The notes under the pieces: generated by a model | Told to the model about the DNA's origin: nothing | What the model saw: the letters and a program-made list of their open reading frames with translations, nothing else | The model's database searches: none | Translations under genes and position numbers: made by a program | Assembly: GCA_012517355.1 (NCBI GenBank) | Contig: JAAYVD010000111.1 | Location: 1-64,000, forward strand | DNA from: Candidatus Rifleibacteriota bacterium | Lineage (GTDB): Bacteria; Muiribacteriota; Ozemobacteria; Ozemobacterales; Ozemobacteraceae | Length of the DNA: 64,000 bases | Direction: 5' to 3' | Part shown: piece after piece, positions 1-64,000 of the stretch | Position numbering within the stretch: the first letter of the stretch is position 1 | How the letters are laid out: every line of letters begins with the position of its first letter

Positions 1-1143
1 CCCGCGCCGGCCAGGCCCACCGCGGCGACGGCGCCCCCAGACCTGCCCGCGCTGTGCGAGGCCATGGCGGCCGTCCGCACGTTTTTGGAGCGGCCGGCGG
101 CCGCCCCCCCGGCCTCGGCGATCGAGGAGGTCTTCTCGCTCGCCGATCTCGAGCAGTTCGAAACCTGCCCCCGCCGGTATTTCTTCACGAGGCAGCACCT
201 CGCCCCCCTCGTCGTGCGCGAGCCCTCCGTGGCCGCCACGGTGGGAAACCTCGTCCACCAGGCCCTGCGCATCTTCCACGGATACCAGGCTGCGGGTTCT
301 TCGGGCAGCTCGGCCGGGGCAAGGGAAGCGGCTTCATCGCGCCGCCATCCCAGGCTCCCAGGGGGGAGGCCCGACCTCCCGCCGGTCGGTTCCAGAGGGC
401 CTTCTTCCGAGGAAAGCCGGGGCGGCGTCTCCACCCCGGACCGGCCCCTGACGGGGATGGCGACTCCCGGGAGCCCGCCCGGAGGGCCCGCCGCGGCCCC
501 GGTGGAGCCGGGGGGGGAAGGCCAATCCCCGCGTGGCCGGGAAAGCCCGTTTTCGGCAAGGCGGGAACGACCTTCGCTGGAGGCGATCCTCGACCGGCTG
601 GTGCCGTTGCACGGGCCGGCGGGCCTCGCCGCCCGGCCGCGGGCGGCGGCCATCCTCGAACGGTATGCGGCTTCGCCGTTGGCCGAGGGCCCGGTCTGGC
701 TGCTCGAGGCCGAGGTCAACGTGCGCCTGGTGGGGCCTTCGGGGCCGTTCCTGGTGCGGGGTTTCACCGACCGGGTCGACCGCGACGGGCCCAACACCCG
801 CCTCATCGACTACAAGACCCATCCGTATTCTCCGGCCGCCCACGCGGGCTACGTGCGACAGATGGCCCTCTACCTGGCCGCGGCGCGCCACGGCATCCTC
901 GGCGACCGGGGGGCCCTCAACTTCCCCGAGGTGTGCCTGGCCTACCTGACCGAACGTGGCGTCGAGATCCACCCCGCCGAGCCCGATACCGTGGCCTTCG
1001 AGGCCTGGGCGACCGCCGTCGTCGAGGCCATCCGCCGGGAAACGGCCTGGCAGGCGGGAAGCGAGGCTCCCTGCCCCGACTGCGGATTCCTCGTGCTGTG
1101 CGGGCGGCCCCCGGTTGCCTCCAGCGACGGCGGTTCCCCGTAG
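1..1143 (+). CDS. PD-(D/E)XK nuclease-type C-terminal module (5' partial)
   Basis: The frame is open from the first base, so the gene starts upstream of the window. The visible 380 residues look like the C-terminal nuclease module of an AddAB/AddB-like or UvrD-linked exonuclease. A Cys at residue 56 (ETCPRRYFF) and a late CPDC...LC group (Cys 358, 361, 367) would form the four-cysteine iron-sulfur clamp known from AddB and Cas4. The catalytic core is GFTDRVDR followed by LIDYKT (Asp270, Lys272), then the QxxxY-like YVRQMALYL. Between about residues 95 and 190 there is a low-complexity Gly/Pro/Arg insert not expected in the fold; part of it resembles repeat R1. Likely role: DNA end processing or recombination repair in the cytoplasm. 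The helicase part, if any, is outside the window. Confidence 0.7.
   Translation, partial: PAPARPTAATAPPDLPALCEAMAAVRTFLERPAAAPPASAIEEVFSLADLEQFETCPRRYFFTRQHLAPLVVREPSVAATVGNLVHQALRIFHGYQAAGSSGSSAGAREAASSRRHPRLPGGRPDLPPVGSRGPSSEESRGGVSTPDRPLTGMATPGSPPGGPAAAPVEPGGEGQSPRGRESPFSARRERPSLEAILDRLVPLHGPAGLAARPRAAAILERYAASPLAEGPVWLLEAEVNVRLVGPSGPFLVRGFTDRVDRDGPNTRLIDYKTHPYSPAAHAGYVRQMALYLAAARHGILGDRGALNFPEVCLAYLTERGVEIHPAEPDTVAFEAWATAVVEAIRRETAWQAGSEAPCPDCGFLVLCGRPPVASSDGGSP
334..393 (+). repeat. degenerate R1 repeat inside nuclease ORF
   Basis: The order CGCGCCGCCATCC, then CAGGGGGGAGG, then CCGACCTCCCGCCGGTCGG follows the R1 consensus, but the stems are poorly kept. It lies in the low-complexity insert of the nuclease gene. 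Weak copy; could be chance in GC-rich DNA. Confidence 0.3.
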
Positions 1144-1216
1144 CCCTCGACGATCCACACCTTCATGCGGCACCACCCGCCCCGGGTGCCTCCGGCGACG
1201 GCGGTTCCCCATAGCC
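1116..1216. repeat. 30-bp direct repeat spanning the nuclease stop codon
   Basis: A 30-base block, TGCCTCC(A/G)GCGACGGCGG followed by TTCCCC(G/A)TAGCC, occurs at 1116-1145 and again at 1187-1216 with two mismatches. The first copy contains the TAG stop of the nuclease gene. It looks like a local duplication of the gene's 3' end. Confidence 0.7.
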
Positions 1217-1298
1217 GGGCCACGACGGCCACGGGGCCCCGTGGTCATCCGGTCGGTCGGTCACGGTCGGAAAACCGCCGGAATCCGGCCGGCAGCGC

Positions 1299-1324
1299 GA
1301 ACCCCCGGCCGGGGCCGGGGGTTC
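1299..1324 (-). terminator. hairpin downstream of DUF3298-like gene
   Basis: GAACCCCCGGC pairs with GCCGGGGGTTC around a short loop. It lies 25 bp past the stop of the minus-strand gene ending at 1349. No U-tract follows, so it is terminator-like rather than a canonical intrinsic terminator. Confidence 0.5.
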
Positions 1325-1348
1325 GGAAACGGGCGGGGGTCGGGCCGA

Positions 1349-2164
1349 TTATTTCACGAAGGGGCCGGCCGGCCCCTTCGGGTCGACGATGCCCTTCAGG
1401 TCGGCCCAGGGAATGACGATCTGGGTCGTTCCCATGGCGTAGGGGGCGATCTCGTAGGGGTTGAAGCAGAACTCGAGGCCGGCGGGGGAGACCAGGAAGT
1501 TGTCGTTGAGGGCGAACGTGTTCCCGTCGAACTGGAAACCCGCCTCTTCCAGGGATTCCCCGGGCATCAGGCCCCGGTCGGTCCGGAAGGCCTTCTCGCC
1601 GACCTTGGCCAGCTCACCCGCCTTGGCGGCGGGAACGATGGCCGTCAGCTCGATGGGCTGGCCCGTCTTCAGCGAGAAGACCACGTATTCGATGCTGGAG
1701 TTGGGGTGGGCGCCACCCGTGAACACCGACTGGAGGATCTCCAGGGAGAGCAGGTTCTCGTCGGAGTGCCGGATGGTGGCCACGAACTTCAGCGACCAGG
1801 CGCCGATGGATTCGGGTTCCCGACAACTTTGCTCGTATTTCCTGACGAAGGCGGCCGCCAGTTGTTCGATGGTGGAGGGCGACTCCTCGTCGGCCATCTT
1901 CAGCAGGCGGTCCAGGAGGGCCTTGTTGATCGCCCCGACGGCGGGGTCTTTGCCGGCGGCGGCAAGTTCTGGGAACCGGATCTCGATCTCGGCGGGCAGG
2001 ACGCTGGCAGAGGCGGTCTTGGGCGGTGGAACGGTCCTGGTCAGTTCCTTCATTTCGGCGGTCACCCCCGGCTTGATCGCCAGGGGGGCGGCCGTGGCCG
2101 CGAAGGCGGTCGCCAGGGAAACCAGGACGAACACAGCCACCGTCGAACCGATTGTCTTGCGCAT
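1349..2164 (-). CDS. secreted DUF3298/DUF4163-like protein
   Basis: A protein of 271 residues with a Sec signal peptide (MRKTIGS then a hydrophobic run ending ATAAPLA). The family signature is visible in the middle (FTGGAHPNSS) and at the C-terminus (FNPYEIAPYAMG, then ATG-poor polar sequence). These match the DUF3298 domain of RsiV/PdaC-type extracytoplasmic proteins, whose function is often unknown. The start at 2164 is chosen over the longer reading because GGGAG lies 7 bp upstream and the signal peptide begins there. It follows the lysozyme-like gene by 41 bp on the same strand, so the two are probably cotranscribed; a cell-envelope role is inferred from this pairing. Confidence 0.75.
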   Translation of the reverse strand: MRKTIGSTVAVFVLVSLATAFAATAAPLAIKPGVTAEMKELTRTVPPPKTASASVLPAEIEIRFPELAAAGKDPAVGAINKALLDRLLKMADEESPSTIEQLAAAFVRKYEQSCREPESIGAWSLKFVATIRHSDENLLSLEILQSVFTGGAHPNSSIEYVVFSLKTGQPIELTAIVPAAKAGELAKVGEKAFRTDRGLMPGESLEEAGFQFDGNTFALNDNFLVSPAGLEFCFNPYEIAPYAMGTTQIVIPWADLKGIVDPKGPAGPFVK

Positions 2165-2205
2165 GTCTTTCTCCCGGGTCAGTTGCGATTTTCCCGTTCC
2201 CCGGA

Positions 2206-2937
2206 TCACTTGGGGGGATACGAGTTGTAGAATTTTCGGTAGGAGCCGTTCTTGTAGGCGCTCCAGGGCTGCCAGTTGGTGCAGTTGTTGCTCATCTTGA
2301 TCATGACGCGGATGTTCGTCATGGGGTCGAACAGGTCGTCGTAGGATTTCAGATTGTACTGCTTCAGCCGGGCGGGGCCGAGGCTGCCGATCATGTTGAT
2401 CTGGAACAGGCCGTAGGACTTGTCGCCGGTGTTGGCGTTGCCGTTGAAGGCCCGGGGATTGCCGCCCGATTCGGCCATGCCGACGGCATAGGCCACCCGG
2501 AGCTTCTCGCCGGACAGGCCCGCGTTCTGCAGCCAGGAATGCAAGGCCTTGGCCCCCTTGGCGCCGGCGGCCGGGGCGGGAACCGACGGGTTGCTCCCGC
2601 CGGGGTTCGGGTTCGGCGTGGCCTTCTTCTTCGCCTCCTCGGCGGCCTCGGCCCGGTCGTCGAGGATCTTCTTCAGCCGGGCCATGATGTTCGTCAGGCG
2701 GTTGAAGATGTTGGTCAGCCGGTTCATGATGGCGGCCCAGGCGGCATTGGTCGAGGCGGTCCCCGAGGCGGTGGCGACCGTCGGGGCCGGCTGGGCGGCC
2801 TCGGTCGGCGCGACCGTCTGGGAGGGCGTGTGGTCATTGAGCACCTGGTCCATGTTCTCGGCATGGGAAACGGGGATTCCGACCAGGCAGATTGCCATCG
2901 CCAGAACGGCCCACAGGCCAACGCTGGAATTCCTCAT
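2206..2937 (-). CDS. secreted lysozyme-like / SLT-type protein
   Basis: A protein of 243 residues. The start at 2937 has GGAGG 9 bp upstream and gives a signal peptide (MRNSSVGLW... VSHAE). Residues about 30-130 are Thr/Ala/Pro-rich with a short charged helix (RAEAAEEAKKK). The C-terminal domain has the lysozyme-like pattern AVGMAESGGNP, with the Glu as likely catalytic acid, then GDKSYGLFQINMIG and the late WQPWSAYKNGSY. This is typical of soluble lytic transglycosylase-like or phage-type lysozyme folds acting on peptidoglycan. Substrate cleavage is inferred from the fold; the exact family is not certain. First gene of a pair with the DUF3298-like gene. Confidence 0.75.
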   Translation of the reverse strand: MRNSSVGLWAVLAMAICLVGIPVSHAENMDQVLNDHTPSQTVAPTEAAQPAPTVATASGTASTNAAWAAIMNRLTNIFNRLTNIMARLKKILDDRAEAAEEAKKKATPNPNPGGSNPSVPAPAAGAKGAKALHSWLQNAGLSGEKLRVAYAVGMAESGGNPRAFNGNANTGDKSYGLFQINMIGSLGPARLKQYNLKSYDDLFDPMTNIRVMIKMSNNCTNWQPWSAYKNGSYRKFYNSYPPK

Positions 2938-3115
2938 GTTCGTCCACCTCCGCATGACATTCTAATCCATTTTCCCTCAGGAGGGGCAGTTTGTTACACC
3001 CGGGCCCGGCTCATGGAACCGACCGGTTCCACCACGTCACGGCTTCGCCGAAGGCCGTTCCAGGCCGCGCTTCCGTTGACTTCAGGGCCGTCTTCCTGTA
3101 CCATTTAAGATATTG

Positions 3116-3703
3116 ATGAACCCTTCAATGGCGGTTCGGGTCCCCTCCCGGCCCCTGACCCTCGGGCTGGGAAGTCTTGTCCTGTGCCTGGGCCTTCTCA
3201 CGTCGGGGTGCGGTTCCAAACCCCCGGGAGGCGATTCCGGCAGAGGTCCCGACCGTGAGGTTTCGACGACAACCGTCCGGCCGCTTTCCTCCAGGACGGG
3301 CGATGCGAGACCCACCCCCCGCGCCGGCCCTGGAAAGACCCTGGAGGAGCAGAAGTTCGAAGCCGCCCAGAAAAAGGAGCAGGAGATCACCTCGCAGCTC
3401 GAGCAGGCCAATGCCATGCTGAAAGGTTCCAACCTGGAAGGGGCGCTGCGGCAGGTGCTGCGGGTGGCCCAGGAGAACGCCCAGGACCCGTATGTGACCA
3501 TGCGGACGGCCTACCTGGAGGCCATGATCTACCACCGCATGAAAGATGGCCCCAAGCGGAAGGACGCGATGAACCGGCTGTTGAAGGATATGGAGACCCT
3601 GCAGGGGGACCCCCGGTTCCAACAGGGGTTCCTCGACGGCATGGCCAACCAGGAGGTCATCAAGATGAGCCTCGACCAGGCAGGAAAACGCTATGGCAAC
3701 TGA
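3116..3703 (+). CDS. lipoprotein at head of pseudopilin cluster A
   Basis: About 195 residues with a lipobox (LCLGLLTSGC), so probably a membrane-anchored lipoprotein. After a Pro/Arg/Gly-rich linker comes a helical region (EEQKFEAAQKKEQEI... QLEQANAMLKGSNLEGAL) that resembles TPR-like or coiled-coil secretin-accessory proteins, though no repeat can be proved by eye. No good ribosome site marks the start; ATG 3116 or ATG 3128 are both possible. Its stop overlaps the start of the next gene by 11 bases, so it is translationally coupled to the PilX-like protein. Inferred role: assembly or anchoring factor of the pseudopilin system A. Confidence 0.6.
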   Translation: MNPSMAVRVPSRPLTLGLGSLVLCLGLLTSGCGSKPPGGDSGRGPDREVSTTTVRPLSSRTGDARPTPRAGPGKTLEEQKFEAAQKKEQEITSQLEQANAMLKGSNLEGALRQVLRVAQENAQDPYVTMRTAYLEAMIYHRMKDGPKRKDAMNRLLKDMETLQGDPRFQQGFLDGMANQEVIKMSLDQAGKRYGN

Positions 3704-6221
3704 TTCCCGCCGCGGCTCGATCTTCCTGATGGCCTTGACCGCCCTGACGGTCCTGTTCATCCTCGGGTTTTCGGTCACCTTCTTCACCGGTTCGGAAGAC
3801 TGGTCCTCGGCCATCTCCTACGAATCGGAGGTGGCCTTCAACCTGGCCGAGTCGGCGGTCGAGGAGTTCGTGGCCCGCCTGAAGAACTCGCTCAACCACG
3901 ACGACGCCAACAACCAGTTGTACAAGGTGCTGCGCAGCCACCAGACCAAGGTCGACGACGAGATCCCCCTCGATGCCGCCCAGGTGGCCCGCCTGACCAC
4001 CTATACCCGCGAAACCGCGCGTCAACTCTACGGCATCCAGTTCGGACAGGGGCTCGTCTCCTCGAGAGACTTCGAGGTGTCGGGGGTGATCAAGCTCAAG
4101 CACATCAACGCGGTCGAGGCGACGTCCGGCAACACCAAGCTCTACACCATCAATAAAGACCTCAAGGAGAAACAGGGGGAACTGACCGTCACCGCGCGGG
4201 TCACCTATCGCGGCAAGACGGCCCGGGTCACGCTGGTCTTCCTGATCCGGGTGGTCAAGTCGTTCGTGCCGCCGTTCAACTACTTCACCCTGTTCGTCAA
4301 GGACGGCACCATCTTCAGCGGATCGTTCTTCAACCCCTGGAATTCGAACGTCGGCGAGCAGCAGAAGAACCTGTATCTCGACAATGGCTGGACGTCGATT
4401 CCCGGGCAGCAGAACTTCGACGCCATCCGGGACGTCAGCTACTGGGAGAAAGCCCTCGCCCTCGACGGGCCGGGTGCCCAGGTGCCTCCCGGCCGGGTCT
4501 ATCTCGGCCAGGACCCCACCGCCCAGTTGCCACCCTCGATCATCCTGCAGTCGACCAACGGCACCAAGCTGCTGACCGACCACCCGTCCGACGGGGCGAA
4601 CAAGTTCTCGCAGATCAACGGGCAGGAGAACTTCTTTTTGAAGTTCGACATCGACTGGATGGGCATGAAGGACTACGTGAAGAAGTACATGGCCGCCCAG
4701 GGCCAGGAGAAGACGAAGGAAGGCTGGATCTTCACGGGCTGGGACAACGACACCAAGATCCGGGTCCGCAACGTCGGTTCCGGCTACGAACTGGTCGACA
4801 ACAAGACCTCCCTCGGAGAGCCGACCTTCGTCAACGCCATGCAGTCCTACAACAACTTCCGCACCACCCGCATCAGGGGGTCGAAGACCGGCGACGAAGC
4901 CAAGATGATGGAGCGCCTGTATCCCGAGGTCGACAAGAGCGGGCTCGACCTGTTCGGGTTCGTGCGCTGCGTGCCACCCCTGCGGCCGTCGGGCGGCACC
5001 ATCGAGTCGAAGTTCCTGTCGCCGACGCTGGTCTACGGGCCCGTCTGGCGCATGTATTACCGCATCGTCTCGGTCGAGAAGGACGGCCAACGCCTCGAGT
5101 TGCCCTTCCTGGGCACCGAGCCCCCTTCCGACGGTTCCGCCGCCCTGATCCCCCTGCCGCCCGGCATCGACCGCGACAAGAAACTGGCCGCCTCGCAGGC
5201 TGCCTTCGTGTTCGAGGTGTTCGGGGTGCCCAAGCCGCACATCGACAACCTGGTCAACACCTGGGACAAGCTTCCCGACGGGCTGACCAAGATCAAGAAG
5301 TTCGAGAACTTCATGAGCAACTCCGGCGTCGAGCCCTACAACATGGGCCTGGGCAACTTCCTGCAGCGCATCGCCGACAAGAAGGAGGTCTACAGCGGGC
5401 AACTCGAACAGCACCTGCTGCCCTTCCTCGCCAACGAGCCGTATGCCGGCATGCCCGGGGCGCTGACCTCGATCGTCAACCAGTCGCCGGTGCGCGAATT
5501 CTACGAGGGCGATCTGTGGTGGGCCCTGCCCGACGACATGAGCGCCTACCTGATGGATTTCTACTTCATCCCGCGCAGCACCGAGGACTTCTTCCGCGGC
5601 CGCACGACGATCTCGATGGGCGGCACCTCGTATGACCGGTTCGAGTTCAAGTACATCAACGACGTGCGGGCCTACCTGTCGGGGGCGAAGAACCAGACCC
5701 TCGAACTGAACGGCATCCTGGCCCTCAACGACTCCGACCCCCTGCTGCTGCGCAACCTCAACTTCCGCGGGAAGGGCGTCATCTACTCCAGCCCCATGAT
5801 GGGCGGGGGCCCGATCGTCTTCTCCGGCGACTTCATGCCGGCCGGGGCGACCGGCGCGGGCGGCGCCGCAGCCACCGGCGCCAACCCGGGCCGCGACATG
5901 ATCACCATCGTCGCCCCGCAGATCTACATCGACACCTCCACCGCCCAGAGCGATCCCTGCTACATCGAGGCCAACCTGATCTCGGTGCTGGGCCCGCTGG
6001 TGGTCAAAGGGAACAAGAGCCTGCGGATCAAGGGATCGGTGGTCGCCCCGCGCCTGAACCTCGACGAGACCTTCAAGGATTCGCCGGGCGGCGTGATCAT
6101 CTACAACCCGCTCAACTCGATCTGGCGGAAAGACGTTCCCTCCCTGATGGACGAGATGTACGTGGCCAAGATCGTCACCGGCGGCGTCGGCCGGTTCGAG
6201 TGGAAGTTCGAACATGACTGA
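3693..6221 (+). CDS. PilX/GspK-like large minor pseudopilin (triad A)
   Basis: 842 residues. The N-terminus is a short basic leader followed by one hydrophobic helix (SIFLMALTALTVLFILGFSV), then polar sequence with NLAESAVEEF, the usual start of PilX/DUF4900-like proteins that export through a type IV pilus or type II secretion machine. The rest is a large periplasmic or surface domain without a catalytic motif I recognise; a Gly/Ala-rich stretch (GATGAGGAAATG) lies near residue 715. The last 130 residues resemble a beta-rich polymer-forming region (YIEANLISVLGPLVVKGN). Coupled to the lipoprotein before it and overlapping the next gene by 8 bases. Confidence 0.65.
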   Translation: MATDSRRGSIFLMALTALTVLFILGFSVTFFTGSEDWSSAISYESEVAFNLAESAVEEFVARLKNSLNHDDANNQLYKVLRSHQTKVDDEIPLDAAQVARLTTYTRETARQLYGIQFGQGLVSSRDFEVSGVIKLKHINAVEATSGNTKLYTINKDLKEKQGELTVTARVTYRGKTARVTLVFLIRVVKSFVPPFNYFTLFVKDGTIFSGSFFNPWNSNVGEQQKNLYLDNGWTSIPGQQNFDAIRDVSYWEKALALDGPGAQVPPGRVYLGQDPTAQLPPSIILQSTNGTKLLTDHPSDGANKFSQINGQENFFLKFDIDWMGMKDYVKKYMAAQGQEKTKEGWIFTGWDNDTKIRVRNVGSGYELVDNKTSLGEPTFVNAMQSYNNFRTTRIRGSKTGDEAKMMERLYPEVDKSGLDLFGFVRCVPPLRPSGGTIESKFLSPTLVYGPVWRMYYRIVSVEKDGQRLELPFLGTEPPSDGSAALIPLPPGIDRDKKLAASQAAFVFEVFGVPKPHIDNLVNTWDKLPDGLTKIKKFENFMSNSGVEPYNMGLGNFLQRIADKKEVYSGQLEQHLLPFLANEPYAGMPGALTSIVNQSPVREFYEGDLWWALPDDMSAYLMDFYFIPRSTEDFFRGRTTISMGGTSYDRFEFKYINDVRAYLSGAKNQTLELNGILALNDSDPLLLRNLNFRGKGVIYSSPMMGGGPIVFSGDFMPAGATGAGGAAATGANPGRDMITIVAPQIYIDTSTAQSDPCYIEANLISVLGPLVVKGNKSLRIKGSVVAPRLNLDETFKDSPGGVIIYNPLNSIWRKDVPSLMDEMYVAKIVTGGVGRFEWKFEHD

Positions 6222-6663
6222 CCGTCCCTGCCGGCGCGGGCCCGCCGCGTTCTCGCTGATCGAGGTGCTGGTCGTGGTGATGCTCATCTCGGCCGGCATC
6301 CTGCCCATCTATTCGCTGATCAAGTCGGGCCAGAAACGCATCGTGCGGGCCGACACCCGCGTCATGGCCACCCTGTTCGGCACCTCGGCCCTCGAACTGG
6401 CCCGCACCCTGGGCTATGACCGGGCCCAGAAGCTCGACGCCGACCAGGATTTCCTCGAGCTGAAGGAGAACGCCAACAAGAACGGGTTCAACCTGGAGTT
6501 CGTCCCCAACCTGCAGCCCCTGCTGCCGCTGCCGCAGGGAGCCAAGCCGATGTTCCTGCTCCGCATCCAGATCGTGGTCAGCCCCATCAACCGCACGTTT
6601 TCCGACACCCCGACCCTGCGGTTCGTGACCATCCTCACCGACCCGCGCTACAACTATTATTGA
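6214..6663 (+). CDS. PilV/GspI-like pseudopilin (triad A)
   Basis: 149 residues with a class III prepilin signal: basic leader, then A^FSLIEVLVVVMLISAG with Glu at +5, expected to be cut by a PilD-type peptidase. The remainder is a short globular domain. It overlaps the PilX-like gene by 8 bases and is followed by the PilW-like gene after 7 bases, so the three form one operon. Minor pseudopilins of this type prime pilus assembly or form a short pseudopilus for secretion. It is clearly more diverged from the PilV-like members of triads B and C than these are from each other. Confidence 0.75.
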   Translation: MTDRPCRRGPAAFSLIEVLVVVMLISAGILPIYSLIKSGQKRIVRADTRVMATLFGTSALELARTLGYDRAQKLDADQDFLELKENANKNGFNLEFVPNLQPLLPLPQGAKPMFLLRIQIVVSPINRTFSDTPTLRFVTILTDPRYNYY

Positions 6664-6670
6664 GCCTGCC

Positions 6671-7363
6671 ATGGACCACTTCCCGTCATCGCTGAACGCC
6701 GCCACCCTCCGCCCTGGGCCCGACCGGCCCGGTGGTGGCCATCATCTCCCTTTGCCGCGCCGCTCGGCCATGACCATGATCGAACTGCTGTTCGTCGTGG
6801 GCATGATCGTCATGCTTTCGGGGACGATCTACCAGATCATCCGCAGCGTGCAGAAGTCGTTCACCCACGCCCGCAACAAGCTCGACATCCTGCAGACGAC
6901 CCGCATCATCATGTCGGGCATCCGCAACGAGCTGCGCAACGCCATCGACAAACCCCAGGTGCTCAACGGCCGCCTCAACATCCCCCTCGCCGCCACCCAG
7001 ACCGTCCAGTACCTGTTCGACGAGAACCGGCGCCTCTACCGCGGCAAGAAGGAGTCGATGACCGCCCCCGATCCCGACCCGAGCGAGATGCGGCCGTTCC
7101 TGTTCGACGACGGGCAGATCCTGAAGTTCGAATTCGATTCGAGCTACCGCGACTCGAACGCCTTCGTCGAGTCCGAGCTGACCCTGAACTCCAAGGTGTG
7201 GTTCAAGGTGACCATGACCATCCTCTACACCGAAAAGTTCAAGATGCTCAGCGAGGCTGAACGCAAGAAGATCCTCGAGGATCCCAACGATCCGCGCGTG
7301 AAGAACTTCTTCATGATGATCACCCCGCGCAAGGTCAACTGGCTGCTGCAAGCCACCCAGTAA
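6671..7363 (+). CDS. PilW/GspJ-like pseudopilin (triad A)
   Basis: 230 residues. The processing site is SA^MTMIELLFVVGMIV with Glu at +5. Because of this the leader is unusually long (33 residues, Gly/Pro/His-rich) if translation starts at ATG 6671; no better start with a leader is visible. The helix continues IYQIIRSVQKSF and is followed by a globular domain of the PilW/GspJ type (LQTTRIIMSGIRNELRNAI). Last gene of cluster A; the region after it is filled by three tandem R1 repeats. Confidence 0.7.
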   Translation: MDHFPSSLNAATLRPGPDRPGGGHHLPLPRRSAMTMIELLFVVGMIVMLSGTIYQIIRSVQKSFTHARNKLDILQTTRIIMSGIRNELRNAIDKPQVLNGRLNIPLAATQTVQYLFDENRRLYRGKKESMTAPDPDPSEMRPFLFDDGQILKFEFDSSYRDSNAFVESELTLNSKVWFKVTMTILYTEKFKMLSEAERKKILEDPNDPRVKNFFMMITPRKVNWLLQATQ

Positions 7364-7437
7364 CGCCGGCGCGGCCCACCGCTTGGGAGCCCCCGCCTTG
7401 CGGTCCGGCGCGGAACAGGGTCGATCTCGTGCTGCAC

Positions 7438-7512
7438 GGCCCCTTTGCCCGGCGCGAACCCACGTTTCACGCCGCGGGCCAAGAGGGTGTGCCCGACGCT
7501 CGTCCGGCAGGC
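7438..7512 (+). repeat. R1 repeat, tandem copy 1 of 3
   Basis: Diverged copy: GCGCGAACCCACGTTTCACG corresponds to the first hairpin, CCGCGGGCC to the second, GCCCGACGCTCGTCCGGC to the third. The first of three head-to-tail copies that occupy the intergenic space between the convergent pseudopilin A and cyclase genes. Confidence 0.6.
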
Positions 7513-7561
7513 CTCGGGGCGGCCACGGGGGGCGGCCCCTACGGGATCGGAACCCTTGACG

Positions 7562-7643
7562 ACCCCTGGCGGGGCGAAAAACGGGCGATTCGCGCCTCCC
7601 ACCGGGGGGGCAAAGGGGAGCCCAACCGGCATCGCGTCGGGCG
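7562..7643 (+). repeat. R1 repeat, tandem copy 2 of 3
   Basis: Contains GGCGAAAAACGGGCGATTCG, a CCACCGG.. CAAAGGGG middle part, and CGGCATCGCGTCGG at the end, in consensus order. Directly abuts copy 3. Confidence 0.7.
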
Positions 7644-7728
7644 GTCCCCTGACGGTGCGGGGAACTCGCGGGCGCGCCACCATCCGTGGGGGCAAGGCAG
7701 AATGACCGACCTGGTGCCGGTCGGGACG
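7644..7728 (+). repeat. R1 repeat, tandem copy 3 of 3
   Basis: Begins TCCCCTGACGGTGCGGGGAA, continues with CGCCACCATCCGTGGGGGCA and ends CCGACCTGGTGCCGGTCGGG. The start and the end are the best-preserved parts. It ends 34 bp from the cyclase stop codon. Confidence 0.75.
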
Positions 7729-7762
7729 GATGCCGGAATGCTGGTGGCGGCCAACTTTGCCA

Positions 7763-10700
7763 TCATCGTGGGGAGGAGGGCGGATTCCAGGCGAACAGGG
7801 TCAGCGGGCGGGCCTTGCCCTTGAGCGTGATCTCGCCGAACGGGGTCACTCCCTCGTCGGACGGCAGGAGCGCCCGGGCGGAGTCGGAGAGCAGGAACCT
7901 GGGGCATCCGGCTTTCTCCGCCACCGCATTCCCGGTTCCCGCCTTCTCGGCCACCGCTTCGATGCGGGCGGCGGTGTTCACCGGGTCGCCGATCATCGTG
8001 AAATCGCGCTTGCTCCCCACTCCCAGGAAGCCGCGAATGACGGTGCCGGCATGCGCCCCGACGACCACCGGCAGGGGCAGCCGGCCCTCGGCTCCGGCCT
8101 GGGCCACCCCCTCCAGGACCTGCCGCAGGGCCGCGCCGGGAGCGCGGCTTCCACCCGCGAGGGGAAGCACGGCCAGGATCTTGTCGCCGATGATCTTGTC
8201 GATGTCGGCCCCCGCCCCGGTCAGCACGGAGCAGAGCACCGCGGTCTGGCGGGCCAGCCGGTCGAAGGAGGCGTGGCGGGCGTCCCGGTCGGAACCGGGA
8301 AGGTCCTGGTCGGTGGCCGTCGCCTCGGAAGCGCCCTGGAAGCCCCGGCTGCCCAGGACCAGGATGAGGCAGTCCTGGCGGCTTCCTCCCGCCTCCTCCT
8401 CGCTTCCGGCCGTCCCCCCCGCCCCGCCGGTCGACCGGCGGGCCTGCCCGGAGACCATCCGGCCCATCAGTTCCCGTTCCTCGAGGCCGCGGGCCATCCG
8501 GTTGAAGGCCCGGCACAGGTCGCCCAGCTCGTCCTGACGGGCGGTCGACACCCGCCACTGGAAATGGCCGGAGGTCACCTGCCGCATCCCGTCGGTCAGC
8601 ATCCGGAGCGGTTCGAGGAGGTCGTCGGCCACCACCATGGCGAGGAGCAGGATCGCCCCCAGGGCGGCCACCAGCAGCAGCAGGAACCAGGTCCGGGTCG
8701 CGTTCGCCGCGTCCAGGATCGGCGCCTCCGCGGCCAGCCCCACCAGGAGATGCCCCTCGTAGCGGATTCCCGGCCGGGCCTCGACCAGCAGGGGTTGATC
8801 GCCCGCCCGCGTGCGGGTGCTGAAGGGCTGGTTGCCGGCCACCACCCAGCGTCCGATGGCGCGAAGCCGCGGGAACCAGGAACCGAAGCGGGGATTGACG
8901 AAATACCCGACCTCCGTCCGCAACTGCCCTCCCAGTCCGAACCGGCCGGCCTGCCGCCTGGTCACCTGGTCGAAGGCGGACGACTCGGGCGCGGGGTAGA
9001 ACCAGGCGACCACTCCCTCGGGACGGTCCAGGTCCGGGACCACCTCGGTGAGTTCCATCATCCGTCCTGTCTGGGCGAACAGGTAGACGGCCTGGCCCAT
9101 GCCGTTGGTCAGCCGGAAAAGGTGGTCCGGCCCGAACACGGAACGAAGAACGTCCAGGCCGGCGGCCAGGGTCATCTCGGTCTTCAGGGCCTCCCCGTCC
9201 AGGCCCGGCGCGCCCGGGGAATGGCGCGGGCCCTTCCCGGCCGGAGAGGCCCGGCGGCCCGACGCGCCTTTTTCCAACTGGTCCAGCATCGAGCGGCCGA
9301 TCATCCGGGCGACGTCCCCGAGCGCCCGGCCGGCGTCGGGGGCCTCGGAAAGCGACTGGACGTAGGTCCAACCCTCCCGGCCGACCACGATCATCTGGTA
9401 CGGGAAGCTGTTCAAGACCGGGTCGGTCCGGGTTTTGACCGAACGGTCCATGTATGTCTCCAGATCGGCCCGGGCGACGGGATCCTCCGGGTTCCGGTTC
9501 AGCCGCCGCAGGGTCCGCAGGAAGGCCGGCCGGCGGCACCGGTACCGCAGGCGGCTCTGGACCAGCAGCCGGGACAGCAGGGGCCGGCGCTCGGCCACCT
9601 CCATCTCCTGCAGCATGTCCAGCCGGGTCCGGCGGCGTTCCAGGCGGAACTGGTCGACGGTGAACCACTCGGCGAGGAAGAACATCGCCGCCAGCGGCAG
9701 GATGGCCGCGGCCAGCAGGCCCCCCACCAACTGCCCGCGCAGGTGCCGCGCCAGGCCGGCTTCCCGATAGACGGTCTTCCACCAGAGCCAGAGCAGGGCG
9801 GCTCCCAGGATCGCGCCGGCCACGGTTCCCGCCCGGGCGGGGAACGCGGCCGGCATGGTGGGCAGGGGCGTGGCCGCCACCAGCCGGAAAGGAACCCCCT
9901 CGAAGGTCACGGCGGCCGTGGCCAGTTCCCAGCCGGGCAAGCCGGGCAGGCGACTGTCCGCCAGCGTTCCGGTCGCCAGGGGGAAGCGCGGCGAAGCCTG
10001 CCAGGGACCGTCTCCCACCTGGGCGGCCAGCGCGGAATCGGCATCGTCCAGGCCGGTTGCCAGGCGGGAGATCTCGTCCAGGGTGGGCAGGCGGCGGGGG
10101 ACGAACAGGAGCAGGATGCCGACCGGTTGAAAGGATCCCTGCGGCGGGATGGCGGTCAGGGCCGCCGCCGAGGTTGACAGGTTGGGGGCGGGAAAGTCGG
10201 GATGCGGGCGGACGAGGGGATACCAGTAGACCCATTCCGGCCGGCCATCCCGGACGACGGGCCGGAATCGCGCCATCCCTTCCGCGCGCAGGTGGCCCGT
10301 GCTGAAATTCGCCCCCAGGACCTGGCCCAGGCGGGGCAGGAGGTCCTCGATGTACCTGCTCTTCCCCCCGAAGGTGTGGCCGGCCAGGTTGCCGAAGAGG
10401 GCCTTGAAGACCGGGATGTCCTCGGAGGCGACGCCCCAAGCCAGGACGAGGGGTTCCGGCGCCGGAGCCTCGGGGCGGGGAAACCTGGGGTCCACCGCCT
10501 GGAGGAGGAGGCTCGTGGGCTGCCAGCCTTCCGCCCCGAGGGTGGCCAGTTCCCGCAGGGCAACGCGGCGCAGGGAAGCGTGGTCGACGCCGTCCTCCGA
10601 CCAGGGGTGGTCGGAGGCGAGCGTCCAGGCGAGGCGATCCAGGCGCTCCTCCTGGAGGAACTCCCAGACGTTGTTCCGGCGGAAACGGTCGAGCGAGACC

Positions 10701-13700
10701 TGGTTCTGCTGGGCCGCGTCCTCCCGGGCGAGCCGGTCGAGGCGCTGCTCCCGCAGGCGGAGGGCCTGGATGCCCAACCCCCAGGCCACGATCACCAGGG
10801 CGCAGCCGGCCCAGAACACCAGGTGCCGCCAAGGGAGGCCGAAGGGCAGGGTCCAGCCGGGGTCTGTCGTGGTGGGACGACCGGGGTCGGGTTGAGCCAT
10901 CACCCGCCCGTCGACTGGGCCCCCGGTCTCCGGTCCCGGAATGCTCCTGCCGACGGGAGCCGTCTGGCCGGCGGCGTCGAGGGCCGGGCGGGGGGACCGG
11001 CGATCCAGACCGAGGCCGGGGTGGTGACCTGGAACGGGACCGTGGTCTGGCGGGTGGTCCGTGCCGGAACCGGAGGTGAGCATGGGCGATGCATCCGACG
11101 GTTGGCCGCCTGCCGGAATCACGGCGGAGCCCGGCGTGGCGGCGGGCCGCGGCACGAGATCGCCCAACCGGAACACCCGCCCGGTCCCGTCGTCGACGGG
11201 AAGGGCTTCCCAGCCCACCCTCCGGGCGGCGTCGGCGACCCCCCCATCGAAGACGACCGGGCAGTCGGGAAAGGCCTTGGTGCGGGCTTCGAGGGCTGCG
11301 GCCCGCTGCATGGCCGGGCCGGTCACCGCGTAGTCGAGGCGGGTCTCGGGGCTGCCGATGCCGCCGGCCAGGAGGGGACCCTCGGCCAGGCCGATGCCGA
11401 TCCGGTAGGGGAACTCCCCGGCCTTCTGCCGGTCGCGGTTCAGGGCAGCCAGGTGGCCCAGCATCGCCACCGCCGCCGCCAGGGCCAGGCCGGCGGGCGA
11501 TTCCCCCCCGGGGGGTCCCTCGAAGACGGCCATGATGGCATCGCCGACGAACTTGTACAACCGGCCGCCGGCCCGGGCGATGACTGCGGACATGGCGGAA
11601 TAGTGCCGGTTCAGCAGGTCGATGACCTGGTCGGGGGGGTTCCCCTCGCAGATCGGGGTGAAATCCCGGATGTCGGACACCAGGACCACCCCGTGCAGGG
11701 AGCGGGCCTGCATCACGTTCTGCAAGGTCTTCCCGGCCACGATGGCGTCCATGGCCTGGGCCGAGATCAGGGCGGTGAGGCGCTCCCGCTCCTGCAGCCC
11801 CTTGCGCATCCGGCCGAAGGCGCGGGTCAGGGTGCCCAGTTCGTCCCACCGCGTGGTGACCAGCACCCCGCCCAGGTCGCCGCCGGCGATCCGTTCCAGG
11901 CCCTGTTTCAGCTCGAGGACCGGGTCGATGAACCGCCGGTAGACCAGGGCCCCGAACAGCAGCACCCCGGCGAGGGTGGCCAGAAAACCGCCTCCCACCA
12001 GGGCCATGCCGATCGTTTCCTGGCGGTCGATGTCGTCGTGTCCGCACCCGGCGGTCAGGACCAGGTTGTGAAACCGGTTGGAAGGGACGGCCACGAGGGT
12101 GGCCCCATGGCCGGCCCGCACCAGCGTGCCGTGGCGGGCCAGGGCCAGACCGGCCACCCCACGCATGGCCTCGACCTGGTCGACCGGCACGTGCCGGTCC
12201 TGGCGGACCGGCTCGCCCAGGCCCTCCGGGGTGGCCTCGAACACGGTCAGCCACGCCTCCGGTTGTTGCAGGGCCAGGGTATCCGCCGACTGCCGCAGGA
12301 CCATCCCGTCGGTGTCGGCGCTGGTCCAGGCGATGAACAGGACATACCGCTCCACGCCGTCCACCGCGAGGTACTCGTGCAGGTGGTGGGCCTGGAGGCG
12401 GCCGAGGGTGAATCGGAACAGGGTGGCGCGGGTCTGCTCCATCTGCTGGGCGGCGGTGACGTTCATGGTGGCCCCGTAGGCGTCGATCAGGGCCTTGTCC
12501 TCCTCGGCGATGCGGGCGGGCGGCAGGTTTTGCTCCCCGCCGAGGGCGGCAGCCGCCTTCACGCGCAGGTTGCTGACGGTGGCCGCCCGGAAGAACCGGC
12601 ACGAGTGTTCGAGGCTTTCCCTGATCGGCGAGGGGGAGAACCATTCCGCCTTCCGGCTTTCCAGGTCGTACAGGCCGATATAGCTGAGGGGAAGGGGCCG
12701 GGCGAGGCGCTGGAAGTGGTGCCGGACGGCCTCGAGGACACGGGGGTCGCCGGGGGGGCAGGCCCCGACCAGGTCGCGGAAGGAAGCGTCGGTGCAGAGA
12801 CCACGGAACGCCTTCTCGTAATCCCCTTCCAACTGCTGCTTGCCGGATTCGAAGACGGCGAGGCCGGCCTGCAGGCGGGCAGCCAGCTGGTCGAGGGCGG
12901 CCTGCCGGTTCTCGCGGAGCCAGGCGAGCGCCGAGACCCCGAACAGGGTGGTGGGCAGGGCGGCCGCCCCCAGGTAGAGCAGCAGGAACCGTCCGGCCAG
13001 GGAGAGCCGGGGCCAGTGGTCGAGCAGCAGGCCCCGGCCCAGGATCATCACGCCCACGGCCGCCCACCCGGTCACCAAAATCACCAGCCAGGTCGGCAGC
13101 GGGGGAAGGCGGGGCTCGGGAAACACCACGACGGCAATGTGCGGAGCGTCCGTGATTCCGGCGGCAAACACCCGGCTGCGACCAAGCCGGACGTTCCAGG
13201 GCAGCCCGTTCGCCAGCCAGTCGTGCAGCCGTTCCCGGAGCACTCCCAGCTTCGCCCGCCAGGCCTGGAAGCGGGAAGACCGGCGGAGAGCGGGGTCCAG
13301 CACGTCCCCCGCCCCGGTCGGCGACACCTTCAGGAAACCCCGGCGGGTCCGTTCCCCTCCCGCGGGGGACTGGCGCGTCAAGGCGGCCCGGAAGGCGGTC
13401 TCCTCCGCCCCCGGACCGATGGGAACGAGGCAGATGAAGCCGGTCAGGGGCTGCCCCGGGTCCTGGGCGAAGTCCCAAAGCAGCCAGTGGGGTTGCCGGG
13501 CGAAGAGGACGGGGGTTGGCACCCCGCGCTGGGTCTGGGCCAGGGGCCCGGCCGGGGTACCCGTGCCGAACAGGTGCGCGATGACCTTGGGACTGAGGCG
13601 GTCGCTCTTCCAGCGCTCGTCACGGCCGAGGTGACGGTCGACCAGGTAGCGGAACAGCCCCGCCACCGCCCGGTGGCTGACGGCGGTGGGGGTCGAGGAG

Positions 13701-14485
13701 GCGACGAGCACGACCGGGTCGGGCGCGGGGGACGGGAGAGGGACCACCCGCGGAGGGTCCGTGTCACCGGCAAAAGGGCGGGCGGACGGAACCATGGTAC
13801 CGGCGGAAACCCCGGCGGCAGTCTCCCGAGGGCCGACGGCCGGACGGGCGGACGGGGCACCCACTCCGGCGGGTTCCCCCGGGGCGGTTCCCGACCGGCC
13901 CCCGCCTGCTCCTTCCGCGGCGGGCGGGGCGAAGACCCACCAGTGGGTAACGAGGGGGAGACGGGTGAGGCTGGGAAAGGCCTGACGGGCCTCGCGCGCG
14001 GCCTGCCGCCGGAGAACCGCCATGTTTTTGGCGACACTCCCGGTTCCCGCCGCCGCCCGCGGCCAGGAGGTGGGGTTGGCTTCGCGCCGGTCTGTCCCCT
14101 GGCGGTGCGCGGAAGGGGCGTTCTCCGGTGCCATCGGTGGCGGCGGAGGGGTATTGCCGACCTCGTGTTCGACCCCCGACCGGCCGAGGGCGCGCACCAG
14201 GTCGGCCAGCCGCCGACGCAGCGCCAGGCCCGATCTGGCCAGCCAGCGTGGCACCCCCGACTCGGCGGTCAGGTTTTCCAGTTCCTCGCGGGCGGTTTCG
14301 TCGAGGTGGCGCTCCCGGCGGGCGAGGTCGGCCCGGGCGAGGTAGCGTTCGGCGAACACCAGCGAGGCCAGGGGCAGGGAAAAGAGCAGGATGCCCAGGA
14401 CGAAACGCACAGTGGCCAGGGCGGCCGAAGAGGGGGGAGCCGACGACACGACTGGGTTTCCTTCCGCTGTTCCGCTCGTCCGCAC
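7763..14485 (-). CDS. tandem transmembrane class III adenylate/guanylate cyclase
   Basis: One ORF of 2240 residues holding two full membrane cyclase modules. Each has an N-terminal helix, a large extracytoplasmic part, two further membrane segments, a HAMP-like stretch (RRFIDPVLELKQG; ADDLLEPLRMLTDG) and a class III catalytic domain. The first catalytic domain (C1) keeps both metal aspartates, Asp938 in SDIRDF and Asp982 in VGDAIMAV, but has Gln1060 and Ala1064 where the transition-state Asn and Arg should be. The second (C2) has Gly2045 instead of the first metal Asp, keeps Asp2101, and has intact Asp2161, Asn2170 and Arg2174 (GDPVNTAARIE). The two domains are therefore complementary. The GTG start has AAGGG 7 bp upstream. 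A Pro/Gly-rich linker of about 100 residues joins the modules. Product (cAMP or cGMP) is inferred; Lys and Asp at the base-binding sites of C2 favour ATP. Confidence 0.85.
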   Translation of the reverse strand: MRTSGTAEGNPVVSSAPPSSAALATVRFVLGILLFSLPLASLVFAERYLARADLARRERHLDETAREELENLTAESGVPRWLARSGLALRRRLADLVRALGRSGVEHEVGNTPPPPPMAPENAPSAHRQGTDRREANPTSWPRAAAGTGSVAKNMAVLRRQAAREARQAFPSLTRLPLVTHWWVFAPPAAEGAGGGRSGTAPGEPAGVGAPSARPAVGPRETAAGVSAGTMVPSARPFAGDTDPPRVVPLPSPAPDPVVLVASSTPTAVSHRAVAGLFRYLVDRHLGRDERWKSDRLSPKVIAHLFGTGTPAGPLAQTQRGVPTPVLFARQPHWLLWDFAQDPGQPLTGFICLVPIGPGAEETAFRAALTRQSPAGGERTRRGFLKVSPTGAGDVLDPALRRSSRFQAWRAKLGVLRERLHDWLANGLPWNVRLGRSRVFAAGITDAPHIAVVVFPEPRLPPLPTWLVILVTGWAAVGVMILGRGLLLDHWPRLSLAGRFLLLYLGAAALPTTLFGVSALAWLRENRQAALDQLAARLQAGLAVFESGKQQLEGDYEKAFRGLCTDASFRDLVGACPPGDPRVLEAVRHHFQRLARPLPLSYIGLYDLESRKAEWFSPSPIRESLEHSCRFFRAATVSNLRVKAAAALGGEQNLPPARIAEEDKALIDAYGATMNVTAAQQMEQTRATLFRFTLGRLQAHHLHEYLAVDGVERYVLFIAWTSADTDGMVLRQSADTLALQQPEAWLTVFEATPEGLGEPVRQDRHVPVDQVEAMRGVAGLALARHGTLVRAGHGATLVAVPSNRFHNLVLTAGCGHDDIDRQETIGMALVGGGFLATLAGVLLFGALVYRRFIDPVLELKQGLERIAGGDLGGVLVTTRWDELGTLTRAFGRMRKGLQERERLTALISAQAMDAIVAGKTLQNVMQARSLHGVVLVSDIRDFTPICEGNPPDQVIDLLNRHYSAMSAVIARAGGRLYKFVGDAIMAVFEGPPGGESPAGLALAAAVAMLGHLAALNRDRQKAGEFPYRIGIGLAEGPLLAGGIGSPETRLDYAVTGPAMQRAAALEARTKAFPDCPVVFDGGVADAARRVGWEALPVDDGTGRVFRLGDLVPRPAATPGSAVIPAGGQPSDASPMLTSGSGTDHPPDHGPVPGHHPGLGLDRRSPRPALDAAGQTAPVGRSIPGPETGGPVDGRVMAQPDPGRPTTTDPGWTLPFGLPWRHLVFWAGCALVIVAWGLGIQALRLREQRLDRLAREDAAQQNQVSLDRFRRNNVWEFLQEERLDRLAWTLASDHPWSEDGVDHASLRRVALRELATLGAEGWQPTSLLLQAVDPRFPRPEAPAPEPLVLAWGVASEDIPVFKALFGNLAGHTFGGKSRYIEDLLPRLGQVLGANFSTGHLRAEGMARFRPVVRDGRPEWVYWYPLVRPHPDFPAPNLSTSAAALTAIPPQGSFQPVGILLLFVPRRLPTLDEISRLATGLDDADSALAAQVGDGPWQASPRFPLATGTLADSRLPGLPGWELATAAVTFEGVPFRLVAATPLPTMPAAFPARAGTVAGAILGAALLWLWWKTVYREAGLARHLRGQLVGGLLAAAILPLAAMFFLAEWFTVDQFRLERRRTRLDMLQEMEVAERRPLLSRLLVQSRLRYRCRRPAFLRTLRRLNRNPEDPVARADLETYMDRSVKTRTDPVLNSFPYQMIVVGREGWTYVQSLSEAPDAGRALGDVARMIGRSMLDQLEKGASGRRASPAGKGPRHSPGAPGLDGEALKTEMTLAAGLDVLRSVFGPDHLFRLTNGMGQAVYLFAQTGRMMELTEVVPDLDRPEGVVAWFYPAPESSAFDQVTRRQAGRFGLGGQLRTEVGYFVNPRFGSWFPRLRAIGRWVVAGNQPFSTRTRAGDQPLLVEARPGIRYEGHLLVGLAAEAPILDAANATRTWFLLLLVAALGAILLLAMVVADDLLEPLRMLTDGMRQVTSGHFQWRVSTARQDELGDLCRAFNRMARGLEERELMGRMVSGQARRSTGGAGGTAGSEEEAGGSRQDCLILVLGSRGFQGASEATATDQDLPGSDRDARHASFDRLARQTAVLCSVLTGAGADIDKIIGDKILAVLPLAGGSRAPGAALRQVLEGVAQAGAEGRLPLPVVVGAHAGTVIRGFLGVGSKRDFTMIGDPVNTAARIEAVAEKAGTGNAVAEKAGCPRFLLSDSARALLPSDEGVTPFGEITLKGKARPLTLFAWNPPSSPR
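14097..14183 (+). repeat. R1 repeat inside cyclase gene (antisense to the gene)
   Basis: Begins CCCCTGGCGGTGCGCGGAA, nearly identical to the start of the copy in the CsgG-like gene, then CATCGGTGGCGGCG, GGGGTATTGCCGACC and CGTGTTCGACCCCCGACC. In the cyclase it encodes the Pro-rich segment NTPPPPPMAPENAP between the first membrane helix and the sensor region, without breaking the frame. Confidence 0.75.
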
Positions 14486-14720
14486 CGTCGGGCCCTTCCC
14501 CGCGCCGCGGGGAAAAGCCTGCCGACGCGGTCCCGGTCAGAGTACCACAAGCGGTTGTCAGGGGGAAGGCCGCCGCAGCGGCGGAAACCCGGACCCCACG
14601 CCAGACCGACGGCGGAGATGTTCCAGAAGGGGCAGACGACCGCTCTCCCCGGCACGGCCCGGAAACCCGTCATCGCGTGACGGATCTCCGGGCCTCCTTC
14701 CGGGAAAAAGCCAGACCGGT

Positions 14721-14752
14721 GAGGGCGTGATTGTGGCGATCGGGGTTTCCGG
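14721..14752 (+). repeat. 32-bp repeat R2, copy 1
   Basis: An exact 32-base match (starting GAGGGCGTGATTGTGGCGAT) to 14990-15021. Weaker similarity extends about 50 bases upstream (CGTGACG ... CCTTCCGG ... CCAG) in both copies. Confidence 0.85.
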
Positions 14753-14989
14753 GGATCCCCCCGCTTCCTTTCCACTCTCGCGGCCTGGCGGGCCAGGCCC
14801 GGAGGCAAGGTGGTCGGCGGGCGGGAATCCTCGGGCAGGGGAGGAGAAGGATCGCCTGGCTGGAGGACGACGGCCAGGACGGGGGGAGGAAGAGGGATTC
14901 CAGGCAGGGAGGTCGGGATTTCCGCCTTCACCGCGAGCGACACGGCGTGACGCCCTGACCCCGCAGCCTTCCGGCCGGGCCGCGCCAGC

Positions 14990-15021
14990 GAGGGCGTGAT
15001 TGTGGCGATCGGGGTTTCCGG
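14990..15021 (+). repeat. 32-bp repeat R2, copy 2
   Basis: Second exact copy, offset 269 bp from the first. Only two copies and no regular spacing, so not a CRISPR. Confidence 0.85.
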
Positions 15022-15718
15022 CTTTCCCGACGATGCCTTTCCGGCCTTGGTTCCCTCCCGTTTCGTCTTTCGGAGGCACCCCACCCCAGCGGGGGCAGCC
15101 GCCGAAGACCGACCTTCCGCATACGCCCCGGGAACGAACCCGTCATGCCGGGAGAACGAAGCAGATCCGGTCCACGCTCTCCCAGGGCGATTGGGCACGA
15201 CACCGGGAACGTCGGCACGTCGTGACCGACCCCGGCGCCGGCCCGACGCCGGAAGGTGGTTCTCCTCCGGAGACCTCGATCCAGAAGGGGTCAGCGGGAG
15301 GGAACGAACCGGGTTCCGCCCTCACGGGTATCCGTCAGGAGGTGAGCCCAGGCCTTTCCCTCGGCGGGCAGTGCCATCCGGAGGAGGAACCCGGCCATGG
15401 TTTCCCGGGTGGGCGGACCTGGGAACGGGAGAAAACCCGGGAAGAGAACCGGCAAGCACTTTGCGTTCCCGTTCAGGTTCGTGCCTGCCTGGCGGGATGC
15501 CCCCGGCACCGCTCACGGTGTCACCGTCTCCCCGGCCACACGAAACTGGCCGCGGGAATCCGGTCACCGCGTGGCGGGGTCCCTTCCCCACCCCGGAAAC
15601 CATCGGGGACGATCCAGAAAGCAGGGGGAGGGATCAAGGTTTTCACGAAGAATGCCGATCTCTTTCCTGGCCTCACGTTCTCGCGTTCCCGCGAATTCCG
15701 CCCGTTGGAGGTGCCGAG

Positions 15719-16345
15719 ATGCCCGTCCTGAACCAGGAAAAGATCGCGATGCCCGACGTCGCCTACCGCATCGGGGCGACCGGTGACCAGGTCCGCTACT
15801 GGTTGAAACTGCTGGGAGCGACCACCTCCCGCGAGGGGCGGGTGTCCTTCGTCGACCAGGGGACCCTCGACCGGTTGACCATGATGGCGGCCCTGGTCCA
15901 CGAAGGCATCCCGCCGAAGGATGCCGCTGACCGGGTGAGTTCGGGCGTGGGCGAGACGGTGGTCTGTCCCGAGCCGGTGCCGGCCGACGTGGCAGCCCCC
16001 ACCCTGCCGTCCCTGGCCGTGACCGAGGACCGGCTCGCCTCCCTGGAGAAGGCCCTGCTGGCCATGGCGGAGGAGATGCGCCGGTCCCGCGAGGAGAATG
16101 CCGCCCACCTGCTCAAGATGGAGCGGCAGATGGCCTTTTTGAGCCTGGAAAACAAGGCGCTGCGGGACGAGGTGGTGCGGCAGGCGACCTCGACGCGCGC
16201 CCTGCTGGCCCCGCCGGAGCAGACCCGCCAGCTCGTCCCCTGGCGCCCCGCGCCCGCCCCCGACCCTCTCGAGGGAAAACCCTGGTATGTGAAAGCGTGG
16301 GTCCGCCTGGTCGACCCCGCCCGACAGCGCCGCTGGGATTCCTGA
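15719..16345 (+). CDS. MerR-type HTH regulator with coiled coil
   Basis: 208 residues. After a short lead the N-terminal domain reads MPDVAYRIGATGDQVRYWLKLLG, the winged-helix recognition pattern of MerR proteins, followed by the second-helix region (LDRLTMMAALVHEGIPPKDAADRV). Residues about 105-165 form a coiled coil (LEKALLAMAEEMRRSREEN ... LKMERQMAFLSLENKALRDEV), as in dimeric MerR members such as those tied to chaperone or surface genes. No metal-binding cysteine cluster is visible, so the ligand is unknown. Start 15719 has GGAG 8 bp upstream; the longer upstream reading is low-complexity. Stands alone between the gene-free region and the NadD-like fusion. Confidence 0.8.
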   Translation: MPVLNQEKIAMPDVAYRIGATGDQVRYWLKLLGATTSREGRVSFVDQGTLDRLTMMAALVHEGIPPKDAADRVSSGVGETVVCPEPVPADVAAPTLPSLAVTEDRLASLEKALLAMAEEMRRSREENAAHLLKMERQMAFLSLENKALRDEVVRQATSTRALLAPPEQTRQLVPWRPAPAPDPLEGKPWYVKAWVRLVDPARQRRWDS

Positions 16346-16644
16346 GACCTCCTGAAACCTTCCGCCACCGGCGGGAGGAGACGGAAATTCCTGCCAGCCG
16401 GGCCGGCTGACCAGGATCGTGCCGGGACCGCCGGCGATTTCCGCCAACCGGCCGGAGACGGCGGGCAGGGCCCTGGTCACCCCTGGTCACCCCTGGTCAG
16501 CGGCGGGTTTTCCCGTCGGGGCCGCCAGGCGGGATGCCCTGCCGGTCGGCGTTTCCAAAGGCCCCGAAGGGGAAGGTTTGCTCGCGGTTGTCCGGGTGAG
16601 GAGGCGGCTTGTAGAATGGAACCGGCAACATGCCAGGAGGCGTC
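16346..16644. other. intergenic stretch with 10-bp tandem repeat
   Basis: About 300 bp without a gene between the MerR-like gene and the NadD-like fusion. Apart from the triple 10-bp repeat and a ribosome site at its end nothing stands out. Confidence 0.5.
16471..16500 (+). repeat. 10-bp tandem repeat, three units
   Basis: CCCTGGTCAC is repeated three times head to tail (last unit ends CAG). May be an operator array or slippage product. Confidence 0.9.
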
Positions 16645-18783
16645 ATGAAACGCACCATCGCCCTCGCCTTTGTCGCCCTGTTCGTCATGGTCCTGCCGGC
16701 GGCCGCCGGGGAGATCACCCGCCTGGGCATCTACGCGGGGACATTCGACCCCTTCCACCAGCAGCACCTGTTCCTGGCCCGCGAGGCGGCCGACCGGCTG
16801 CACCTGGACAAGGTCCTGATCGTGCCCAACGCCAGCAACCTGTACAAACCGGGCATGCTGCCGCTGGACCTGCGCTACCCCGCGATCGGGGAGGCCCTGC
16901 GCGACACGGGGGACCCGCGGCTGGAACTGCTGCCCCGGGCGGCCATCGAGCAGGCCGACGCCGGGGGCCCCCCGGAGAGCGCGGGAGCACGGTTGCTGGC
17001 GGCCGCTGCCGCCACCGCCCCCCGGGCCACGGTGTTCCAGATCCTGGGCTCCGACGCCCTCGCCAAGATCATCGCCAAGAACGGCATCCCGAAGCCAGGC
17101 CAGCACTGGATCCTCGTCGTCAAGCCGCGCGCCGGGGAACCGCCCCTCGACCCGCAGGTGATCCGACCCCTGCTGCGGACGGGGGTCCTGCACCTCCTGC
17201 CCCCCGGCCAGGTCGAACTTTCCTCGACCCGCGTGCGGGAGGCCGCGGCCGGCGGCAACTGGGCCTTCCTGCGCAACCACCTGCCGCCGGCGGTGGTCCG
17301 CCACCTGGTCAAGAATGGCCTGTATGGCTCCGCCACTGCCCCAGGGTGGCTGGAAGCCCTGGTCGCCCTGGGCCCCGACCCGGTGGAATTCCGGGTGACG
17401 GGTGGGGCAGGACTCCTCTCCGGGGTGACTCCACCCCGCCCGGGGGCCCCCTGTCCGGATTTCCTGTCCGCCCCGGGCCTTCCCGCCCCGGGTCCTGACA
17501 TCCCCGAACTGCCGCCCGACCCGGGTCCCTGTGCCATCGATCCGGCCGAACCCCACACCCTCGGCGACCTGCGGGCCTACGTCGCCCAGCGGCTGACCCC
17601 GCTGGGGATGGCCATCCTGGGCCGGCCGGAGGTCCGGGTCCACCTGGTCCTCGGCCCCCGGGAGCGGGTGAACGACCTGCTCGCCCGGTTCGGCATCACG
17701 CGGGCTCTGCAGGTGACCCGGGCGCGGAACTACATCACCCTCGCCGTGGTCTTCGGCCAGGGCCAGGACGGCACCTGGCACGCCTTCATCGGGGACATCT
17801 ACGGCCGGTCCCGCCTGCTGCACACCGAGGCGATGACCGCGCTGGCCCTCCGGTTCGGCAACCGGCCACCCGACGGGTTCTCCATCGTCGGGTATCCCCC
17901 CGGTGTCACCGACGCCACCTACCTGCGGGAGATCGGCCGCCGCGCCCTGGCGAAGGTCCCGCCGGGCCGTGTCGACCTGGCCATCGTCGGGTATCATTGG
18001 AAGGTCCAGCAGCAGTTGAACCTGCGCCTGGCCGCCTGGCAGGCCCACCCCAGCCCCTGGTCGGTGCTGGACGGCCGCGGCGCCGCCTGGATGGCGCGGT
18101 TCCGGCCCGCGATGCGCTCGCCGCAGACCCTGCCGCAATGGCCCCGCCGGCACTTCGAAGGCTGGGACCTTCCCTACAGCTTCCTGTTCTTCCGCGACGG
18201 CCGGGGCCGGCCCGCCACCGTGCTGCTGACCCGCAACGTCTACGGCGACCAGCTTCCCGCCCTGCTCGACGTCCTGTACCACGACAAGGGGATCCGCCGG
18301 TTCGTGCTGTTCGGCAGCGCCGGCGGCCTCGCTTCCGACACCCGGATCGGGGACCTGGTCGCCCCCTCGGTGGTGTCGCTGGAACCGGGGCTCTACCAGC
18401 CGCTCCGCAACCACTGGCGGCCCTCACGGCTGCCCGCCACGGTCGCCCCGCCCCTGACCCCCGCGCCCGGGTTTTCCGTCTACTCCCCGCTCGAGGAAAC
18501 CACCGCCCTGGTGGAGGCTCTGCGCCGGGAGCGGGCCCGCATCGTCGACGTCGAACTCGGGCATGTCCCCGGCTGGCTCGACTCGCTGGGGACCGCTCCG
18601 GTGGTGCTGCGCAGCCTGTCGGTGGTTTCCGACGTGCCAGGTTCCGGCCGGACGCTGGAGCGGTTGTCGGAGGGGGAGACCGAGCTGACCCCCGCTTTCC
18701 AGGCGGCCGTGGACCGCATCCTGCAGGAGTTCGACCTGGTGGCCCCGTCCGATCACCGGATCCCGGAGCTGGACACGCCCTGA
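16645..18783 (+). CDS. secreted NadD-like nucleotidyltransferase fused to nucleoside-phosphorylase-like domain
   Basis: 712 residues. Start 16645 has AGGAGG 5 bp upstream and gives a clear Sec signal peptide (MKRTIALAFVALF... AAAGEI). Residues 30-215 follow the NadD/nicotinate-nucleotide adenylyltransferase pattern: GTFDPFHQQHL (the HxxH nucleotide site is HQQH), a LGSDAL segment, and the ISSTxxR-like SSTRVREAAAGG near residue 193, ending HLVKNGLYG. The C-terminal 250 residues resemble the PNP/UDP phosphorylase fold, with FGSAGGL at 556 and IGDLVAP, then the conserved-position VELGH and LSVVSDVPGSG. Both activities are normally cytoplasmic NAD or nucleoside enzymes; here they are predicted outside the cytoplasm on one chain. 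Catalysis is not proved. Ends 21 bp from the convergent triad B gene. Confidence 0.7.
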   Translation: MKRTIALAFVALFVMVLPAAAGEITRLGIYAGTFDPFHQQHLFLAREAADRLHLDKVLIVPNASNLYKPGMLPLDLRYPAIGEALRDTGDPRLELLPRAAIEQADAGGPPESAGARLLAAAAATAPRATVFQILGSDALAKIIAKNGIPKPGQHWILVVKPRAGEPPLDPQVIRPLLRTGVLHLLPPGQVELSSTRVREAAAGGNWAFLRNHLPPAVVRHLVKNGLYGSATAPGWLEALVALGPDPVEFRVTGGAGLLSGVTPPRPGAPCPDFLSAPGLPAPGPDIPELPPDPGPCAIDPAEPHTLGDLRAYVAQRLTPLGMAILGRPEVRVHLVLGPRERVNDLLARFGITRALQVTRARNYITLAVVFGQGQDGTWHAFIGDIYGRSRLLHTEAMTALALRFGNRPPDGFSIVGYPPGVTDATYLREIGRRALAKVPPGRVDLAIVGYHWKVQQQLNLRLAAWQAHPSPWSVLDGRGAAWMARFRPAMRSPQTLPQWPRRHFEGWDLPYSFLFFRDGRGRPATVLLTRNVYGDQLPALLDVLYHDKGIRRFVLFGSAGGLASDTRIGDLVAPSVVSLEPGLYQPLRNHWRPSRLPATVAPPLTPAPGFSVYSPLEETTALVEALRRERARIVDVELGHVPGWLDSLGTAPVVLRSLSVVSDVPGSGRTLERLSEGETELTPAFQAAVDRILQEFDLVAPSDHRIPELDTP

Positions 18784-18804
18784 GCGCTGGGGAGAGACCC
18801 GGTT

Positions 18805-20526
18805 TCAGGGGGCAACGGGTTCGGTCGTCGGGTCGGTGGTCCCTGGCTCAGCCATCGCCGGTAGGTCTGTCGTCGATGGCTCGGTCATCGACGGTTCAGT
18901 CGTCGACGGTTCAGTCGTCAACGTCTCGGAAGTCGTCGGGTCGGTGGTCGTCGGGTCCGTCGTGATCGGCTCTGTCGTGGCCGGCTCTGTCGTGGCCGGC
19001 TCTGTCGGGGTCGTTACCCCACCCTGGGAGCCGGCAGGAACCCTGACCACATGGGCCCGGGTCGGGGCCGCCGAGGCGGCGGCCGCCTGGGTGACGGCAT
19101 CGTCGATGGTGGCCGGATACAGCTTTTCGGCCGCCGCCGAGAAATGGACGGGAAGGGCCCTGACCTTCTCGGCCTGGCCGGCCAGACCGTTGCCATTGCC
19201 GTAGAAGGCTTTCAGGGTGGACACCGACCGGGCGATCTGGGCTTCCCGGGAGAGGTAGTCGAGGAAGGCGGGGTTCCGGCCCTTGAACAGGGTCTGGTAG
19301 GAAGCGATGGTCTTCTTCAGGTTGTCCAGGGTCTTGTCCGGCTCCTCGCCCATCAGGATCCGGAGTTTCATCTGGTCGAGGATCCGCCGGGCGGTCGGGA
19401 TCTGCTTCCGGGGGGGAAGGTGCTCGAAATGGCCGGGCGCCAGCAACCCCCGGAACTCGGTCTCCGCCGCCTTGGAGAGCAACAGCACCCGGCCGGTGAG
19501 GCTCATCCCACGCAGCATGCAGTAGGCGATGGGGGTCCGGAACACCCCGAGGTATTTCCCCATCTGGGCGCGGGTGAGGGCGCGACTTCCCAGGAAGGGA
19601 ACGAACCTGGCCACACGGGCCAGGGCCTGGAACCCCCCGGCCGCCTTGAGTTCGTACAGCTCCGCGAGCTTTTCCTGCGCCTGCAGCCGGGCCCGCACGT
19701 CCGCCCCGGCCCGGCTCTTTTCCGCCTCGAGGGCGGTGATGTCCGAACCGTCAGAAGCCGTGGTGGCCACGTAGGCCTCTTCGGCGGCGAAACACTGGCC
19801 CACCGCGATGACCACCTCCCGGTCCCCACCGTTGGCCGCCAGGAATTCCCCGAGCGTGACGGCGCTGGTCCGCTCGGCGGGGGGGACGGTATACCACAAC
19901 TCATAGGCCACCTGGGCATCGCTGAAGGGGGCCGGCGGCGGTTGGGAGGGGTCGGCGAACGCGTCCTCGTTGATCCCGGAGAGGAACTGTGACACCCGGT
20001 AGACCTGCTCGACTCCCCGGTCGGGATCCTTCCAGAAGACCGCCACGGTGACCTCGAGCAGGTTCGGCAGGGCGGCGCCTCCCGCCCCCGGGACGAAAGA
20101 GCTCGACACCTGCACCTTGAAATGCTTCAGCTGCCGGTAGACCGACCCGCTCTCCTGGCGGATGGGGTCGTCCTCGGCCGGGTCAAGCTGGGAGAAATTG
20201 TCGGTGTTCTCGAGCAGCGAGAACAGCGGGTGCTCCCCGTCCACCACCCCCTTCTTCTCGCCGCCGGCGAGATGGATCAGATCGGTGAAATAATGCGGGT
20301 TCTGGTCCACCCGGTGGTTGATGTCCTCGAGGACCTTCTGGGAGACGAACATGGCGGTGAAATGCTCCGAACTGAACGACTCGGTCGCATAACCGCCCTG
20401 CCGGGAAACCTGGATGATCCCGATCACGGTGCCCACCAGGATGAGGAAGGCGATCAGGACCTCGAGGAGGGAAAACCCGTGCGGGCGATTCCTTTCCCCG
20501 TGGGCATGCCTGTGGTGTGCGGTCAT
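18805..20526 (-). CDS. PilV-like pseudopilin with long helical domain and TTEP-repeat tail (triad B)
   Basis: 573 residues. Prepilin site PHG^FSLLEVLIAFLILVG with Glu at +5, preceded by a His-rich leader. The start is ATG 20526 or ATG 20538; neither has ideal spacing to AGGGGAAGG. The domain after the helix (SSEHFTAMFVSQKVLEDI) parallels the PilV-like protein of triad C (SSDHLNAVILSQKVSEDL), so the two are paralogues. A long, mostly helical middle is followed by a tail of Thr/Glu/Pro units (TTEP, TTDP, STTEPSMTEP) over the last 60 residues, likely an extended surface linker. Third gene of the minus-strand triad; 32 bp after the PilX-like gene. Confidence 0.7.
   Translation of the reverse strand: MTAHHRHAHGERNRPHGFSLLEVLIAFLILVGTVIGIIQVSRQGGYATESFSSEHFTAMFVSQKVLEDINHRVDQNPHYFTDLIHLAGGEKKGVVDGEHPLFSLLENTDNFSQLDPAEDDPIRQESGSVYRQLKHFKVQVSSSFVPGAGGAALPNLLEVTVAVFWKDPDRGVEQVYRVSQFLSGINEDAFADPSQPPPAPFSDAQVAYELWYTVPPAERTSAVTLGEFLAANGGDREVVIAVGQCFAAEEAYVATTASDGSDITALEAEKSRAGADVRARLQAQEKLAELYELKAAGGFQALARVARFVPFLGSRALTRAQMGKYLGVFRTPIAYCMLRGMSLTGRVLLLSKAAETEFRGLLAPGHFEHLPPRKQIPTARRILDQMKLRILMGEEPDKTLDNLKKTIASYQTLFKGRNPAFLDYLSREAQIARSVSTLKAFYGNGNGLAGQAEKVRALPVHFSAAAEKLYPATIDDAVTQAAAASAAPTRAHVVRVPAGSQGGVTTPTEPATTEPATTEPITTDPTTTDPTTSETLTTEPSTTEPSMTEPSTTDLPAMAEPGTTDPTTEPVAP
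18820..19015 (-). repeat. degenerate tandem repeat coding TTEP units
   Basis: Units of about 15 bases (GTCGTGGCCGGCTCT type on the plus strand) are repeated with drift. They encode the Thr-Glu-Pro tail of the triad B PilV-like protein. Length variation between strains is expected for such arrays. Confidence 0.8.
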
Positions 20527-20557
20527 GGTTGGTGTCATCCTTCCCCTGCTCGTGGTT

Positions 20558-21550
20558 TCAATGATGGTGATGCCGGTGGCCGTAGTAGCCGTGGTGATGA
20601 TGGTCTCCCCACCAGCCCCAGTTCCCGCTTCCGCCTCCCCCACCGGAACTGGGCGGCGGCGGCGGGGTGTAGCGCTTGCCCTGGCGAACGGCGGCGACCA
20701 TGTCATCCCCATTGGTGGTGATGGCGGTCCCATACTCGTCGAAGTAATCGACGAAGACGGGAATGACATCCTCGTCGATCTCCTTTTCCACGGTGACGGT
20801 CTTGCCATTCGAGGGATCCAGGCCGTTGGAAATGGATACGGGCGGGGACGGGGGAATGATCGGAGGCACCGACGGGGTGCCACCGCCCCCGGGGGTGCCG
20901 GGGGCCCGGACCACATCGGCGGGGGAGACACCGCCCAACGCGGGGATGGCCTGGGTGATGTCGTTGTTCCCCTTGACCGCTGCCTCCATGGCGTCGGCGA
21001 TGGGCCGCTTGGCCTTGCGGTCGGTGATGAGTTTCTCCATGGCGTCGGCCAGGGGCTTGTTGTCACCGGCGGCGACGGGCAGGCGATCCGGCTCGATCTC
21101 GTTGGAACCGACGGGAAGGCCCTGGGCCAGACCGACGAGCAGCCCCGGTTTGACCTCGACCAGCCAGTAGAAGCACCGGCGGGTGTTCCGGTAGGTTGAG
21201 CGGACGAAGATGTCGGCGTGCCGTTCGCGGTTGGGGTTGTCGGCGATGAAGTAATCGTATCTGCCGCCGTGGAGCTCGATCTGGCTTCCCGAATCGGGGC
21301 CGGCGGCGAACCAGCGGTCCTCCCAGGCGGCGCTGGTGAGGCGGGCATACAGCCGATGGAAGGCCGACTCGCCGATGTACTGGGCCCGGATGCTGGCGTC
21401 GGCGTATTCCACCTGGCGGGTCAGCCCCCGCATGAGGTTGAACAGGATCATGCCGCCGAGGACGAAGACGGTTACCAGGCAGAGGGTGAACCACAAGGCC
21501 AGGCCTGTGCGACGGCCTGGCCGGCATCGGGAGTCGGGATGACCGTTCAT
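20558..21550 (-). CDS. PilX-like pseudopilin with Gly-rich linker and poly-His tail (triad B)
   Basis: 330 residues. A basic leader is followed by the helix LALWFTLCLVTVFVLGGMIL, then polar sequence with ADASIRAQYIGESAFHRLYA as in other PilX-like proteins. The middle has the motif HADIFVRSTYRNTRRCFYWL, shared in form with the triad C protein (ADIYVKTTL...RLYFWRI). The C-terminus is PPPPPSSGGGGGSGNWG followed by HHHHGYYGHRHHHH, a natural metal-binding-type tail. Start 21550 is preferred because the upstream extension is not pilin-like. Second gene of triad B. Confidence 0.7.
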   Translation of the reverse strand: MNGHPDSRCRPGRRTGLALWFTLCLVTVFVLGGMILFNLMRGLTRQVEYADASIRAQYIGESAFHRLYARLTSAAWEDRWFAAGPDSGSQIELHGGRYDYFIADNPNRERHADIFVRSTYRNTRRCFYWLVEVKPGLLVGLAQGLPVGSNEIEPDRLPVAAGDNKPLADAMEKLITDRKAKRPIADAMEAAVKGNNDITQAIPALGGVSPADVVRAPGTPGGGGTPSVPPIIPPSPPVSISNGLDPSNGKTVTVEKEIDEDVIPVFVDYFDEYGTAITTNGDDMVAAVRQGKRYTPPPPPSSGGGGGSGNWGWWGDHHHHGYYGHRHHHH

Positions 21551-21643
21551 GGGTGGAAGGTTCCCCCTTTGTCTCAATTGTACACCCTTTCCAGGGGGAG
21601 TCGACATCCTGCCGGACCGTATGCCGCCAATCGCCCCGACCGG

Positions 21644-22216
21644 TCACTCCTCGGCGGCCGAGTTCTTCAGCCGCACGAAATTCACCAGGGAAAACTCCCC
21701 CTTGCCCCCCCGGAGCGTCGCGGAGATGAAGACCCCCGTCGGGCTGTGGGCGGTGAATTGCAGTTTGACCACCTGGTGCATCACCGGCACGACGGGTTCG
21801 GGAGCGGCCTTGGCGGGATCGCGGACCAGGAGCATGGCCCGGAAGATCGGGTGCGCCTCGGCCTTGGTCCTGGCCGCGTCGGGCTCGAGATAGAGGCAGC
21901 AGACGTTGTTTTCCAGGTCTTTGTAGACGATGTAGGGAAGGGTGGTTCCGGGCGCGGGGGCCAGGACCTCGATGCTCTGCTGCAAGCGCTGATACAGCGT
22001 CAGCAAGGCCTTCCTGGCCTCCATCTGCAGGACCATTCGTTCGGACAACCGCTGGCTGGTCTTTCCCATGAAGACCGACATGGCCCGATAGCCGGCGGCC
22101 AGCACGAACGAGAAGATGACCACGGCGATCATCGTTTCGACGAGGGTGATGCCGGCGGTCGGACCGGGGGACGGGACCCGCGGACTTCGGCACCGGCAGG
22201 GTGGAAGATGGTCCAT
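21644..22216 (-). CDS. PilW/GspJ-like pseudopilin (triad B)
   Basis: 190 residues. Prepilin site PTAG^ITLVETMIAVVIFSF with Glu at +5 after a Pro/Arg-rich leader. The helix runs into MGKTSQRLSERMVLQMEARKAL and then the domain with LPYIVYKDLENNVCCLYLEPD, which matches the triad C protein (LPFLVFKDIVNRTTILYLEPN) closely in layout. Start 22216 is chosen for the leader; a poor GGGG site precedes it. First gene of the triad B operon (PilW, PilX, PilV order). Confidence 0.75.
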   Translation of the reverse strand: MDHLPPCRCRSPRVPSPGPTAGITLVETMIAVVIFSFVLAAGYRAMSVFMGKTSQRLSERMVLQMEARKALLTLYQRLQQSIEVLAPAPGTTLPYIVYKDLENNVCCLYLEPDAARTKAEAHPIFRAMLLVRDPAKAAPEPVVPVMHQVVKLQFTAHSPTGVFISATLRGGKGEFSLVNFVRLKNSAAEE

Positions 22217-22877
<661 letters not shown>

Positions 22878-24008
22878 ATGTTCCAATGGCTGGACGAGGT
22901 TCTCTCGGGGGAGGACCAGGCGGCCCTGCGGCGATATACGCTTTGCTGCCTGGGGTGCGGGTTGCCGCGGCTCGATCCGGCCGGCACGGTCTGCCCCGTC
23001 TGCGGCAGCACCAGCTGGGGCTGGATGGCGGGAGGATGGTGGCCGCCCCTGAAGATGGTCACGACCGGCTTCCTGGTCGCCTGGTTCCTGCACGACATGT
23101 GGCTCAGCCTGGCCCCGGGCCTCGCCCCCGCCTGGGTCGCCCTGGCCCTCGGGGCGGCGACCGTTCTGGGGTTCCTGCGCTGGGCCAAGGCCGAGCGGTT
23201 CGCCGCCGATGCCCTTCCCTGGTCGTTCCTGCTGCTGGCGTTCGTCAGCGCGACGCCGGTGCTCCTGGTGAGCGGCGGCCGGTTCCCCGGGTTCGGGGGA
23301 TGGCTTCTGCTGGCCTGGTTCGCGGTCACCTGGCTGTTCCTCCAACACGACCAGGGCCTGATGGCGCGGGGGGGGAGCCCCTGCCTGACCTGGGTGCTCC
23401 AGGCCATCGACCGCCGGCGGGGCAGGCTGGTGCGGAACCGGGTGCGGGTCGAGGACGAACTGGAGCGGATCGGCCCGGTCAAGGCCACCGGCCGGCTCGG
23501 CGAACTGCGCGGGCGGCTGGAATACGCCCGGGACAACCTGCGCCGGGAGATGGCCGACCTGGATTCGCAGCGCGAATACACCCTCGTCGTCTGGCGGTTC
23601 CTGTTCTGGAAGAACTGTCTGGGAAGTCTGTTCACGGTGTTGGGCAGCATCCAGGCGGGGGATCTCGACCTGGCCGAGGGCATCAACCGCGGCCTGCGGG
23701 CGGAAATCCTGCGGGTGCGCCAGGACCTGACCGCCGCCATCGCCGCCGGTCGGGCGGGGGCGGGCGAGATCGCCGACTGCGTCAACCGGTCCCTGGCCAT
23801 CCACGAGATGATCCGGGACGGCCTGACGGCACGGCGGGCCCAGGAGGTGCTGGCCGAGGTCGACCGGTGGAGCCCGCCGGCCTGGGCCGACCCGGGCAAT
23901 CCCCTGGTGGTCGCCGGGCTCGCCGGCTCGGAACGGGTTCTGACCCAGGTGTGCGCCGGTTTCCGCTGGATCACCGACGACCAGACCCTTCCCAAGGCGG
24001 ATGACTGA
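22878..24008 (+). CDS. zinc-ribbon membrane protein of unknown function
   Basis: 376 residues. A zinc ribbon (CCLGCG ... CPVCG) lies near the N-terminus, followed by about four membrane helices between residues 45 and 160 (MVTTGFLVAWFLHDMWLSL; WVALALGAATVLGFL; WSFLLLAFVSATPVLLV; WLLLAWFAVTWLFLQ). The C-terminal half is a soluble, helical, charged domain (LRREMADLDSQREY; DLTAAIAAGRAG). AGGGG lies 7 bp before ATG 22878; ATG 22872 is a possible alternative. I do not recognise the family. The topology suggests a sensor or assembly protein with both ends in the cytoplasm. Confidence 0.6.
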   Translation: MFQWLDEVLSGEDQAALRRYTLCCLGCGLPRLDPAGTVCPVCGSTSWGWMAGGWWPPLKMVTTGFLVAWFLHDMWLSLAPGLAPAWVALALGAATVLGFLRWAKAERFAADALPWSFLLLAFVSATPVLLVSGGRFPGFGGWLLLAWFAVTWLFLQHDQGLMARGGSPCLTWVLQAIDRRRGRLVRNRVRVEDELERIGPVKATGRLGELRGRLEYARDNLRREMADLDSQREYTLVVWRFLFWKNCLGSLFTVLGSIQAGDLDLAEGINRGLRAEILRVRQDLTAAIAAGRAGAGEIADCVNRSLAIHEMIRDGLTARRAQEVLAEVDRWSPPAWADPGNPLVVAGLAGSERVLTQVCAGFRWITDDQTLPKADD

Positions 24009-24207
24009 AACGCGGCCCGGCCTCCCCGGCGATGTTCCAGGCCGCCTACGCCGCCCGGTCACCGCCGACCCGGGGCCTGGCTTCCACCCGCCGTTGTGGG
24101 TGAAGGTGATTGCCGACCAGGCACCCGCATCCGTTCCTCCCCTGCCGCCTCGGGAAAATGAGGTATCATTGAGGTGGAAGAGTGATCGTCAGAGGAGGTT
24201 TTCCGTG

Positions 24208-25230
24208 ATGCGGACCATGATGGGATTGATGGTGGCGGTGTTTCTCCTGGCGGCAGGAAGTGCCCCGGCGCAGCCGGCTTCCGACAAGCTTCCCTGGGAA
24301 GACCCGCAAAGCGGGTTCGGCACCACGACAGGAACCTGGACGACGGGAGGAGGGGCCACCTCGACCATCGAGACCACCGTCGAGACTTCGGGCGGTTCGA
24401 AGGACGACGGAACCACGGTTTCCGACCAGGGAACCGACCAGCAGAAGGGGTTCGTCGACGGCTTCCTGAAAGACACCTCCGACAAGATCAAGGGGGCGGG
24501 CGGCGGTTCGGGCTGGGTCTGGACCTGGCAGAAGAAATGGAAGATCGGGCCCGACGGCAAACCCTACGAGGTCAACGAGGACTGGCAGCGGGGCAGCATC
24601 AATGCCTCCATGCCCAACGTGCCGGTTTCCAGCGACGGGAAGACCCCGACCACCGGGCCCGACGGCAAGCCCACCACGGGGACCACGCCGACCGGCCCCG
24701 CCACGACGGCCAAGCCCACGACCGGCCCCGGGCCCACGACCACGGCGACCGTCCCCGATTCCCCGCCGGAGGGGTTCGACATGGCGCCGCCCGATCTGCC
24801 CGACGCCGACGTCCGGCTGGTCATCCAGAACCCTGTCACCCAGCAGGAGAGCGGCTATCCCAACAACGTCTTTCCGACGCTCGCCTCGCCCCCGCTGACC
24901 ACGCTGGCCTGCAAGAACCCCCCGGTTCCCGAGGACACGCGGGTCAAGCTCTCCCTGGAATTCGATCCAGCGAAGGTCCAGCGGGAAGACCTGACCCTGA
25001 CCGTCACCGACAACGAGGGCCCCGCCCTGGTGCCATCAGAGGAGATCGGCTCCTACCGCCACATCTTCCGGGTCCCCGACATGACGCCCACCTACACGGC
25101 GGTGGTCACCTACAAACACCCCATGACCGGCGAGACGAAGGAGATCATCAAGGTCGCCATCCCGGTCTATCCGCTGGATTTCAAGAGCCGCACCGTCGAG
25201 CACGAGCAGAGGCGCACCGACGGCCAGTGA
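24208..25230 (+). CDS. secreted Thr/Pro/Gly-rich protein
   Basis: 340 residues with a signal peptide (MRTMMGLMVAVFLLAAG... APAQPA) and AGGAGG 9 bp upstream. Residues 25-200 are low-complexity (TTTGTWTTGGGATST; GPDGKPTTGTTPTGPATT), typical of an extended linker. The C-terminal 130 residues form a beta-rich domain (VKLSLEFDPAKVQREDLTLTV; YTAVVTYKHPMTGETKEI) like an Ig-type or cell-surface module. No catalytic motif. A possible -10 element TATCAT lies at 24164-24169. Followed by a terminator-like hairpin. Function unknown. Confidence 0.6.
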   Translation: MRTMMGLMVAVFLLAAGSAPAQPASDKLPWEDPQSGFGTTTGTWTTGGGATSTIETTVETSGGSKDDGTTVSDQGTDQQKGFVDGFLKDTSDKIKGAGGGSGWVWTWQKKWKIGPDGKPYEVNEDWQRGSINASMPNVPVSSDGKTPTTGPDGKPTTGTTPTGPATTAKPTTGPGPTTTATVPDSPPEGFDMAPPDLPDADVRLVIQNPVTQQESGYPNNVFPTLASPPLTTLACKNPPVPEDTRVKLSLEFDPAKVQREDLTLTVTDNEGPALVPSEEIGSYRHIFRVPDMTPTYTAVVTYKHPMTGETKEIIKVAIPVYPLDFKSRTVEHEQRRTDGQ

Positions 25231-25251
25231 ACCCCAGTTTGTCGGAACCAG

Positions 25252-25287
25252 CCCCCCGGTGGCCCCGTCCTGACCACCGGGGGGTTT
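25252..25287 (+). terminator. intrinsic-type terminator after secreted Thr/Pro-rich protein
   Basis: CCCCCCGGTGG (25252-25262) pairs with CCACCGGGGGG (25274-25284), followed by TTTCCC. Located 22 bp past the stop codon. Confidence 0.75.
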
Positions 25288-25339
25288 CCCTCGGGGCCAC
25301 CTCCCGGGCCGGTCGGTCGGGACCAGGGGTGATTCCCGG

Positions 25340-27769
25340 TCAGCGCCCTCCCGCGCCAGAGGCGCGGCCCGCATCGCCGCCAGGGTTTCCGCCCCGATCG
25401 TCGAGGAGCAGGGTCCCGATGACCGGCCCGGGCTCGGCGAAATACCAGGTGTAGCGCACGTCACGGCCCCAGGTCAGGTTCCGGTTCCCTGGCGTCCCCG
25501 GCTTCGGCCGGCCGTCGATATCATGGACGACGGCCGAGAACCCCGCGCGGGGGCCGGTCAGACCCAGCGAACCGCGCCGCAGGACCAGCACGCCGCGATA
25601 GCCCCTGGCATCGGCGGTGCCGGTCACCCGCACGTGCGGCGTGGACTGAGCAGGATGGAAGACCTCCCGCCACCGCAGGCCCGAGCCGACCACCATGAGG
25701 TCGGAGGTTCCCCTTTGCCGCCCCGGATGGCTGGGGGACCCACCCGGTCCGCCCACGGCGGCGGGTTCCTCGCGCCGCGGAGCCACCGAGACCAGGAGAT
25801 CGTCTGACCCGCCCCATTTCATGCCGTCGCCCCGCGTGTCGAGGAAGAACTCGATGCTGTCACCTCGGCCCATGGCGTCCCGGGCGAACCCGTTGACCGG
25901 GTTGGGGTCGTGCACCTCGAACCGCACCAACAGCAGGCTCGGGGTGTACGCGACCTGGATGGTCGTTTGGAAGGCGGGGGAAGGGTTGTATCCCTGCTGG
26001 AGATGGTTGGCATCGAGCGTGATGGCCGGCAGGTCCTGCCAGGCACCGGCTTCGGCCCCGCCCAGACGGACGGCCAGGGGTCCGGCAACCGGGGTGGCGC
26101 GAAAAGTGGGCCGCTCCCACGGCAGGAAGGGATTGGTGCGGACGATCGCCGCCGGCGCGGGGGGCGGGGGCCGCCGGCCGACGACCAGGCCGGCCTTCTG
26201 CAGGCCGCGCTCGACGCGGGAATCGGCCATGAACCAGCGCCAGACCCGGCCGGTGCGATGGTTCTCGATGGCGAGCAGCAGCGGGCCCTGGTTGATCGCG
26301 TAGGCGTCGGTGGCGACGAATCCGGCATCGAGGTTGAACGAGTCGGCGAATCCGAACCGGCCCCACAGGCGGTCGCCCAACCGCTCGTAGAGATGCCGCA
26401 GGGAGCGGACGGCCAGGTCGGGGGCGACCGTGATCGCGCATCCGGCCGCGGCCGGGGCCACCGTCCCGTCGACGATGGCGACGCCCGGAGGCGCGCCGTA
26501 GGCGCGGTAGCCCGACGGCCCGATGCAGGCGGTCAGGCCCCACCGGTCCTCGTCGAAGGTGCGGAAGGCGCGGCGCAGGTCCAGGCAGAACTGCCGGTTG
26601 GCCAGGGTGGCGCAGCGCGAGTTCTCGAAGTAATCGGCATCGGCGTCCGCCCGGTTCCGGAAGTCGATGAACAGGTGCGAGAACTGGTGCGTGAACAGGG
26701 GCGGACAGCCGATGAACACCTGGCCGCCGTATTCCCCCCAGGGCCGGCGCATGGCCCGCCAGCCGGTGTCGGCGATGGCATGCCGGGTGGCACCCATGGC
26801 CAGGACATACAGCAGGTGTGACTCGCAATAGTGGTCCCAGGACGACTCGAGGAACCCGCTCTCCGGCTTCCACCCCATGCGGGGGAAAAGGCCGCCGGCC
26901 GTCATCCAGGCCCAGTCGACCCGGTCGAGGAGCCGGTCGGCCAGCCCGACCAGTTCCGGGTCGTCGGCGAAACAGCCGCGGGCGGTCACCACCCCGGCCA
27001 GCAGCAGGGCGGTGTCGATCGAGCTGATCTCGCAGTTCCACATCCGCGCCCCGGTGCGGGCATCGACGAAATGGTAGAAGAACCCCCGTTTCTGGAACAT
27101 CCGCCCGAGAAAGAAGCGGAAGGTGCGGACGATCAGGTCGCGGGCCGCGCGCCGCGGCATCCAGCCACGCTCCGCACCCACGCACCAGGCAGCCAGCCCG
27201 AACCCGGTGCCGGCGATGGTCGCCGGGCTGTATCCGAGGCCGACCGGCCGGCGGTTGTCGGCACGATCGAGAACCAGCCCGTTGTCGGGGTTCGCCGCCT
27301 CGACGAAGTAGGCGAAGGCCCGTCGCTGGATGAGGTCGAGCATGGCGTCGTCCGAGAGGCCCGCCGCCACCCGGGCGGGTGGCAACACCCGGTTGGGAGC
27401 GACCGCCCCGGCGGCCCCGGCCAGCAGCCAGGAAACGGCCAGCAGCAGGAGAACAGCTGCATACCCCCAGGCCCAACCCCCGCGCCCTCGGCCGGGGCGG
27501 CCCTTTTGCGATGCGGGAAACTCGCGTTTCGCGCCGCCATCCGTGGCGGCAAGGGGGCACTTCCGACGTCGTCCCGGCCGGCTGCCGGCCGGCCGATCCC
27601 GGCCGGGACGGTCGGCCCCCGCGGCCAGCGCGAAACGGTCGGGCCGCACCGCCGGCCGTGGCGGCCAAGGGGCACTTCCGACCTCGTGTCGGTCGGGACC
27701 GGGTCGGCCGACCCTCTCCCCCGAAGAGTGGGCGGGGCGTCTCTGGCAGAGCGTGGCGGTTCCTGGCAT
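25340..27769 (-). CDS. glucoamylase-family (PF10091-like) hydrolase with CBM9-like C-terminus
   Basis: About 809 residues. After an unusual N-terminal stretch of about 90 residues comes a hydrophobic segment (YAAVLLLLAVSWLLAGAAG), then the glucoamylase-type alpha/alpha barrel: RRAFAYFVEAANPDNGLVLD, SIDTALLLAGVVTAR, WDHYCESHLLYVLAMG, FTHQFSHLFIDFRN, SFNLDAGFVATDAYAINQGP, matching COG5368/GH144-type proteins that act on glucans. The last 250 residues resemble a CBM9/DOMON domain (LLLVRFEVHDPNP; GDSIEFFLDTRGDG; NRNLTWGRDVRYTWYF). ATG 27769 has GGGAG 4-5 bp upstream; there is no start codon between it and the signal segment, because two R1 repeats fill that interval. A third R1 lies in the CBM9-like part. 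Likely exported polysaccharide hydrolase; the substrate is unknown. Confidence 0.75.
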   Translation of the reverse strand: MPGTATLCQRRPAHSSGERVGRPGPDRHEVGSAPWPPRPAVRPDRFALAAGADRPGRDRPAGSRPGRRRKCPLAATDGGAKREFPASQKGRPGRGRGGWAWGYAAVLLLLAVSWLLAGAAGAVAPNRVLPPARVAAGLSDDAMLDLIQRRAFAYFVEAANPDNGLVLDRADNRRPVGLGYSPATIAGTGFGLAAWCVGAERGWMPRRAARDLIVRTFRFFLGRMFQKRGFFYHFVDARTGARMWNCEISSIDTALLLAGVVTARGCFADDPELVGLADRLLDRVDWAWMTAGGLFPRMGWKPESGFLESSWDHYCESHLLYVLAMGATRHAIADTGWRAMRRPWGEYGGQVFIGCPPLFTHQFSHLFIDFRNRADADADYFENSRCATLANRQFCLDLRRAFRTFDEDRWGLTACIGPSGYRAYGAPPGVAIVDGTVAPAAAGCAITVAPDLAVRSLRHLYERLGDRLWGRFGFADSFNLDAGFVATDAYAINQGPLLLAIENHRTGRVWRWFMADSRVERGLQKAGLVVGRRPPPPAPAAIVRTNPFLPWERPTFRATPVAGPLAVRLGGAEAGAWQDLPAITLDANHLQQGYNPSPAFQTTIQVAYTPSLLLVRFEVHDPNPVNGFARDAMGRGDSIEFFLDTRGDGMKWGGSDDLLVSVAPRREEPAAVGGPGGSPSHPGRQRGTSDLMVVGSGLRWREVFHPAQSTPHVRVTGTADARGYRGVLVLRRGSLGLTGPRAGFSAVVHDIDGRPKPGTPGNRNLTWGRDVRYTWYFAEPGPVIGTLLLDDRGGNPGGDAGRASGAGGR
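25686..25765 (-). repeat. R1 repeat inside CBM9-like domain (sense to the gene)
   Basis: On the minus strand: CCATCCGGGGCGGCAAAGGG then CCTCCGACCTCATGGTGGTCG. It encodes HPGRQRGTSDLMVVGSG between two beta strands of the CBM9-like domain, in frame. Confidence 0.7.
27498..27585 (+). repeat. R1 repeat in N-terminal coding part of glucoamylase-like gene, copy 1
   Basis: GAAACTCGCGTTTCGCGCC, then GCCGCCATCCGTGGCGGC (perfect 7-bp stem) and TTCCGACGTCGTCCCGG. Antisense to the gene, encoding KCPLAATDGGAKREF just before the signal segment. Confidence 0.9.
27612..27705 (+). repeat. R1 repeat in N-terminal coding part of glucoamylase-like gene, copy 2
   Basis: GCGAAACGGTCGGGCCGC, GCCGGCCGTGGCGGCC, CACTTCCGACCTCGTGTCGG. 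Second head-to-tail copy next to 27498-27585, in frame in the same gene. Confidence 0.85.
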
Positions 27770-28095
27770 CTGGCTCCCTCGCAAAGAGGTTGGGGAAAAG
27801 CCCGAAGGCCTCCCGTCGCGGTCGATGGAAAGATTATCGCCGACGGGGGAGCTCACGGCAAGGGGTGCCGTGCGCGGACCCAGGATGCCACGAGGAGGAG
27901 CCCCCCCCCCGACGCGGTTGATGTCTTCAACCCCGGCCGGCGGAGGGCCCCCCGGCAGTGGGCGAAACGGGCGTTTCGCGCCGCCATCCGTGGCGGCACA
28001 GGGGTATGGCCGACGTCGTGTCGGTCCGGTCGGGTCCCCGGTGGATTGGCATGGGCGGCCCGTATGCGCTACAGTGGGAACAGGAGGTGCCGCCC
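27770..28095. other. intergenic region between divergent glucoamylase-like and ankyrin genes
   Basis: Contains one R1 repeat and a C-run (CCCCCCCCCC) near 27900. Otherwise no gene or clear promoter. Confidence 0.55.
27950..28035 (+). repeat. R1 repeat, best-formed copy
   Basis: Three consecutive perfect hairpins: CGAAACGGGCGTTTCG (27963-27978), GCCGCCATCCGTGGCGGC (27980-27997) and CCGACGTCGTGTCGG (28010-28024). Intergenic. Used here as the reference copy. Confidence 0.95.
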
Positions 28096-29172
28096 ATGCC
28101 AGTCGACCTGACGCCCTTTCGGAAAGCTCTCCAGCAGGGCGATCGCGCGGCCGTCCGGAGATTCCTGGACGACGGCCTGACGCCTGCCACCCTGGCCGCA
28201 GCCGGCCTGTTCCCTTTGCACGAAGCGGTCTGGAACGGCCATGCCGAGGTGGTCGCCGACCTGCTCGAGGCGGGGTTCTCCCTCGAGGCCCGTGACCACG
28301 ACGGTCGCACCCCTCTGCATTTCGCCCATCTGCCCGGCCACCGGGACATCCTGATCCTGCTGCTCGACCGGGGGGCCGACCTGCATGCCCGCAACCGCCA
28401 TGGCGAAACCCTCCTCCACCTTGCCGCCCGCTGGGGAAGCGACGAACTGGTCGAGCTCCTGGTCGCCCGGGGCGCCGACCCCAGCGCGGTGGACCTCCAG
28501 GGTCGCACCGCCCTGGCGCACGCCTCGCAAGCCAATTTTCCCGACATCGTCCGGTTCCTCACCCCCCGCACCCACCTCGCCTGGATGCCGGACCATCCCA
28601 GAGGGCCGGTCGCCTCGCGACGCGACGCCGCCGCCCTGGTCCGCCGCGCCGTCCAGGAGGGCTTCCCCGCCTCGCTCGACGATTTCATCCGGCAGGGCGT
28701 CGACCTCACCACCCCCGACAAGGAAGGTCGCTTCCTGCTGCACCACGCCGCCCAGGGCCGCCACCCCGACATCCTGGTCCGCCTGCTCGGCACCGGTCCC
28801 AACCTGCATTGCCGCGACCGCAACGGCGGCACCCCGCTGCACACTGCCGCCGCCCACGGGGCGGTCGAGGCGGTCCGCCTCCTGCTCCTGGCCGGAGCAG
28901 ACCCCAACCTGGACAACGCCCAGGGCGACACCCCCCTGCACACCGCCGCCCGGGGCAGGCATCCCGAGGCCGTCCGTCTCCTGCTCGAAGCCAGGGCCGA
29001 CCCTCTGCGCAACAATCACCAGGGAAAAACCCCTCTGCAGCTCGCCCGCGAGGTTGCCGTCGACGTGCCGGCCCACCTCGTGGAATTCGGACGCCCGGCC
29101 CTCAACCCCGGCGAGCAGGAGGCCAACCGCCGGATCATCGACCTGCTGACCAGGGCGGAGCAGGAGCGGTGA
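28096..29172 (+). CDS. ankyrin-repeat protein
   Basis: 358 residues, no signal peptide. Ankyrin units are visible as DGRTPLHFAHLPGHRDILIL, GETLLHLAARWGSDELVELL, GRTALAHASQANFPDIVRFL, GGTPLHTAAAHGAVEAVRLL, GDTPLHTAARGRHPEAVRLL and a last GKTPLQLAREV, about eight repeats in all with one broken unit in the middle (residues 155-200). AGGAGG lies 8 bp before ATG 28096. The stop overlaps the GTG start of the sirtuin gene (GTGA), so the two proteins are made together. Ankyrin repeats are protein-binding scaffolds; a partner or inhibitor role toward the sirtuin is inferred from coupling only. Confidence 0.85.
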   Translation: MPVDLTPFRKALQQGDRAAVRRFLDDGLTPATLAAAGLFPLHEAVWNGHAEVVADLLEAGFSLEARDHDGRTPLHFAHLPGHRDILILLLDRGADLHARNRHGETLLHLAARWGSDELVELLVARGADPSAVDLQGRTALAHASQANFPDIVRFLTPRTHLAWMPDHPRGPVASRRDAAALVRRAVQEGFPASLDDFIRQGVDLTTPDKEGRFLLHHAAQGRHPDILVRLLGTGPNLHCRDRNGGTPLHTAAAHGAVEAVRLLLLAGADPNLDNAQGDTPLHTAARGRHPEAVRLLLEARADPLRNNHQGKTPLQLAREVAVDVPAHLVEFGRPALNPGEQEANRRIIDLLTRAEQER

Positions 29173-29900
29173 CCGCCGGCCCGGGATCGATCGTCATCCT
29201 GACCGGGGCGGGCATCTCCCGCGAGTCGGGCCTGGCCACCTTCCGCGATGCCGACGGCATCTGGGCCAAGGTCCGCCTGGAGGACGTGGCCACCCCCGGC
29301 GGTTTCGCCCGCGACCCCGCTCTCGTGCACGAATTCTACAACCACCGGCGCCGGGAGCTGCGCGACCCCGGCGTCGTCCCGAACGCCGCCCACCTCGCCC
29401 TGGCCGACCTCGAACGCCGCTGGCCGGGCGAGGTGCTGCTGGTGACGCAGAACATCGACGACCTGCACGAGCGGGCGGGCAGCCGCCGGCTCCTCCACAT
29501 GCACGGGGAACTGCTGAAGGTTACTTGTACAAAGTGCGAAAACGTGTTCCCCTGGCCGGGTGACCTGGGCCTGGAAACCGCCTGTCCCGGCTGTACCTGC
29601 GTGGGCCGCCTGCGTCCGCGGGTGGTCTGGTTCGAGGAGATGCCCCTGTATCTCGACGAGATCGGCCAGGCCCTGGCGAACTGCTCCGTGTTCGTCTCGA
29701 TCGGCACCTCGGGCAACGTCTACCCGGCGGCGGGGTTCGTGGCCCTGGCCCGGAAGGCGGGCGCCCGCACCGTCGAACTGAACCTGGAGCCCTCGCAGGG
29801 CGCCTCTCTGTTCGCCGAGGCCGTCTACGGCCCCGCCACCCAGGTGGTGCCGGCCTTCTGCCGGCGATTGTTGCAGGAGGCGGGCCTCCCAGCCGCCTGA
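29169..29900 (+). CDS. cobB: NAD-dependent protein deacylase, CobB/SIRT5-type
   Basis: 243 residues. Sirtuin motifs: GAGISRESGLATFRD (residues 13-27), TQNIDDLH (93-100), catalytic His112 in LHMHGELL, four zinc Cys (120, 123, 139, 142) and GTSGNVYPAA near the NAD ribose site. Tyr57 and Arg60 in EFYNHRR form the YxxR pair that lets class III sirtuins (E. coli CobB, SIRT5) accept succinyl or malonyl lysine, so both deacetylation and desuccinylation are plausible. It removes acyl groups from protein lysines in the cytoplasm, using NAD. GTG start overlaps the ankyrin gene stop. Confidence 0.92.
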   Translation: MTAGPGSIVILTGAGISRESGLATFRDADGIWAKVRLEDVATPGGFARDPALVHEFYNHRRRELRDPGVVPNAAHLALADLERRWPGEVLLVTQNIDDLHERAGSRRLLHMHGELLKVTCTKCENVFPWPGDLGLETACPGCTCVGRLRPRVVWFEEMPLYLDEIGQALANCSVFVSIGTSGNVYPAAGFVALARKAGARTVELNLEPSQGASLFAEAVYGPATQVVPAFCRRLLQEAGLPAA

Positions 29901-30092
29901 GGTGGGGGAAGAATCGCGACGAGAGACGGTTCGCCGACCGGACCAGATATCCTTTCCGTCGATGTACGTTGATACCCGCTGAGACTGCGCCGGAGCGTTC
30001 ATCTCGGAGGTTGGCCATCCCATGCAAAACGGCGGCTTTCCTTGCCCCGCCTGGCCCGCAAACCATGTCGATGAGGCTCGCCAGGAGATCCC

Positions 30093-30699
30093 AGGGAGCG
30101 GCGCCAGTGACCGCGCCGTCGCTCTTTTCCCTGATGAAGCCGAGGATGCCGGGGACCTGATCCTTGACGATGGAGCTGATCCGCTTCAGGTTGGGCGGCC
30201 GGTCGAACCACTGCGCCGGGTTCTGCAGAAACACCAGTTCCTGGTCGACCAGCCGCACCAGGAAAGGGTTGCGGCCCTCACCGAGCTTCCGCATCCGGCC
30301 CAGGAAGGCCCGGTATTCCTGGGCCCCCTGCGGGCGGGTGGGCAAAATGGCCACCACCCGATAGATGTCCATCAGCTTCTGGAGGGTCTGCAACTGGCAC
30401 TTGCCGCCCTTGTACCGGCTCAGATCGGATTGCAGAAGGGCATAATAATCTACCGTCCGGTCCAGGGCTAACGAACCGCGAAGCGGAGCTTCCGCGAGGT
30501 GAACTCGTCAGCGTTCCCCTCGCCGGCAGAAAGGGTCCAGGGCCATCGGCCCTGGTGGGGTGAAGGGGCAAAGCCCCTTCGGCAAGCCTTCATGCGGATC
30601 ATTGATAAAAATAGCGCATTTGTACAATGTTACCGACGAGTGACTCGTAGATGATCCTGTAGGCATGCAGGTTCTCCTGCAGGGAAACGGCGTCGGGCG
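30093..30699 (-). pseudogene. broken partial copy of the triad C PilV-like gene 3' part
   Basis: High-identity copy of about 450 bp of the gene at 33023-34402 (its 3' third, from SLQENLHAYRIIYES to DGAVTG). The reading frame is lost twice: a foreign segment at 30449-30606 splits it after YALLQSDLSRY on one side and MRYFY on the other, and the original TAG stop is mutated so the frame runs on. There is no prepilin N-terminus, start codon or ribosome site. It is a duplicated and decayed fragment, joined on its 5' side to repeat R3. Confidence 0.85.
30449..30606. mobile_element. structured ~158-bp insertion inside the broken pseudopilin copy
   Basis: The sequence is absent from the intact gene: flanks CATAATAA and AAATAGCG join directly there (CGTAATAATAATAGCG). 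It is rich in hairpins: GCGGAGCTTCCGC, CCAGGGCCATCGGCCCTGG and GAAGGGGCAAAGCCCCTTC. No ORF. The short ATAA at both ends may be a target duplication. It behaves like a small non-autonomous element; the family is unknown to me. Confidence 0.65.
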
Positions 30700-30862
30700 A
30701 GATTCCGGGGACGTGATACGAAAGTGGGTGTCGGTTCGTCCGGGGATGGTTCCCAATCCCCGGAGCGAAGTTATCTCCGGCAGGGCTTTTGCAGGAAGCT
30801 TGGGCCGACGTTTTCCGGGGGGAAGTGGGCGGCCGGCAAGGTGTTCCAGGCTGGCGGGAAAG
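30700..30862 (+). repeat. dispersed repeat R3, copy 1
   Basis: Diverged direct repeat of 32564-32724. Shared blocks: GATTCCGGGGACGTGATACG, GAAAGTGGGTGTCGGTTC, GCTTGGGCCGACGTTTTCCG and GGAAGTGGGCGGCCGGC. It abuts the broken pseudopilin copy. Confidence 0.75.
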
Positions 30863-30948
30863 TCGGGGTTTCCCAGGGGCCTTCCGGTTCGCGGGTGAAT
30901 GAACCCGGAATTTCTCGGGAGGTAGATCTGTTACCCCTTCCACCAGGA

Positions 30949-32364
30949 TCACCCGTTCCCGCAGCATTTCTTGAACTTCCGGCCGCTACCGCACGGGCAG
31001 GGATCGTTTCTTCCCGGCTCCCGGGCTGGTTCAGGGAGGAGCGGTGAGCCGCTCTCCGTCAGGATCTCCTTCCCGGAGGTTACCCCACGCTGGCGGGCCG
31101 CCCAGGTCTTGAACAAGGAGTTCACCAGCCTTTGCCGGCGCCGCAACTCCCTGGACCAGTTGGAAAGACGCCGTCGCAACAATCCCCACAGCCGAGGTCC
31201 TCGTTCCCGCATGGGGCCGTCGGGGCGACCCACCATCCTGCCTTGCGTGACATTCACCCAGAACAGGCAATCGGGCTCGGTTGGAGCGTCCGGATCCGAC
31301 GAGGCGTCCTCACGAAACCATTGCAACAGGATTTCTTGAGGGGAAGATGTCGTCGAGAGAGGGAAGGTTTCCACCCAGACCCACTCCTGACCTTCATCTT
31401 CGACGGTCAGGGGGGAGGTGAAAGGGAACAGTTCCTGATAGGCGATCAGGCCGCTCTCCTTCTCGTCGAGGGTGTCTTCCGAAAATTCGACCCGGGCGTC
31501 ATTCTCGAGACAATGGGCTTCCTGTTCACGCTTGATGGCGAGAAAGTAGCGTTTGAGCTCCTTCCAGTCCTCCGGGGTCAACAGGCCCAGGATGGCATCG
31601 GCCACCTCGAGACTGTCGGGATTGGCTTTTCCCGTGGCGTCCCGGTTGACCAGGGTCTCTTTCTCCAGGTCGAGCACGAAATATGGCAGACCCTGCTTCG
31701 GGGAAGCGTCAGCCCGAACCGGGAAAAGAAAGACCTCGACGTTCTGGCAGGCACAGAACGGGTGGTCACAGACGACGAGGCGCATTTTCTGGTCGAGGCC
31801 GGCGAACGACCCGGTCGGCAGGCGGATGACCTGACGCTCGGGGTCGGGCATGAGGGACAGTCGGGGCCTGGGCAGGGCGTCGGGTGGATTGGTGCGCAGG
31901 CTGGCCTCGTCAAACGTCAGGATGGTCTGGGGCCCCCCATCCGGGTTCCTGACATGGACCACCTCGCCTCCATTCCAGGTTTTGAACAGGATCAGCTCGT
32001 CCTGCTGGTCCATGAAACCGAGGACTCCCTGGAATTCCAGGCCGGGCTTCATCGCCCCTTTGATCATGGCAAGGTCGACGACCGCCGTCGGGCAGGTGGC
32101 GCAGAAGAACGCCACGGGCCCGATGGCGGTTCGAGGGGATCCGGAGGTCGCGTAGATGACCTTGGTCATCTGCTGTTTCAGGGGGCCGCCGCACTGCGGA
32201 CACGCTTCGGAGCCTCCCGCGGCGTCCAGGGAGAAGGCCCTCTCGACCTGCCCGGAGAAAAGGGGCAGGCCATAGGACTTCGTCAGGGTCTCCACGAATT
32301 CCTGGTGGGACTCGGTCGGCACGGCGTCGAGATCGAGCCGGATCTGCGGCTTCGGGGTATTCAT
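30949..32364 (-). CDS. SEC-C motif protein with N-terminal zinc ribbon
   Basis: 471 residues, cytoplasmic. The last 22 residues hold the SEC-C zinc motif (GRNDPCPCGSGRKFKKCC), also found at the end of SecA and in many unrelated cytoplasmic proteins. The N-terminal part has a second Cys pair set (CPQCGGPLK... CATCP), so two zinc sites are likely. Between them lies an alpha/beta region I cannot assign. GGAGGG is 7 bp before ATG 32364. The gene is flanked on both sides by diverged copies of repeat R3 and sits between the broken and intact copies of the pseudopilin gene, so it may have been placed there by recombination. Confidence 0.7.
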   Translation of the reverse strand: MNTPKPQIRLDLDAVPTESHQEFVETLTKSYGLPLFSGQVERAFSLDAAGGSEACPQCGGPLKQQMTKVIYATSGSPRTAIGPVAFFCATCPTAVVDLAMIKGAMKPGLEFQGVLGFMDQQDELILFKTWNGGEVVHVRNPDGGPQTILTFDEASLRTNPPDALPRPRLSLMPDPERQVIRLPTGSFAGLDQKMRLVVCDHPFCACQNVEVFLFPVRADASPKQGLPYFVLDLEKETLVNRDATGKANPDSLEVADAILGLLTPEDWKELKRYFLAIKREQEAHCLENDARVEFSEDTLDEKESGLIAYQELFPFTSPLTVEDEGQEWVWVETFPLSTTSSPQEILLQWFREDASSDPDAPTEPDCLFWVNVTQGRMVGRPDGPMRERGPRLWGLLRRRLSNWSRELRRRQRLVNSLFKTWAARQRGVTSGKEILTESGSPLLPEPAREPGRNDPCPCGSGRKFKKCCGNG

Positions 32365-33022
32365 GGTTTGGTCCCTCCTGGGTCGTGCCGGGAGTGGGGA
32401 GGCCTTGGCGGGCCCCCTGGCACCACCCTATGCTACGCAAGATACCTTCCTTGCGGTGGCGGGGCAAGACCTTCCGACCAGCTTGCGTCAGCCGTGGGTG
32501 GCGGGCATGATACGGATGCCTGACGGGGTAACCCGGTCGCGGCCGGGCACCAGGCTGATTTCGGATTTCGGGGAGGTGAAACGAAACTGGGTGGCGGTTC
32601 CTTCGGGGGTGAATCACCACCCCGGGAGCGCAGGTTGCCTGGTCAGGACATTGGACGGGGCTTGGGGCCACGCTTTCCGGGGCGGAGTGGACGGCCGGCC
32701 GGGCGCTCCCGTCTGTCCAGGAAATCTGAACAGCCCAGGGGCTTTCCGGCCTACTCGGCCAGCCGGTCGAGATCGGCCCGAAATTCGGCGGAGCGGAAAA
32801 AGGTCGGCTGACAGCGGTTTCCCCGGCGCAACCCAGCGGGCTGCTGGTATCATCGGATTCTCTACCGAATGCGTTGGGATACCCTTGATCTGATGCGCGT
32901 TTCGCGGCGACAGGGAATGAAACAGCGGGGGCGGCCTGGGCCGCCGCTGGTGCTGCCGGGCTCATTTGGCCGGCAATGGAATCCCGCTGGGATTTCCCCG
33001 AAAAGACAACCGTGACGCTGGA
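32365..33022. other. gene-free region with repeat R3
   Basis: About 660 bp between the SEC-C gene start and the end of the triad C PilV-like gene. It holds R3 copy 2. A TATCAT at about 32850 is not placed before any gene. No other feature is supported. Confidence 0.55.
32564..32724 (+). repeat. dispersed repeat R3, copy 2
   Basis: Counterpart of 30700-30862: GATTTCGGGGAGGTGAAACG, GCTTGGGGCCACGCTTTCCG, GGCGGAGTGGACGGCCGGCC. Lies on the other side of the SEC-C gene in the same orientation. Confidence 0.75.
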
Positions 33023-34402
33023 CTAGGGAGCGGTGCCGGTGACCGCGCCGTCGCTCTTTTCCCTGATGAAGCCGAGGATGCCGGGGACCTGATCCTTGAC
33101 GATGGAGCTGATCCGTTTCAGGTTGGGCAGCCGGTCGAACCACTGCGCCGGGTTCTGCAGGAACACCAGTTCCTGGTCGACCAGCCGCACCAGGAAGGGG
33201 TTGCGGCCCTCCCCGAGCTTCCGCATCCGGCCCAGGAAGGCCCGGTATTCCTGGGCCCCCTGCGGGCGGGTGGGCAAAATGGCCACCACCCGATAGATGT
33301 CCATCAGTTTCTGGAGGGTCTGCAACTGGCACTTGCCGCCTTTGTACCGGCTCAGGTCCGACTGCAGGAGGGCGTAATAATAATAGCGGGATTGTACAAG
33401 GCTGCCGACGAAATACTCGTAGATGATGCCGTAGGTCTGCAGGTTCTCCTGCAAAGACACGGCGTCGAACCCGGTGCCGCTGCCCGCGGTGAACCGGCCC
33501 TGCTGGCGCAGTTCCGCGAACTGGGGGACCAGGTAGGCCACCACCTGGAAACAGGTCTTGGCCAGGTCGTACCAGTGCCGGGCGATGGCGTGCCGGTGCT
33601 CGAACTGCCCGGCGAGATTGCCGGCGGGCGTCTGGAGCAGCTTCTGCTTGGCGGCGGCGATCTTCGCCTTCTGGCGCCGGAAGTAGTCGGAGGCGGTGAA
33701 ATCCCGGGTCAGGAGGGCGATCCGGCCGAGAGCCTTCACCGTCTCGACGTTTTCGCCGATGGCGGCTGCCAACTCCGGGATGGTCTTGCCGGGCTTGCGG
33801 TAGACCTCCGCCGGGATGCGGGCATCGAGGGCGGCCTCGTCGACCGCGAAGGCCAGGTCGGTCTTCTTCTCGGTGGCCGGGCTGAACAGCAGGCAGGTCG
33901 AGTTGAACTCGCCACGCCCGGTCTGGGCCTCCCAGGCCAGGTCGATCCGGGCGGTGACGAGGTTGCGGTCCTCGCTGCCGCCGGCGGCGGCCATCCGTTC
34001 CCCGGTCAGGGCGAACTTGAACTTCCGGATATCTTCGTACAGGGGCTGCATTCCGGGCCCGACGGTGCCGTCGGTGGCGGGGTCGATATACCCCCAGGGC
34101 GCGGCGCGGTCTTCGATGAAGGAGAAGAAGATCGAACGGCCGTCGGTGATCTCCTGGTAGCTCGGGGTCGTGGTGTTGACCCCGAGCGTCTCGAGGCCGT
34201 AGGGGTTCATCGCCATCTCCTCGATCAGGTCCTCCGACACCTTCTGCGACAGGATCACGGCGTTCAGGTGGTCGGAGCTGAACTGGATCTCCTTGCGGCC
34301 GGACCGGATGAACGTCACCAGCATGGTGCCGATCACGGCGAGGATGCCCAGGCCGACCAGGATCTCGACCAGGGTCATGGCGCGACGGCGACGACGGCTC
34401 AT
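33023..34402 (-). CDS. PilV-like pseudopilin with long helical C-terminal domain (triad C)
   Basis: 459 residues. Prepilin site RRRRRA^MTLVEILVGLGILAV with Glu at +5 and a very short basic leader. The first 200 residues are pilin-like (SSDHLNAVILSQKVSEDL). The C-terminal 250 residues are helical with YYYYALLQSDLSRYKGG and KLMDIYRVVAILPTRP, unlike ordinary minor pilins. ATG 34402 overlaps the stop of the PilW-like gene (ATGA), so translation is coupled. Last gene of the five-gene operon that starts with the CHASE2 phosphatase. A partial copy lies 2.9 kb away at 30093-30699. Confidence 0.75.
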   Translation of the reverse strand: MSRRRRRAMTLVEILVGLGILAVIGTMLVTFIRSGRKEIQFSSDHLNAVILSQKVSEDLIEEMAMNPYGLETLGVNTTTPSYQEITDGRSIFFSFIEDRAAPWGYIDPATDGTVGPGMQPLYEDIRKFKFALTGERMAAAGGSEDRNLVTARIDLAWEAQTGRGEFNSTCLLFSPATEKKTDLAFAVDEAALDARIPAEVYRKPGKTIPELAAAIGENVETVKALGRIALLTRDFTASDYFRRQKAKIAAAKQKLLQTPAGNLAGQFEHRHAIARHWYDLAKTCFQVVAYLVPQFAELRQQGRFTAGSGTGFDAVSLQENLQTYGIIYEYFVGSLVQSRYYYYALLQSDLSRYKGGKCQLQTLQKLMDIYRVVAILPTRPQGAQEYRAFLGRMRKLGEGRNPFLVRLVDQELVFLQNPAQWFDRLPNLKRISSIVKDQVPGILGFIREKSDGAVTGTAP

Positions 34403-34965
34403 TCGAGGCCTCCCAGGTTCATCAGGCCGATGTGGGCGAGGAACTGGAACTCGTTCTGCTCGTGCAGGACGGTGGCGTTCACCTGGATGCCGTTGGGGGA
34501 CAGGCTGGTGAACGTCAGCCCCCGGACGGTTTCCAGCAGGACCCGCTCGTTGGCGGGGTCGTAGGCCCCCGAATAATCGGTGCGGTAGGCCACCAGCTTG
34601 TAGACCCGCTTGTTCAGTTTCTCGGAGACGGGGTTGTTGGGCTCGAGATACAAGATGGTAGTCCGGTTGACGATGTCCTTGAAGACCAGGAAAGGCAGGG
34701 TCTCGCCCAGGAAGGGCCGCACCAGGTCGGTTCCCTCGCGGATCTGCTCGACGGCCTTGTCGAAGGCGCGCCGGGCCTCCATCTGCAGAAGGGCCTGCTG
34801 CGACATCGTCTTCTGCGACCGGCCCACCGACTGCATGATCCGCAGCCCGATGGCCGAGGCCACCAGCACGATGCCGAGCACGACGAGCATCTCGATCATC
34901 GTGAACCCCGCCCGGCCGGGGCGCCGCCGAGGGGTGGCGAATCCTTCCGCTGTCGGCACGTCCAC
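34399..34965 (-). CDS. PilW/GspJ-like pseudopilin (triad C)
   Basis: 188 residues. Prepilin site GRAG^FTMIEMLVVLGIVLV with Glu at +5. Then VGRSQKTMSQQALLQMEARRAF and LPFLVFKDIVNRTTILYLEPN, the same layout as the triad B PilW-like protein. It starts at GTG 34965, two bases after the stop of the PilX-like gene, without a strong ribosome site, and ends overlapping the PilV-like gene, so it depends on translational coupling at both ends. Confidence 0.78.
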   Translation of the reverse strand: MDVPTAEGFATPRRRPGRAGFTMIEMLVVLGIVLVASAIGLRIMQSVGRSQKTMSQQALLQMEARRAFDKAVEQIREGTDLVRPFLGETLPFLVFKDIVNRTTILYLEPNNPVSEKLNKRVYKLVAYRTDYSGAYDPANERVLLETVRGLTFTSLSPNGIQVNATVLHEQNEFQFLAHIGLMNLGGLE

Positions 34966-34967
34966 GC

Positions 34968-36572
34968 CTACGGAGCCGGCTGGTCGCCGGAACCGGTGTC
35001 GGGGCCCAAGGGCGGCAGACCGGTGCCTCCTTGGCTGTCCCCCCCGTCGGTGGGGCCCTGGTAAGGGTCGGGGGTGGCGTTGGCCGCGGCGGCGGCCGCC
35101 GCGGCCTCCTGGGCTTGCAGTTCAGCCACCCTGGCCGTGGCCATCGCCACCGCCTGCTCGATCATGGTCACCTGCGTCTGCATGGCCTGGACGGCGGAGG
35201 CCTCGGCGGCAACGACCGCGGCCGTCTTGGAGAACCCGGAAACCTTCTCCAACAGGCCGTTGAGGCGGGCCTGGTTGCTCTTGGCCCCCGCCTCGATGGC
35301 GATCCAGCCGTCGAGGAGGGCCTGGGCGGCAGCGGCCGTGGTCTGGTTTCCGACGATCGAGGCGGCGTTCTTGAAATCCTCGCCCGCGCGGACCAGGCCG
35401 CTGACGATGTCCTTGATGGCGGTCACGACGGTGGAGGAGACCAGTTCTTCGGTGGCTTTGGCGGCAGCCGCGCTGGGGGCGTTCTGCAGGTTGTCTTTGG
35501 CCTGGTCGATCAACTCTCCCATCCCGCCGATGGACTTCTCCATCTGTTCGCCCGCCGCGATGAAGTCGGGCCGGGCGGCATCCCATTGCCCGCCACCATT
35601 CTGGTCGGCGAGGTTCTTGCCCGAGTTGAAGAGGTCGAGGGCGCTCTTGGCGGCCGAGGCCACGGCGCTGACGGTCGAGGTCAGGTCGTGCAGGGTCGCG
35701 TCGGTGGTCCCGGAGTCGGAAGGAATGGAGGGGAAGTCAGAGCCGCCGGCCCCGGGGCTGCCTGCGGGGTTTCCCCCGGGGTTCCCGCCTCCCGGGTTGG
35801 AGCCGGCCGGGGGTGCCCCGCCGAGGGGAACCGCCGGACCCGGGCCGTTGGCGGTGGGAAGCTCGCCGGCCGACGGAGGGGCGACCGCGGGAAAGGGGAC
35901 GGCGGGCCGGCCCGCCATGGCGGTCTCGCCAGGGTTGGCGGGATAGGATTTGGTGAAGGGGACCGGCTGGCGGCCCTTGATCTTGCCCAGAACCTGGCCC
36001 GCCGTGGTCAGGGGGGCCAGTTCCGAGGCCAGGTCATCCGCCTTCTTCTGGTTGCCGGCCCGCTCGGCCAGCATGTCATCGACGGTCTTCGAGAACTTCG
36101 AAGGGCCCGCGCTGGTGGGAAAGTCTGCCGGATCACCCGACTTGAAGAACTCGACGACGATACGGTTGGAGACGTCGAGCAGGTCGTCGTTGAAGGTGAT
36201 GCGCCAGAAATACAACCGCGAGACCCCGGTCAAGGTGGTCTTGACGTAGATGTCGGCCTGGTAGTCGTGACCGGGGGTGTTCTCGACGAACAGGTCGTAG
36301 ACCCCGCCCTGCAGGGGAACCTGGAACTCGCGATAGGGCTTGGCGGCGAACGGGCGCTGCCCCCAGGAAACCGTGTGGATCTTCGCCAAAACCTTCGCCA
36401 TCGCCGAGTAGGCGAGCAGGAACGACCACTGGTGGTTGCTGGAATGGAAGATCTGGCTCTTGAGACCCTGGTTCATCGTCGAAACCGACACCACCAGCCC
36501 GATCACGAGGATCAGGGCCAACAGGGTGATGGGCAAGGCAACCCCTCGGGCGGGCATTCGGCGGGTCATCAT
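34968..36572 (-). CDS. PilX-like pseudopilin with long Gly/Pro-rich and coiled-coil region (triad C)
   Basis: 534 residues. ATG 36572 has AGGAGG 6 bp upstream. Leader MMTRRMPARG, then the helix VALPITLLALILVIGLVVSV and the PilX-like opening SSNHQWSFLLAYSAMAKVLA. The motif ADIYVKTTLTGVSRLYFW matches the triad B PilX-like protein. Residues about 210-290 are Gly/Pro/Asn-rich (NPGGGNPGGNPAGSPGAGG). The C-terminal 200 residues are Ala-rich helices, probably coiled coil (VAEL QAQEAAAAAAAA near the end). Follows the FecR lipoprotein gene by 97 bp and starts triad C. Confidence 0.7.
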   Translation of the reverse strand: MMTRRMPARGVALPITLLALILVIGLVVSVSTMNQGLKSQIFHSSNHQWSFLLAYSAMAKVLAKIHTVSWGQRPFAAKPYREFQVPLQGGVYDLFVENTPGHDYQADIYVKTTLTGVSRLYFWRITFNDDLLDVSNRIVVEFFKSGDPADFPTSAGPSKFSKTVDDMLAERAGNQKKADDLASELAPLTTAGQVLGKIKGRQPVPFTKSYPANPGETAMAGRPAVPFPAVAPPSAGELPTANGPGPAVPLGGAPPAGSNPGGGNPGGNPAGSPGAGGSDFPSIPSDSGTTDATLHDLTSTVSAVASAAKSALDLFNSGKNLADQNGGGQWDAARPDFIAAGEQMEKSIGGMGELIDQAKDNLQNAPSAAAAKATEELVSSTVVTAIKDIVSGLVRAGEDFKNAASIVGNQTTAAAAQALLDGWIAIEAGAKSNQARLNGLLEKVSGFSKTAAVVAAEASAVQAMQTQVTMIEQAVAMATARVAELQAQEAAAAAAAANATPDPYQGPTDGGDSQGGTGLPPLGPDTGSGDQPAP

Positions 36573-36669
36573 GGCTTTCCTCCTGCAGGGCCGGGAATCA
36601 ACCGGGCCGTCCTGCCACCTCCATCGGGCCTGAATACGGCATGGAACTGACCCGTTCTCCCCGGCCTGG

Positions 36670-37329
36670 TCAGCGCTGGTTGATTCCGGGGAGCCTGGCA
36701 CCAGGATTGAACAGGGTCTCGAGCGTGATGGGATCGAGTTCGGCCGGTTGTCCCAACGGCTGGCCGGCCGTGACCGTCAACTGCTGGCCGGGGGTCAGCT
36801 CGACCGACTCGCGCGAGGGGCTGGTGAACCGGACCTTCCCCTCCTGCAGGCTGACCACCGTCTGGGTGGCGGTGACGTCCAGCCGGAAGGCGGTGCCCAG
36901 CACGGCGGTCACCCCGTGCGGAGTCTCGACCTCCACCGTCGTCTTCTGGGGGGACACGCGGTACCGGCCGGAACCCGATTCCTGGCGGCCCAGGGTGGTC
37001 TGCTCCTTGACCTCGTAGTAGGTTTCCGGGCTCAACGCGACCTCGGTTCCGTCGAGGTATTTGACCTGGCCGTGCCCATCCTCGCCGGTGCGGACGGCCC
37101 CACCGGCCTGCAGGGAAACCTCACCGGCAGCCGGAGCGAAGGGATCGCCCCCCCGGGACCGGGCTTCCACCTTCCCCTGCACCTGGCCGAGGGTGGCGAT
37201 GGCCGACGGGCTGGACCCGCCGCCGCCGCACCCGACCACGGTCAGGAAGGCCAGGCCAAGGACAGCCGACAGGGCAACATTTCGCCAGCCTGTCGCGGAA
37301 TTCCGAAAAAACCTGTGGGATGGGTTCAT
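36670..37329 (-). CDS. FecR-domain lipoprotein
   Basis: 219 residues. Lipobox LAFLTVVGC, then a Gly/Ser linker and a FecR domain: ATLGQVQGKVEARSRGG, VRTGEDGHGQVKYLDGTEV, TVEVETPHGVTAVLGTAFRL, VVSLQEGKVRFTSP and LTPGQQLTV. In classic FecR systems the domain passes a periplasmic signal to a sigma factor, but here there is no sigma factor. Bacterial FecR proteins often pair with CHASE2 proteins, and this gene indeed overlaps the CHASE2-PP2C stop (ATGA) with GGAGG 6 bp upstream. Inferred: periplasmic partner of the CHASE2 sensor. Confidence 0.85.
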   Translation of the reverse strand: MNPSHRFFRNSATGWRNVALSAVLGLAFLTVVGCGGGGSSPSAIATLGQVQGKVEARSRGGDPFAPAAGEVSLQAGGAVRTGEDGHGQVKYLDGTEVALSPETYYEVKEQTTLGRQESGSGRYRVSPQKTTVEVETPHGVTAVLGTAFRLDVTATQTVVSLQEGKVRFTSPSRESVELTPGQQLTVTAGQPLGQPAELDPITLETLFNPGARLPGINQR

Positions 37330-39344
37330 GGCGTTCCTCCCGGTGCCGTGGGCAGGGTGGTCTCCGGGCCGGAGGGGCCGGCCCGACGGTGAAGCAGGAG
37401 CAGGGTCACGTCGTCGGTCGCCTCGTAGCCGCGCGCGTGGGCCCGCACGTCGGCCAGCAACCCATCGACGGTGACGGCGTCGGGAACCAGGGGGGCCCGG
37501 GCCGCCAGCAGGGATTTCCAGGCCGGGTACCCCAGGGCCTGGTCCTCCCAATCGACCGTTTCCACCACACCATCAGTATACATGACCAGGGTATCCCCTG
37601 GGTGGAGGGCCAGGGGAACCATGTGGAGGCGGGTGGTCGGACGAACCCCCAGGGGCAGACCGGGCAGGCCGACCTCGTCGACCTTTCCATCCGCCCGGAC
37701 GATCAGGGAAACGACGTGCCCGGCCGAGACGAGGGTCAGGCGACGCGTCCGCGTCTCGAGGCGGCAGAAGACCCCGGTCACCATCTTGCGCCCGTGGAAC
37801 AGGCGGTACAGCAGCGCGTTCAACCGTTCGACGGCCTGTTCCAGGGAAAACCCCTGCTGCCCCTGCAGCGACGCGATGGCCGATTTCAGCATGGACGCGA
37901 CCATGGCCGCCCCGATGCCGTGGCCGGCCACGTCGTTGACCAGAAACAGCCGGTCCTGCTCTCCCAACTGGACGGCGTCGAAGTAGTCCCCGCCCGCCGC
38001 GCTGCAGGGCTGGCAACAGCCGAAGCTGACGAACTCGCCATCCTGCCAGGCCGGGGGGGGAAACAGCTGCCGCTGGACCAGGCCGGCGGCGGCGGCTTCC
38101 GCCTGCAGGGCCTGCCAGGCCAGGAGTTCCAGCAGCCGGAGCAGGGCGATCGCCGCCAGGCCCGCCAGCAGGAAGCTGGCGACGAGGGGGAACAACGGCA
38201 GGCAGCAGGTTCCGGCCAGGAGCACCGCCGTCCAGACCGTGCCGCAGGCCAGCAACCCGGCCAGCAGCGCGGCCCACGGACGGACCGGCGAGCGACCGAC
38301 CACCCAGGCCCCCAGGACCGCTCCCAGCAGGGCCAGCCCCAGGCGCCAGGCCCGACCGGTGGGGCGGGTGGTCAGGCGGCCCTGCAGCAGGGTGTCGAGG
38401 GTGGCGGCCAGCAGGAAGGTTCCGGGCAGGAGCCCGAGGCCGGTCCGATGGACGTCGTGCAGGATGGGGGCGGTGGCCCCCAGAAAAACCACCTTCCCCG
38501 CCAGGGAATCGGGGGGAACCCTTCCCTCGAGAAAATCGAGGGCGGAACGAATGGGGGTCATGCCGCCGCGGCCGGCGAAAGCAACCAGGCTGCGGGAAAG
38601 CCCCTGTTCCTCGGGAGGGGGGACCGGCAGCGCCGCCCCGCACAGCCGGCGGGCAAGATCCAGGACGCAGCTGTCCTTGTCCAGCAGGTCGTCCCGGAGG
38701 ACGAACGACCGCACCACGCCGTCCGGATCGACCCACGACCAGACGAACCCTTCCCCTGCCGCCGCCTCCCGGAAGACCGGAGCGCTGCGGAAGTGCCGCT
38801 TCAGCAGGTCGGCCGCCGTCTCCTTCTGCTCGAGCAGGGAGATGAGCTGGACATTCCCGAGTCGGCGCAGGGTGGCGGCCAGGGCTCGGTCGCCGGCGCC
38901 GCCGTCGGATTCCTCCGGGTGCTGCAGGAGCAGGTCGAGCACGATCAACCGGGGGCCGGCCGACGCGACGGCCTCCAGCAGCCGGGCATACCGGTCGCGG
39001 GGCCAGGGCCAGCGGTCGGGAACCGCGGCCAGCGTGGGGGTGTCGATGCCGACGATCTCGAGGTCGGGGTGCGGGGACCGCCAGGGGGTCGCCAGGCGGG
39101 TCACCAGGTCGAGCGCGGCCCGGTCGAGCCCCGCCCCCAGCGAGGGCAGGAGCACGATGACCAGCAGGATGGCACCCAGGCCGACGGCCCACCCCAGCAG
39201 GCGCTTCCGCCCCACCATCGTCTCCAACCGCTTGACCCAGGCGCCGACCGCGGCGTCAGGGCCCCCGGTGGGGGGGGAGGCGGGGGCCGGCGGGGGGGCC
39301 ACGGGGTTTCCGATTCGGCTTTCCATGAAAATCACTGGTTCCAT
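37326..39344 (-). CDS. CHASE2 sensor with SpoIIE/PP2C serine phosphatase domain
   Basis: 672 residues. A membrane helix (WAVGLGAILLVIVLLPSLG), a CHASE2 extracellular domain (LEIVGIDTPTLAAVPDRWPW; GPRLIVLDLLLQHPEE; GKVVFLGATAPILHDVHRT; TPLG-type LLPGTFLLAATLDTLL) and three further helices (residues about 320-400), then a PP2C/SpoIIE phosphatase: GGDYFDAVQLGEQDRLFLVNDVAGHGIGAA is present as GGDYFDAV and NDVAGHGIGAAM, with MYTDGVVE and ATDDVTLLLL near the end. All metal-binding Asp positions look intact. GGGAG lies 6 bp before ATG 39344. It dephosphorylates a protein, usually an anti-sigma antagonist, in response to an outside signal. Head of the operon with FecR and triad C. Confidence 0.88.
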   Translation of the reverse strand: MEPVIFMESRIGNPVAPPPAPASPPTGGPDAAVGAWVKRLETMVGRKRLLGWAVGLGAILLVIVLLPSLGAGLDRAALDLVTRLATPWRSPHPDLEIVGIDTPTLAAVPDRWPWPRDRYARLLEAVASAGPRLIVLDLLLQHPEESDGGAGDRALAATLRRLGNVQLISLLEQKETAADLLKRHFRSAPVFREAAAGEGFVWSWVDPDGVVRSFVLRDDLLDKDSCVLDLARRLCGAALPVPPPEEQGLSRSLVAFAGRGGMTPIRSALDFLEGRVPPDSLAGKVVFLGATAPILHDVHRTGLGLLPGTFLLAATLDTLLQGRLTTRPTGRAWRLGLALLGAVLGAWVVGRSPVRPWAALLAGLLACGTVWTAVLLAGTCCLPLFPLVASFLLAGLAAIALLRLLELLAWQALQAEAAAAGLVQRQLFPPPAWQDGEFVSFGCCQPCSAAGGDYFDAVQLGEQDRLFLVNDVAGHGIGAAMVASMLKSAIASLQGQQGFSLEQAVERLNALLYRLFHGRKMVTGVFCRLETRTRRLTLVSAGHVVSLIVRADGKVDEVGLPGLPLGVRPTTRLHMVPLALHPGDTLVMYTDGVVETVDWEDQALGYPAWKSLLAARAPLVPDAVTVDGLLADVRAHARGYEATDDVTLLLLHRRAGPSGPETTLPTAPGGTP

Positions 39345-39763
39345 TATACTCTCCCTGGGTCTCCCTGGAGTCAGGCCTGCAGGAAAAACTCAGATCAACG
39401 AGGGGAAGGGCCGGGGCTGGGGGGGCCAGGGCAGGGATGAAACCGGTCGGGTGTGGCTCGGGATGGACTCCTGCAACCGGGCACCAGCGGCAGGGGCGGA
39501 TCCCCGCCCGACCGACGCGAGGTCGGAAGTGCCCCGGTGCCGTCACGGATGGTGGTGCGAAACGCCCGTTGCGCGCATCGCAGCGGGGCCCTCCCGGCGG
39601 GGAAATGGCTATCGGGTTTTCCAGGAGCAACGGGGGTTTTGGGACGGAGGCCGGGGTTGTCACCACCGTGCCGGAAGGGTATGATCGGCTCCGGCCCCAG
39701 CCGCGGGCGGACCGGTGGCGGTCGCCGGTTCCGCCAATTCCTTCGGTGGGCGGAGGTTGTTCC
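39345..39763. other. divergent intergenic region with R1 repeat
   Basis: About 420 bp between the CHASE2-PP2C and GH3 genes. It contains one R1 copy; promoters for both operons are expected here, but no strong box can be named. Confidence 0.5.
39503..39590 (-). repeat. R1 repeat, intergenic, reverse orientation
   Basis: Minus-strand reading: AACGGGCGTTTCGC, CCATCCGTGACGGC, GGCACTTCCGACCTCGCGTCGG. Close to consensus. Confidence 0.88.
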
Positions 39764-42001
39764 ATGGCGTGCTCGACGAGAACGATGGTGGTCGCCTGTC
39801 TGGTCCTTCTGGTGGCGGGTTCCTCCCTGGGCGCCGCCGGCCTGCCGGCCGGGGGGTCGTCGGCGGAGGACCGCGTCGAGGAGCTGCTCGCGCGGATGAC
39901 CCTCGACGAGAAGATCGGCCAGATGACGCTGTTCACCAGCACCTGGGCCCAGACCGGGCCGGTGATGGACGCCGGCTACCTGGATCACATCCGGAGCGGG
40001 AAGTGCGGAGCAGTGTTCAACGCGCTCACGGCCAGCTACACCCGCTACCTGCAGACGATCGCCGTCCGCGAGACCCGCCTGGGCATCCCGCTGCTCTTCG
40101 GCTACGACGTCATCCACGGGCATCGCACCATCTTCCCCATTCCCCTCGCCGAGTCCTGCTCGTGGGACCTGGCCGCCATCGAGCGGGCCGCCCGCATCGC
40201 CGCCATCGAGGCGGCCGCCGAAGGCCTGCACTGGACGTTCGCCCCGATGGTCGATATCGCGCGCGACCCACGCTGGGGGCGCATCTCCGAAGGGGCCGGC
40301 GAGGACACCTGGCTGGGGTGCCGCATCGCCGAAGCCCGCGTCAAAGGGTTCCAGGGCGACGACCTGTCGCGCCCCGACACCATCGCCGCCTGCGCCAAGC
40401 ATTTCGCCGCCTACGGCGGGGCCCAGGCCGGCCGCGACTACCACACCGTCGACGTCTCGGACCGCACCCTCGAGGAGGTCTACCTGCCCCCCTTCCAGGC
40501 CTGCGTACGCGCCGGGGTCCGGACCTTCATGACCGCCTTCAACGAGATCGCCGGCATTCCCTGCACCGGCCACCGGGGCCTGCTGACCAGCCTGCTGCGC
40601 GGGCGCTGGGCGTTCACCGGCCTGGTCGTCACCGATTACACCTCGATCAACGAACTGGTGCCCCACGGGTTCGCCGCCGACCTCGCCGAGGCCGGCCAGA
40701 AGGCCGTGCTGGCCGGGGTCGACATGGACATGCAGGGCGGGGTCTTCATGAACCACCTGCGCCGCCAGGTGGAAAGCGGCGACGTGCCACTGGCCCGCAT
40801 CGACGAGGCGGTCCGGTCCATCCTGCGGTTGAAGGCCGACCTCGGCCTGTTCGACGACCCCTTCCGCTACTGCGACGAGGCCCGCGAGAAGCGCGTGGTC
40901 TTCTGCGCCAGGCATCAGGCCGAGGCCCGCGCCATCGCCCGGAAGTCGATGGTGCTGTTGAAGAACGACGGGGCGACCCTTCCCTTCCCCCCCGGCCTGC
41001 GGTCCCTGGCCGTCATCGGACCCCTGGCCGAGGCCCAGGTCGACCTGCTGGGCAACTGGCACGGGGCGGGTGACGGCGGGAAGGTGGTCTCCATCCTGCA
41101 GGCCGTGCGCGAGCGCGTCGGACCCGGCTGCGAGGTGCGCTACGCCAAGGGCTGTGAGGTCGACGGGAAGGGTCGCTCCGGCTTCCGCGCCGCGCTCGAG
41201 GCGGCCCGCGGGGCAGACGCCGTGTTGCTGGTGCTGGGGGAACGCGAGACCATGAGCGGCGAGGCGGCCTCGCGCACCGACCTCGACCTGCCCGGGGTCC
41301 AGAACGACCTGGCCGAGGCCGTGGCCCGCCTCGGCCGGCCCACCGCCGCCGTGCTGCTGAACGGCCGGCCGCTGACCCTGACCCGCCTGGACGCCGCCGT
41401 TCCCGCCATCCTCGAGGCCTGGTTCCCCGGCTCCCTGGGCGGGCGCGCCATCGTCGACCTGGTCTTCGGGGACGCCGCCCCTGGCGGCCGGCTCACCGTC
41501 ACCTTCCCCCGTTCCGTCGGCCAGATCCCGCTCTATTACAACATGAAAAACACCGGCCGGCCCGTCGTGGGCGAGGAGAAGTACACCAGCCGCTACCTCG
41601 ACTGCCCCAACACCCCGTTGTATCCGTTCGGGCACGGTCTGACCTATACCACCTTCGCCTATGACTCCCTTCACGTCGATCCCCCGGCCATCGATGCCGG
41701 CAAGCCGGTGACCGTCACGGTCAACGTGCGCAACACCGGGAAGCGGACGGGTGAGGAGGTCGTGCAGTGCTACCTGCGCGACGTGGCCGCCTCGGTGACC
41801 CGCCCGGTCAGGGAATTGAAGGGCTTCCGCAGGATCAGGCTGGAGCCGGGTGAGAGCCGCCCCGTCGAATTCCTGCTGGGGCCGGGCGACCTGGCCTTCC
41901 TGCGCGAGGACGGCACCTGGGGAACCGAGCCGGGGGAGTTCAAGGTCTTCGTCGGCGGCAGTTCCGCCACCACCCTGGAGGGTTCGTTCACCCTGCGGTG
42001 A
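39764..42001 (+). CDS. bglX: GH3 beta-glucosidase, BglX-type, secreted
   Basis: 745 residues with a signal peptide (MVVACLVLLVAGSSLGAAG) and GGAGG 7 bp upstream of ATG 39764. The GH3 N-terminal barrel shows DEKIGQMTLF, LLFGYDVIHGHRTIFP, FAPMVDIARDPRWGRI, GDD, KHFAAYG and the nucleophile Asp291 in LVVTDYTSI. The second alpha/beta domain follows (SMVLLKNDGATLPF; LAVIGPLAEAQVD) and a fibronectin-III-like end (YPFGHGLTYTTFAY; VTVTVNVRNTGKRTGEEVVQ). It hydrolyses terminal beta-glucosyl residues in the periplasm. Length and domain order are normal for BglX. Ends 28 bp from the convergent membrane protein gene. Confidence 0.92.
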   Translation: MACSTRTMVVACLVLLVAGSSLGAAGLPAGGSSAEDRVEELLARMTLDEKIGQMTLFTSTWAQTGPVMDAGYLDHIRSGKCGAVFNALTASYTRYLQTIAVRETRLGIPLLFGYDVIHGHRTIFPIPLAESCSWDLAAIERAARIAAIEAAAEGLHWTFAPMVDIARDPRWGRISEGAGEDTWLGCRIAEARVKGFQGDDLSRPDTIAACAKHFAAYGGAQAGRDYHTVDVSDRTLEEVYLPPFQACVRAGVRTFMTAFNEIAGIPCTGHRGLLTSLLRGRWAFTGLVVTDYTSINELVPHGFAADLAEAGQKAVLAGVDMDMQGGVFMNHLRRQVESGDVPLARIDEAVRSILRLKADLGLFDDPFRYCDEAREKRVVFCARHQAEARAIARKSMVLLKNDGATLPFPPGLRSLAVIGPLAEAQVDLLGNWHGAGDGGKVVSILQAVRERVGPGCEVRYAKGCEVDGKGRSGFRAALEAARGADAVLLVLGERETMSGEAASRTDLDLPGVQNDLAEAVARLGRPTAAVLLNGRPLTLTRLDAAVPAILEAWFPGSLGGRAIVDLVFGDAAPGGRLTVTFPRSVGQIPLYYNMKNTGRPVVGEEKYTSRYLDCPNTPLYPFGHGLTYTTFAYDSLHVDPPAIDAGKPVTVTVNVRNTGKRTGEEVVQCYLRDVAASVTRPVRELKGFRRIRLEPGESRPVEFLLGPGDLAFLREDGTWGTEPGEFKVFVGGSSATTLEGSFTLR

Positions 42002-42029
42002 AGATCGGGGTTGCCGGGGAAAATCTGGC

Positions 42030-43646
42030 TCAGGGCGTCCGGCGCTGGTAGATCACGTAGCCGTCGCCCCGTTGGGCGATGCCATACTGCTCGCGCAGCC
42101 AGGCCCGGAGCGCCGGGAACTCGAGGGTCGACCCTGGTCCGGTGATCCAGGGTTTGTCGAGGTAGACCTCCAGGATGTAGGCCGGGCGCGCTTCGCGGAG
42201 ACGGGCGAGGAACCGGGCGCGAAGCTCTTCGACGAACGGGTTTCCGAGGTGATGGTAGAAATGGTAGTCGTACAGGAAGGGGGTGGCGATCGGGGCCCGG
42301 GCCAGCAGCATGGCGTGCAGGGCGCCACCGGTCCAGTCCAGCGGCTGGACGAGATCACCCGGACGCAGCCGCTCGCGAAGAAAGCCGGCCATCGCATCGA
42401 CCCGGCCCTGTTTCGGGGGAGGCGGGGGGTGGCCGGCGAGCTGTTCCCGGAACGCGGGCGAGGGGCCGACATCCCAGAGCATGACGAGGATGAACAGCCC
42501 GAGGAGGGCGGCCCGGCCGGCGGTCATCCGGCCCGGCGCCAGGTTGGTGCAGGCCAGGGCGACGGCGAAGAACTGGAACGGGAGCCAGTGATACGACCAG
42601 AATTTCCCTCCCAGCACCGGATAGAAGCTGTAGACGAGGGCGAGCAGGCCCAGCATGGCGGCCGTGCGCCGCCGCTCCGGTGGGGCTTCCGGGGCGGTCA
42701 GACCCAGCCAGAGCCCTGAGAGGATGGGTATCAGCCAGACCGCCCGGGTTCCCAGATCGAGATAGGACCAGAACAGGTAGCCGGGCCGTTCCCCGCCCGC
42801 CAGCATCCGGTAATCGCCCGACAGATCGATGTGCAGCGGCAGGTATTGCCGGGTCATCTCCCAAAAAGGGGCCAGGGCGTCCTCCCGGGAAAGCCACACC
42901 AGCGCCAGTGCCCAGGGCAGCAGAAGACCAACCACCGCGGCGGCGGCGAGGAATCTCGGGAATTTCGGGGACACATGACCAGATTCAGGGAATTTGGTCA
43001 TGTGTCCCCGAAATTCCTCGTGTCCCCGAAATTCCCACCAGAGGCAGGGCAGCACCACGATGGCACCGAGGGCCAGGTGGGGTTTGACGGTGGCGGCCAG
43101 GCCGAACGACAGGCCGATGGCGAACCAACGCCCCGGGCCGGCCGGCCGGTCGGAGGGCAGGGCGAGGGCGACCGCCACGGCCACCGGCAGGAGCCCGATG
43201 AAGTCGCGCTGCAGGCTCATTTCCGGCCCCAGCTCCAGGTAGCAGAGCCCGAACAAGGCGGCGGCCCCGATCCTGACCACCCAGGGGAAGGCCCGCAGGA
43301 TGAACATCAGAAGCCCCGAGGCGACCGCCAGCAGACCGAGATCCAGCAGGCGGAGGGGGACCTCGCCAAAACCGACCAGGCGCACGATCAGCGCCTGATA
43401 GCCGAAGGTGCCGGGCATGCTGGTCTCGAAGAAGTCCCGGTAGGGAACCTTCCCGTGTTCGACCATGAGCCAGGCCGCGTAGTGGAGCAACGGGAAGTCG
43501 TGCTGGAACCGCCAGCCCAGGGAATACCCCGCCTGGACGGCGAGAAAGACGGCGAGGTAGCCGACGAACAGGGCGGAAACGATCATACCAACCCTGTCCA
43601 TGGTGGTGGCGGGCGGGGTCCCGGGAGCGGGAGGCGGAGGTTCCAT
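42030..43646 (-). CDS. polytopic glycosyltransferase-like membrane protein (GT39/ArnT-like)
   Basis: 538 residues, about ten membrane helices. The first extracytoplasmic loop carries HYAAWLMVEHGKVPYRDFF, the pattern of GT39/ArnT-type dolichyl-phosphate-mannose-dependent enzymes and their relatives, which move sugar from a polyprenyl-phosphate carrier. The C-terminal 170 residues are a soluble domain with YDYHFYHHLGNPFVEEL. A REP-like palindrome is inserted in the frame at 42958-43036, encoding EFRGHEEFRGHMTKFPESGH in a loop before a membrane helix. The start is uncertain (ATG 43646 or ATG 43601). The acceptor is unknown. Confidence 0.65.
   Translation of the reverse strand: MEPPPPAPGTPPATTMDRVGMIVSALFVGYLAVFLAVQAGYSLGWRFQHDFPLLHYAAWLMVEHGKVPYRDFFETSMPGTFGYQALIVRLVGFGEVPLRLLDLGLLAVASGLLMFILRAFPWVVRIGAAALFGLCYLELGPEMSLQRDFIGLLPVAVAVALALPSDRPAGPGRWFAIGLSFGLAATVKPHLALGAIVVLPCLWWEFRGHEEFRGHMTKFPESGHVSPKFPRFLAAAAVVGLLLPWALALVWLSREDALAPFWEMTRQYLPLHIDLSGDYRMLAGGERPGYLFWSYLDLGTRAVWLIPILSGLWLGLTAPEAPPERRRTAAMLGLLALVYSFYPVLGGKFWSYHWLPFQFFAVALACTNLAPGRMTAGRAALLGLFILVMLWDVGPSPAFREQLAGHPPPPPKQGRVDAMAGFLRERLRPGDLVQPLDWTGGALHAMLLARAPIATPFLYDYHFYHHLGNPFVEELRARFLARLREARPAYILEVYLDKPWITGPGSTLEFPALRAWLREQYGIAQRGDGYVIYQRRTP
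42958..43036. repeat. REP-like palindromic element inside glycosyltransferase-like gene
   Basis: CGGGGACACATGACCA (42966-42981) and TGGTCATGTGTCCCCG (42995-43010) form a perfect 16-bp inverted repeat. A further partial unit GTGTCCCCGAAATTCCC ends the element and mirrors GGGAATTTCGGGGACAC at its start. The same palindrome occurs at 54603-54676. Translated in frame here. Confidence 0.92.
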
Positions 43647-43839
43647 GATCAGGCCATTCTAGCGCAATCGCCACCATCCAGGCATCTGGCCGGGAACGGG
43701 CACAGCGACTCTCAATTTATGATCTGGAGGGGTTTTTCCGGGCCAATTCGGTCTGACCTGTCGATGGGGCCGATGCCTGCGGAAACTCCTGTTCATCAGA
43801 AGGAATTCGGATCGATGTGAAAGAACTGGCTGGAACGGC

Positions 43840-43872
43840 CGACGCCCCTTCCCGGGGCGGGAAGGGGCGTCG
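43840..43872 (-). terminator. hairpin downstream of PLD-like gene
   Basis: Perfect 14-bp stem: CGACGCCCCTTCCC (43840-43853) with GGGAAGGGGCGTCG (43859-43872), 22 bp past the stop of the gene ending at 43895. No U-run. Confidence 0.65.
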
Positions 43873-43894
43873 ACAGGAAACCGGGAGATCCCGG

Positions 43895-45427
43895 TCAGAT
43901 CAGGGGGCGCAGCCAGTTCAGCTTCAGCAGCAGCTTGAGGCGGCCGAGCACCTTGGGGTCGGAATGGGTCTCGGGCCCGAAGACGGTCTTGATCTTGCCA
44001 TCGGCCTCGACCTTGACCTTGTACTCGTATGAGTTTGCCATGTCCTGTTCGATGCGCTTGGCCACCTGCGTGGCGAAGGCGGGGGACTTGATGACGGCAA
44101 TCTGTTCGGAGTTGATCTGCTCGCTGACGAAATCCATGTTGTAGGTGCCGACCCCGGCGACCTTGCGGTCGAACACGAAGACCTTCGAATGCAGCTTGTT
44201 GGTGAGCTTGTAGGCGAAGATGCGGACGGTGGGGTTCTCGGCCAGGATCTTCTGCCAGTCACCGATGAACATCGCCTGGGTCAGCAGGCTGTCGCTGCTC
44301 ATCGGGCTGTTGGTCTGGATGATGATCCTGACGCCGCGCTTGCTGGCACGCTTGATGGCGGCTTCCATCTCGGGGGTCAGCACGACGTAGGGGTTCTGGA
44401 TGATGATCTCCTCCTTCGCGCAGTTCATGAAGGAGATGAGATTCCAGGTGATGTCGTTGCGGAAGCCCTTCTTCGAGTTCTTGTCGAGGATGCGCGCGGC
44501 CACCGGCCGTTGCCCTTCGAAGGGGCGGAAACTGGCGTAGCCGGGCAGCTTCTTGTACTGCGACAGTTCCTTGTTGTACTTGTCGACGATGGCGACGATG
44601 TCCTTGGAGAACTTCGCCGGGTCGATCTTGAACAGGCCGCTGCCGAGCAGGTAGCGGCGCATGCACTGGTAGGCCAGGTCGAGTTCGCGGTGCATGTCCT
44701 TCCAGTTGCCGAGCAGGTCGCCGCTGAACCGGAAGTTGGAGTGCTGACCAAACTCCTCATCGAAGGCCTGCTTCGTCTGTTTCGCCACGATCTTGCTGCG
44801 GATCAGCACGTCGGTGTCGCGGTAGACGGTCGGCACGTCCTGCGGATCGACGAAGTAGTTCATCGAGATGTTCCGGCCGCCGGTGATGACCCACTCGTCG
44901 TCGACCATCAGGATCTTGTCATGGTTGCTGGCCGTGATGTTGCGGATGTCGGCGAACGCCGACAACAGGTTCTTGCTGACGGGGTTGAAGGTCTTGATCA
45001 CCACGTTGGGGAACTTGCCCAGTTCCTGCATCACGTCCTGCCCGAAGAAGGTGCGGGTCAGGGTCTTGGTGCCGCGGGCGTCGAGCATGATGCGGATCTT
45101 CAGGCCTTCGCGGGCCTTCTTCAGGAGCATGCCCAGCATGCTGTGGCCGAAGATGTCCTGCTCGACGATGAAATACGTCGTGTCGATCGACTGCTTGGCG
45201 TTGTCCATGATGTACCAGCGGGCATACCAGGACGGCACGTTCTCGGGCAGGAACCGCACCATCGCCTGGGGGTCGTAGGTGATGCCCGGGATCCGGTCGA
45301 AGAACTGCTCGACGCTGACGTTCGCCCCGACCTCGGGTGGCGTGGCGGGCGCGGGGACCGCCCCGGCGGCGGACAGGCTCAGGGCCAGGACCATCAGGGA
45401 AAGGACCAGGGCCAGACGGCGCATCAT
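43895..45427 (-). CDS. secreted phospholipase-D-superfamily protein (cardiolipin-synthase-like)
   Basis: 510 residues with a signal peptide (MMRRLALVLSLMVLALSLS... AAGAVP). AGGAGG lies 6 bp before ATG 45427. Two HKD motifs are complete: His169-Lys171-Asp176 in NHDKILMVDDEWVITGGRN and His413-Lys415-Asp420 in KLHSKVFVFDRKVAGVGTYN, so the active site of the PLD fold is intact. The layout equals cardiolipin synthase or ClsC-like enzymes, but a cleavable signal and the lack of membrane helices suggest a periplasmic or exported phosphodiesterase or phospholipase. The substrate is not known. Confidence 0.85.
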   Translation of the reverse strand: MMRRLALVLSLMVLALSLSAAGAVPAPATPPEVGANVSVEQFFDRIPGITYDPQAMVRFLPENVPSWYARWYIMDNAKQSIDTTYFIVEQDIFGHSMLGMLLKKAREGLKIRIMLDARGTKTLTRTFFGQDVMQELGKFPNVVIKTFNPVSKNLLSAFADIRNITASNHDKILMVDDEWVITGGRNISMNYFVDPQDVPTVYRDTDVLIRSKIVAKQTKQAFDEEFGQHSNFRFSGDLLGNWKDMHRELDLAYQCMRRYLLGSGLFKIDPAKFSKDIVAIVDKYNKELSQYKKLPGYASFRPFEGQRPVAARILDKNSKKGFRNDITWNLISFMNCAKEEIIIQNPYVVLTPEMEAAIKRASKRGVRIIIQTNSPMSSDSLLTQAMFIGDWQKILAENPTVRIFAYKLTNKLHSKVFVFDRKVAGVGTYNMDFVSEQINSEQIAVIKSPAFATQVAKRIEQDMANSYEYKVKVEADGKIKTVFGPETHSDPKVLGRLKLLLKLNWLRPLI

Positions 45428-45616
45428 GGAAAACCTCCTGCGGCTGAAATCCGATCCATTCTACCAGATTCTCCGCCACCCTGCCCAACCGGCACCCACG
45501 CTGGGCGTCCCCGCCTGGATGGGCGATCCAGCCTGGCTGGGGATCCCTGGTCGGGTCAGGCCTGGAAGTCCCCCGGAACGGTCGTTCCCACGGCGCTTCG
45601 CTTCCCCGGATAGCGG

Positions 45617-45640
45617 AAACCCCCGCCGGAGCGGGGGTTT
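45617..45640 (-). terminator. hairpin terminator of glycine-rich membrane protein gene
   Basis: AAACCCCCGC (45617-45626) pairs exactly with GCGGGGGTTT (45631-45640) around CGGA. On the minus strand it ends in TTT, 27 bp after the stop at 45667. Confidence 0.8.
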
Positions 45641-45666
45641 GGGGAACCGGAGAGGCGGAACCGGGC

Positions 45667-46392
45667 TTACTTCTGGCCGGTGGACAGGTTCTGATACTGC
45701 TGGAAGGCGTCGAGATAGACCTTGTGGGCACTGGCGGCCGCGGCGGAATCGCCCTTGTTGGTGGCGTTGATGTAGTTTTCGTAGGCGGCCTTGTACTTCG
45801 ATTCGGCGGCCTGGATCTGGGAGCTCTGGTCGCCGGACACGGTCACGCCGATCGAGGAGGTGGGCGGCACGGAGGGGGAGAAGGCGGAGGAAGTGGAACT
45901 GGTGGAGTTGATGCCCAGGGCGTTGGACACCTTGCCCACGGCGGTGCTGGCCTTCTTGAAGATGAGCCCGCCGGTGACCGTCTGGTCGGCCTTGTCAAGG
46001 AGCTTCATGGCCATCCGGCCGACGAAGGCGCCGAGCAGGAAACCACCGACCACGCCGACCACGCCGGGGCCGAGGGCCATGGCGCCGGCGATGCCGCCGC
46101 CGACCATCGCCAGGTTGGTCAGGCTGGCCGTGGCCGTGCCGGTGATGATGCCGCCAGCGATCCAGCCGACGACGGCGCCGGCGATCGTCCCGATGGGCGG
46201 GCAGAAGGCGCTGCACAGGGAAGCGCCGAGGATGGCGCCGCCCACCTTGCCGGCGATGCCGGCCAGCGGCCGGATGGCCTGCAGGAAGCTGCCGAGAACC
46301 CCCGCCTGCGCCGGAGCGGCAGGCAGGACGAAGAACGAGGTGACGATCGACAGGATGATCAGGTAGCTGACGGGTTTCTTGGCGGTCTTCAT
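45667..46392 (-). CDS. exported glycine-zipper protein of unknown function
   Basis: 241 residues with a signal peptide (SYLIILSIVTSFFVLPAAPAQA). GGAGG lies 5 bp before ATG 46392. Residues 35-130 are Gly/Ala-rich membrane-like segments with glycine-zipper spacing (IAGAVVGWIAGGIITGTAT; GGGIAGAMALGPGVVGVVGG), as in pore-forming or outer-membrane-stress proteins. The C-terminal 60 residues are a soluble helix hairpin (QIQAAESKYKAAYENYI; AHKVYLDAFQQYQNL). No enzyme motif. Ends at a hairpin terminator. Divergent from the phosphoribosyltransferase-like gene. Confidence 0.65.
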   Translation of the reverse strand: MKTAKKPVSYLIILSIVTSFFVLPAAPAQAGVLGSFLQAIRPLAGIAGKVGGAILGASLCSAFCPPIGTIAGAVVGWIAGGIITGTATASLTNLAMVGGGIAGAMALGPGVVGVVGGFLLGAFVGRMAMKLLDKADQTVTGGLIFKKASTAVGKVSNALGINSTSSTSSAFSPSVPPTSSIGVTVSGDQSSQIQAAESKYKAAYENYINATNKGDSAAAASAHKVYLDAFQQYQNLSTGQK

Positions 46393-46563
46393 GGCAACCT
46401 CCTCCGGAAATGCTTCTCGATGCGAATTTCCCTAATTCTATCAAACGGCAGGGGTACCCCGCAAGGCCCTGTGGGGAAGCCGATTTCCGGGGTCTTCGCA
46501 AACGGGCGAAACTGTGGTAGGGTTTTGCCGCCCCATCCTTGAAGCCGTGAGGGAGGTGGTCCC

Positions 46564-47598
46564 ATGGATCGTCTGCATCCCCTGTGCCGGTCGGCCGGGT
46601 GTTCGCTGTATGAAATCCGGGCCGATCATCCTCCCGCCGCCCGGCGGTATCTCGTGTCGACCCCCGAGACGAGAACCATCTGCAACGACCCCACGTTCGT
46701 GGGCCTGGCTTACACCAGTGCCTTGCGCAAGGCCTGTAAAAAGACCCTGCGGGCCCTCGCCCGACGAAGCCCCTTCCCCTTCAACGAACCCAAGACGACC
46801 GTCCTGCACATCCTGCGCGGAGGCCTCAACTTCGGCCTCCGGGAGGCCCTGAACGAGGCCTTCGGCTGGAACCGCCACGGGTCGGCCTTCATCAGCGCCC
46901 AGCGGGCCCGCACCACCGGCAATATGGAGGACTGGCACATCACCGAGGGCTCCTACCAGAAGGTCTATCTGTCACCCGAGGCCGACATCATCTTCGGGGA
47001 CGTTGTGGCCACCGGCACCAGCCTGGAATACGCGCTGCACGAGCTGCTGGCGCTCGTCCAGCATGAGGGGGTCTCCATCCGGTCGGTGCTGTTCTTCACC
47101 ATCGGCGGCATCCGCGCCGAGCAGATCCTGGTGGAGGTCGACCGCGTCTGCCGGGACCGCTTCCCTGGCTATCTGGGGGCGGCCACCGTCTACTTCGAGG
47201 GGCGTTTCGGCATCGCCTTCCCCGACACCGATCTCCGCATCAAGGTTCCCGGCACCGACCTGCTGCGCAAGGGGGGGCTGTATGCCCCGGAATTCCTGGA
47301 ATCCCAGTATGAGAAGCCCTCCTACCCCCTGGAACGCTGCGCCATCTACGATGCCGGCTCGCGGGCGTTCTGGCTCCCCGAATACACCGAAGACGTCTGG
47401 GATTATTGGGAACAGACGCTCTGGCTGGCCAAGGAAGGGGTCGGCTTCGCCGACCTGCTGCGGGAACGCGCCCCCGATCTCGACCCCGCCCGCTTCGGCC
47501 GGCCCTCCCTGGAAGACCTCTGCCGCGACCAGCTGGCCGCCTGCGAAAACCTCCTGATCGGCATGGAGCGCCCCAAGCCCGCCTTCAAGAAGGAGTGA
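46564..47598 (+). CDS. phosphoribosyltransferase-like protein
   Basis: 344 residues, cytoplasmic. The PRPP-binding loop is IIFGDVVATGTSLEY (around residue 143), with a hydrophobic strand before it and the acidic-to-GTS pattern of type I phosphoribosyltransferases. An upstream VLHILRGGLNFGLREAL corresponds to the first PRTase loop (usually LRGG in uracil and related enzymes). The 120 residues after the core are an extra C-terminal domain with EYTEDVWDYWEQTLWL that I do not recognise. GGAGG is 7 bp before ATG 46564. The base substrate cannot be deduced; it is longer than standard salvage PRTases. Confidence 0.7.
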   Translation: MDRLHPLCRSAGCSLYEIRADHPPAARRYLVSTPETRTICNDPTFVGLAYTSALRKACKKTLRALARRSPFPFNEPKTTVLHILRGGLNFGLREALNEAFGWNRHGSAFISAQRARTTGNMEDWHITEGSYQKVYLSPEADIIFGDVVATGTSLEYALHELLALVQHEGVSIRSVLFFTIGGIRAEQILVEVDRVCRDRFPGYLGAATVYFEGRFGIAFPDTDLRIKVPGTDLLRKGGLYAPEFLESQYEKPSYPLERCAIYDAGSRAFWLPEYTEDVWDYWEQTLWLAKEGVGFADLLRERAPDLDPARFGRPSLEDLCRDQLAACENLLIGMERPKPAFKKE

Positions 47599-47604
47599 CC
47601 CTCC

Positions 47605-47690
47605 GAGCCCGGCCGACACGATGTCGGAAGGGCTTCCCTTTGCCGCCACGGAGGGCGGCGCGGAACGCGAGTTTCGCGCAAAGAATCAGG
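47605..47690 (-). repeat. R1 repeat between convergent genes
   Basis: Minus-strand reading: GCGAAACTCGCGTTCC, CCGCCCTCCGTGGCGGC, GGAAGCCCTTCCGACATCG then TGTCGGCCGGG. Lies between the phosphoribosyltransferase-like and DUF3089 genes and ends at the latter's stop. Confidence 0.88.
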
Positions 47691-48855
47691 GTCTCCGCGA
47701 AGAACCGGTGGGGGAGGGGGGCTCCCCGCTTTTCCCCTCCCTCTTGGGTGCCGCGGCCTCGCGGCTGGCCGGGAAGGCCTCCACCCGGGTCGCGACGTTC
47801 TCTCGCAGGCTCATCCAGAACAGCGGGATGTCCCCCAGGTGGAAATCCCCGTCCTCGGCGTTGAACTGCTCTTCATACCAGGCCTGGCGCCCGGCGGCGA
47901 ACTCGACCAGCCCGTCGGCGACCCGCACGCTGACTGGCTCGGCCACCAGGGGGCCCGGCTCGGGAAGGTGGGTGGCCACGTCGGGAAGGGCCCCCGGATT
48001 CATCAGTGAGGCCACCGCCGGGCGCTCCGCGTCCCAGGTCAGGGGGTTGATCACCTGTGGAAACGCCGTATTCACCGTGAAAGGGGGGAACCCCTCGTCC
48101 GCCGTCCAGCCGAGGACCAGGTGCGGGGCGGCCCCCGGCGCCACGGTGGCCCAGGCCACGAAGCCGCCCGTGTCCTGCGGCCGGGCCAGGAAGGGCAGAC
48201 CGTCGAAACTGTCCCGGCCCACGTACAGACCCGGCAGGTAGGCGGCCACCAGGTCACGGGCGAGGGGCTGCCCGGCCACGAACTCGTTCAGGAGGCGGAT
48301 GGCCAGGGCCGACCCCTGGCTGTGTCCGACGATGACGAATGGCCGCCCTTGCCGGAACCTTTGCAGGTAGAGGCGGAAGGCCGCCCGCACATCCCCGTAG
48401 GCCAGGTCCAGAGCCCGTTGGCCGGCCCCCGACCGGTCGAGGAAGGAGCCGAGCGAGGCCTGCCGGTAGCGCGGCGCGAAGACCCGGGTCGCCCCGTTGA
48501 AGGCGCTGGCCTGGAACCGCAGGGCTCCCCGGTCGGTGATGGCGTTGACCAGCGGTTCGTCGATGGCGGCGTTGCGCACCGCCTCGTCGAGGCAGGTGGT
48601 CGGATGGATGAAGAAGGTGTCGGCCGCCGCCGACGCCTGCCCGTCGGCCAGGCCGGGGCAGCCGGCGGGGACGAAATCGGCCCCGTCCTCCCGCCAGGGC
48701 AGGGCCGCCCAGGAGGTCTCGAGCACGTAATCGGGGGCTGGAGGGAAGGCAACCGTCCCACCGGCCTGGTGGTCGGCCAGCAGGACCATGGCAACCAAAA
48801 CCCAGGCCGCCGTCAGACACCCGACCCGAACGGTCTCCTGGGGCCCCCGGATCAC
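47686..48855 (-). CDS. DUF3089-family alpha/beta hydrolase
   Basis: 389 residues with an N-terminal membrane or signal segment (GCLTAAWVLVAMVLLAD). The nucleophile elbow is GHSQGSALAIRLL, after DLAYGDVRAAFRLYLQRF; the family-typical DTFFIHPTTCL is near residue 80. This fits DUF3089 lysophospholipase-like hydrolases acting in the periplasm. GTG start 48855 overlaps the stop of the preceding gene (GTGA). The C-terminal 25 residues are basic and Pro/Ser-rich. Last gene of the minus-strand operon; an R1 repeat lies directly after it. Confidence 0.75.
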   Translation of the reverse strand: MIRGPQETVRVGCLTAAWVLVAMVLLADHQAGGTVAFPPAPDYVLETSWAALPWREDGADFVPAGCPGLADGQASAAADTFFIHPTTCLDEAVRNAAIDEPLVNAITDRGALRFQASAFNGATRVFAPRYRQASLGSFLDRSGAGQRALDLAYGDVRAAFRLYLQRFRQGRPFVIVGHSQGSALAIRLLNEFVAGQPLARDLVAAYLPGLYVGRDSFDGLPFLARPQDTGGFVAWATVAPGAAPHLVLGWTADEGFPPFTVNTAFPQVINPLTWDAERPAVASLMNPGALPDVATHLPEPGPLVAEPVSVRVADGLVEFAAGRQAWYEEQFNAEDGDFHLGDIPLFWMSLRENVATRVEAFPASREAAAPKREGKSGEPPSPTGSSRRP

Positions 48856-49340
48856 TTCACTTCGATCCTCCCCAGGCGTTTTTCACAGAGGAGGAGGTCA
48901 AACGTGCCTGCGGGAAGGTTCTCCGTGGACAGGGATACCCTGAACCCTTCGATCGCATCAGGGAAGGCAGCGCCCACCGGGGTTCTGGTGTAGAGGAAGA
49001 CCCGGATGGCAGCGGTTCCGACCTCGATCCGGTTGTCGTCCCAATCATAGCCCATCTGGGGGTGCTTGCCGGAAATTTCGACGGTCAGGGTCTTGCCGGG
49101 AGGAAGGGTGACAAGCACCCGGTCGGATTCCGGAAGATCCTGGTATTTGGTGTAGTCTTTGAGCGTGATGGTGGCCACCGCACCGTCCGCCACGATCCGG
49201 ATGGATTCGTAGTAATAGGCCGGGGCGATGTCGAACCCGCCGGGCGGCGGAGGCAGTTTCGACACCTGGGCCAGGCCGGCCGGGCCCGTCAGAAAGACCA
49301 CGACAAAGATCACCGCCCATCGTACCCGTCGTCCATTCAT
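48852..49340 (-). CDS. small secreted protein of unknown function
   Basis: 162 residues with a signal peptide (WAVIFVVVFLTGPAGLAQ) and GAGAAGG 5 bp before ATG 49340. The mature part is beta-rich (IRIVADGAVATITLKDYTKY; RVLVTLPPGKTLTVEISG), with no motif I know. Translationally coupled to the DUF3089 hydrolase downstream, 36 bp after the CsgG-like gene. Possibly a partner of one of these. Confidence 0.55.
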   Translation of the reverse strand: MNGRRVRWAVIFVVVFLTGPAGLAQVSKLPPPPGGFDIAPAYYYESIRIVADGAVATITLKDYTKYQDLPESDRVLVTLPPGKTLTVEISGKHPQMGYDWDDNRIEVGTAAIRVFLYTRTPVGAAFPDAIEGFRVSLSTENLPAGTFDLLLCEKRLGRIEVK

Positions 49341-49376
49341 GTCAACCTTCTCCGATGATGATGCGTTGGCAGGTCG

Positions 49377-50402
49377 TCATTCGAAGACGACGACGTCGCC
49401 TTCCTTCAGCTCGGCGCTGGCCGGGCAGCGCAGGAGCGAATCCTCGGGCTGCACCTCGATCACCTCGCCCTCCCCGACCTGGCGCCGCGACTTCCAGACC
49501 ACCCGGCCGGCGGCGTTCTTGATCTCGCGGGTCGAGAAGACCCGGCCCTTCCGGCCGACCTGCAGCCCCGAGGCGGAGCCCATGTCGATGACCACCCCCT
49601 CGGGGCTGACGGCCAGGACCTTGGCGTCGCGGGTGAAGATGCCGGTCAGCCGGCCGATCAGCTTGTCCATCGACTGCTTGGTGGCACGGCCGATCATCGA
49701 GGAGTCGAATTCCGACGACCCGATCTTCAGACCCCCGATGAAGATCCGCTTCAGATCGCCCGCCATCAGGATGGCTCCCGACTTCTGGTGCTTCCCCTCG
49801 GCCTCCTCGGACAGGGTCAGCCGGCCGGTGGAGAGGTCGACCACCTCGATGCCGAGCCGCACGTAGGCGGTGGTCTTCTTGTATTGCAGGCCTTCGATCT
49901 GGGCGATGCTGGTCAGGGCCCCCAGGGTGGTGTCGCGCGAGTAGTGCCCGAAGTCGAGCACCCGGCCGGTGACCAGGTAGTCCGCCCCCTGGAATCCGCC
50001 CTTGGCGGGGAAGGTCGACGGGTCGAAATAGCCGTCGTCGGCCAGCTGAAGTTCCCCTTTCATGCTGCCGAGGTCCTCGCGGTCGACGATCTGCACCTTG
50101 CCGCTCTCCATCAGCCGCTTGCGCAGGAGCTGCGCCATGCCGTCGCCCAGGGGGTAGTCGAACCCTCCGGAGGTCTTGAACGGCAGCACGGCCACCCGCG
50201 GCCGCGCCTCGACCGGCGTGGTCAGGGCCAGCACCCAGGCGGCCAGGACCAGGCTCAGCGTCATCGTCAGGACCAGGCGGCCCCCTGGCGGTGCGCGGAA
50301 CGGGCGCTTCGCGCCGCCCTCCGTGACGGCAGGGTGGCATGGCCGGCACCGTTTCGGTCGGGACTGGCCGCCTTCCCTCGTGAGCCCGGAGTGTCTGTCC
50401 AT
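49377..50402 (-). CDS. CsgG-family exported protein with R1-encoded N-terminal extension
   Basis: 341 residues. After the signal segment (LVLTMTLSLVLAAWVLALT) comes the CsgG-like domain: RVAVLPFKTSGGFDYPLGDG, IVDREDLGSMKGEL, ADYLVTGRVLDF, YVRLGIEVVDLSTGRL. The last 80 residues look like the FlgT C-terminal SH3-like domain (GVVIDMGSASGLQVGRKGRVF). No lipobox is visible. The best ribosome site (AGGAGGAAGG) is before ATG 50402, 46 residues upstream of the next ATG; the interval is an R1 repeat, so the repeat sits between start codon and signal peptide. ATG 50264 would avoid it but has no ribosome site. CsgG relatives form outer-membrane secretion channels or periplasmic partners. Confidence 0.75.
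   Translation of the reverse strand: MDRHSGLTREGGQSRPKRCRPCHPAVTEGGAKRPFRAPPGGRLVLTMTLSLVLAAWVLALTTPVEARPRVAVLPFKTSGGFDYPLGDGMAQLLRKRLMESGKVQIVDREDLGSMKGELQLADDGYFDPSTFPAKGGFQGADYLVTGRVLDFGHYSRDTTLGALTSIAQIEGLQYKKTTAYVRLGIEVVDLSTGRLTLSEEAEGKHQKSGAILMAGDLKRIFIGGLKIGSSEFDSSMIGRATKQSMDKLIGRLTGIFTRDAKVLAVSPEGVVIDMGSASGLQVGRKGRVFSTREIKNAAGRVVWKSRRQVGEGEVIEVQPEDSLLRCPASAELKEGDVVVFE
50281..50365 (+). repeat. R1 repeat between start codon and signal peptide of CsgG-like gene
   Basis: CCCCCTGGCGGTGCGCGGAA, CGGGCGCTTCGCGCC, GCCCTCCGTGACGGC, GGCACCGTTTCGGTCGGG. Antisense to the gene; encodes CHPAVTEGGAKRPF, the same frame and residues as the copy in the glucoamylase-like gene (CPLAATDGGAKREF). Confidence 0.9.
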
Positions 50403-50429
50403 GGGTCCTTCCTCCTCGTCGACGATCGG

Positions 50430-50888
50430 TCAGGGAACCGGCCGCCGCATGATCAGGCGCGGCCGGCCCGGTCCCAGCAGGTCGGGAACCTCGGCCACCC
50501 GCCCGAAACCCTCTTTCTCGTAGAGCCACACGGCCGCCTGGTTGCCCGGCTCCACCGTCAGGTCGAGACTGGCCACCCCGGCCGCGGCGAGATCGGCCAC
50601 GATGGCCCGCAACAGCCGGGCACCCAGTCCGCGGCCGCGCCGGCCCGCCGTCACCGCGAGGCCGAACAGGAAGGCCTCCGGGCGGCCGACCCGGCCGATC
50701 ACCAGCGCCTGCCCGACCACCTTCCCCTCTTCGCGGGCGACGTACAGGCGTGCGGCCTGGGCCAGCAGGCCGAGGTTCGCCGCGGTCAGCCCGTCCTCGC
50801 GGAACGCCTCGCGGTCGAGATCGGCGATGGCGGCAAGGTCGTCCCAGGTCGGGGCGTCCACCCGTCCGATGTTCGGGTCGTCGCTCAT
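50430..50888 (-). CDS. GNAT-family N-acetyltransferase
   Basis: 152 residues. The acetyl-CoA loop is AVTAGRRGRGLGARLLRAI (Q/RxxGxG/A form RRGRGLG), preceded by YVAREEGKVVGQALV and followed by LDLTVEPGNQAAVWLYEKEGF, as in RimI-like enzymes. The start ATG 50888 overlaps the stop of the beta-propeller gene (ATGA), so the two are coupled. It transfers an acetyl group to an amine of unknown substrate; RimI-like spacing suggests a protein N-terminus, but this is only a guess. Confidence 0.85.
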   Translation of the reverse strand: MSDDPNIGRVDAPTWDDLAAIADLDREAFREDGLTAANLGLLAQAARLYVAREEGKVVGQALVIGRVGRPEAFLFGLAVTAGRRGRGLGARLLRAIVADLAAAGVASLDLTVEPGNQAAVWLYEKEGFGRVAEVPDLLGPGRPRLIMRRPVP

Positions 50889-52867
50889 CCGGCGGGGTCG
50901 TCCTCCGTTCCGGGGCCCGCTGCCGTGGGCGGTCCGGACACCGTGTAGCGCCCGAACCCACCCTCGGCCAGGACGTAGAAGTCTGTCCCTTCCGGCGAGG
51001 GGAACAGGCCCAGCAGGCGGTCGGGGAAGGAATAGCGGACGGCCAGCACCCCGGCGTTGTCGACCAGCAGCAGATCGTCGAGCGGGGTGGCGACCACCAC
51101 GCCTTCCCCGTGGGCGGCCAGGAGGCGGGGCAGGCCGGGCAGGGGAAGCCGCATGCGTTTCTGGAGTCGGTTCTGCACGAGCAGCAGCTCGGGTTTCTCC
51201 GCCAGGGCGAGAAAGACCACGTCCTCGGCGGGCAGGAAGACGGCCCCGGTGGGGGCGGGGCCGCCCAGGGCGTGCCGGTAGAGGACCTCGCCCGTCCAGC
51301 CGAAGAAGGCGATGGTGCCGCCCTCGCTGCCCAGGCTCCACCCGGTTCCTCCCGGGAGAAGGCCCAGGACGGCCTGCGGACCGCTGCCCGGCACCGTGGC
51401 CACCAGGGACCCGGCCTGGTCGACCAGGTGCACCCCGCCCTCCCCGAGCAGGGCGGCCTGCCGGGCATGCCCGACCAGGCCGCGGATGGCCCCGGGCAAC
51501 GGCAGGGGATGGGCGGTCTGGTTCGGGGTGGCGCAGAAGGACACCTGCCCTTCCGGCCCCAGCAGCAGGAAGGAGCCGTTGCCGAAGACGTGGACGGCCT
51601 GGAAGGCGCCCAGGGCGCGGAACGCCTCGGAACCGTCCAGGTGCAGGCCCAGGATGCCCTGGCCGGTGAGCGCCACGGCCAGGTCGGCCTCCGGGGCCAC
51701 CGCCAGGCCATGAACGGGGCCGCCGGCCACCCGCGCCCGCCAGATCTCCTCGCCCAGGTCGTTCAGGCAGGCCAGGCTGTCGCGGCCATCCCAGAGGAGG
51801 GCATATTCCACCTGGTCGGGGCCGGTCCAGAGGCGGGCCTGGGCGGTGTCGCCGGCGGCGGCCCGCGGCAGGTCGACCAGCCAGCGTTTCTGGAAGGCCC
51901 GTCCGGGCGGGGCGGGCGGCGGGGCGGGCGCCTCGGTGAACTCCTTGCGGGTGAGGTCGCGGGCGGCTTCGGACTGCAGGCCGATGACCGCCCCCTCCGC
52001 CGTGGCGACCCAGATGGTCTGGCCGTCGTGACTGAGGCGGGCGGTCAGCAGGGTGCCGGAAAGGTCCTGTTCCCACAGGGGGGTGCCGTGTCCGTCGAGC
52101 AGGCACAGCCGGCCGGTCCGGGCGAACAGCAGGGTCTGGCCGGTCTCATCGGCATGGGACAGCCCGGTATACACGGCGGCCGCCCGGGCCCGCCAGGCGG
52201 CGGCGCCGGCGGCGACCTCCAGGCAGAACACCCCGCCGGTGCGGTCGAGGGCATACAGGTGCGTGCCGTCGGCGGTCATGGCCAGGTCGATCACGGGGTC
52301 GAGCCCCATGAACGTGGCCACGGGTTTGCCATCCTTCCCCACCACGGCGATCCCTTCCCCGCGCTCATCCTGCGCGGAGAAGGCCACGCACTCCCCGTCG
52401 GGGGTGAGGGCCAGGGCGGCGGGCGGCTTCACCAGGTTGCGGTAGGTCCACTTCGGACGCGAGGCCCGGTCGGCCAGGATCACGGTCGGGTCGCGGGTCA
52501 CGGCGGCGAACTGCTGGCCGGAACCGCTCACCATCCCTCCCAGGGTGGGGAAGGCGCGTTTCTTCCACAGCATCTGCCCCATCGGGTCGAGCAGCATGGC
52601 GGTGCCGCCATCCTGGATCACCAGGACCTCCTGGGTCTCGGCCACGCTCACCGAGCGGTTGGTGCCGCCCAGGGGGGTCCGCCACAGGATCTTGCCGCGG
52701 TGGTCGACCCAGCTGAGGGACCCGTCGGCACCGAGCACGACGCCGCCGGTCCGGCCGCCGGTGGCCGCCGCCAGTTTCAGCGGCCCAACGGTGGTGCGCC
52801 AGACTTCTTGGAACCGCACCTTCGGCGGGGTTCCCGCGACCGCGGGGGAGGCACCCTTCCCGTTCAT
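50885..52867 (-). CDS. cytoplasmic PQQ/WD-like beta-propeller protein
   Basis: 660 residues without a signal peptide. Repeated blades of the PQQ-like type are visible (LGADGSLSWVDHRGKILWRT; DGGTAMLLDPMGQMLWKK; DGHGTPLWEQDL; LDGSEAFRALG; GWTGEVLYRHAL), at least ten in all, without the W-docking motifs of quinoprotein enzymes. AAGGA lies 5 bp before ATG 52867. Such propellers bind proteins or sense small ligands. It is coupled to the GNAT gene, and the CsgG-like, small secreted and DUF3089 genes follow with short gaps, so it heads a likely five-gene operon. Confidence 0.75.
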   Translation of the reverse strand: MNGKGASPAVAGTPPKVRFQEVWRTTVGPLKLAAATGGRTGGVVLGADGSLSWVDHRGKILWRTPLGGTNRSVSVAETQEVLVIQDGGTAMLLDPMGQMLWKKRAFPTLGGMVSGSGQQFAAVTRDPTVILADRASRPKWTYRNLVKPPAALALTPDGECVAFSAQDERGEGIAVVGKDGKPVATFMGLDPVIDLAMTADGTHLYALDRTGGVFCLEVAAGAAAWRARAAAVYTGLSHADETGQTLLFARTGRLCLLDGHGTPLWEQDLSGTLLTARLSHDGQTIWVATAEGAVIGLQSEAARDLTRKEFTEAPAPPPAPPGRAFQKRWLVDLPRAAAGDTAQARLWTGPDQVEYALLWDGRDSLACLNDLGEEIWRARVAGGPVHGLAVAPEADLAVALTGQGILGLHLDGSEAFRALGAFQAVHVFGNGSFLLLGPEGQVSFCATPNQTAHPLPLPGAIRGLVGHARQAALLGEGGVHLVDQAGSLVATVPGSGPQAVLGLLPGGTGWSLGSEGGTIAFFGWTGEVLYRHALGGPAPTGAVFLPAEDVVFLALAEKPELLLVQNRLQKRMRLPLPGLPRLLAAHGEGVVVATPLDDLLLVDNAGVLAVRYSFPDRLLGLFPSPEGTDFYVLAEGGFGRYTVSGPPTAAGPGTEDDPAG

Positions 52868-52962
52868 GGGGATCCTTTCACGGTGTCGTTGGGGCGAGGG
52901 GGACTCCAGGCAGTGTAAAGGGTTCGGACGCCGGAGACAAGGTCTTCCCCGCCCCGGCGTGC

Positions 52963-52968
52963 TATACT
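52963..52968 (+). promoter_or_regulatory. possible -10 element of the gene at 53051
   Basis: TATACT is the best AT-rich hexamer in the divergent intergenic region. No good -35 lies 17 bp upstream, so confidence is low. Confidence 0.3.
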
Positions 52969-53050
52969 GTGCCTGGGGTGGTCGCTGCCGGGCCCCCGCG
53001 GCGGGAATCCGGCCGCCCTCCCCCACGTTGTCGCTGGAAAGGGGCCCCCC

Positions 53051-54460
53051 ATGCGCGCCACGCTTCCCCGAATGCTTGCCAGCCTGCTGCTGGCCGTCCT
53101 CCTGCCCGTCATCCTGCCCGTCCTCCTGCCCGCCCCGACCGCCCTGTGGGCGGCCGACGTGATGCTGCAGGACGGCACCTGGGTCATGAACACCACCACC
53201 AACGTCGTCCAGGCCGAGATCGCCGGCAAGGGCGAAACGGTCTGCCTGCCCCGGGTCGAGTTCCTGCAGGAGGTCGACCCGGGCGAGCTGCAGAAGGCCC
53301 TGAAGGAAGGGGTCAAGCGGCAGGGGGCGGTCTTCCACCTGTATCACGACGGCCTCGGCCGACCCAAGCGCATCGGCAACCTGCTGTTCTCGCAGGACGT
53401 CTACCTGAAGGACCTGAAGATGACCTACGTGGGCTACCTGCGCAGCCTGGGCTTCCGCGTGAAGGTCAGCAAGAAGGCGGCGTTCGAGGATCCCGACTAC
53501 CTCCGCAACGTCCAGGGTGGCGCCTACCTCGCCGAAAAGCACCAGCCGACAGGCGCGGCACCGGGGGCCACCCCTTCCGATGAACCCGCCCGACCGGCAG
53601 GGCCAGGCCCGGCGCCGTCCGGTGCCGGTGGGGTCAGCGTCAAGACCGCCTGGGACGTCATGCCTGCCGGGGTCCTTCCCCCGGCGGCCCGCAAGATGAA
53701 GAAGGAGATCGAGGCGAAGATCCGCGAGATCAAGACCCGCCCCTACCAGAAGGAGATCATCCAGGTCGACCCGGTGCGGTGGGCCAGCGGCCGCATGGGC
53801 ACCCTCACCGCCGACGGCTCCATCGCCGGGGCCACCGTGGAAGGCCAGAAGCCGGCGTTGCGCATTCCCCCACCCACCACCGCCGGCTGGCTGACCCCCG
53901 CCCGGGTCCAAGCCCTGGCCGGGCAGCCCTGCGAGTTCATCCTGTTCCGGTCGGCCGCCGGCCGGGACCTGGTCGCCAAGGGGGTCTACCCGCTGGCCGA
54001 CATCTATTTCGTCGACCTCGGCCTGACCTGGGACGACTGGCTGACCAGCGAAGGCCTGGCGCCCGCCTCCGGGGTGGTCGAGGCCGGAGCCGCCACCGGT
54101 CCGGTCCGCCTGGCGGTCAAGGTGGCCGAGGGCACCTGGAAGGGTCTGAAGGCGCCGGTTCTGGCCGAGGTCGCCTTCTCGGCGGCCCCGGCCGGGGTGC
54201 TGCCCACCGAGATCCTGCGCACCACCCCCGCCGAAGGGCCCCTCGGTGATGCGAAGGCGTTCCTGGGCCGGTTCAACGCGGCCACCGCCGGCCAGCCGGT
54301 CAGCGTCTCACTGCTCGTCTGCCCCGACGGCAAGCCCTACCTGGAGCTCGGCCAGAAGCGGGCGCAGCGGGTCCTGTTCCCCAGGACGAACAAGACCCTC
54401 GCCATCCTGCTGAAGGAGCTGGCCGGCCCGGCCGCCCCATCCGCGCCACCCGCGCCCTGA
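53051..54460 (+). CDS. exported protein of unknown function, two-domain
   Basis: 469 residues with a signal peptide (LASLLLAVLLPVILPVLLP then WAADV). AAAGGGG precedes ATG 53051 by about 7 bp. The N-terminal domain (residues 35-160, VFHLYHDGLGRPKRIGNLLF) and the C-terminal domain (residues 240-450) are separated by a Pro/Ala/Gly linker and a helix (AARKMKKEIEAKIREIKT). A repeated form (YLKDLKMTYVGYLRSLGF near 130; ADIYFVDLGLTWDDWLTSEG near 320) suggests an internal duplication. No catalytic motif. Divergent from the propeller operon. Confidence 0.6.
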   Translation: MRATLPRMLASLLLAVLLPVILPVLLPAPTALWAADVMLQDGTWVMNTTTNVVQAEIAGKGETVCLPRVEFLQEVDPGELQKALKEGVKRQGAVFHLYHDGLGRPKRIGNLLFSQDVYLKDLKMTYVGYLRSLGFRVKVSKKAAFEDPDYLRNVQGGAYLAEKHQPTGAAPGATPSDEPARPAGPGPAPSGAGGVSVKTAWDVMPAGVLPPAARKMKKEIEAKIREIKTRPYQKEIIQVDPVRWASGRMGTLTADGSIAGATVEGQKPALRIPPPTTAGWLTPARVQALAGQPCEFILFRSAAGRDLVAKGVYPLADIYFVDLGLTWDDWLTSEGLAPASGVVEAGAATGPVRLAVKVAEGTWKGLKAPVLAEVAFSAAPAGVLPTEILRTTPAEGPLGDAKAFLGRFNAATAGQPVSVSLLVCPDGKPYLELGQKRAQRVLFPRTNKTLAILLKELAGPAAPSAPPAP

Positions 54461-54771
54461 ATTCCCCCCCTTTCGCCACCGCGCCACCTGGGTGGGCAGG
54501 GACCTTTTCCCACGGACGCTGCCCAAGAGACAGGTGCCTGCCCTTGCCGCCCCCTGCCCTCGGCCTCCCTCCAGCCAGGTACAGCGTCCCTCCGGGGCGT
54601 CGGGAGTTTCGGGGACACATGACCAAATATCCCGGGAAAATTGGTCATGTGTCCCCGTAACTCCCCCGAAACTCCCTGGCGGCAAGGGGATCCTGCTGAC
54701 GGCGTGTCGGAGGCGACCTCGGCGGAGCGGGGTGGCCTGGACCAGCCCGGGGCTGGGGGGTAAGGGGGGAA
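54461..54771. other. intergenic region between convergent genes with REP element
   Basis: Holds the REP-like palindrome; no gene or other signal seen. Confidence 0.6.
54603..54676. repeat. REP-like palindromic element, intergenic
   Basis: CGGGGACACATGACCAA (54610-54626) and TTGGTCATGTGTCCCCG (54641-54657) form a perfect 17-bp inverted repeat, with outer GGGAGTTTCGGG / CCCGAAACTCCC. Same family as 42958-43036. Placed between two convergent genes, the usual spot for REPs. Confidence 0.92.
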
Positions 54772-56079
54772 TCACCCCCGGTATGCCAGTTCCAACCCCT
54801 CGGTCATGGCGTTCCAGAGGGTTTCGACGCCCTCGAGGCCGACCGACCAGCGCACCAGGCCGGCGGTGATGCCGCGGGTCGCGCGGTCGGCTTCGGGGAT
54901 GCCGGAGTGGGTCATCGAGGCGGGGTGCTGGATGTAGCTCACGGCCGAACCCAGGCTCACCGCCAGTTCCATCGGGGTGGTGTAGGAGGCGAAGTAGTCC
55001 ATCAGCCTCGCCCCCGGCTCGTAGCCGCCCTTCAGCTCGAACGAGATCATGCCGCCGAACGCGCGCATCTGCTTCCTGGCCAGGGCGTGCTGTGGGTGCG
55101 ATTTCAGGCCGGGGTAGAAGACGCGGGCCACCTTCGGGTGCTTCTCGAGGCGCCTGGCCAGCTCCAGGGCCGAGGCGCTGGCCCGCTCCACGCGCAGGTG
55201 CAGCGTCTGCAGGCCCTGGGAATTCAGCCAGGAGTCGAAGGGGCTGGGGGTGGGCCCGTGGTCCTTGTAGACGGGGAACAGGTGCTCGCCGACGAATCCC
55301 CACGGCCCGATCACCACCCCGCCCACGCTGGTGGAATGCCCGTTGATGTACTTGGTCATGCTCTGGATGACGATGTCGGCCCCCAGCCGGAACGGCTGCT
55401 GCAGGAAGGGGGTGGCGAAGGTGTTGTCGACGACCAGCGGGATGCGCCGCTTCTCGGCCAGGCGGGCGATACCCGGCAGGTCGGCGATCTGCAGGGTGGG
55501 GTTGTCGGGGGTCTCGAGGAAGATCATCGCCGTTTCGGGAGCCGCTTTCAGCGCCTTCTCGACGGCCCGCAGGTCGGTCATGTCGAGGAACCGGGCTTTG
55601 ACCCCGAACTTTTCGAGGGACCGGAAGAAGCTGTCGGTGCAGCCGTAGACGTTGCCGCTGAGGATCTCCGAGCCGGAGCGCACCAGGGCGAAGGTGGTGC
55701 AGGCGATGGCGGCCATGCCCGAGGCGAACACCAGCGACCCGATCGTCGGCTTGCGCTCGTCGGCCTTCAGTGCGGCCTCGATGATGTGGTGGCAGTCGAG
55801 CTGGAACAGCACCTTCTCGAGATACTCGGTGGTCGGGTTGCCCAGGCGGGTGTAGATGCGGGCGAAGGGTTTCTCGCCACTCTTGGACTTGCCCAGGAAG
55901 CGATCGGCCCCGTCCTTCACGTTGCGGAAGCTGAAGGTCGACTTCTGGACGATAGGCGGCAGGCCGATGCCCACCCCGATCGAGGCGAACACGTCCTCCG
56001 AGAGGAACCGTTCGTCGGTGCGGGCGTATTTCTCCTTCCGCTCGAACCACTTGTCATACCACTCATGGATCGCCTTCAT
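54772..56079 (-). CDS. Cys/Met-metabolism PLP-dependent enzyme (gamma-lyase/synthase type)
   Basis: 435 residues. PLP lysine is Lys243 in QSMTKYINGHS; other marks are FASGMAAI, ETPDNPTLQIADL, VVDNTFATPFLQQP and SLGSAVSYIQHPASMTHS, matching the cystathionine gamma-synthase / O-acetylhomoserine sulfhydrylase / methionine gamma-lyase family. An N-terminal extension of about 40 residues precedes the core (MKAIHEWYDKWFERKEKY). ATG 56079 has GAGGGA about 4 bp upstream. The exact reaction (synthase or lyase) cannot be told from sequence alone. It acts in sulfur amino acid metabolism in the cytoplasm. Monocistronic here. Confidence 0.85.
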   Translation of the reverse strand: MKAIHEWYDKWFERKEKYARTDERFLSEDVFASIGVGIGLPPIVQKSTFSFRNVKDGADRFLGKSKSGEKPFARIYTRLGNPTTEYLEKVLFQLDCHHIIEAALKADERKPTIGSLVFASGMAAIACTTFALVRSGSEILSGNVYGCTDSFFRSLEKFGVKARFLDMTDLRAVEKALKAAPETAMIFLETPDNPTLQIADLPGIARLAEKRRIPLVVDNTFATPFLQQPFRLGADIVIQSMTKYINGHSTSVGGVVIGPWGFVGEHLFPVYKDHGPTPSPFDSWLNSQGLQTLHLRVERASASALELARRLEKHPKVARVFYPGLKSHPQHALARKQMRAFGGMISFELKGGYEPGARLMDYFASYTTPMELAVSLGSAVSYIQHPASMTHSGIPEADRATRGITAGLVRWSVGLEGVETLWNAMTEGLELAYRG

Positions 56080-56490
56080 GCTTCCCTCCGTCATCATGTT
56101 GTCCGGCCCATCCTACCGCCGCTCCCGGCCACGGGTCAAACCACGGGCGAAACCGCAGGATCCGCGAAGGACCTTGGAATGCCCAAAAAGCCGCCTCCCA
56201 GCTGGCGGACACGAAAGTCCGCCCATCTGTGGGCTCGCCGGGTTGCCGGCTGCCGTCGTGGCCGATCGGTCGGGTTTCGATGCCGATCCAGGCCAGGATC
56301 GGCACCAAGACCGGTTTTCCCGCTCCCCGCCCCCCCCATTCCGCCTCCGCATCCCCTCTGTGCCTCCGTGCCTCTGTGGTGATTCCTCCGTTTCATCCCA
56401 TCTTTGTTTCTGCTTTTCGGTGGATTTTTCCGGGGGTCGGGGGTATGATTCCCCAGGCTTGTTTCCGCATTTCCGGCAAGGGTTGGGGCC
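56080..56490. other. intergenic region without recognised feature
   Basis: About 410 bp between the PLP enzyme start and the MgtE-N/CBS gene. Lower GC around 56330-56470. No repeat of the families described here, no gene. It should contain two divergent promoters; an M-box or other Mg riboswitch was looked for by eye without success. Confidence 0.5.
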
Positions 56491-57768
56491 ATGTATCGAC
56501 CGGAGAAGACGTTCTACCTGGCGGACCTCATCGGCACCACGGTGACCGATGCTTCAGGCGCAACCGTCGGGCGGGTGGTCGATTTCACCTTCCTGGTCGG
56601 CGGCAAGTTCCCCAAGATCAACCAGGCGGTGGTCCAGGCCGCCGGCCGGGCGGAAAAGCACGTGGTTCCCCGCGAGCGGTTCCAGACCTTCGGGACGGAC
56701 GGGTACGTGCTGGCGGCCCCGCTGCGGGAGATGCCCCGCCTGCTCGACTGCCCCGAACAGTTCCTCGCCCGCAGCATCTGGGACAAGCAGATCATCGACA
56801 CCTCCGACATCCGCGTCGTGCGGGTCAACGACCTCGAGATCGCCGAGGTGCGCGGCGACTGGTATCTGATCGCCATCGACGTCGGGGTCCAGGGGCTGCT
56901 GCGCCGCCTGGGGTTCGACCGCTGGATCTGCCCGCTCTTCGAACGGCTGCGCTGGCCGGTGCGCCACGAGGTCATCGCCTGGGACCTCGTGCAGAGCTTC
57001 CCGACCGGCTTCTCGCCCCTCAAACTGGCGGTGCCGTCCAACAAGGTGAAGGACATGCACCCCGCCGACCTCGCCGACATCCTGGAAGACCTCAGTGTCC
57101 AGGAGGGCATCTCGCTGATCCAGACCCTCGACGACGAGACGGCCGCCGAAACCCTGGCCGAAGCGGATGCCGAGACCCAGGCCCAGATCATTTCCAGCCT
57201 TCCCCCCCACGAGGCTTCCGACATCCTCGAAGAGATGGAGCCGGACGAGGCGGTCGACATCCTGCAGGACCTCGACGATCGCAAGGCCGCCGAGATCCTG
57301 TCACACATGGAACCCAGCGAGGCCAGCGACGTCCGCGAGCTGCTCAAGCACGACGAGAACACCGCCGGCGGCCTGATGAGCACCGGATATGCCACGATCT
57401 ACGAGGAATTCACGGTGGCCGACGCCTTCAAACACCTGCGCCTGGTGGCCGTCGATCTCGAGATCATCTACTACCTCTACGTCATCGACCACAACAACCG
57501 CCTGAAGGGGGTCGTCTCGATCCGGGACCTGTTGGTTGCCGACCCCACCACGCCCATCTCGGGGATCATGGACAAAGACCTGGTCTTCGTTTCCCCTGAA
57601 ACGCCCCAGGAGGAAGTGGCGAGCCTGATCTCGAAGTACAACCTCATGGGCCTTCCCGTGCTCAACTCCGAAGGGGTCATGCTCGGAGTGGTCACCATCG
57701 ACGACGTCATGGAGCTGCTGCTCGAGAACATGCCCCGCATGTGGAAGCGGCGCGCCCTGTCGAGCTGA
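56491..57768 (+). CDS. PRC-barrel / MgtE-N / CBS-pair protein without transport domain
   Basis: 425 residues, soluble. PRC-barrel-like strands open the protein (LADLIGTTVTDASGATVGRV), and a second such part is near residues 105-135 (VVRVNDLEIAEVRGDWYLI). Residues about 185-290 are the MgtE N-terminal superhelix (HPADLADILEDLSVQEGISL; HEASDILEEMEPDEAVDIL; NTAGGLMSTGYATI). A CBS pair follows (VIDHNNRLKGVVSIRDLL; ISKYNLMGLPVLNSEGVMLG). The membrane channel part of MgtE is missing. In MgtE these cytoplasmic domains sense Mg2+ and gate the channel. Ten bases separate it from the Nramp-like transporter, so it is probably its regulator. Confidence 0.88.
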   Translation: MYRPEKTFYLADLIGTTVTDASGATVGRVVDFTFLVGGKFPKINQAVVQAAGRAEKHVVPRERFQTFGTDGYVLAAPLREMPRLLDCPEQFLARSIWDKQIIDTSDIRVVRVNDLEIAEVRGDWYLIAIDVGVQGLLRRLGFDRWICPLFERLRWPVRHEVIAWDLVQSFPTGFSPLKLAVPSNKVKDMHPADLADILEDLSVQEGISLIQTLDDETAAETLAEADAETQAQIISSLPPHEASDILEEMEPDEAVDILQDLDDRKAAEILSHMEPSEASDVRELLKHDENTAGGLMSTGYATIYEEFTVADAFKHLRLVAVDLEIIYYLYVIDHNNRLKGVVSIRDLLVADPTTPISGIMDKDLVFVSPETPQEEVASLISKYNLMGLPVLNSEGVMLGVVTIDDVMELLLENMPRMWKRRALSS

Positions 57769-57778
57769 GAGGAAACCG

Positions 57779-59077
57779 ATGGCCCTGCGATCGTGGTGGC
57801 GGCGCTGGCGGATCCGGTTGCTCTTCTTCCTGTCCATTTTCGGCCCGGGCTTGATCACCGCCACCGTCGACAACGATGCCGGGGGCATCGCCACCTATTC
57901 CCTGGCCGGAGCCATCTACGGGTTCGACCTCCTGTGGACCCTCATTCCCATCACCGTTCTGCTGATCGTCACCATGGAGATGAGTGCCCGCCTGGGGGCG
58001 GTCACCGGTCAGGGACTGGCCGACCTGCTGCGGGAGCGGTTCGGGGTCAAGGTGACCTTCTGGCTCCTCAGCCTGGTGTTCGTGGCCAACATCGGAACGG
58101 TGCTGAGCGAGTTTTCGGGAATCGCCAGCGCCATCGACATCTTTGCCGCCACCTTGGGGTTCGGTGCCGGTCTCTGGTGGCTCAAATATCTGCTGATCCC
58201 TCTCATCACCTACGGATTGTTCAAAGTCGTCACCGAGTACGAATACACCAAGATCGAGAAGGTTTTCCTGTTGTCGATCGTGTTCTATATCGCCTATCCC
58301 ATCTCCGCCTGGATGGCCGGACCGGACTGGGGGACGACCCTGAAAGCCCTGTTCGTGCCCGTGCTGCGATTCGATGCCGGCTACCTCTTCACCATGATCG
58401 CCGTCATCGGCACCACCATCACCCCCTGGATGCAGTTCTACCTGCAGTCCACCTTCATCGAAAAAGGGGTCACCCTGAAAACCTGGCGGACCGCGAAATG
58501 GGATGTCATCCTGGGGTGTCTCACCACCGATGTCATCTCGTTCTTCATGATCGTCGCCTGCGCCGTCACCCTGTTCCAGCGACCCGGAGTCCCGGCCGTC
58601 CAGACCATCGACGACATCGGCAAGGCCCTTGCCCCCCTGGCCGGTTCGTATGCCGGCATCCTGTTCTCCCTCGGCCTGTTCAATGCCTCCGTGTTCGGCG
58701 CCGCCATCCTCCCGCTGTCGACCTCGTTCGCCATCTGCGAGGGCATGGGCTGGGAGCGCGGCATGAACAAGACCTACGAGGAGGCTCCCTTCTTCTATGG
58801 TCTGTTCATCGCGCTCCTGGTCGTCGGGGCGGGCCTGGTCCTCATCCCCGGGGCCGATTTCCTCTACCTGGCGGTCATGCGGGCATCGCAGTTCGCCCAG
58901 GGGTTGATCCTGCCCCCGTTCCTCTACTTCCTCGTCAAGCTCGGAGACGACCGGCAACTGCTCGGAGCCCATGCCAACGGACCCTGGCTGAGCCGGTTCT
59001 CCTGGTTTTGCGTCGGGGTTCTCACCCTGATCGACCTGGTGTTGCTCGGCTCGACCATCTGGGAAATCGTGGCCTGA
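57779..59077 (+). CDS. Nramp-related transporter, probable NRMT-type (magnesium)
   Basis: 432 residues, about eleven membrane helices. The TM1 metal motif DPGN of Nramp/MntH proteins reads DAGG here (Asp33 kept, Asn replaced by Gly36, inside VDNDAGGIAT). In TM6 the canonical ATVMPHN is TTITPWM, so the metal-ligand Met is Thr215. Loss of the Asn and the sulfur ligand is what sets Nramp-related magnesium transporters (NRMT) apart from MntH. GAGAGGA is 6 bp before ATG 57779. Cotranscribed with the MgtE-N/CBS protein, which supports magnesium as the ion. Located in the inner membrane. Confidence 0.85.
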   Translation: MALRSWWRRWRIRLLFFLSIFGPGLITATVDNDAGGIATYSLAGAIYGFDLLWTLIPITVLLIVTMEMSARLGAVTGQGLADLLRERFGVKVTFWLLSLVFVANIGTVLSEFSGIASAIDIFAATLGFGAGLWWLKYLLIPLITYGLFKVVTEYEYTKIEKVFLLSIVFYIAYPISAWMAGPDWGTTLKALFVPVLRFDAGYLFTMIAVIGTTITPWMQFYLQSTFIEKGVTLKTWRTAKWDVILGCLTTDVISFFMIVACAVTLFQRPGVPAVQTIDDIGKALAPLAGSYAGILFSLGLFNASVFGAAILPLSTSFAICEGMGWERGMNKTYEEAPFFYGLFIALLVVGAGLVLIPGADFLYLAVMRASQFAQGLILPPFLYFLVKLGDDRQLLGAHANGPWLSRFSWFCVGVLTLIDLVLLGSTIWEIVA

Positions 59078-59089
59078 GCCGAAGGATCG

Positions 59090-59590
59090 TCAGCCAGCCG
59101 GACGAAGGTCCTTGACCATCTGCAGGCACGGATTGGCCGGGCCCCACAGGGTCGGGAACTCCTCGAGCGGTTGGAACCCCTGTGCCAGGTAGAAGGCCCG
59201 CGTCTTCTCATAGTTGGCGTCGGGGCGGGCCGGGCTGAGGGTCTTCACCTGGAGGAATTCGACCCCCTCATGCCGCAGGTGCTCCTCGACCGCCGCGAGA
59301 AGGCCGCGGCCGACCCCCTGATGGTGGTGCTCGGGCCGCACGCCCATCACGTGGACCTCGGCGGCGGTCGGGAAATGGCGGCGGATGGTCAGGAACCCGA
59401 CGCAGTGGTCGCCCTGGTGGAGGGCTGTCCAGGTGGGCAGGACGTCGATGTCGGCCACATACCGCGCGGTGGCCGAGGGAATGCCGAACCAGGCGGGCAG
59501 CGCCCACAGGATGGGCGCGCACTGGAAGCCCTGACCCAGTGCCGGGCCGGAAATGAGTACCGGCGGGGAGGCGGCCGGGACGACCGTCAA
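59090..59590 (-). CDS. GNAT-family N-acetyltransferase
   Basis: 166 residues. The acetyl-CoA motif is VMGVRPEHHHQGVGRGLLAAVEEHL, spelled here as PEHHHQGVGRGLL, preceded by HCVGFLTIRRHFPTAAEV and followed by NYEKTRAFYLAQGFQPLEEF. The only start with a ribosome site is TTG 59590 (GGGAGGG 7 bp upstream). Substrate unknown. Convergent with the Nramp-like gene (12 bp gap), with an R1 repeat 45 bp upstream of its start. Confidence 0.82.
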   Translation of the reverse strand: MTVVPAASPPVLISGPALGQGFQCAPILWALPAWFGIPSATARYVADIDVLPTWTALHQGDHCVGFLTIRRHFPTAAEVHVMGVRPEHHHQGVGRGLLAAVEEHLRHEGVEFLQVKTLSPARPDANYEKTRAFYLAQGFQPLEEFPTLWGPANPCLQMVKDLRPAG

Positions 59591-59634
59591 GGGAGGGCCC
59601 TCCCTGGGACAGTGTTTCGCCGGGCCTTCCGGAC

Positions 59635-59722
59635 GGCCCCTTTGCGGTGCGCAAAACCCGGGTTTCGCGCCGGCATCCGTGGTGGCCAGGGGACCCTTCC
59701 GCCAGTGTGTTGGTCAGGCGCG
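59635..59722 (+). repeat. R1 repeat, intergenic
   Basis: GCGCAAAACCCGGGTTTCGC (first hairpin as an AAACCCGGGTTT palindrome), GCCGGCATCCGTGGTGGCC, then CCAGTGTGTTGGTCAGGC. The stems vary in sequence but remain paired. Confidence 0.88.
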
Positions 59723-59794
59723 GGTGGCCAGGGGGAGGTCATTCCGGGGGAGGCCGGAGCGACCCAGGCCCGGGTGCCCCCCCCGCTCCCGGAT

Positions 59795-60892
59795 TCACGG
59801 AGCGGACTGGCCGGCCTTCCCCACCTGAGGGGCCGCCAGGGCGGGGTTCGGCAGCAGGTAGTCGGTGCGGTCGGCGGCGGTGAGGGGCTTGTGCCAGTCG
59901 CCGTTGACCATCATGCGGTTCAGCTTGCGTCCGAAGATGGCGCCGATGCGGTTCATGTAGGTCTCCTGCTTGTCGGGAGCCTCCAGGAACAACGACCCCA
60001 GCGCCTCGATCTCCGCCACCGCCCGCGCCGCCACCGGGGCGCGCAGCATGCCGTACAGGCCGATGCCGAAGAAGTGGTACCAGGCGCCGTAGTTGTCGCC
60101 GAACTCACAGGTGTCGTGGCGCAGGTAGGCCAGCTTCTTCTGCAGCGGGTCGTTCTGCCGGTCCTCCCGGTAGGGGTTGCCGGCCAGCACGTTCTCGGCC
60201 GTCAGCATCGTCAGATACAGGTTCCCCCGGTTGAGCAGGTAGCTCTCGCGGAACAGGTCGTGGATCTGGACCGCCCGGTCGGGATACAGCATCAGCCGCC
60301 GGGTCAGCTCCTGTTCCTGGCCCGTGACCGCGTAGCGGCTGGTCCAACCGCAGGCCAGCAGCAGGAAGAGCTTGGAACGCAGGAACAGGGGCGAGGGGAA
60401 CTCCTTCTGCTTGCGGAAGATGACCCGGCCGAACCGGTGCCAGAACCCGTACCACAGGTAGGGCTTGGCCTCGGGGCACCACCGGTGTTCTTCGCCCAAC
60501 GTCGGGACGATCTTCGGATACCGACCGATGATCTGCCGGATGGCGTTGACCAGGCGGTCGGGATCGATCGGGCGGGTATTGCCGATCTTGAACCCGGCGG
60601 CCTCGCGGGCCTGCTTCTGGGCGGCCTCGAGCGCTTCCATCTCGCGCTCCTTGTCGATCTCGGCCTGGGGATACGACCCCTTGACCAGCGAGTTGAGCAG
60701 CTTCATGGGAACCGTGTCGAGCATGCGGATCAGGTGGGCATCGCCCTTGGGGTCGACCAGTTGCAGGCCGTCCTGCTGATAATGCTCGGCAACGGCGATC
60801 TTCTTCACCCAATCCTTGAATTCGCCGGCCGGCGCCCCGACCGCCAGGGTCATCACCAGGATTCCCGCCAGAACCAGATTGCGTCGATTCAT
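59795..60892 (-). CDS. exported protein of unknown function
   Basis: 365 residues with a signal peptide (MNRRNLVLAGILVMTLAVGAPAGEF). ATG 60892 has GGAG 9 bp upstream; a GTG 15 bp earlier is possible. The protein is mostly helical and charged, with no repeats or motifs I recognise. Recognisable stretches are RFGRVIFRKQKEFPSPLFL, YHFFGIGLYGML and the aromatic-rich PYLWYGFWHRF. Its length and Trp/Tyr content suggest a folded helical domain rather than a linker. TATACT at about 60955 on the minus strand may be its -10. Confidence 0.6.
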   Translation of the reverse strand: MNRRNLVLAGILVMTLAVGAPAGEFKDWVKKIAVAEHYQQDGLQLVDPKGDAHLIRMLDTVPMKLLNSLVKGSYPQAEIDKEREMEALEAAQKQAREAAGFKIGNTRPIDPDRLVNAIRQIIGRYPKIVPTLGEEHRWCPEAKPYLWYGFWHRFGRVIFRKQKEFPSPLFLRSKLFLLLACGWTSRYAVTGQEQELTRRLMLYPDRAVQIHDLFRESYLLNRGNLYLTMLTAENVLAGNPYREDRQNDPLQKKLAYLRHDTCEFGDNYGAWYHFFGIGLYGMLRAPVAARAVAEIEALGSLFLEAPDKQETYMNRIGAIFGRKLNRMMVNGDWHKPLTAADRTDYLLPNPALAAPQVGKAGQSAP

Positions 60893-61414
60893 CGGCTCGT
60901 TCTCCACGATACAAGCTCTCCCCGGAGCGCCCCGGGGTACGGATTTCCATTAAGTATACCCATTTTCCCCCCACCCCGGAACCCAACCTCCCCCAGGGCG
61001 AACCCAACCCTTGGAAACGCTGTCAGAGAGGGAGGAACTCCGCTCCTCCCGACCACCTCGCCAAGGGCCACAGGCCCCTGGACCCCTGGTGCCTGCCTGT
61101 CGAACGCCCAACGTTCGGCTGGCCGCCCAGGCCGTGCGTCTCTTCAGCCATTGCAGATTTCCGATTTGCGTTTGCCCTGATCCTCCTCCCCCTTTCTCCC
61201 GTCCGCTGTCTTCCGAATCGATCCTGATAGAGGAACGGGCGCAGCCCGGGTGGCAGACTTGCGCGGGGATATCCTTCCGTTCCGGGTGCCCTTGCCGCCA
61301 AGCATAGGCAATTCTGGTATAATGGCCCCGAACAACCACGGTCGGCCGTCCGGCCGGGGCGGGGTTCTCCCGCCCCTCCAGACCCTGCCAGACCGCAATT
61401 TCCTGGAGGTTTTC
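60893..61414. other. divergent intergenic region upstream of DEAD-box helicase
   Basis: About 520 bp. Holds a good -10 (TATAAT) for the helicase and a possible -10 for the minus-strand gene. No gene or known repeat otherwise. A leader of about 85 bases before the helicase start may carry regulation, as is common for cold-shock helicases. Confidence 0.55.
61292..61323 (+). promoter_or_regulatory. probable sigma70-type promoter of DEAD-box helicase gene
   Basis: TATAAT at 61318-61323 is a perfect -10; TTGCCG at 61292-61297 is the best -35, with a long 20-bp spacer. Lies about 90 bp before the helicase start. Confidence 0.5.
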
Positions 61415-63070
61415 ATGGCTTTTCCCCACTTCCCCGCTTCCCTCGATGACGTCACCACCCCGGATACCCCCGGCTCAGGCGGCTCCGAGGGATCGGCCAC
61501 GGCCACCCAGCCCGAACCCCTGCCGGTCGCCGGCGCCGGGCCCGCCCCGGCCCCCGCCGCCGCGGTGGCCGCCGAACCGGCTTCCGAGCCGGTTCCCGAG
61601 TATCCCCCCTTCACCTTCGACGATCTGCCCGAACCCCTGCACCGTGCCGTCGAGGCGGCTGGCTGGGCCAGCCCGATGCCCGTCCAGGCCAGGGTGATCC
61701 CCTGGCTGCTCGACAACCACGACATCATCGTCCAGTCGCAGACGGGCAGCGGCAAGACGGGGGCCTTCCTGCTGCCGCTGCTGTGCCGCATCGATCCCAC
61801 CCGCCCGGTCACCCAGGCGCTGATCCTGGCCCCCACGCGCGAACTGGCCCTGCAGGTCAAGATCGAATGCGACAAACTGGCCGGCTCCATGGGCCTCCGG
61901 GCCGCCGCCGTCTACGGCGGCACCGGCTACGGTCCGCAGCTCCAGGCCTTCAAGGAGGGCGCCCACCTCGTGGTCGGCACCCCCGGCCGCCTGCTCGACC
62001 ATCTGGGCCGCAAGAACCTTTCCCTGCAACACCTCCGCTATCTCGTCATCGACGAGGCCGACGAACTGCTGTCGATGGGTTTCTGGCCCGACATGCGCCG
62101 CATCCGTTCCTATCTTCCCAAACAGCGGGTCTCGGCCATGTTCTCCGCCACCATCCCCGGCGGGGTCCGCATGATGGCCGAGGAGTTCCTGCGGCAGCCG
62201 CAGTTCATCGGCCTGTCGGCCGACAACGTCCACGTCACCGAGATGGACCACGTCTACTACGTGGTCGACCCCATGCAGAAAGACCGCGTCCTGATGCGGA
62301 TCCTCGAGATCGAGAACCCGGGCAGCGCCATCATCTTCTGCAACACCAAGAGCGAGGTCGAATACCTGTCGGCCTTCCTGCGCCGCTTCGGCTACGACGT
62401 CGACCAGATCAGCGGCGACGTCAGCCAGAAGGAGCGCGAGAACGTCATGTCCCGCCTCAAGCGGCACTCGCTGCGCCTGATGGTGGCCACCGACGTGGCG
62501 GCCCGCGGCATCGACGTCAGCCGCCTCGAATACGTCTTCGTCTACGACTTCCCGCCCGATTTCGAACAATACATCCACCGCGCCGGCCGCACCGCCCGCG
62601 CCGGCAACCGCGGGGTCGCGGTCAGCCTGGTGTCGATGGTCCAGGAGATGGACGTCAAGCGCGCCGGCAAGCGGCACGGGGTTCCCTTCATCAAGAAGAA
62701 CACCCCCTCCGAGGAGGATGTCCAGGCCCGCCTGGCCGAACGGCTGCAGGCCCGCCTCGAGGGCCGCCTGCGCGATCTCGACTCCGCCACGCGCGAGCGC
62801 ATGCGCGGGTTCACCCAGCTGCTGAACGGCCTGCGCGAGCACGAGCAGGGGAACGAGATGTACCTCATGCTGCTCGACGAGATGGCCACCCGGCTCCGCC
62901 TGGAGGGCCGGCCCGTTCCCGAGCCTGGCCAGGAGCCCGTCGACACCGGGGCCCTGGAAGGCCCGCCCCGCTCCTCGCGGGAGCGCGAGCGGGAGGGCCG
63001 CTACGGGGGCGGCGGGGGCGGCCGGTCGGGCGGCTTCCGGCGCGGCGGGGGTGGCGGTCGCCGCCGCTGA
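61415..63070 (+). CDS. DEAD-box RNA helicase
   Basis: 551 residues. GGAGG is 5 bp before ATG 61415. Motifs in order: Q-motif-like region (LHRAVEAAGWASPMPVQ), QTGSGKT (109-115), PTRELALQ, TPGRLLD, DEAD (213-216), SAT, then the second RecA domain with IIFCNTKSEVEYL, RGIDVSRLE and HRAGRTARAGN (388-398). An N-terminal Pro/Ala/Thr-rich extension of about 65 residues is unusual. The C-terminal tail is RG/GG-rich (GGGGGGRSGGFRRGG), typical of RNA-binding tails of RhlE/CsdA-like helicases. It unwinds RNA duplexes using ATP in the cytoplasm. Confidence 0.93.
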   Translation: MAFPHFPASLDDVTTPDTPGSGGSEGSATATQPEPLPVAGAGPAPAPAAAVAAEPASEPVPEYPPFTFDDLPEPLHRAVEAAGWASPMPVQARVIPWLLDNHDIIVQSQTGSGKTGAFLLPLLCRIDPTRPVTQALILAPTRELALQVKIECDKLAGSMGLRAAAVYGGTGYGPQLQAFKEGAHLVVGTPGRLLDHLGRKNLSLQHLRYLVIDEADELLSMGFWPDMRRIRSYLPKQRVSAMFSATIPGGVRMMAEEFLRQPQFIGLSADNVHVTEMDHVYYVVDPMQKDRVLMRILEIENPGSAIIFCNTKSEVEYLSAFLRRFGYDVDQISGDVSQKERENVMSRLKRHSLRLMVATDVAARGIDVSRLEYVFVYDFPPDFEQYIHRAGRTARAGNRGVAVSLVSMVQEMDVKRAGKRHGVPFIKKNTPSEEDVQARLAERLQARLEGRLRDLDSATRERMRGFTQLLNGLREHEQGNEMYLMLLDEMATRLRLEGRPVPEPGQEPVDTGALEGPPRSSREREREGRYGGGGGGRSGGFRRGGGGGRRR

Positions 63071-63243
63071 TTCCCCTTCCCCTCACCCCCCGGTCGCCCC
63101 CCGGCGGCCGGGGTGGGTGCCGTGAGCGTAACCGCTGCCCACGTTCCTGCCTCCCTGGAAGCCCAGTCCAAGGAACCCCGCCGGGCGGGGTCGGGCCCCG
63201 GAGAAGAACCAGCACCGGGATGGGCGGCGACCGTGGATGGTGC

Positions 63244-63267
63244 CCCGGCCGGTCCTATCGGCCGGGG
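63244..63267 (-). terminator. hairpin overlapping the methyltransferase stop codon
   Basis: CCCCGGCCG (63244-63252) pairs with CGGCCGGGG (63259-63267); the TAG stop of the minus-strand gene lies in the loop. Its position suggests termination or mRNA end protection. Confidence 0.55.
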
Positions 63268-63848
63268 TTTGCTGGCCCGCGCCGGAGCAGGAACAGGTTG
63301 CAGTACCGCCCACGGGTGTCGGCCCAGGCTTCCTGGAACCCGTGCGCCCGGAACAGATCGCGGGTGGCTCCCAGGTCGGGGATCTCGGCAGGGGGCGGGC
63401 CCTTGTCCCGATCCTGGCGGTTCCAATCCGCGATGCCCACGGTGCCCCCCGGGCGCAGGACCCGGCCCAGATCGGTGAACAAAGCCCCGGGTTGCTCGAG
63501 TTCGTGGAAGACGAAGGCGAGCAGGGCGAAATCGACCGAATGGTCGGGGAGGGGCAGGCTCCCCTCCTCCGAACCGATCACCTCGACGTTGGACAGGCCC
63601 GCTTCCCCAACCTTCCGGGTGGCCAGGCGCACCGCATCAGGCTGCGCATCGACCGCCCAGACCATTCCCTGCGGCCCGGCCAGCCGGCTGAGCACGGGCA
63701 GGTAGAATCCTGTTCCCGTGCCGATGTCGAGCAGCACCGGGGACGGGGGAAGGGTCAGGTGGGGAAGAAAGATCTCGGGGGTGAACAGGGCCAGGCGCCC
63801 CGGGTCGTCGAGCCGCGAGGCGTGGTCGAGGTTGAACTTGTGGCTCAT
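63255..63848 (-). CDS. class I SAM-dependent methyltransferase (UbiE/Methyltransf_11 type)
   Basis: 197 residues. SAM motif I is VLLDIGTGTGFYLP, motif II WAVDAQPDAV, then SVDFALLAFVFHEL, and LRPGGTVGIADW as post-II/III region. GAGGAG lies 5 bp before ATG 63848. The N-terminus (HKFNLDHASRLDDPGR) matches small uncharacterised methyltransferases often annotated next to metal or selenium genes. The acceptor is unknown. Confidence 0.88.
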   Translation of the reverse strand: MSHKFNLDHASRLDDPGRLALFTPEIFLPHLTLPPSPVLLDIGTGTGFYLPVLSRLAGPQGMVWAVDAQPDAVRLATRKVGEAGLSNVEVIGSEEGSLPLPDHSVDFALLAFVFHELEQPGALFTDLGRVLRPGGTVGIADWNRQDRDKGPPPAEIPDLGATRDLFRAHGFQEAWADTRGRYCNLFLLRRGPANPGR

Positions 63849-63967
63849 ATGGTCTCCTCGGGCGGATGATCGTCGCCCCTCGCGGGGATTGGCGGGGCAC
63901 TTTCCGGCCGCAGGGATCGGAACCTTCCCCGGTCGGGCGGCTGGGATCGCCGCGGTGGCTCTCCGGT

Positions 63968-64000
63968 CGGCCCCGTTGCGGGGCGCGAAACCCGGGTTTC
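63968..64000 (+). repeat. R1 repeat, cut by window end
   Basis: GGCCCCGTTGCGGGGCGCG then AAACCCGGGTTTC: the first part of an R1 copy with its first hairpin complete. The rest is outside the window. Confidence 0.8.

What the first reader, a model, noticed from the sequence alone, without database searches (positions are those of the whole stretch)
7763..14485. Bacterial tandem membrane cyclase with complementary half active sites, like animal adenylyl cyclases
Seen: one ORF holds two membrane-HAMP-cyclase modules. C1 keeps both metal Asp (938, 982) but has Gln1060/Ala1064 in place of the Asn/Arg pair; C2 lost the first metal Asp (Gly2045) but keeps Asp2161, Asn2170 and Arg2174. Known: mammalian transmembrane adenylyl cyclases divide metal binding (C1) and base/transition-state residues (C2) in the same way, while bacterial class III cyclases are usually homodimers with two sites. 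Inferred: the protein folds into an internal C1-C2 heterodimer with one catalytic site and one degenerate, possibly regulatory site. Two different sensor regions would then control one active site.
Basis: partly seen in the sequence, partly recalled or inferred. Interest (0 to 1): 0.85.

Follow-up and report, generated by a model that had tools for sequence, protein, structure and literature searches.

The report
Bacterial two-half membrane adenylate cyclases
A bacterium of the candidate phylum Riflebacteria carries about 28 predicted membrane cAMP-making enzymes, each built from two different half-active halves that together should make one working site as in animal adenylyl cyclases, an arrangement that reviews describe as eukaryotic and not bacterial.

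Summary
The 2240-aa ORF is on the minus strand and has two 4TM-HAMP-cyclase modules. C1 keeps both metal Asp (938, 982) but has Q1060/A1064 for the Asn/Arg pair. C2 has G2045 for the first metal Asp but keeps K2097, T2163, N2170, R2174. Two details were wrong: Asp2161 is not catalytic, and C2 keeps its second metal Asp (D2101). It is not a one-off. The genome (Ca. Riflebacteria) has about 88 class III domains: 29 'A' like C1, 29 'B' like C2, 30 canonical. They form 28 A-B pairs, 12 fused and 16 as neighbouring genes. Over 106 pairs from this and related genomes the metal Asps are invariant in A (110/110), and Lys, Asn and Arg in B (107/107; base site 106 Thr, 1 Ser). Lys and the base site were not used to define the classes. 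A and B diverge in parallel (Mantel r 0.69, p 0.0001). A sister family evolved the same split independently. Best reading: an obligate A:B heterodimeric adenylate cyclase with one catalytic site under two sensor arms. There is no biochemistry, and structure prediction did not resolve the dimer.

The parts
7763..14485 (-). whole gene: fused A-B receptor adenylate cyclase, 2240 aa, GTG start at 14485
   Evidence: fused homologues L040, L146, L165, L188, L293
12017..14431 (-). sensor arm of half A: TM1 (res 19-50), outer loop 1, TM2-TM3 (462-521), outer loop 2 (to 823)
   Evidence: hydropathy; same 4-TM layout in most modules of the family; no Pfam match, so ligand unknown
11771..12016 (-). TM4 (824-853) and HAMP of half A
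11141..11713 (-). cyclase domain C1 (type A), res 925-1115: D938 and D982 kept, K978 kept, base site A1053, Q1060 for Asn, A1064 for Arg
   Evidence: alignment to solved OaPAC
10841..11140 (-). low-complexity linker between the two modules (res 1116-1215), no stop
   Evidence: conserved only weakly
8705..10825 (-). sensor arm of half B: TM1 (1221-1245), outer loop 1, TM2-TM3 (about 1556-1611), outer loop 2 (to 1927)
   Evidence: AlphaFold model of the module has low confidence here
8477..8704 (-). TM4 (1928-1955) and HAMP (1956-2003) of half B
7781..8383 (-). cyclase domain C2 (type B), res 2035-2235: G2045 for the first metal Asp; D2101, K2097, T2163, N2170, R2174 kept

Best explanation
This is a membrane class III adenylate cyclase that works as an obligate A:B (pseudo)heterodimer. 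The two cytoplasmic cyclase domains pair head to tail. C1 supplies the two Asp that hold the catalytic metal ions. C2 supplies Lys2097/Thr2163, which select adenine, and Asn2170/Arg2174, which steady the ribose and transition state. Only one of the two interface sites is complete; the mirror site lacks an Asp, the Asn and the Arg and should not turn over. Each half hangs below its own 4-TM sensor with two extracytoplasmic loop domains and a HAMP relay, so two receptors jointly set one active site. SHOWN: sequence anatomy, residue split, its invariance across 106 pairs, fused and unfused forms, parallel divergence. INFERRED: dimerisation, ATP as substrate, activity only of the mixed dimer, two-input control. 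The gene is one of 28 such pairs in this Riflebacteria genome.
For: Exhaustive census of the own genome: 29 A, 29 B, 30 canonical domains, 28 linked A-B pairs. Over all pairs, both metal Asps 110/110 in A; Lys, Asn, Arg 107/107 and Thr/Ser 107/107 in B. Lys and the base site, not used for the classes, rank 7th and 3rd of 177 columns for 'variable in A, fixed in B'. Losses on the other side took many routes, so what stays is under selection. A and B occur fused (37, always A-B) and as neighbouring genes (69), the classic sign of interacting parts. Parallel divergence: Mantel r 0.69, p 0.0001. Independent repeat of the same split in L305 (AU p 2.2e-4 and 5.1e-5). Complementary mutants of bacterial Rv1625c (D300A + R376A) give a regulated dimer (PMC4821796). 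24 cNMP-binding domains in the genome can read the product.
Against: No biochemistry. AlphaFold on homologue L246 (55 C-terminal residues cut, shallow alignment) folded both domains but left their placement open (pTM 0.41), and Foldseek aligned single domains only. An orphan B gene (L063) exists. Relatives were chosen because they matched the A and B profiles. Most pairs descend from one ancestral split, so they are not independent events.
Confidence: 0.85

Rival explanations
1. The composite site is the same, but the fused chains dimerise and C1 meets C2 of the other chain. The assembly then has two productive sites and both sensor arms twice.
For: HAMP domains and 4-TM receptors usually work as parallel homodimers (established knowledge); each HAMP here would need a partner. 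Separate-gene pairs show that pairing in trans is possible.
Against: Fusion in one chain, always A first, fits pairing within a chain; the HAMPs of the two halves could pair with each other.
Confidence: 0.2
2. The enzyme is an ordinary homodimeric cyclase and the second domain is a decaying or purely structural partner.
For: C2 of the window is the more diverged half (weak and partial HMM match at its N-terminus).
Against: Neither half alone has a complete set of residues; decay would not leave Lys, Thr/Ser, Asn and Arg at 107/107 in B and both Asps at 110/110 in A, nor repeat over 28 pairs.
Confidence: 0.03
3. Both halves are catalytically dead; the pair is a nucleotide sensor or scaffold.
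For: Each domain lacks at least one catalytic residue.
Against: Exactly the residues of one complete site are invariant, split between partners; a pure ligand site has no need for the Arg and both metal ions.
Confidence: 0.04
4. Two separate genes wrongly joined by assembly or by a lost stop codon.
For: Most pairs outside the fused groups are separate genes, and a GC-rich frame stays open easily.
Against: The same in-frame fusion in four other genomes and at another locus of this one, with homology through both modules.
Confidence: 0.02

Closest known systems
Animal transmembrane adenylyl cyclases AC1-AC9 (class IIIa pseudoheterodimers)
   Same: Two membrane-cyclase halves in one chain; metal Asps from C1, Asn/Arg and base contacts from C2; one catalytic and one degenerate site.
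   Different: 6-TM bundles without HAMP or big outer domains; Asp and not Thr as base residue; C2 lost both metal Asps; here split inside Riflebacteria and also found as separate genes.
Soluble adenylyl cyclase sAC/ADCY10 (class IIIb, C1-C2 in one chain)
   Same: Tandem C1-C2 with the same split and a Lys/Thr base pair; A and B profiles match its C1 and C2 respectively.
   Different: sAC is soluble with AAA and TPR-like parts after C2; no membrane sensors or HAMP. A true sAC-like bacterial protein is L306, placed elsewhere in the tree.
Soluble guanylate cyclase alpha/beta
   Same: Separate subunits with complementary half sites, as in the unfused A and B genes.
   Different: GTP-specific residues, haem-NO sensor, soluble.
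Bacterial HAMP-linked class IIIb adenylate cyclases (Rv3645 type; CyaB, OaPAC, Cya2 and CyaC catalytic domains)
   Same: Membrane-HAMP-cyclase module; these bacterial domains are the nearest solved ones.
   Different: Those are homodimers with two complete sites; here each domain is half-active and two different modules are paired.

Membership tests
class III nucleotidyl cyclase | PF00211 catalytic domain over the curated cut-off | tested here: met
   64.7 bits against 21.9, two stretches; both domain folds predicted with high confidence in the homologue L246
class III nucleotidyl cyclase | complete residue set (2 Asp, Lys, base residue, Asn, Arg) available in one dimer interface | tested here: met
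   D938, D982 from C1 with K2097, T2163, N2170, R2174 from C2
adenylate (not guanylate) cyclase | Lys plus Thr or Asp at the base-selecting positions | tested here: met
   K2097/T2163; Lys 107/107, Thr 106/107 and Ser 1 in B domains; by residue only, no assay
pseudoheterodimeric cyclase | two different catalytic domains with complementary losses | tested here: met
pseudoheterodimeric cyclase | physical C1-C2 dimer; only the mixed dimer active | not testable with these tools
   AlphaFold span model left the placement open
animal transmembrane adenylyl cyclase (class IIIa) | two 6-TM bundles, no HAMP | tested here: not met
   about 4 TM per half with long outer loops, and HAMP
animal transmembrane adenylyl cyclase (class IIIa) | Asp as base-selecting residue in C2 | tested here: not met
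   T2163
soluble adenylyl cyclase (sAC) | C1-C2 followed by AAA ATPase and TPR-like region, soluble | tested here: not met
   only HAMP and cyclase found, membrane spans present; contrast L306
bacterial homodimeric HAMP cyclase | each domain holds all catalytic residues | tested here: not met
   C1 lacks Asn/Arg, C2 lacks the first Asp

The most novel reading that the evidence does not exclude
Riflebacteria evolved obligate heterodimeric receptor adenylate cyclases on their own and expanded them to about 28 per genome, each a two-receptor coincidence detector (up to four outer domains, one active site) feeding one cAMP pool: a bacterial sensory layout so far described from eukaryotes.
Probability: 0.45. 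Interest if true: 0.88.

Novelty: new variant of a known kind. Interest (0 to 1): 0.78.

Why it matters
Published accounts state as a fundamental difference that bacterial class III adenylate cyclases are homodimerising monomers, while pseudoheterodimers arose by duplication and fusion in early eukaryotes (PMC4821796, PMC9552081). This family shows duplication, complementary loss and fusion in bacteria, with the stages still side by side: canonical domains, neighbouring A and B genes, fused A-B genes, and a separate split (L305). That makes the origin of pseudoheterodimers, and the question of what a single site under two receptors is good for, directly testable. The number is also unusual: about 88 class III domains in one genome against a reviewed maximum of about 30 isozymes per bacterial strain.

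Tried and rejected
A first HMM from seeds partly on the wrong strand was discarded and rebuilt. AlphaFold could not take the window's A-to-B span (1309 aa, limit 1200). The model of the second module had low confidence in the sensor part and the listed structure matches were to cyclases, so the sensors stay unidentified. Counting pairs phylum-wide by profile E-value was dropped because canonical domains overlap in score (a canonical domain, L116, at 4e-59). A protein search of plasmids gave only two weak partial hits. Assembly artefact, decay, dead pseudoenzyme and ordinary homodimer were rejected for the reasons given under rivals. Literature searches for bacterial heterodimeric or tandem class III cyclases, and for Riflebacteria cyclases, found no earlier report in the held library; subscription papers are mostly missing there, so this is not proof of novelty.

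Full report
WHAT IS THERE. The ORF lies on the minus strand (14485 to 7763, GTG start, 2240 aa) and holds two copies of the layout TM - outer loop - TM-TM - outer loop - TM - HAMP - cyclase. Two assignments are corrected. Asp2161 is not a catalytic position: the base residue is Thr2163, seven before Asn2170. C2 has lost one metal Asp (Gly2045) and keeps the other (Asp2101). C1 lost the base (Ala1053), Asn (Gln1060) and Arg (Ala1064) positions. Alignment with solved OaPAC shows the Asn to Gln and Arg to Ala changes directly.

NOT A SINGLE CASE. The genome of the window (7.1 Mb, 184 contigs, 96% complete) has 87 PF00211 matches. I fetched the regions, built an HMM on strong canonical domains and read six catalytic columns in every domain. 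The domains fall into three classes: 30 without a half-site loss (S), 29 with both metal Asps but a broken Asn/Arg pair (A), and 29 with a broken metal site but intact Asn/Arg (B). Classes were defined by the Asps and by Asn/Arg only. The base-binding Lys and the base residue, which structures place on the Asn/Arg side, were not used. They are Lys 29/29 and Thr 29/29 in B, but varied in A (Lys 11/29, Thr 17/29). The A and B domains form 28 linked pairs: 12 fused in one ORF, always A first, and 16 as neighbouring same-strand genes (13 A-B, 3 B-A). One B is an orphan (L063) and one locus has A-A'-B (L042).

RELATIVES. Named matches place the family in Candidatus Riflebacteria (L191, L196, L246). 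Pairs were fetched from all 17 same-family genomes and from other families of the phylum. These were picked because they matched the A and B profiles, so only the own-genome census is free of that selection. Over all pairs both Asps are 110/110 in A. In B, Lys, Asn and Arg are 107/107, with Thr 106 and Ser 1 at the base site. The losses took many routes: B has G, S, A, H, Q, E, T, K, R, N or L at the first Asp, and four keep it but lost the second; A has dozens of Asn/Arg replacement pairs. Among 177 alignment columns Asn, Arg and the base site are the top three for 'variable in A, fixed in B', and Lys is seventh. The 77 loci from outside Riflebacteria held only canonical domains; that scan asked for an intact Asn/Arg motif, so it could have found B types but not A types on their own.

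EVOLUTION. With the six catalytic columns left out, 57 of 60 A rows form one group (SH-aLRT 96) close to most B rows. A and B identities correlate over the 28 own pairs (Mantel r 0.69, p 0.0001), and within separate (0.75) and fused (0.72) pairs. The window's fused group and the other fused group are separated by unfused pairs in both halves of the tree, with moderate support, so fusion probably happened more than once (inference). In another family of the phylum a dCache pair (L305, no HAMP) has A and B as each other's sisters (SH-aLRT 93), and forcing them into the main groups is rejected (AU p 2.2e-4 and 5.1e-5): the split evolved again. A third case is an sAC-like CHD-CHD-AAA_16-TPR protein (L306).

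MECHANISM. Class III cyclases form active sites at the dimer interface, with metals held by one partner and base, ribose and transition-state contacts from the other (established knowledge). Only C1 (metals) with C2 (Lys, Thr, Asn, Arg) gives a complete set; C1:C1 and C2:C2 give none. Lys/Thr predicts ATP. Complementary mutants of a bacterial homodimer (Rv1625c D300A and R376A) restore a regulated dimer (PMC4821796), so the mechanism is feasible. A and B profiles mostly match the corresponding halves of tmAC, sAC and sGC. The genome has 24 cNMP-binding domains that could read the product. Not shown: dimerisation, activity, sensor ligands, cis versus trans pairing of the fused chain, any role of the degenerate site. 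AlphaFold of a homologous span folded both domains but left their placement open (pTM 0.41).

KNOWN OR NEW. Published accounts describe bacterial class III ACs as homodimers and the pseudoheterodimer as an early eukaryotic product, with up to about 30 isozymes per bacterial strain. I found no report of this family in the held library. It works like animal adenylyl cyclases but is not one of them: membrane part, HAMP and base residue differ, and the tree shows the split arising within the Riflebacteria set. I rate it a new variant of a known kind.

Noticed in passing
L305:2794-7144 (minus strand; another family of the phylum): Neighbouring dCache-cyclase genes, B type (KKDTNR) then A type (DKDSSR), each other's sisters in the tree: a separate origin of the same complementary split, with another sensor and no HAMP.
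   Followed up: yes
L306:1493-6142 (minus strand): sAC-like protein (two cyclase domains, AAA_16, TPR) in a bacterium, with the same metal versus Asn/Arg split (DKDLRA and .KQTNR).
   Followed up: partly
L042:1647-11526; L063:2830-5256: A locus with A-A'-B genes, and an orphan B-type cyclase gene with no A gene found in the 8.5 kb fetched.
   Followed up: no
L154 and L298: Tandem arrays: three fused A-B genes in a row (L154) and three B-A gene pairs in a row (L298), which suggests growth of the family by local duplication.
   Followed up: no
own genome, 24 places: 24 cNMP-binding domains (PF00027), several in long open frames; possible readers of the cAMP made by the cyclases.
   Followed up: no
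L057:177-6481 (minus strand): A and B halves of a pair next to the window's in the tree lie in frames that are not contiguous; a frameshift or an assembly fault is possible.
   Followed up: partly
window 6214-6663 (+) and 25340-27856 (-): A protein with a pilin-type N-methylation motif and a putative glucoamylase-domain protein lie near the cyclase gene; no clear link.
   Followed up: no
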